This document shows, in pieces, positions 1 through 17,209 of a DNA stretch of 17,209 nt. Below the pieces are notes generated by a model. The model was given only the letters and a program-made list of their open reading frames with translations, searched no databases and had not been told where the DNA came from. Position numbers and translations under genes: made by a program. Source of the stretch: Ruminococcaceae bacterium UBA4306 (GTDB lineage Bacteria; Bacillota; Clostridia; Oscillospirales; Acutalibacteraceae); contig DGUQ01000196.1 of NCBI GenBank assembly GCA_002394725.1, forward strand, positions 1 through 17,209, in the 5' to 3' direction. Each line of letters starts with the position of its first letter. Positions within the stretch are counted from its first letter, which is position 1.

Positions 1-1418
1 GGATGGAGATCGAAAAGCAGAGAGGTATCTCTGTCACTTCCTCAGTGTTACAGTTTAAGTATAACGGCTATTGCATCAACATTCTGGACACGCCGGGACA
101 TCAGGACTTCTCCGAGGATACCTACAGAACACTGATGGCGGCTGACAGCGCCGTAATGGTCATCGACGCCTCCAAGGGTGTTGAGAACCAGACCAAAAAG
201 CTCTTTAAGGTCTGCGTCATGCGGCATATCCCGATCATCACCTTTATCAACAAGATGGATCGCGACGCGCAGAATCCCTTTGATCTGTTGGAGGATATCG
301 AGAATGTCCTCGGCATCAACACCTGCCCGATGAACTGGCCGATCGGCTCGGGTAAGGAATTCAAGGGCGTATATGACCGCAAGAAGGGCAAGATCCTCTC
401 CTATACCGCCAACAACGGTCAGCGTGAGGTAGAGCAAGAGGAGATCTCGCTCGACGATCCCGAGCTCGAAAGCAAGCTGTTTTACGGACAGAAGGACACC
501 TTATTTGACGATATCGATCTGCTGGACGGCGCCGGAAACGAGTTTGACCTCGACATGGTTCGCAACGGTCAACTGACCCCCGTATTCTTCGGCTCGGCGC
601 TCACCAACTTTGGTGTAGAACCGTTCCTACAGGAGTTCTTACAGCTCACTACAGCGCCTCTGGCACGTGAAGCAGGCGATCAGATGATCGCGCCCGACTC
701 CGACTTCTTCTCCGCGTTCGTCTTTAAGATCCAGGCAAACATGAATAAGGCGCACCGCGACCGAGTGGCGTTCATGCGCATTTGCTCCGGTAAATTCGAC
801 AAAAACATGGAAGTATATCATGTGCAGGGTGACAGAAAGATGAAGCTCTCACAGCCGCAGCAGATCATGGCGCAGGAACGCGAGGTCGTTGACGAAGCCT
901 ATGCCGGCGACATTATCGGCGTATTCGATCCCGGTATGTTCTCGATCGGCGACACCATCGTAACTCCGGGTCAGAAATTCGCGTTCAAGGGTATCCCGAC
1001 CTTCGCTCCGGAGCATTTCGCTCTGGTACGCCAGAAGGATACCATGAAGCGCAAACAGTTCGTCAAGGGCATGAACCAGATCGCGCAGGAGGGCGCGATC
1101 CAGATCTTCCACGAGCCCGAATCCGGTATGGAGGAGGTCATCGTCGGTGTTGTCGGCGTACTGCAATTTGACGTGCTGAAATACCGCCTTGAGAATGAAT
1201 ACAACGTCGATATCATCATGGAGAACACGCCGTATCAGTTCATCCGCTGGATCACCTCCGAGGTGGATTACAAGGCGCTGGATCTGGCGTCGGATACAAA
1301 GGTCGTAGCGGATTTTCGCGATAACAAGCTGCTGTTGTTCCGCTCGGAATGGAGTATCGACTGGGCGCTGGAGCACAACAAGGATCTGGCGTTACAGGAT
1401 TTCGGCAACGCGGAATAA
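1..1418 (+). CDS. prfC: peptide chain release factor 3 (RF3), 5'-truncated by window edge
   Basis: Class II release factor GTPase that recycles RF1/RF2 from the ribosome after peptide release. The open frame enters from the left edge: bases 1-2 fit the end of a Trp codon and base 3 starts Met of the family motif (W)MEIEKQRGISV, so this Met is internal. Counting from it, switch I RGISVTSS is at residues 7-14, G3 DTPGH at 29-33 and G4 NKMD at 83-86, followed by RF3 domains II/III (for example GVVGVLQFDVLKYRL). 471 residues are visible against about 525 for the family, so only the N-terminus with the P-loop is missing. RF3 is separated from EF-G and TetM types by the KQRGISV context and the C-terminal RF3 domain. 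The stop is followed by a hairpin at 1459-1492. Confidence 0.96.
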   Translation, partial: MEIEKQRGISVTSSVLQFKYNGYCINILDTPGHQDFSEDTYRTLMAADSAVMVIDASKGVENQTKKLFKVCVMRHIPIITFINKMDRDAQNPFDLLEDIENVLGINTCPMNWPIGSGKEFKGVYDRKKGKILSYTANNGQREVEQEEISLDDPELESKLFYGQKDTLFDDIDLLDGAGNEFDLDMVRNGQLTPVFFGSALTNFGVEPFLQEFLQLTTAPLAREAGDQMIAPDSDFFSAFVFKIQANMNKAHRDRVAFMRICSGKFDKNMEVYHVQGDRKMKLSQPQQIMAQEREVVDEAYAGDIIGVFDPGMFSIGDTIVTPGQKFAFKGIPTFAPEHFALVRQKDTMKRKQFVKGMNQIAQEGAIQIFHEPESGMEEVIVGVVGVLQFDVLKYRLENEYNVDIIMENTPYQFIRWITSEVDYKALDLASDTKVVADFRDNKLLLFRSEWSIDWALEHNKDLALQDFGNAE

Positions 1419-1458
1419 TATGATCACAATGACATTTTTATAAAGACAGGCAAAACAG

Positions 1459-1494
1459 AACCACCTTGTGAATACAATTTCATGAGGTGGTTTT
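1459..1494 (+). terminator. hairpin between prfC and sigK that also buries the sigK Shine-Dalgarno
   Basis: Arms 1459-1470 and 1481-1492 form a 12-pair stem (8 Watson-Crick pairs AACCACCT/AGGTGGTT, then two G-U and two more pairs) with a 10-nt loop, followed by only TTTT. It could be a weak intrinsic terminator for prfC. The 3' arm contains AGGTGG (1485-1490), the ribosome site for sigK, so folding would hide it. Confidence 0.6.
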
Positions 1495-2181
1495 ATGTTC
1501 GGTTTTTTATCCTATATCAGCCAATACATCTTTCTGTTCATTCTGCATATCGCGCATGGAGAGAGCTTTCCGAAGCCGCTTAAAAAGGCGGAGGAACAGC
1601 ATTATCTGGAGCTTGCCGCAAAGGGCGATATCAACGCGCGCAATATCCTAGTCGAACACAACCTGCGTCTTGTCGCGCATATCATCAAAAAGTATTATCA
1701 AAATTACGGCGGTCAGGATGATCTGGTATCCATCGGTACGATCGGTTTGATCAAGGCGATCAACACCTTTGACCTTAACAAGAATATCAAGCTGTCGAGT
1801 TACGCGTCACGCTGTATTGAGAACGAGATCCTGATGTTCTTCCGCAACAACCGTAAATCGTCACAGGATGTGTCACTGAACGATACGATCGACACCGATA
1901 AGGACGGAAATCCGCTGACGCTGATGGATATCATGGCGTCGGATATGGATGTAGCGGATGATGTGGATACCAAGCTCCATCTGGAAGTGTTGAGCCAATA
2001 TATCGACGAGGTGCTCACAAAAAGAGAAAAAGAGATCATCATCAAGCGATACGGCATCGGCGGAGAAAAGGTGCAGACACAGCGAGAATTGGCAAAGAGG
2101 CTCGATATCTCACGCTCTTATATTTCCAGAATAGAAAAAAAGGCACTCGAAAAACTGAGAAGCCGATACGAGCAGGGGTAA
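1495..2181 (+). CDS. sigK: RNA polymerase sporulation sigma factor SigK (pro-sigma-K)
   Basis: Late mother-cell sigma factor of endospore formation. The first ~22 residues are strongly hydrophobic (FLSYISQYIFLFILHIAHG), matching the membrane-tethering pro-sequence that SpoIVFB removes in Bacillus; FPKPL then begins the mature protein as in other SigK. Region 2 includes ARNILVEHNLRLVAHIIKK and QDDLVSIGTIGLIKAI; the stretch YASRCIENEILMFFR and the following VSLNDTID-DKDGNPLTLMDIM are SigK-like. Region 4 has TKREKEIIIKRYGIGG and a helix-turn-helix (TQRELAKRLDISRSYISRIE). Length is 228 aa against about 240 in Bacillus. The start has AGGTGG four bases upstream, inside a hairpin. The gene is continuous, with no skin-type insertion. 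cwlD downstream fits a sporulation neighbourhood. Confidence 0.92.
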   Translation: MFGFLSYISQYIFLFILHIAHGESFPKPLKKAEEQHYLELAAKGDINARNILVEHNLRLVAHIIKKYYQNYGGQDDLVSIGTIGLIKAINTFDLNKNIKLSSYASRCIENEILMFFRNNRKSSQDVSLNDTIDTDKDGNPLTLMDIMASDMDVADDVDTKLHLEVLSQYIDEVLTKREKEIIIKRYGIGGEKVQTQRELAKRLDISRSYISRIEKKALEKLRSRYEQG

Positions 2182-2192
2182 AGTGTATCGGC
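2162..2192. repeat. 8-bp inverted repeat over the sigK stop codon
   Basis: GCCGATAC (2162-2169) and GTATCGGC (2185-2192) are perfect arms with a 15-nt loop that contains the sigK stop. No T-tract follows, so it is not a convincing intrinsic terminator. Confidence 0.4.
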
Positions 2193-2247
2193 ATGTATAG
2201 AACCTTTACACTGACTATCGATTAGGGTGTCTGTAGATATCCTAACC

Positions 2248-2275
2248 TTGACTATATCGGAATTTAAAGTATAAT
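2248..2275 (+). promoter_or_regulatory. SigA-type promoter for cwlD
   Basis: TTGACT (2248-2253), 16-bp spacer, TATAAT (2270-2275). Expected transcription start is near 2282, which makes the GTG at 2283 leaderless and favours the ATG at 2313 as the cwlD start. A vegetative-type promoter is notable for a gene that in Bacillus is sporulation-controlled. Confidence 0.7.
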
Positions 2276-2312
2276 AATAACAGTGCTTTCATATACATAT
2301 CTCGGTGATTAT

Positions 2313-3035
2313 ATGAAAGTCAAGACCATTTATCTGATCATACTGGCGGTTATTCTGATAACCTTTTGCATCGTGATGTACTCGGCGTTTTCCAACATTA
2401 CCGCGCGTACCGCTTCCGACGATATCGATCCAATGCCGATGATCGTGATTGACGCGGGTCACGGTGGAGAGGATGGGGGAGCCGAGGTCGACGGCGTGCT
2501 GGAAAAGGATATCAACCTGAGTATCGCCGGCAAGCTCTCGGATATCCTGCGCCTTTGCGGATGTCAGGTGGAGGAGATACGTAACGAGGATATCTCCGTC
2601 TATGACAGTGACGCGCAAACACTCAGAGAGAAGAAGGTCTCCGACCTCAAACGCCGCGTAGAGCTCTCAAACGCCGACGATCGCAATATCCTTGTCAGCA
2701 TCCATCAAAATAAGTTCGACAACAGTGCCTACAGCGGCGCTCAGCTATTCTATTCATCCAATCATGATAACAGCCGGGTACTGGCGGAGGATATTCGCAG
2801 CGCGATAGTATCACTGCTGCAAAAGGATAACACGCGCGAGCTAAAACCGGCAGGCTCAGAGATCTATCTGCTTGACCACGCCGAGGTTCCGGCAGTAATC
2901 GTAGAATGCGGATTCCTGTCCAATGCGGAGGAACGGTCAAGGCTGATGGATGACGCTTATCAAAATGAGCTGGCATACGCTATCGCGATGGGTGTGCTGG
3001 AATACTCATATTCAATCAATATCGAATCAAAGTGA
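2313..3035 (+). CDS. cwlD: N-acetylmuramoyl-L-alanine amidase, CwlD-type
   Basis: Amidase_3 zinc hydrolase that cuts the lactyl-L-alanine bond of peptidoglycan; CwlD acts in making muramic-lactam of spore cortex. One N-terminal membrane segment (about residues 5-27) places the catalytic domain outside the membrane. The motif IDAGHGGEDGG gives zinc ligand H50, E64 follows in GVLEKDINLS, H131 is in SIHQN and catalytic E198 in VECGFLSN. At 240 aa it matches the size of Bacillus CwlD and has no cell-wall-binding repeats. The start at 2313 has GGTGA four bases upstream; an in-frame GTG at 2283 lacks a ribosome site. It lies between sigK and radA, supporting CwlD over a general autolysin, but the specific symbol is by similarity of pattern and context. 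Confidence 0.85.
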   Translation: MKVKTIYLIILAVILITFCIVMYSAFSNITARTASDDIDPMPMIVIDAGHGGEDGGAEVDGVLEKDINLSIAGKLSDILRLCGCQVEEIRNEDISVYDSDAQTLREKKVSDLKRRVELSNADDRNILVSIHQNKFDNSAYSGAQLFYSSNHDNSRVLAEDIRSAIVSLLQKDNTRELKPAGSEIYLLDHAEVPAVIVECGFLSNAEERSRLMDDAYQNELAYAIAMGVLEYSYSINIESK

Positions 3036-3054
3036 GCAACATTTATATATAAAC

Positions 3055-3090
3055 CCTCAGGCGCTGCGCGCCGGCTCCCTTAGGGAGCTA
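3055..3090. repeat. two adjacent GC-rich hairpins, REP-like intergenic element
   Basis: GGCGC-TGC-GCGCC (3060-3072) and GCTCCC-TTA-GGGAGC (3074-3088) sit back to back in otherwise AT-rich DNA. CCCTCAG before them and TAGGGAG within them resemble a family of short palindromic elements common between genes of gut Clostridia (recalled, not searched). TAATAATAATAA follows, not a T-tract, so it is a poor terminator. Confidence 0.5.
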
Positions 3091-3114
3091 ATAATAATAA
3101 AAAGGACTAATCAT

Positions 3115-4479
3115 ATGGCTAAGATCAAAAGTGTATATATCTGCTCGGAATGTGGGTATGAAAGCCCTAAATGGTACGGAAAATGCCCGTCCTGCGGTGA
3201 ATGGAATACCATGAACGAGGAGATCAAGGATACCGCGAAAGCCGCTTCCGCGTCACGATCTCACGCGAACGCGTACGCGCCTCCCGTCCATATCCGCGAG
3301 ATCGATACCACGGATGAGATCCGTTATCGGACAGGCTCCAAGGAGCTCGACCGCGTGATGGGCGGCGGTATCGTCAAGGGCAGTCTGATCCTCTTAGGCG
3401 GCGATCCGGGCATCGGTAAATCGACGATTCTACTGCAAATCTGCGAATACCTCGGAAAGAGCTTGAAGATCCTGTATGTATCGGGTGAGGAAAGCAAACG
3501 ACAGCTGAAGCTGAGAGCCGAACGCCTCGGCGTCAATTCGGAAAATCTCTATGTTTTGACACAGACGGATGTGGAACTGGTTTGCGAGACCATCCGACAG
3601 GACAAGCCCGATATCGTGATGATCGACTCCATCCAGACGATGTCGCTCTCGGAGCTGAACTCCTCTCCGGGGTCGGTCACGCAGGTGCGCGAATCGACCA
3701 ATTTCTTTATGCGTACCGCCAAGAGCATGGATATCCCGATGATCATCGTCGGTCATGTCAATAAAGAGGGCTCTATCGCGGGGCCGAAGGTGCTCGAGCA
3801 CGTGGTGGACGCGGTACTGCACTTTGAGGGCGACAGACAGATGAGCTACCGCATCCTCAGAGCGGTCAAAAACCGTTACGGCTCCACTAATGAGATCGGC
3901 GTATTCGAGATGACGGATGAAGGGCTCAAGGAGGTGGAAAATCCTTCCTTGATGCTGATTTCCGGCAGACCGAAGAACGTCAGCGGTACCTGTATCGCGT
4001 GCGCGATGGAGGGTACCCGTCCGATCTTGGCGGAGATTCAGGCTTTGGCGGCGTCTACGGGCTTTGGCAATCCGCGCAGGATGTGCACGGGCTTTGACTA
4101 CAACCGCATGAATATGATCATCGCGGTGCTGGAAAAGCGCGCCGGCTACTACTTCAACAACACCGACGCGTATATCAACGTTGTCGGCGGTCTGCGACTG
4201 GACGAGACCGCTGTCGATCTGGCGGTCGCGATCGCGCTGATCTCCTCGCTCAAGGATGCTCCCATCAATGAGAACGCGATCGCGTTCGGTGAGATCGGAC
4301 TCGCCGGAGAGATCCGCTCCGTCAGCCATGTGCAGCAGCGCGTCAGCGAGGCGGTGCGTCTGGGCTTTAGCAAGATCATCATCCCGTCCCATAATGTCAA
4401 AGACGTCAACGGTATCAACGGCGTTGAGATCGTGCCGGTCAAGAATGTGCGGCAGGCATTTGAGGCGATCTGTGAATAA
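3115..4479 (+). CDS. radA: DNA repair protein RadA (Sms)
   Basis: DnaB-like helicase that processes branched recombination intermediates with RecA. The N-terminal C4 zinc finger has C10, C13, C24 and C27. The RecA-like ATPase has Walker A GGDPGIGKST at residues 95-104 and Walker B VMIDSIQT around 168-175. The RadA signature appears as KNRYG (252-256), with Tyr where most members have Phe. The C-terminal third is the Lon-protease-like domain (DAYINVVGGLRLDETAVDLAVA). Length 454 aa is normal. ATG at 3115 follows AGGA with 8-nt spacing; the frame extends upstream to 2950 but overlaps cwlD and lacks family similarity. The last 8 bases overlap the next gene. Confidence 0.96.
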   Translation: MAKIKSVYICSECGYESPKWYGKCPSCGEWNTMNEEIKDTAKAASASRSHANAYAPPVHIREIDTTDEIRYRTGSKELDRVMGGGIVKGSLILLGGDPGIGKSTILLQICEYLGKSLKILYVSGEESKRQLKLRAERLGVNSENLYVLTQTDVELVCETIRQDKPDIVMIDSIQTMSLSELNSSPGSVTQVRESTNFFMRTAKSMDIPMIIVGHVNKEGSIAGPKVLEHVVDAVLHFEGDRQMSYRILRAVKNRYGSTNEIGVFEMTDEGLKEVENPSLMLISGRPKNVSGTCIACAMEGTRPILAEIQALAASTGFGNPRRMCTGFDYNRMNMIIAVLEKRAGYYFNNTDAYINVVGGLRLDETAVDLAVAIALISSLKDAPINENAIAFGEIGLAGEIRSVSHVQQRVSEAVRLGFSKIIIPSHNVKDVNGINGVEIVPVKNVRQAFEAICE

Positions 4480-5167
4480 AGCGATCTTATCAACAAAACA
4501 TCCGCAATTTGCCGCAAAATTGAGGGAATACGGATATGAGATCATCCCGAGTGAAACGATTCCGTGTCATATGCCGTATGAGCGTGATCATGCCGATTTG
4601 CAATGCCTGATCCTCGATGATACGGCATTTGTTCTGTCGTACTGCAAAAGGCTTATCAAAGCGCTTTCCCACGATTATCACGTGATACCGTGCGGTGATC
4701 GGTTCAGCGGAGAATATCCCGATAACACCTGTCTGAGCGCGGTACAATGCGGCGGCAAGCTGATCGGCAGGCTCGCTTCACTGGATGAAAAGGTCAAGAA
4801 ACACTGTCGCAGGCACGGTATCGAGCTGATCAATGTCAATCAGGGATACGCTAAATGCTCCTGTGTTCCAGTCGCGGATCGTGCCATCATCACGGCGGAT
4901 AACGGTATCATCCAAGCGCTGCAGAATACACAGATCGATGTGCTCCCGATAGGGAAGGGGAGTGTGCGGCTCGAAGGCGCGGAATACGGCTTTCTCGGCG
5001 GAGCGTCGGGCTATGATCGTGATAAACACACACTGTATTTTTGCGGAGATATCGAACAGCATCCCGATGCAAAAAGGATCAAAGACTATTGTCAAGCATA
5101 TGGTATAACCATTATCAGTCTGACCGATGATCAACTCACCGATGTAGGTGGGATCCTATTTTGTTAA
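4472..5167 (+). CDS. GME-fold (arginine deiminase-like) protein, DUF6873-like, unknown function
   Basis: 231-aa soluble protein starting at GTG 4472, which overlaps the radA stop by 8 bases and has GAGG six bases upstream (inside radA), implying translational coupling. Visible motifs are ERDHADLQC (37-45), GYAKCSCVPV (125-134), TADNGI (141-146), GFLGGASGYD (173-182) and a terminal GGILFC, with Cys as the last residue. I recognise this pattern as the DUF6873 family of guanidine-group modifying enzyme fold proteins found in Clostridia. The HxD and the late Cys after Gly-Gly recall catalytic positions of arginine deiminases, but no substrate is known. Its stop is followed by an AT-rich gap and a terminator at 5327-5370. 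Confidence 0.72.
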   Translation: MNKAILSTKHPQFAAKLREYGYEIIPSETIPCHMPYERDHADLQCLILDDTAFVLSYCKRLIKALSHDYHVIPCGDRFSGEYPDNTCLSAVQCGGKLIGRLASLDEKVKKHCRRHGIELINVNQGYAKCSCVPVADRAIITADNGIIQALQNTQIDVLPIGKGSVRLEGAEYGFLGGASGYDRDKHTLYFCGDIEQHPDAKRIKDYCQAYGITIISLTDDQLTDVGGILFC

Positions 5168-5326
5168 AAATTTCACAATATAGGGGAGAATCAAATAAAA
5201 ACGCATGGGCGAGATGATTGTGATCTCTATAGTAAAATAAAAACAATACTTGTTCCGCTCCATGACAACATCCTTGAAGGATAATCGTAAATTGACTGAA
5301 AAGCACAAAATTAACGTGTGATCGGT

Positions 5327-5370
5327 CGGCTGAGCTTTTAGATAAGCTCAGCCGGTCTTAAATTTTTTTT
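5327..5370 (+). terminator. strong rho-independent terminator of the radA operon
   Basis: CGGCTGAGCTT (5327-5337) pairs perfectly with AAGCTCAGCCG (5344-5354) around a 6-nt loop, followed by TTAAA and eight T (5363-5370). It lies about 160 bases beyond the preceding stop codon. Confidence 0.88.
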
Positions 5371-5431
5371 AAGTCCAAAATAATATGATGAACATCATTA
5401 CACCAATAAATCATTTATAAAGCGTCAAAAA

Positions 5432-5491
5432 TTATCGTCTCAGTTTTTTTGAAATGAACAGAACATCATTCAGAAAAAACTGAGACGATAA
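5432..5491. repeat. 18-bp perfect inverted repeat (60-bp palindromic element)
   Basis: Left arm 5432-5449 (TTATCGTCTCAGTTTTTT) is the exact reverse complement of right arm 5474-5491. The 24-nt loop contains a further AATGA/TCATT pairing (5453-5457 with 5466-5470). No T-tract follows, so it is not a typical terminator. It may be a mobile-element remnant, an RNA hairpin, or a recombination substrate for the adjacent recombinase; none is proven. Confidence 0.75.
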
Positions 5492-5730
5492 AATAAAACA
5501 ACTGTAACAGAGTATTACGGTCACACATCCTGATACATCGATCACAGAATTGTACCAAGATCATTTATACGATTATAATACTTTAGTAACCGGACAAAAT
5601 AATGCAGTTTCATTAAATCAGTATTTTTTATTTAAATCAAATAAGAATACGGTAATCGGGCTATTCCTCGGATAATGCCCTCCCCTAAATTACATAAAAT
5701 ATTAATTTTGTTTATTTTTCTCATAAAGAA

Positions 5731-5758
5731 TTTACGCCCCTCTCTTTTACTGTATAAT
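5731..5758 (+). promoter_or_regulatory. SigA-type promoter of the tyrosine recombinase gene
   Basis: TTTACG (5731-5736), 16-bp spacer, TATAAT (5753-5758). A small inverted repeat ACTGT/ACAGT (5749-5768) frames the -10 box and could be an operator. Confidence 0.6.
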
Positions 5759-5814
5759 AGTAAACAGTATGATGATCGGGCGTTTTATTTTCGTATTATT
5801 GTGAGGTAAATCTA

Positions 5815-6810
5815 ATGAGTAAAAGTAATTTTGCTATCGAAGCCTCTGAGCCGATAAAGGATTTTTTATATTATCTGCAAACCGTCAAGGGACGTTCACC
5901 GACAACGGTGGATGAATACTTCAATGACCTGAGAACGTTTTTCCGCTTTATCAAAAAGCAAAAGCGGCTTGTCCCCTCGGACACGCCCTTTCAGGATATT
6001 AAGGTGGATGACGTTGATCTGGCGCTGATCTCATCCGTGACGCTGACAGACGGTTATGAATTCATGAACTATCTGCTACGCGTGCGCAAGAATGATAAAG
6101 CGGCTCGGGCTCGCAAGACGACCAGTATCAAATCGTTCTACAGCTATCTGACCAACAAAAAGCATTTGTTACAGGTGGATCCGCTCAAGGATCTGGAGCG
6201 TCCGAACGCGCGCGAGAAGAATCCCCTACCCAAATATCTGACGCTCGAACAAAGCATCGATCTGCTCAATGCCGTTGAGGGCAAGCATAAGGAGCGCGAT
6301 TACTGCATTTTGACCTTCTTTTTGAACTGCGGTATGCGACTGGCGGAGCTGGTATCAATGAATTATACGGACATTCGCTCCGATCATACGGCGCAGATCA
6401 TCGGTAAGGGCAGCAAAAAGCGCATCATCTATCTCAATGACGCCTGCATGGCGGCATACGAAGCCTATATGAAAGTGCGCCCCGTAGACGGTGTACGCGC
6501 CGATGATAAATACGCGCTGTTCCTCTCAGCGCAAAAGCGCCGTATCTCACGTGAAATGGTGCAAAAAATGGTCTACAAATACATCGAGAAGATCGGTCTG
6601 GACTCACAGGGATATTCGGTGCACAAGCTGCGTCATACCGCCGCCACGCTGATGTATCAGCACGGTAACGTCGATATCCGCGTGCTGAAGGATGTACTGG
6701 GTCACGAAAGCCTGAGCACGACCGAGATCTACACGCACCTCGATTCGCGCCAGATCGAAGCCGCCGCGAAGAGCAATCCCCTATCGCGTGTCAAACCGAA
6801 AAGCAATTGA
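5815..6810 (+). CDS. XerC/XerD-like tyrosine recombinase
   Basis: Site-specific recombinase; the family resolves chromosome dimers at dif or moves integrative elements. The N-terminal SAM-like core-binding domain covers about residues 10-125 and the catalytic domain 136-320. All active-site residues are visible: R175 (CGMRLAEL), K198 (GKGSKKR), H270 and R273 (HKLRHTAAT), H297 (LGHESLSTT) and nucleophile Y306 (EIYTH). Length is 331 aa, slightly longer than XerC/D. The start has GAGG with 8-nt spacing. It is a lone gene with its own promoter, a convergent hairpin behind it and a long palindrome in front. No integrase-like neighbours are present, so a housekeeping Xer role is likelier than prophage integration, but no dif site was identified. 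Confidence 0.88.
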   Translation: MSKSNFAIEASEPIKDFLYYLQTVKGRSPTTVDEYFNDLRTFFRFIKKQKRLVPSDTPFQDIKVDDVDLALISSVTLTDGYEFMNYLLRVRKNDKAARARKTTSIKSFYSYLTNKKHLLQVDPLKDLERPNAREKNPLPKYLTLEQSIDLLNAVEGKHKERDYCILTFFLNCGMRLAELVSMNYTDIRSDHTAQIIGKGSKKRIIYLNDACMAAYEAYMKVRPVDGVRADDKYALFLSAQKRRISREMVQKMVYKYIEKIGLDSQGYSVHKLRHTAATLMYQHGNVDIRVLKDVLGHESLSTTEIYTHLDSRQIEAAAKSNPLSRVKPKSN

Positions 6811-6820
6811 TGGAAAAGCT

Positions 6821-6860
6821 CATCCCCTGACAAGGTTCTGACTTGCAGGGGATGTTTGTT
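6821..6860. terminator. bidirectional terminator between recombinase and lipoprotein genes
   Basis: CATCCCCTG (6821-6829) pairs with CAGGGGATG (6846-6854), continued by CAAG/CTTG after a bulged A. TTTGTT follows on the + strand and AGCTTTTCC on the - strand, so it can serve both convergent genes. Confidence 0.75.
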
Positions 6861-6868
6861 ATACTGCT

Positions 6869-7783
6869 TTACCATGCGTACTGAAATAAAGAATCAATGG
6901 TCTCACAGGCGTCAGGATAATCCTCAAAGTATTTTTCGATAGCATCATAGCTATCTTTGCCGATCTCATGCAAAACACATTTGCCGTCGGGCGTACAACC
7001 ATCAGTGACAAAATAGCGATAATCCTTATTCACCCACTCTACTAAATAACAGGTATTACGAATACCATCCTTTGTCAAAACCATATCCTTATCACATTTT
7101 TGGAGTGGGATCACTCTTTTGACATTGACATTATCGACATACCGAGTACCATCGTGCACCTGGATCTCCTCTGTATTATCAGATTTCTTTGCATGCTCTA
7201 TCGAGGCAGTCGACTTATCATCCAATAATACTCTTTTGTAGGAAAAATCCGACGCACGATAATCCATCATTCCACCGGATATATATTGATCGTAGTCCGG
7301 CTGTTCCCAATATTCTAAATAATAATGATCGAGCTTTCCTTGTTCGATACTTTCCTTGATCTCGTCGTATTTATCTTCACGAACATAGAACTTCGTCCGC
7401 CATCCGTAATCAACATCTTGATTCGTCGCGCTATTATAGTATGCTTCAGCAATTTTGCTATCAGAAGCGGTATTGCAGCCTAAAACGACGCCATCTTTAC
7501 TCACTCCCATTAAAGCGCCGTACCACGAGCGTAACAAAATCGGAACATCACTCTCAATAACATGATAAGTAAACGTATCAGCGTCACGATAAAAAATGAA
7601 ACTATAATCTCCTGTATCGAGATACTTGTAAGTGGTGTCACGGAACAGCACTTCTGTTTTATCGCTATCCGTATATATAGCTGTATTCGCCTTTGCTTCA
7701 TCCAGCGCACGACAGGAGCAGAGAGAAACGGATACCATCATGATCGCTAAAACTAACGCAATGAGCTTGAATGATTGTTTCAT
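6869..7783 (-). CDS. putative lipoprotein of the YtrAB-type ABC operon
   Basis: 304-aa protein with an N-terminal signal (KLIALVLAIMMVSVS) and lipobox LCSC, giving lipidated Cys24, so it should be anchored on the outer face of the membrane. The remainder is soluble, rich in Asp, Tyr and Lys, with no family I recognise. ATG at 7783 follows GGGGAG closely; a longer frame to 7930 overlaps the permease gene and lacks a signal at its own N-terminus. It is the fourth and last gene of the operon with the GntR regulator, ATPase and permease, 14 bases after the permease stop, suggesting a role with the transporter as sensor, substrate-binding or immunity lipoprotein. That role is inference only. Confidence 0.8.
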   Translation of the reverse strand: MKQSFKLIALVLAIMMVSVSLCSCRALDEAKANTAIYTDSDKTEVLFRDTTYKYLDTGDYSFIFYRDADTFTYHVIESDVPILLRSWYGALMGVSKDGVVLGCNTASDSKIAEAYYNSATNQDVDYGWRTKFYVREDKYDEIKESIEQGKLDHYYLEYWEQPDYDQYISGGMMDYRASDFSYKRVLLDDKSTASIEHAKKSDNTEEIQVHDGTRYVDNVNVKRVIPLQKCDKDMVLTKDGIRNTCYLVEWVNKDYRYFVTDGCTPDGKCVLHEIGKDSYDAIEKYFEDYPDACETIDSLFQYAW

Positions 7784-7797
7784 CTTCTCCCCTCCCC

Positions 7798-8622
7798 TTA
7801 TGTCAGATTGAGCTTTTTGCTCATGATATGCTTGGTGATCAGGAAATAAATCAGCCCAAACAGAGCGTGATACAGAATCATAATGATAAAGAAGATATGA
7901 ACAAAAAGCTCCGGGTGTTGTCCGATCCATTCACCGAGTCTATCAAATAAATCAAGATTCAACGAAACAAAGATTGCGAAAAAGGTACCGATGATCTGCT
8001 TGACGACATAAATGCCGAAGAATACGCCGAAGGCTAACAGAACCTTTTTGCGATTGACAAGCTGACCGACCGAGATACAGCAATACAGCTTGATGAAAAC
8101 AAAGAACGCGGCAACACATGACAGAATGATGAACTCCAGTACATAAAACACGCCGTTCGCGCCGAATCTCACGAAGAATTTCCCTGCCAAATAGAAGAAC
8201 GCCTTGAACACCTCGATGTTCACATCCCCTATCGTAATGACCATAAAGGACAGGAAGATTGCCAACAAGCTGCCTAAACAGAAGATGAACGACGTCAGCA
8301 GCTTCGCGATAATATGCTGCGTCGGGGTGACAGGAAGCGTATGATTCAGATAGCCCTCATTCGTATACATCCCCTGATAAAATCGCACGATACCGATGAT
8401 GACGGTCATCACAATACAGACGACGATCGAGATGATGTACAGCACCAAAGACGAGATAAAGAAGCCGTTATATACGGTAGAAGCACCGCCGACCGAATCA
8501 AGAGGCGGCTCAAAGAATTGGATAATACGGTTGATCAGCGCAAAGCCGAGTATGATCAGCTGTACGGGAAACAATAATCTGAAATACGACCGAAAGTCAT
8601 ATTTGATCAGCTTACTTACCAT
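7798..8622 (-). CDS. ABC transporter permease (ABC-2-like membrane subunit)
   Basis: 274-aa integral membrane protein with about six hydrophobic segments (near residues 15-32, 50-78, 105-130, 150-180, 190-220 and 240-265). The N-terminus VSKLIKYDFRSYFRLLFPVQ and the loop EGYLNHTLPVTPTQHIIAKL are typical of membrane subunits that pair with YtrB/CcmA-like ATPases in Clostridia. GGGAGGTG lies just upstream of the ATG. The start overlaps the ATPase gene by 7 bases, implying coupled translation and a fixed subunit ratio. Substrate unknown; homologous operons often answer cell-wall antibiotics. Confidence 0.85.
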   Translation of the reverse strand: MVSKLIKYDFRSYFRLLFPVQLIILGFALINRIIQFFEPPLDSVGGASTVYNGFFISSLVLYIISIVVCIVMTVIIGIVRFYQGMYTNEGYLNHTLPVTPTQHIIAKLLTSFIFCLGSLLAIFLSFMVITIGDVNIEVFKAFFYLAGKFFVRFGANGVFYVLEFIILSCVAAFFVFIKLYCCISVGQLVNRKKVLLAFGVFFGIYVVKQIIGTFFAIFVSLNLDLFDRLGEWIGQHPELFVHIFFIIMILYHALFGLIYFLITKHIMSKKLNLT

Positions 8623-9314
8623 TTGAACACCTCCCTGAACAAATCATCCACGCTCATGTTATGTACCTCACGGATATGATCGACCGTATCATGCAGGACG
8701 ATACCGCCGTTTTTGATAAAGATCACCTCGTCGAGAACCGACTCGATATCCGAGATCAGGTGGGTCGAGATCAGCACGGAAGCCTCGGGATTATAGTTGT
8801 TGATGATCGTGGAAATGATGTAATCACGCGTAGCAGGATCAACGCCGGCGATCGGTTCATCCAGAACATACAGCTTCGCGCTGCGGCTCATGACGAGGAT
8901 CAGGCAGACCTTTTCTTTATTGCCCTTAGAAAGGCTCTTTAACCGCTGTTTTCTGTCGATCCCCAAACGAGAGATCATTTCAAAAGCCAGATCAGCGCGA
9001 AAATCCTCATAAAAATCTGCGAACATCATCACGATCTGTTCAACCGTCATCCAGTTATTCAGATAGTTCACATCCGGCAGATAGCTGACGAGCTTCTTGG
9101 TATCCACGCCGGGTTGTTCGCCGTCGATCAAAACCGTTCCGAAAGACGGCTGCAATAAGCCGTTGACAATCTTGATCAACGTCGTTTTACCGGCACCGTT
9201 CGGACCGAGCAAGCCGATGATCTTACCGCTTGCCACGGATAAGGAAAGCTGATTCAATGCCTTGACGGAACCGTAGTCCTTGCACAGGTTATCACATCTT
9301 AATAACTCAACCAT
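8616..9314 (-). CDS. ABC transporter ATP-binding protein (YtrB-like)
   Basis: 232-aa ATPase subunit. Walker A GPNGAGKTT is near residues 36-44; the Q-loop region reads SYLPDVNYL, with no Gln, as is common in this subfamily; the signature is LSKGNKEK in place of LSGGQ; Walker B is LYVLDEPIAGVDP; the switch His is in STHLISD. The pattern fits YtrB/CcmA-type exporters. Its start overlaps the GntR regulator by 8 bases and its end overlaps the permease, so the three are one transcription and translation unit. Confidence 0.93.
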   Translation of the reverse strand: MVELLRCDNLCKDYGSVKALNQLSLSVASGKIIGLLGPNGAGKTTLIKIVNGLLQPSFGTVLIDGEQPGVDTKKLVSYLPDVNYLNNWMTVEQIVMMFADFYEDFRADLAFEMISRLGIDRKQRLKSLSKGNKEKVCLILVMSRSAKLYVLDEPIAGVDPATRDYIISTIINNYNPEASVLISTHLISDIESVLDEVIFIKNGGIVLHDTVDHIREVHNMSVDDLFREVFKW

Positions 9315-9669
9315 ATCGAAACTCCTTTATGATTTCAATAATCTCCTTTTTATCGAGCCCGAGCGATTGCATATCGTTCAGATAGTTGATCGTTTTAGAG
9401 CGGATCAAGCTCTGTAAAACATCCTTCGCGATCCCGATATTCTCACTGACGAACCAGCCGGAACCGCGTTTTGAGAAGATGACGCCCTGCTGTTCGAGCT
9501 GTTCAAAGGATTTTTGAACCGTATTCGGCGTCACACCGGCATGCAGCGCAACGTCACGCACCGACATCAGCCTCTCGCCTGCGCCGATCTCACCCGACGC
9601 GATACATACACAGAGCTTTTCGCAAATCTGCGGACAGATCGGTCTCTTCTTATCCAACCGCCAATCCAT
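9307..9669 (-). CDS. GntR-family repressor, YtrA subfamily
   Basis: 120-aa regulator. The winged helix occupies about residues 10-78: IASGEIGAGERLMSVRDVALHAGVTPNTVQKSFEQLEQQGVI is spread over the recognition region, with the wing at KRGSGWFV. The short C-terminal tail (about 40 aa) in place of a ligand-binding FCD/UTRA domain marks the YtrA subfamily. GGAGG precedes the ATG. It is the first gene of the ABC operon and its own promoter lies in a 24-bp palindrome, so autorepression with release by cell-envelope stress or an antibiotic is the likely circuit (by analogy to Bacillus YtrA). Confidence 0.92.
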   Translation of the reverse strand: MDWRLDKKRPICPQICEKLCVCIASGEIGAGERLMSVRDVALHAGVTPNTVQKSFEQLEQQGVIFSKRGSGWFVSENIGIAKDVLQSLIRSKTINYLNDMQSLGLDKKEIIEIIKEFRYG

Positions 9670-9690
9670 CTCGTTCCTCCCAACTGTATT

Positions 9691-9714
9691 ATTGTATTAC
9701 TACAGTAACACAAT
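9691..9714. promoter_or_regulatory. 24-bp palindromic operator for the YtrA-type regulator
   Basis: Arms ATTGTATTACT (9691-9701) and AGTAACACAAT (9704-9714) are complementary at 10 of 11 positions around a central AC. It overlaps the -10 region of the operon promoter on the - strand and lies 22 bases upstream of the regulator's start codon. Confidence 0.75.
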
Positions 9715-9730
9715 TTAAATACACTGTCAA
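9702..9730 (-). promoter_or_regulatory. promoter of the GntR-ABC operon
   Basis: On the - strand TTGACA (9725-9730), 17-bp spacer, TACTGT (9702-9707). The weak -10 lies at the centre of the palindromic operator. An alternative -10 TACAAT lies about 10 bases further downstream with a poor -35. Confidence 0.55.
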
Positions 9731-9751
9731 TAGGAATGACAAAAATGATAC

Positions 9752-9779
9752 AAAAAAAGACTTCCCTCAACAGGAAGTC
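9752..9779 (-). terminator. distal terminator of the CofE-like gene
   Basis: GACTTCC (9759-9765) pairs with GGAAGTC (9773-9779). Read on the - strand it ends in seven U (A-run 9752-9758). Confidence 0.8.
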
Positions 9780-9782
9780 ATC

Positions 9783-9812
9783 AAAAAAGGAGCATGATAC
9801 AAGTCATGCTCC
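9783..9812 (-). terminator. proximal terminator of the CofE-like gene
   Basis: GGAGCATGA (9789-9797) pairs perfectly with TCATGCTCC (9804-9812) around a 6-nt loop and ends on the - strand in six U (A-run 9783-9788). With the next hairpin it makes a tandem terminator only 19 bases past the stop codon. Confidence 0.88.
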
Positions 9813-9830
9813 TCCCCTATTCTCTATGGA

Positions 9831-11033
9831 TCAATCGTTGGTGTAGTTATCGAAGTAGCCCTGCACCAGTACAACAGGCGTTCCCTTGTCGCCGGAGCCG
9901 GAGGTCAGATCGCACAGAGAGCCGATCAGATCGGTCAGCTGCCTGGGGGTCGTGCCCTGAGAAGCCATGTTGCCGACAAGGTTCGCGTCCTTGGTCTTGA
10001 TACTCTCTGAGATCGCCGCTTTCAGCTCGTCACCGTGCAGATCCTTAAAATCGTTATCCGCAAGGTACTTGAGCTTGAGCTCGTTGGGCGTACCGACCAA
10101 TCCCGAGGTATGCGCCGGAGATACGACAGGATCGGCAAGCTCCCAGATCTTACCCTGGGGATCCTTGAACGCGCCGTCGCCGTATACCATGACCTCAACA
10201 TCCTTGCCGACAGCGGATTTGATCTTCGCTTGGATGTCCTCAACCAGCGGCTGAGCGTTCTGCGGAAACAGCTTGACGGTATCTTCTGTCGATTTGTTGG
10301 AGCCCAGCAAGCCGTAGTTCTCGTTATAGCCGGAGCCATTCACGGGAGCATTCATGATATCGTCCATTCCGAGCACGATCTTGGCGCCTGCCTCCTTGAG
10401 GATACGCTTGGTACGCTTACGGGTGTGGATATCGCAGGTCAGCACGGTATCGGTGTAGTTGAGGATGGTCTTGGGACGATTAGCAAAGATGATCTCTACC
10501 TCTGCCCCACTCTCTTTGATCAGATTCGCGTAGTAATCGACGTAGTCAACGCCGGTGAATTCATGCTTGTTCACGCCGAACAGCTCACGGTAACGTTCGA
10601 GAGTCAGCACATCGCTGTAGGGATTCACTCCTGCTTCATCGATCTTGTCGATGGATACCAGCTCATTGCCCACCTCGTCGGACGGATAAGACAGCATGAG
10701 GACGATCTTTTTGCAGCCCATGGCAATACCGCGCAGGCAGATCGCAAAACGGTTACGGGACAGGATCGGGAAAATCACACCGACAGTACCGCCGCCGAGC
10801 TTTGCCTTTACGTCATCGGCAATATTCTGCACGGTGGCATAGTTGCCCTGTGCACGCGCTACGATCGACTCGGTGACCGCGATCACATCTTTATCACGCA
10901 GCGCAAAGTCCTCGCTCTCAGCCGCAGCCAGAACGCTGTCGGTTACGATGGACGCAAGATCATCACCGGTACGGATAATCGGGCAGCGGATACCGCGTGA
11001 TACGGTACCGACTAATCTTTCTTTACTCATCAT
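9831..11033 (-). CDS. CofE-like coenzyme F420-0:L-glutamate ligase family protein
   Basis: 400-aa protein of the F420-0 gamma-glutamyl ligase fold. CofE adds glutamate to F420-0 using GTP. Recognised by ALRDKDVIAVTESIVARAQGNY near the N-terminus, FPILSRNRFAICLRGIA (core), and the late VMVYGDGAFKDP and PAHTSGLVGTPNELK motifs. It is longer than archaeal CofE (about 250 aa), as in the Clostridia branch of the family. No other F420 gene is in the window and such bacteria are not known F420 makers, so the real substrate is uncertain. Two starts (11033 and 11030) share one AAGGAG; the first has 5-nt spacing. Monocistronic, with its own promoter and tandem terminators. Confidence 0.8.
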   Translation of the reverse strand: MMSKERLVGTVSRGIRCPIIRTGDDLASIVTDSVLAAAESEDFALRDKDVIAVTESIVARAQGNYATVQNIADDVKAKLGGGTVGVIFPILSRNRFAICLRGIAMGCKKIVLMLSYPSDEVGNELVSIDKIDEAGVNPYSDVLTLERYRELFGVNKHEFTGVDYVDYYANLIKESGAEVEIIFANRPKTILNYTDTVLTCDIHTRKRTKRILKEAGAKIVLGMDDIMNAPVNGSGYNENYGLLGSNKSTEDTVKLFPQNAQPLVEDIQAKIKSAVGKDVEVMVYGDGAFKDPQGKIWELADPVVSPAHTSGLVGTPNELKLKYLADNDFKDLHGDELKAAISESIKTKDANLVGNMASQGTTPRQLTDLIGSLCDLTSGSGDKGTPVVLVQGYFDNYTND

Positions 11034-11074
11034 ATACGCTCCTTTAGCAATTTAATAAATTAAAGCCATAGAGT

Positions 11075-11102
11075 ATTATAATGGCATATTGAAGCTTTTT
11101 AA
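11075..11102 (-). promoter_or_regulatory. promoter of the CofE-like gene
   Basis: On the - strand TATAAT (11075-11080) with TTAAAA (11097-11102) 16 bp upstream. The -10 is perfect and the -35 weak. Leader of about 40 bases. Confidence 0.55.
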
Positions 11103-11208
11103 TTCCCATTAAGAATAATCATGTATTTTATTGAGGGGGGGTTCTTTACTAATGTGAAATTAATCATCTTAACACTTATCATATTGACTACTTCACTTTT
11201 CATCAACG

Positions 11209-11241
11209 CAAAAGGGATATCCTTGACGGATATCCCTTTTG
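11209..11241. terminator. terminator downstream of tRNA-Gly
   Basis: AAAAGGGATATCC (11210-11222) and GGATATCCCTTTT (11228-11240) are perfect 13-bp arms, 14 with the flanking C-G. The U-run is part of the stem. It begins four bases past the tRNA 3' end on the - strand and is symmetric enough to work in both directions. Confidence 0.8.
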
Positions 11242-11244
11242 TGT

Positions 11245-11318
11245 TGGAGCAGATGATGGGAATCGAACCCACACGGTCAGCTTGGAAGGCTGAAGTTCTA
11301 CCACTAAACTACATCTGC
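11245..11318 (-). tRNA. tRNA-Gly (anticodon UCC)
   Basis: On the - strand a full cloverleaf: acceptor GCAGATG/CATCTGC (7 bp), D-arm with AGTGGTAGA, anticodon stem-loop CAGCCTTCCAAGCTG with TCC at the centre, and T-arm GGTTCGATTCC. Discriminator T is followed by an encoded CCA (complement of 11245-11247). 74 nt in all. Anticodon UCC reads GGA/GGG glycine codons. Confidence 0.97.
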
Positions 11319-11331
11319 GTTTATTAAGTAT

Positions 11332-11360
11332 ATTATATCATATTGATTTGAGTTTGTCAA
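11332..11360 (-). promoter_or_regulatory. consensus promoter of tRNA-Gly
   Basis: On the - strand perfect TTGACA (11355-11360), 17-bp spacer, perfect TATAAT (11332-11337), with an extended TGA before the -10. Very strong, as expected for a stable RNA gene. Confidence 0.9.
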
Positions 11361-11369
11361 TCGTAAAAG

Positions 11370-11397
11370 GTAAGGGAGGATCATCGTCCTCCCCTAC
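11370..11397 (-). terminator. terminator of the SecB-like gene
   Basis: 11370-11380 pairs with 11387-11397 (11 pairs, one of them G-U on the - strand), then CTTTTAC on the - strand. It separates the SecB-like gene from the tRNA promoter directly downstream. Confidence 0.65.
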
Positions 11398-11443
11398 TCG
11401 TTTTAAGCAATTAGATACATGAAGAATCATCCTAAAAATCCGA

Positions 11444-11842
11444 TCAATGGTTATCGGGATTATCGATGCGGTAAATCTCCTGATTATCGATATCGATATT
11501 CGGGATCATGACGGGCTGGATACCGCAGTTAGCGGTAACGGTGGTGATCAGCGCCTTGGCGTACGGGAACAGCGCCTTGAAGGTCTCGGTATGGATCAGT
11601 TCCTTTTTCTCGCCTTCCTTATACGCGAAAATACCGACGATGATGACATGGATCTTGAACGCTTCGGGATTCTCTTTGTCGTGGACCTCGATGTCAAAGG
11701 TGCCCTTCGCGACATTCTTGTTGTTGGCGTACTGCACCTGATAGGAATACTTGTTGCCCAGAGAGATCTTGGTGCCGTTCTCCAGCGTGTTCGCGAACTC
11801 GATTTTATCTGCTTTGTATGCCTGTAAATTAACTACTGCCAT
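11444..11842 (-). CDS. SecB-like protein-export chaperone
   Basis: 132-aa acidic soluble protein. The last third, with LFPYAKALITTVTANCGIQ and PVMIPNIDI, follows the SecB pattern (LFPYAREx10-12 G-x-PP-x-LxP-x-NF), and the N-terminal half is a run of beta strands as in SecB. SecB is a tetrameric chaperone for unfolded secretory proteins in Proteobacteria; Clostridia carry divergent SecB-like proteins of unknown client range, some as antitoxin chaperones. No toxin gene is next to it here. AAGGAG lies upstream of the ATG and a TTGACT/TATAAT promoter about 70 bases back, so it is probably well expressed and monocistronic. Confidence 0.72.
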   Translation of the reverse strand: MAVVNLQAYKADKIEFANTLENGTKISLGNKYSYQVQYANNKNVAKGTFDIEVHDKENPEAFKIHVIIVGIFAYKEGEKKELIHTETFKALFPYAKALITTVTANCGIQPVMIPNIDIDNQEIYRIDNPDNH

Positions 11843-11913
11843 AATGATTCTCCTTGATTTTTCATGATCATATACTTGTTCATAAAACTATTGTATAACA
11901 GATTACGCTGAAT

Positions 11914-11942
11914 ATTATAGCTTATTCCGCTGAAAAAGTCAA
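11914..11942 (-). promoter_or_regulatory. promoter of the SecB-like gene
   Basis: On the - strand TTGACT (11937-11942), 17-bp spacer, TATAAT (11914-11919). Near consensus. Confidence 0.78.
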
Positions 11943-11946
11943 ACGG

Positions 11947-11979
11947 GGCGTACAACCACAGCTACAGTGGTTGTTCGCC
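11947..11979 (-). terminator. hairpin ending the PepSY transcript
   Basis: GGCG-T-ACAACCAC (11947-11959) pairs with GTGGTTGT-T-CGCC (11967-11979), a 12-pair stem with one T-T mismatch. Only a short T-run follows on the - strand before the SecB-like promoter. Confidence 0.6.
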
Positions 11980-11996
11980 TCGGGCACTACTGTTTT

Positions 11997-12200
11997 TTAA
12001 TCGTTGATTAAATCTTTACTCTTTTCTAAAATCGTACCGGTTTTCGCATCGATATCGTATTCGTATTCATATCCATTATAGTTGAATTCGATCTCGTACT
12101 TTTCAACGCCGTCATCCGTATCAAGTTTTTCTTTTGTAAACTGAACCTGAGACGCTTCTAAACCGACATCTTTGAGCGCAGTTGACTTAGCAGATTCCAT
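11997..12200 (-). CDS. PepSY-domain protein, probably a truncated remnant
   Basis: 67 aa that match one PepSY repeat: AKSTALKDVGLEASQVQFTK followed by YEIEFNYNGYEYEYDID and TGTILE. PepSY domains normally sit outside the cell behind a signal peptide and often modulate proteases. Here there is no signal peptide. The frame stays open for 18 codons above the ATG to a TGA, with no other start codon and no Shine-Dalgarno before the ATG. That suggests loss of the 5' part, although the domain itself is intact. It is divergent from the IdeS-like protease gene, an apt partner for a PepSY protein, but a functional link is speculative. Confidence 0.6.
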   Translation of the reverse strand: MESAKSTALKDVGLEASQVQFTKEKLDTDDGVEKYEIEFNYNGYEYEYDIDAKTGTILEKSKDLIND

Positions 12201-12397
12201 ATCAATTTTGGTGTTATTCTGTTGATCAGTTATATAATAGTTATCATAGTTAAATCAACTGAGAAACGATTAATATAGCCATATAACAACTTACACGGTC
12301 TACGATAATGCAAATCGAAAACAATTGCAAGAGATTATCAAAAATATTCAAACCTTACGGGATCGCGCTATTGTAAACCTACATTAATGCTCAATAT

Positions 12398-12427
12398 TCA
12401 GTGCAGTATGATATTGCATTGCACTGA
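12398..12427. promoter_or_regulatory. operator-like inverted repeat at the protease promoter
   Basis: TCAGTGCA (12398-12405) and TGCACTGA (12420-12427) are perfect arms 14 bp apart, spanning the -35 box of the downstream promoter. This is the layout of a dimeric regulator site. Confidence 0.5.
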
Positions 12428-12442
12428 TAATTATAGTATGAT
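12414..12442 (+). promoter_or_regulatory. promoter of the IdeS-like protease gene
   Basis: TTGCAT (12414-12419), 17-bp spacer, TATGAT (12437-12442). Moderate match, about 50 bases before the start codon. Confidence 0.55.
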
Positions 12443-12491
12443 ATAGATATTATTTATCAAATGACACAACATGCTTGAAAGGACCCGAACG

Positions 12492-14240
12492 ATGAAAAAG
12501 CTAATCTGTTTACTCGGTACATTGATTCTATCATGGAACCTATGTACTTTCGGCGTTAACGCGTCAGAGACCGATGTGGTTCCTCTCGGTGTTTGTGCCG
12601 TCGTATCCGATGATGATGGCAGCACCGCGATCGAGGATGCTCAAGCAATAGGAAAGTTGGACTCGTTCCAAAGCTATGAGCTGTATATCGATCGTAAACA
12701 GGTGCTTAGCATTGATCTTCAGAACAGTGAGCTTACCTCGACAGGGGTGTCGATCCAGTCCTTTTATCACGCTGAATTTATGCTGCCGGATACATCGTTG
12801 CAGGTATATCTAACGGGTCTGCGATCGAATAACATTGAAGAGATTCAACAAATGATCATCGACAGCTATATTGCCGACAAATCCTTTGAGCTGCATGATC
12901 TGAGCTTTATCGATACCGAGAAAACGTCTATAGACGACGGCGATGAAAACCTATGCTGGGCAGCCGCGTCATCCAACATCCTGTATTATACCGGATGGGG
13001 CGCTAAAGCAGGATTCTCTGACGAGGACGACATCTTTGATCTGTTTCATTCCTCTTTTTCCGATGGCGGCTCTCACCAAGAAAACGCCATGGCTTGGTTT
13101 TTCAACGGAGCCGCTTTACAGAATAATATATTTACATTCGGCGCCGCCAAAATCAAGAACTACCCCGACTCGGGCGGATATTTCCGTGATTACGCCTATG
13201 ATATGGTCAGCGGATACAAATATGTCCGCGGTACGGGCGATCTGAACTACATGATGGAACAACTCAAGCAGAAATACGGTATCAGCCCGGGCGTCACTTT
13301 GTTAAAAAACGGTTCTGCCGCAGGATCCCACGCGATCACGCTGTGGGGCATGGTGACCGACCTATCGTATCATGCTGATCAGATCGAGCATTATCAAGGC
13401 GTGCTGATCACAGACTCTGATTCACATATGATCAGCAGCTTCGACAGACGCGACGCGGATCGGGTACTCAGCTATTATCCGCTTTATGTCAACAATCAGA
13501 ATCTGCTTTGTTTTGACTATTCTGATGATCTGACAGCATGTATAGATGACTACGAATATCTGATGCCCTACAGCAAAAGCGTTCCGCGAGAAACCGATTT
13601 CACTTCCGGTCGCAATAAAGCACAGTATTCCGATCTGATCGTCAGTGAAGCGTATCTGAACAGCAAGAACACAAATGCGGTCAACACATTATATGAGAGC
13701 GGAAGTGATCTGTATTTCAGCTATGCCGTATCCAGCGCGGCGGATAAAGCATGGCGGTCGAACATCCAAACAAAGCGCAGCATCATCAACAAGAAAGGCG
13801 AAACGATCTACAATGATACCGACAGCATTCCGGTATCATATCTTAACGGCTTGAACTATATACAATCGACCGATCTGCGCACCGCGACGATCAAAGATAT
13901 CCCCTCCGGGGATTATACGCTCACATTCACGGTCAATCCCGATCACAAAACAACAGAGGCGTTCTATTATAACAACACGCGCTCCATCGACTTTCGTGTT
14001 CGTGACAGCTACATCCGCGGCGACTTTGACAACAACGGCATCGTCAACATCAACGACACAACACTGATCCTGCGAAAACTTGCCGGATTCGATACCAATG
14101 AAGATGAAAGGGCTGAAGAACGCTGCAATATTGACGGAGATCATTTTTCGATTAAAGACGCTACACTGATCCAGCGATATCTCAGCAACCTCAAAACAGT
14201 GTATGAAATCGGCAATAAAGCACTGTATCAGGATCCGTAA
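12492..14240 (+). CDS. secreted IdeS/Mac-like cysteine protease with C-terminal dockerin
   Basis: 582-aa exported protein. Signal peptide residues 1-25 (LICLLGTLILSWNLCTFGVNA). The core 145-325 resembles the IdeS/Mac (peptidase C66) papain-like fold: nucleophile C155 in NLCWAAASSNILYY, H280 in SHAITLWGMVTD and acidic D308/D310 in GVLITDSDSH. IdeS from Streptococcus cuts IgG below the hinge; the substrate here is unknown. Residues about 380-503 form a CARDB-like beta domain. Residues 509-568 are a type I dockerin: first loop DFDNNGIVNIND is canonical, second loop NIDGDHFSIKD is one residue short at the usual Gly. A dockerin implies docking to a cohesin scaffold. ATG 12492 follows GAAAGGA with 8-nt spacing; an upstream ATG at 12471 overlaps that site. 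Confidence 0.83.
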   Translation: MKKLICLLGTLILSWNLCTFGVNASETDVVPLGVCAVVSDDDGSTAIEDAQAIGKLDSFQSYELYIDRKQVLSIDLQNSELTSTGVSIQSFYHAEFMLPDTSLQVYLTGLRSNNIEEIQQMIIDSYIADKSFELHDLSFIDTEKTSIDDGDENLCWAAASSNILYYTGWGAKAGFSDEDDIFDLFHSSFSDGGSHQENAMAWFFNGAALQNNIFTFGAAKIKNYPDSGGYFRDYAYDMVSGYKYVRGTGDLNYMMEQLKQKYGISPGVTLLKNGSAAGSHAITLWGMVTDLSYHADQIEHYQGVLITDSDSHMISSFDRRDADRVLSYYPLYVNNQNLLCFDYSDDLTACIDDYEYLMPYSKSVPRETDFTSGRNKAQYSDLIVSEAYLNSKNTNAVNTLYESGSDLYFSYAVSSAADKAWRSNIQTKRSIINKKGETIYNDTDSIPVSYLNGLNYIQSTDLRTATIKDIPSGDYTLTFTVNPDHKTTEAFYYNNTRSIDFRVRDSYIRGDFDNNGIVNINDTTLILRKLAGFDTNEDERAEERCNIDGDHFSIKDATLIQRYLSNLKTVYEIGNKALYQDP

Positions 14241-14246
14241 GAGTAC

Positions 14247-14282
14247 ATATCGGGTACACCATGAAACGTACCCGATATTTTT
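14247..14282 (+). terminator. terminator of the IdeS-like protease gene
   Basis: ATATCGGGTAC (14247-14257) pairs perfectly with GTACCCGATAT (14268-14278) around a 10-nt loop, followed by TTTTGTT. Confidence 0.85.
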
Positions 14283-14340
14283 GTTGCTACTTAGTATCAG
14301 TCGCTCTTAAGGTTGTAATATCAGCCATTATCAATCACCA

Positions 14341-14469
14341 CTATCGTGCTGTTTCGGGAGTATATCTATAAGTGCTAATCTTTGCTCCTTCGCCATGAAA
14401 CCATCTAACGATACCTTTTGCTCCTCCGGTGATTACAACTACCTTATCGGTAAACGCTCTTTCTGTCAT
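14341..14469 (-). pseudogene. truncated short-chain dehydrogenase/reductase (SDR) N-terminus
   Basis: 42 codons beginning MTERAFTDKVVVITGGAKGI, the Rossmann start and TGxxxGI nucleotide-binding motif of classical SDR enzymes (normally about 250 aa). After GAKGI the sequence departs to VRWFHGEGAKIS and stops at TAG. The GEGAKIS may be what is left of the usual second beta strand (EGAKV), so an internal deletion is likely. ATG lies one base past the stop of the membrane-protein gene, with GAGGGG upstream, so it was the second gene of an operon. A catalytic YxxxK is absent, so it cannot be an active SDR. Confidence 0.75.
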
Positions 14470-14470
14470 A

Positions 14471-14773
14471 TTACTCAACCCCTCGCATGATCTTCGTTCC
14501 GAGCCATATGAATACCACAGCTGACACAATAAGTACGATCAGAGCGGCTATCATGTTCCACAGTCCTGTCAAGGCGCTCAGTGCCGGTGCAAGAGCCACC
14601 ATCGCAACTACTTTCGCAAGCTGCTTCATATACCGTTTCTCGTCTTTCGGCTGTACTGACACGGTTGCACGAAAGGGCAACATTTTATAGTCTTTAGTCA
14701 GCGCCATCAACCCGGCATAAATCAGAATAAGGCCGGCAAAAATCCCCATCAGGATCGAATACCCGTACTCCAT
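14471..14773 (-). CDS. small two- to three-span membrane protein
   Basis: 100 aa with hydrophobic segments at about residues 6-24 (ILMGIFAGLILIYAGLMAL), 53-72 (VVAMVALAPALSALTGLW) and 74-94 (MIAALIVLIVSAVVFIWLG), and a charged loop between the first two (LTKDYKMLPFRATVSVQPKDEKRYMKQL is shortened here to its character: basic and polar). No family recognised. ATG 14773 follows GAGGGTG with 6-nt spacing; the frame can be extended 7 codons to a TTG that would cover that site. It is cotranscribed with the truncated SDR. A MITE lies 14 bases upstream of its ribosome site and may have replaced its promoter. Confidence 0.68.
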   Translation of the reverse strand: MEYGYSILMGIFAGLILIYAGLMALTKDYKMLPFRATVSVQPKDEKRYMKQLAKVVAMVALAPALSALTGLWNMIAALIVLIVSAVVFIWLGTKIMRGVE

Positions 14774-14800
14774 ATCTTTCACCCTCAGTTTCAAGTCTGA

Positions 14801-15060
14801 TACTAAGTTTCCATTAAACGCATTAACAAATTTATTAACGGAAAATTTCGTAGAACGAGGCGGACGACGCAGACAGGCTGGCGCCTGTCACTTCTGGGGT
14901 CCCCACAACGCCCTGCGTTGTGGGGAGAGGAGGAGTCGCATCACGAGCACGAGAGCGGTCATGCCTGACCGCTCTCAGCGAGTACAGCGAACGACGACGA
15001 CAACGAAGTTATACGGAATTTAACGCAATAAATGTTAAAGTGTTTTTATGAAACTTAGTA
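14801..15060. mobile_element. 260-bp MITE with long terminal inverted repeats
   Basis: The left end (14801-14852) and the reverse complement of the right end (15012-15060) align over about 50 bp: TACTAAGTTTC is identical at both tips, followed by shared TTAACA, TTTATT and CGTA blocks. The outer TA may be a target duplication of the IS630/Tc1-mariner kind; alternatively TGA flanks both sides (14798-14800 and 15061-15063). The ends are AT-rich and the core 14853-15011 is GC-rich, holding three perfect hairpins. No transposase frame fits, so it would need to be mobilised in trans. Confidence 0.8.
14872..14976. repeat. three consecutive perfect hairpins in the MITE core
   Basis: Hairpin A: GACAGGC (14872-14878)/GCCTGTC (14883-14889), 4-nt loop. 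Hairpin B: CCCCACAACGC (14901-14911)/GCGTTGTGGGG (14915-14925), 3-nt loop. Hairpin C: GAGAGCGGTCA (14951-14961)/TGACCGCTCTC (14966-14976), 4-nt loop. All three are GC-rich and would fold in RNA from either strand or as single-stranded DNA. Confidence 0.85.
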
Positions 15061-15098
15061 TGATTATTCATTATGATAACAGATCATACGGATATTGT

Positions 15099-15923
15099 CT
15101 ACAAGGATTTGCTTGAAAACTGCTGAATCGCCCTGTCACGAAAAGCGGTATATTTCTTCTCGGGGATCGGCAGCTCCGTGCCATCCGACAGCGTCAGCTT
15201 GAAACGTCGGATATTTTGAATATAAACAGGATTGACCAGATAGCTCTGATGACATCTGAGGAACAGCTGACCATATCTTTTTTCAAGCGCAGATATACTT
15301 GTCATCACCTCGACCGCTTCTCCATCGACAATATGCAGGATACTGTGTCGACTCTCGTGAGCCGCTTCGATATATACAACGGTATCGGAAAGGAAGAAAT
15401 AATCAGATCGGTCAAGTCCGTGAAAATGGATACGATCGCCGTTTTGTCTGAATGACGGGCTGCTGTAATAGATCTGATGAAAGTTTTTCGGATAGATCGT
15501 ATCCTCCTCATGCATGGTATGGGGGTTGGAGATATGACAGAGCAGGATCCTCGCTATCTTTTCCCTATTCCCCACCTCGTCTGTGACCGTGCGTTCACAC
15601 CATGTCAGGAGCAGACGCTGATACAGGGTGATATCATGATGATCGGGATAGTGCGTAGTGACATGATAACTCAGCATCACATCGCAGAACGAAGGGTGAG
15701 CGCTTGTGTGCATGACCTCGATGTTTCCCACGGAAAAGGACAAAGAGTGCTCCTCCGCATTCCATACCTCGATCATCTTCTCCCTGCCATGCAGAAATTG
15801 TCCCTCTGCAGGTCCGTACCATAAGGCGTCGTCATCCATCGCGCCTAAGAACGGCATATAATCGTTATCATAGTATTTCATGATCAGTTCTGCCGAGAGA
15901 TCGGCGATCTGCTGTTGGTTCAT
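15099..15923 (-). CDS. LytTR-family transcription regulator with N-terminal SnoaL/NTF2-like domain
   Basis: 274 aa in two domains. Residues 1-135 look like a SnoaL/NTF2 ligand-pocket fold (LIMKYYDNDYMPFLGAMDDDALWYGPAEG, GREKMIEVW, YHVTTHY). Residues about 165-270 are a LytTR DNA-binding domain: DTVVYIEAAHESRHSILHI, MTSISALEKRYG, FLRCHQSYLVNPVYI and RFKLTLSDGTELPIPEKKY. There is no phospho-receiver, so it is not a classical response regulator; the SnoaL part may sense a small molecule. ATG follows GGGAG with 7-nt spacing. It is transcribed divergently from the ubiquitin-like gene over a 176-bp spacer that contains 21-bp-spaced direct repeats, making regulation of that gene, and of itself, likely. 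Confidence 0.85.
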   Translation of the reverse strand: MNQQQIADLSAELIMKYYDNDYMPFLGAMDDDALWYGPAEGQFLHGREKMIEVWNAEEHSLSFSVGNIEVMHTSAHPSFCDVMLSYHVTTHYPDHHDITLYQRLLLTWCERTVTDEVGNREKIARILLCHISNPHTMHEEDTIYPKNFHQIYYSSPSFRQNGDRIHFHGLDRSDYFFLSDTVVYIEAAHESRHSILHIVDGEAVEVMTSISALEKRYGQLFLRCHQSYLVNPVYIQNIRRFKLTLSDGTELPIPEKKYTAFRDRAIQQFSSKSL

Positions 15924-15952
15924 CTTCTTGCTCCCGATTTGTTATTGCTGTC

Positions 15953-15981
15953 ATTATATCAAAAAAGCTATAGCAGGGCAA
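15953..15981 (-). promoter_or_regulatory. promoter of the SnoaL-LytTR gene
   Basis: On the - strand TTGCCC (15976-15981), 17-bp spacer, TATAAT (15953-15958) with extended TGA. About 30 bases before the start codon. Confidence 0.68.
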
Positions 15982-16021
15982 GTGTTTTTCGTGAAAATAC
16001 AAGTCATTTTCGGAAAAGTAT
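15981..16021. promoter_or_regulatory. pair of 21-bp-spaced direct repeats, likely LytTR sites
   Basis: 15981-16000 and 16002-16021 agree at 14 of 20 positions with pattern AGTnnTTTTCGnnAAAnTA. Each also contains a small palindrome (TTTTC-GT-GAAAA at 15986-15997, TTTTC-G-GAAAA at 16007-16017). Start-to-start distance is 21 bp, two helical turns, and the proximal copy abuts the -35 of the ubiquitin-like gene. LytTR regulators typically bind two direct repeats 21-22 bp apart. Confidence 0.6.
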
Positions 16022-16050
16022 TGACGTTAGGAATAGTGATATAGTACAAT
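16021..16050 (+). promoter_or_regulatory. promoter of the ubiquitin-like gene
   Basis: TTGACG (16021-16026), 18-bp spacer, TACAAT (16045-16050). Expected start near 16057 gives a leader of about 43 bases. The slightly long spacer and adjacent repeats suit an activator-dependent promoter. Confidence 0.68.
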
Positions 16051-16099
16051 GAAATCGTAATAAAAATACCTACCTGATAGATCGCAAGGAGGATTGAAC

Positions 16100-17209
16100 A
16101 TGAAGAAGATCACCAAGAGAGTATTTGCTGTGCTTCTTTCCGTATGCGTGCTGTTCGGCGCTCTTTCTGTGAGCGCGACTGCGGCAAATGTTACGCTTGC
16201 TCCGACAGGGATGCAGATATTTGTCCGCACCCTGACCGGAAAGACAGTCACGCTTGAGGTCGATTCCAGTGATACGATCGAGAATATCAAGCAGAAAATT
16301 CAGGAAAAAGAAGGGATCGCACCCGATCAGCAGAGGCTTATCTTTGCCGGTAAGCAGCTCGAGGACGGAAGAACGCTCGCTGACTATAATATCCAGAAGG
16401 AATCTACCCTGCATCTTGTACTGCGCATCAGAGGCGAATACTGTCTTTGGCTCGGTGATACACAGATCACCCAAGATAATTGCGAAGACATTCCCTCGGT
16501 AACCGACGGTAAGGCAAGCTTTGATCCCGAAACCTGTGTCCTGACTCTCGACAATGTTAAGCGGATCAGAGGCGAGTATCAGGATGCTATCCTCTATTCA
16601 GAATTGGATTATCTTACGATCAAATTCACCGGGGAGAATCATTTAAACTACTATAACTATCAGGACGGTCCCGTTTCCTTTGATACGGACTACACGCGCG
16701 ACTTAGGTATCTATGCCAAGGGCGCTCTTTGTTTTGACGGCAGCGGCAGTCTGTCGCTCGAAGGCTTTGAGCAATCGATCCACGCGGACGCAATGGCTGT
16801 GACCGTTGAAAACGGCGCGCTGAATATCGAAATGAATTGGCGTCATTTTGACTTGGTCGATTATGAAGAGACAATCAACTGCGGCGCGATGACGGTCAAC
16901 GGCGGCAACTTGACGATCAAAGGATACTATACGGCAAACGGCAATCATTTTGAACATGGCAGCGGTGAGGTAGGTTCGGACAACTCCTATTATGCCGACG
17001 GTATTTCCTGCGACAGCTTTCTGATGACCGGCGGTATGATGACTGTGGAAAACTATCAGCGGGGAATCGTCGCCGACGCTATCTCTGTCACCGGCGGCAA
17101 AATCACACTCAGCAACGGTAAAGGCACAGGCTTGTACGCTATAGGGGATGAGGGCGTCAGTATCAGCGGAACTAATACATCGGTTGATGTAACAACCGGC
17201 GGCAACATC
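16100..17209 (+). CDS. secreted ubiquitin-domain protein with beta-helix-like C-terminal region, 3'-truncated by window edge
   Basis: Open for 370 codons to the last base with no stop. AAGGAGG precedes ATG 16100 by 7 nt. Residues 1-29 are a signal peptide ([22 protein letters not shown]), then a short linker. Residues 38-113 are ubiquitin, beginning [12 protein letters not shown] and including [19 protein letters not shown] and [17 protein letters not shown]. By my alignment 65 of 76 residues equal human ubiquitin; changes are K6R, I13V, E18D, P19S, V26I, A28Q, D32E, P37A, S57A, L73I and G76E. L8, I44, V70, K48 and K63 are kept. The final Gly is Glu and the chain runs on, so conjugation or DUB release is unlikely. 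Residues 114-370 ([39 protein letters not shown]) look like a repetitive beta-helix or carbohydrate-binding-like domain. Codon use resembles its neighbours. Confidence 0.92.

Follow-up and report, generated by a model that had tools for sequence, protein, structure and literature searches.

A near-eukaryotic ubiquitin as the N-terminal head of a predicted exported, very probably dockerin-bearing protein in a Ruminococcaceae bacterium

The window (the whole stretch of 17,209 nucleotides analyzed here, from Ruminococcaceae bacterium UBA4306) ends in a gene whose product carries a near-eukaryotic ubiquitin between a predicted signal peptide and a long C-terminal body, which very probably closes with a dockerin. 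We consider it very likely that this ubiquitin is displayed on the cell surface and kept by selection. As to its use, mimicry toward eukaryotes is our tentative preference over an antibacterial role or that of a rugged cap. The reading as a whole, in which predicted export, tethering by cohesin, and surface display would present a mimic of eukaryotic ubiquitin, falls slightly short of an even chance.

The frame that starts with the ATG at 16100 remains open to the last base of the window (17209; 370 codons). The first-pass annotation had suggested looking for a stop beyond this edge, and the contig (C184, 22385 bases) carries one: positions 17210-17370 are all N (161 N), and the frame that is open from 17371 ends outside the window with a TAG at 19072-19074. 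The stop is missing from the window because an assembly gap falls at its edge. The C-terminal end encoded by this 3′ piece is a type I dockerin (46.4 bits, E = 4.4e-12). Both pieces very probably belong to one gene, as judged from relatives that are open throughout; uninterrupted signal peptide-ubiquitin-helix-dockerin frames were found in genomes G011, G068, G119, and G142 (loci L157, L163, L162, and L164, respectively). Downstream of the gene, a tRNA-Gln is followed by frames read as ClpC and PgsA. Among the start signals (Table 1), the AAGGAGG site had been called correctly. The bacterial promoter claimed upstream was recovered as a match to the consensus, but it is weak, since 3 such sites were found against a mean of 1.0 (SD 1.2) in shuffled sequences.

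Table 1. Features of the ubiquitin-headed gene and the region upstream of it in the window
Feature	Position	Strand	Basis or remark
Divergent LytTR-domain gene	15099..15923	-	PF04397, E = 1.5e-14
Sigma-70-like promoter match, TTGACG-18-TACAAT	16021..16050	+	10 of 12 positions
AAGGAGG ribosome-binding site	16086..16092	+	Sequence; 7 bases before ATG
5′ part of the ubiquitin-headed gene	16100..17209	+	Open frame; gap starts at contig base 17210
Signal peptide (predicted; about residues 1-27) with the short linker that leads to ubiquitin Met1	16100..16210	+	By eye
Ubiquitin domain, residues 38-113	16211..16438	+	PF00240; 65 of 76 positions identical to human
All-strand, beta-helix-like region, start	16439..17209	+	AlphaFold model
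Cthe_2159 match (PF14262, carbohydrate-binding), residues 263-341	16886..17122	+	Pfam

Export, as proposed by the first-pass annotation, is likely: the signal peptide was read by eye from N-terminal lysines, a hydrophobic core, and an A-T-A motif, and our home-made rule agrees with this reading. The ubiquitin Met1 sits about 10 residues behind the likely cleavage site. The identity to human ubiquitin given by the first-pass annotation was confirmed, and the domain matches the Pfam ubiquitin profile with 107.3 bits (E = 3.3e-31; cut-off, 25.4). In a search of the whole genome this profile scored 110.9 bits, and none of the 14 control genomes matched it. The best 60 of 430 PDB sequence matches are ubiquitins or ubiquitin-derived by name. 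Furthermore, in an AlphaFold model (mean pLDDT, 80.5; 16 alignment rows), the domain resembles PDB ubiquitins, e.g., 9fn4_B (TM score of 0.95 by target length). With a profile score above the cut-off and a predicted ubiquitin fold, we assign the domain to ubiquitin. It retains Leu8, Ile44, His68, Val70, Lys48, and Lys63.

At position 76 the domain has a Glu and the chain continues, so that the Gly-Gly end is absent. Neither of the two features of a conjugated modifier, a Gly-Gly end and an E2 in the genome, was found: the E2 family PF00179 had no match in the own genome (78.95% complete), and no E1, E2, or deubiquitinase was recognized by eye among the window frames. Across the genus, PF00179 matched 9 of 161 genomes at an E value of 0.001, one of them over the cut-off; three of the nine (G047, G083, and G086, all under the cut-off) carry ubiquitin. 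Since the Gly-Gly end is lacking and a large C-terminal body follows, conjugation is not expected.

The region behind the ubiquitin was modeled with strands only. Of the 25 blocks of ten residues that start at residue 121, 18 had a mean pLDDT of at least 90; for residues 281-290 it was only 45. The PF14262 match within it (31.8 bits, E = 1.1e-7; cut-off, 25.8) covers just profile positions 189-260 of 262. The likeness to Cthe_2159 proteins consists of this match and is partial, and the window protein has extra modules. With ruminococcal cellulosome proteins, it has in common the C-terminal type I dockerin and cohesins in the same genome, but it carries ubiquitin, and no enzyme domain was found in it by Pfam.

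The first-pass annotation was right about the near-eukaryotic type of the ubiquitin, but the gene is no lone curiosity. At an E value of 0.001, the domain gave 41 matches in the genus, spread over 33 of 161 genomes, each of which exceeded the cut-off. It was likewise detected in 20 of 398 genomes of the family draw (19 over the cut-off; 17 of 135 genera), and in 7 of 391 genomes of the class draw (5 over the cut-off). The three draws overlap and each counts the own genome; in each, 0 of 14 control genomes matched. Similar genes are also present in records of other phyla, and the distribution is patchy. The 41 genus matches comprise 24 genes with a signal peptide and an N-terminal ubiquitin, the window gene included; 12 matches in 11 long frames with a more divergent ubiquitin, mostly internal among repeats (N-terminal in L182); and 5 cut or weak pieces. 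A dockerin (E value of 0.01 or better) was found in 19 of the 24 genes, with the window gene counted via its 3′ piece, and in 3 of the 11 long frames. The five genes without it are L151, L158, L165 (shortened), L171, and L172.

Searches of the own genome gave 49 matches to dockerin and 4 to cohesin. Cohesin and type I dockerin thus occur in the same genome, the dockerin of the window gene being that of the piece behind the gap. In the control genomes, the cohesin family matched 1 of 14 and the dockerin family 2 of 14. Three of the own cohesin proteins were examined: two start, by eye, with a signal peptide and end in a membrane helix, and the third combines cohesin and dockerin. We conclude that the own genome encodes the cohesins that a surface display would need as receptors; their pairing with the window dockerin is putative. 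Cohesins are not special to ubiquitin carriers, because a match is found in 149 of the 161 genus genomes, including 32 of the 33 carriers. The sole carrier without one, G140, has a ubiquitin gene (L158) that lacks a dockerin. Exported via the Sec pathway, the ubiquitin-headed protein would dock with its dockerin on a membrane-anchored cohesin at the cell surface, and the ubiquitin head would sit outermost on the cell.

Two homologues without ubiquitin were also observed. P0127 has a signal peptide, the helix, and a dockerin, and an LRGE precedes its helix as at the ubiquitin end of the relatives; this is perhaps the remnant of a lost ubiquitin head, or chance. P0121 is 97% identical over 92% of the post-ubiquitin region and starts behind the ubiquitin; either the gene call is truncated or the allele lacks ubiquitin.

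Nine window-type genes, compared in 36 pairs, served to contrast the parts of the protein. The ubiquitin had a mean pN/pS of 0.064/0.396, the helix 0.290/0.502, and the signal-peptide stretch 0.189/0.424. The dN/dS ratio of the ubiquitin was between 0.04 and 0.16 in 34 of the 36 pairs; the remaining two pairs had ratios of 0.00 and 0.28. At the DNA level, the helix was 58-61% identical in 6 of 7 comparisons versus 84-90% for the ubiquitin. At the locus that the window shares with G142 and G068, identity was 87% for LytTR, 98-99% for the signal-peptide stretch (as also in G119), 89% for the ubiquitin, 60% for the helix, 79-83% for the post-helix part, 69-70% for the dockerin, and 88% for ClpC. 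G119 deviates, with a helix that is 90% identical. Moreover, L157 has a helix nearly identical to that of L163 or L164 (pS, 0.05-0.07) and a silently different ubiquitin (pS, 0.23-0.29), which argues for recombination at work. These comparisons describe a head that stays constant while the body is exchanged or evolves fast, with allele exchange by recombination.

Conservation of the domain surface was analyzed in 90 bacterial domains, which were prefiltered at 55 or more of 76 positions identical to human, i.e., for nearness to eukaryotes; after deduplication and exclusions, 27 of the 120 remaining rows are below this value, internal domains among them. In the 90 domains, the core and the Ile44 patch each average 0.92 identity to human, Leu8, Ile44, and Val70 are all retained in 74, and Gly75-Gly76 is retained in 10. 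Variation was lower on the Ile44 face than at other exposed sites, both in the genus (0.076 versus 0.161; one-sided P = 0.04) and in the 90 domains (0.093 versus 0.200; P = 0.08). Since eukaryotic ubiquitin trends alike (P = 0.10), this bias is of little help in telling mimicry from a rugged fold, and Ile44-face constraint would be weak evidence for mimicry.

The head might be valued for its robustness alone: small, very stable, and resistant to proteases, it would aid export or protect the protein from its N-terminal place. The diverse partners behind the ubiquitin, its recurrent N-terminal position, and the equal retention of core and Ile44 patch would be compatible with such a cap. In our judgment, however, the low dN/dS ratios exceed what a bare fold would need, and the same holds for the surface lysines K11, K29, K33, K48, and K63, retained at 0.88-0.98 in the set filtered at 55 of 76. 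We regard the rugged cap as rather unlikely.

Under the mimicry that we tentatively prefer, the displayed, non-conjugated ubiquitin would bind ubiquitin-recognizing proteins of neighboring eukaryotes. That the head stays close to eukaryotic ubiquitin in sequence as the body varies favors a partner that recognizes ubiquitin itself. Neighbors with ubiquitin-recognizing partners are eukaryotes, and rumen protozoa, fungi, or host cells would be the candidates. On the other hand, eukaryotic ubiquitin-binding proteins are mostly intracellular, which counts against mimicry. The position of Met1 in the window protein, about 10 residues past the putative cut, the patchiness of the gene, and the start of P0121 behind the ubiquitin may also count against the reading as a whole.

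The main functional rival is an antibacterial weapon, in which the displayed or shed head would inhibit a target in competing bacteria. No other part of the protein is as constrained as the head, the opposite of the pattern in many toxins; anchoring by dockerin or autotransporter likewise argues against a weapon. The patchy spread of the gene fits this role, and so do four tandem genes in genome G252 of the same family (1.1 Mb; contig C22, locus L200, positions 6497-8003). They encode 103-123 amino acids and share a bacteriocin-type leader ending in double glycine (EELELVIGG), and 3 of the 4 have detected ubiquitin-like domains (28-32 of 76 positions identical to human; ends LRG, LMG, and QMG). 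This looks like leader-peptide export of ubiquitin-like proteins. Furthermore, extracellular ubiquitin and its fragments are described as antimicrobial in PMC10892293.

The closest precedent for such a weapon is BfUbb (gene ubb), the secreted ubiquitin of Bacteroides fragilis (PMC3352274, PMC5705921). According to these two papers, activating and conjugating enzymes are not apparent in the B. fragilis genome and the presence of BfUbb is patchy; the authors of PMC5705921 describe the species as among few bacteria with a eukaryotic-like ubiquitin. In the same text, the BfUbb signal peptide is cut exactly before Met1, the end glycine is absent, and the protein antagonizes B. fragilis strains; Tyr119 of the B. 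fragilis peptidyl-prolyl isomerase is reported to decide sensitivity, as cited in PMC12396204. BfUbb is the one relative of this kind that has been tested, and its action on bacteria (PMC5705921) weakens the case for mimicry. Nevertheless, we hold an antibacterial role for the window protein to be unlikely. The first-pass annotation had called the two proteins comparable. As far as BfUbb is described in these sources, they are alike in the signal peptide before a eukaryotic-type ubiquitin, the lack of a Gly-Gly end, and their patchy presence. However, BfUbb is ubiquitin alone, while the window ubiquitin is not free but the N-terminal head of a long body, fused to the beta-helix and very probably to the dockerin, and its Met1 does not directly follow the likely cut.

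Ubiquitin heads in other records were collected from a scan of named genomes (the best 80 loci of at least 367 confirmed stretches) and from IMG/VR (10 loci, some of which look by eye like eukaryotic viruses and others like bacterial contigs). From these 90 loci, 38 were left out: 13 probably eukaryotic or viral, 13 genus duplicates, 3 duplicates, 1 divergent, and 8 without a complete visible signal peptide. The 52 retained loci gave 53 proteins, to which that of Ruminococcus albus 7 was added. All 54 match ubiquitin (Pfam, E value of 0.001), and the partners include the autotransporter barrel (11 proteins), IPTL-CTERM (5), InlB-like repeats (3), SLH (2), SdrD-B (2), and Por_Secre_tail (2). 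A dockerin is present in at most one of them, as it is missing among the 25 families listed. Many record titles name rumen or gut metagenome-assembled genomes (MAGs), others pond, sea, or culture. Carriers whose records are not labeled as MAGs are R. albus 7, Dyella sp. OK004, Dyella acidiphila, Rhodobacter amnigenus, Conexibacter, Denitrificimonas caeni, and Clostridiales NK3B98. The ubiquitin of Dyella sp. OK004 is free, has a Gly-Gly end, and is identical to human at 75 of 76 positions.

In R. albus 7, a cultured strain, the gene lies on the complete plasmid pRUMAL01 (L149, 7923-8663), is annotated as "ubiquitin family protein," and encodes a signal peptide and a ubiquitin whose Met1 directly follows Ala-x-Ala; it belongs to a series of hypothetical genes, and a dockerin gene is close by. 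Water buffalo rumen yielded a Clostridia MAG with a tandem pair of ubiquitin-headed exported genes (L065, 5342-6480). In L112, L113, and L138, labeled Bifidobacterium breve or Acidimicrobiales, ubiquitin units lie in adjacent frames and are followed by similar partner sequences, e.g., TGVVTYQ; the host labels of these contigs look doubtful.

Among 84 deduplicated signal-peptide proteins with at least 55 of 76 positions identical to human (genus included; 71 by the home-made rule, 13 by eye), 62 have a small-x-Ala cleavage-type motif directly before the ubiquitin Met1. For comparison, 103 of 1966 positions lying 20-44 residues farther upstream in these proteins carry the motif. With a cut at this motif, the mature chain would start like native ubiquitin. 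These sequences raise the possibility, which we hold more loosely than mimicry in the window organism, that many phyla display eukaryotic ubiquitin outside the cell on anchors of their own, as a shared mimicry toward protists and animal hosts. The putative anchors would be dockerin (in ruminococci, the cellulosome), autotransporter, IPTL-CTERM, S-layer, and SdrD-like modules, usually with no Gly-Gly end and with a predicted cut at or near Met1.

The first-pass annotation had taken two residues as a hint at a plant donor. The nearest of 192 different ubiquitin repeats, which form a biased sample because they stem from the best 120 of 7937 matches ranked by repeat number, are those of the metagenome polyubiquitins P0025 and P0120 (68 of 76 positions; S19, E24, Q28, A57). 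Plant-type repeats (S19, D24, A28, A57) reach 66-67 of 76. The lead of P0025 and P0120 amounts to one or two residues, a small margin, and a plant donor is neither supported nor excluded. A tree of 148 rows and 72 columns was too poorly supported (2 of 145 inner branches starred) to give the donor or the number of transfers. A single bacterial clade was neither rejected nor shown (AU test, P = 0.193), and the data establish neither a single transfer nor multiple ones. E32 and I26 occur in 34 and 37 of the 90 bacterial domains, respectively, and both are absent from the 58 eukaryotic-type rows of the tree; among 806 repeats, E32 was found in 3 and I26 in 0. Change after transfer is therefore likely.

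Carriage of the window gene by phage or plasmid was considered and rejected: the ubiquitin domain matched 0 of 50,697 phage records, and positions 15900-17209 of the window had no near DNA match in plasmid records. Two of 72,556 plasmid records matched the domain, that of R. albus 7 and a distant one. The LytTR gene adjoins the ubiquitin gene in seven other genus genomes (L162-L168, 88-90% identical; L168 partial), and ClpC lies downstream of it in three (L157, L163, and L164). The remaining contigs end too early or carry different neighbors at these positions. Further upstream, window positions 12471-14240 encode another protein that is predicted to be exported; its end is weakly dockerin-like, and by eye it has a cysteine-peptidase-like motif; no Pfam family exceeded its cut-off there, and the dockerin-like signals had E values of 0.12 and, for PDB entry 8x39, 0.0041. 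Positions 11444-11842 encode a SecB-like protein (PF02556, E = 2.3e-7) with a 95% identical relative in G142; SecB is unusual in a Gram-positive bacterium.

Grounds for suspecting an assembly chimera or eukaryotic contamination are that the window stops at a gap in an incomplete genome of 207 contigs and that 13 of the 90 named and viral loci look by eye like eukaryotic or viral ubiquitin (polyubiquitin, signal peptide absent), but this explanation is highly improbable, because the LytTR and ClpC neighbors are conserved and a fifth of the genus genomes carry the domain, in addition to the ribosome-binding site and signal peptide of the window gene, the complete R. albus 7 plasmid, and the non-MAG records of Dyella, Rhodobacter, Conexibacter, and Denitrificimonas. 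A chimera, or absence of the gene from independent genomes of the species, had been named in advance as what would speak against the ubiquitin claim; neither was found at the genus level.

Ubiquitin is generally regarded as characteristic of eukaryotic cells. Bacterial ThiS/MoaD and Bub/Bil-type systems share the beta-grasp fold with the window ubiquitin, but the latter is far closer to eukaryotic ubiquitin in sequence and is predicted to be exported, and there is no E2 match in its genome. Among the literature matches listed, titles and abstracts named BfUbb as the only bacterial eukaryotic-type ubiquitin, besides papers on archaeal Urm1, with most subscription papers and bioRxiv outside the scope; likewise, no title or abstract dealt with ubiquitin-dockerin proteins of Ruminococcus. 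BfUbb is a free protein; here ubiquitin forms a modular head, kept over time, on proteins predicted to lie at the bacterial surface, cultured organisms included. This raises the question of what reads ubiquitin outside cells, and the answer would bear on rumen protist grazing, host contact, extracellular ubiquitin, and bacterial competition.
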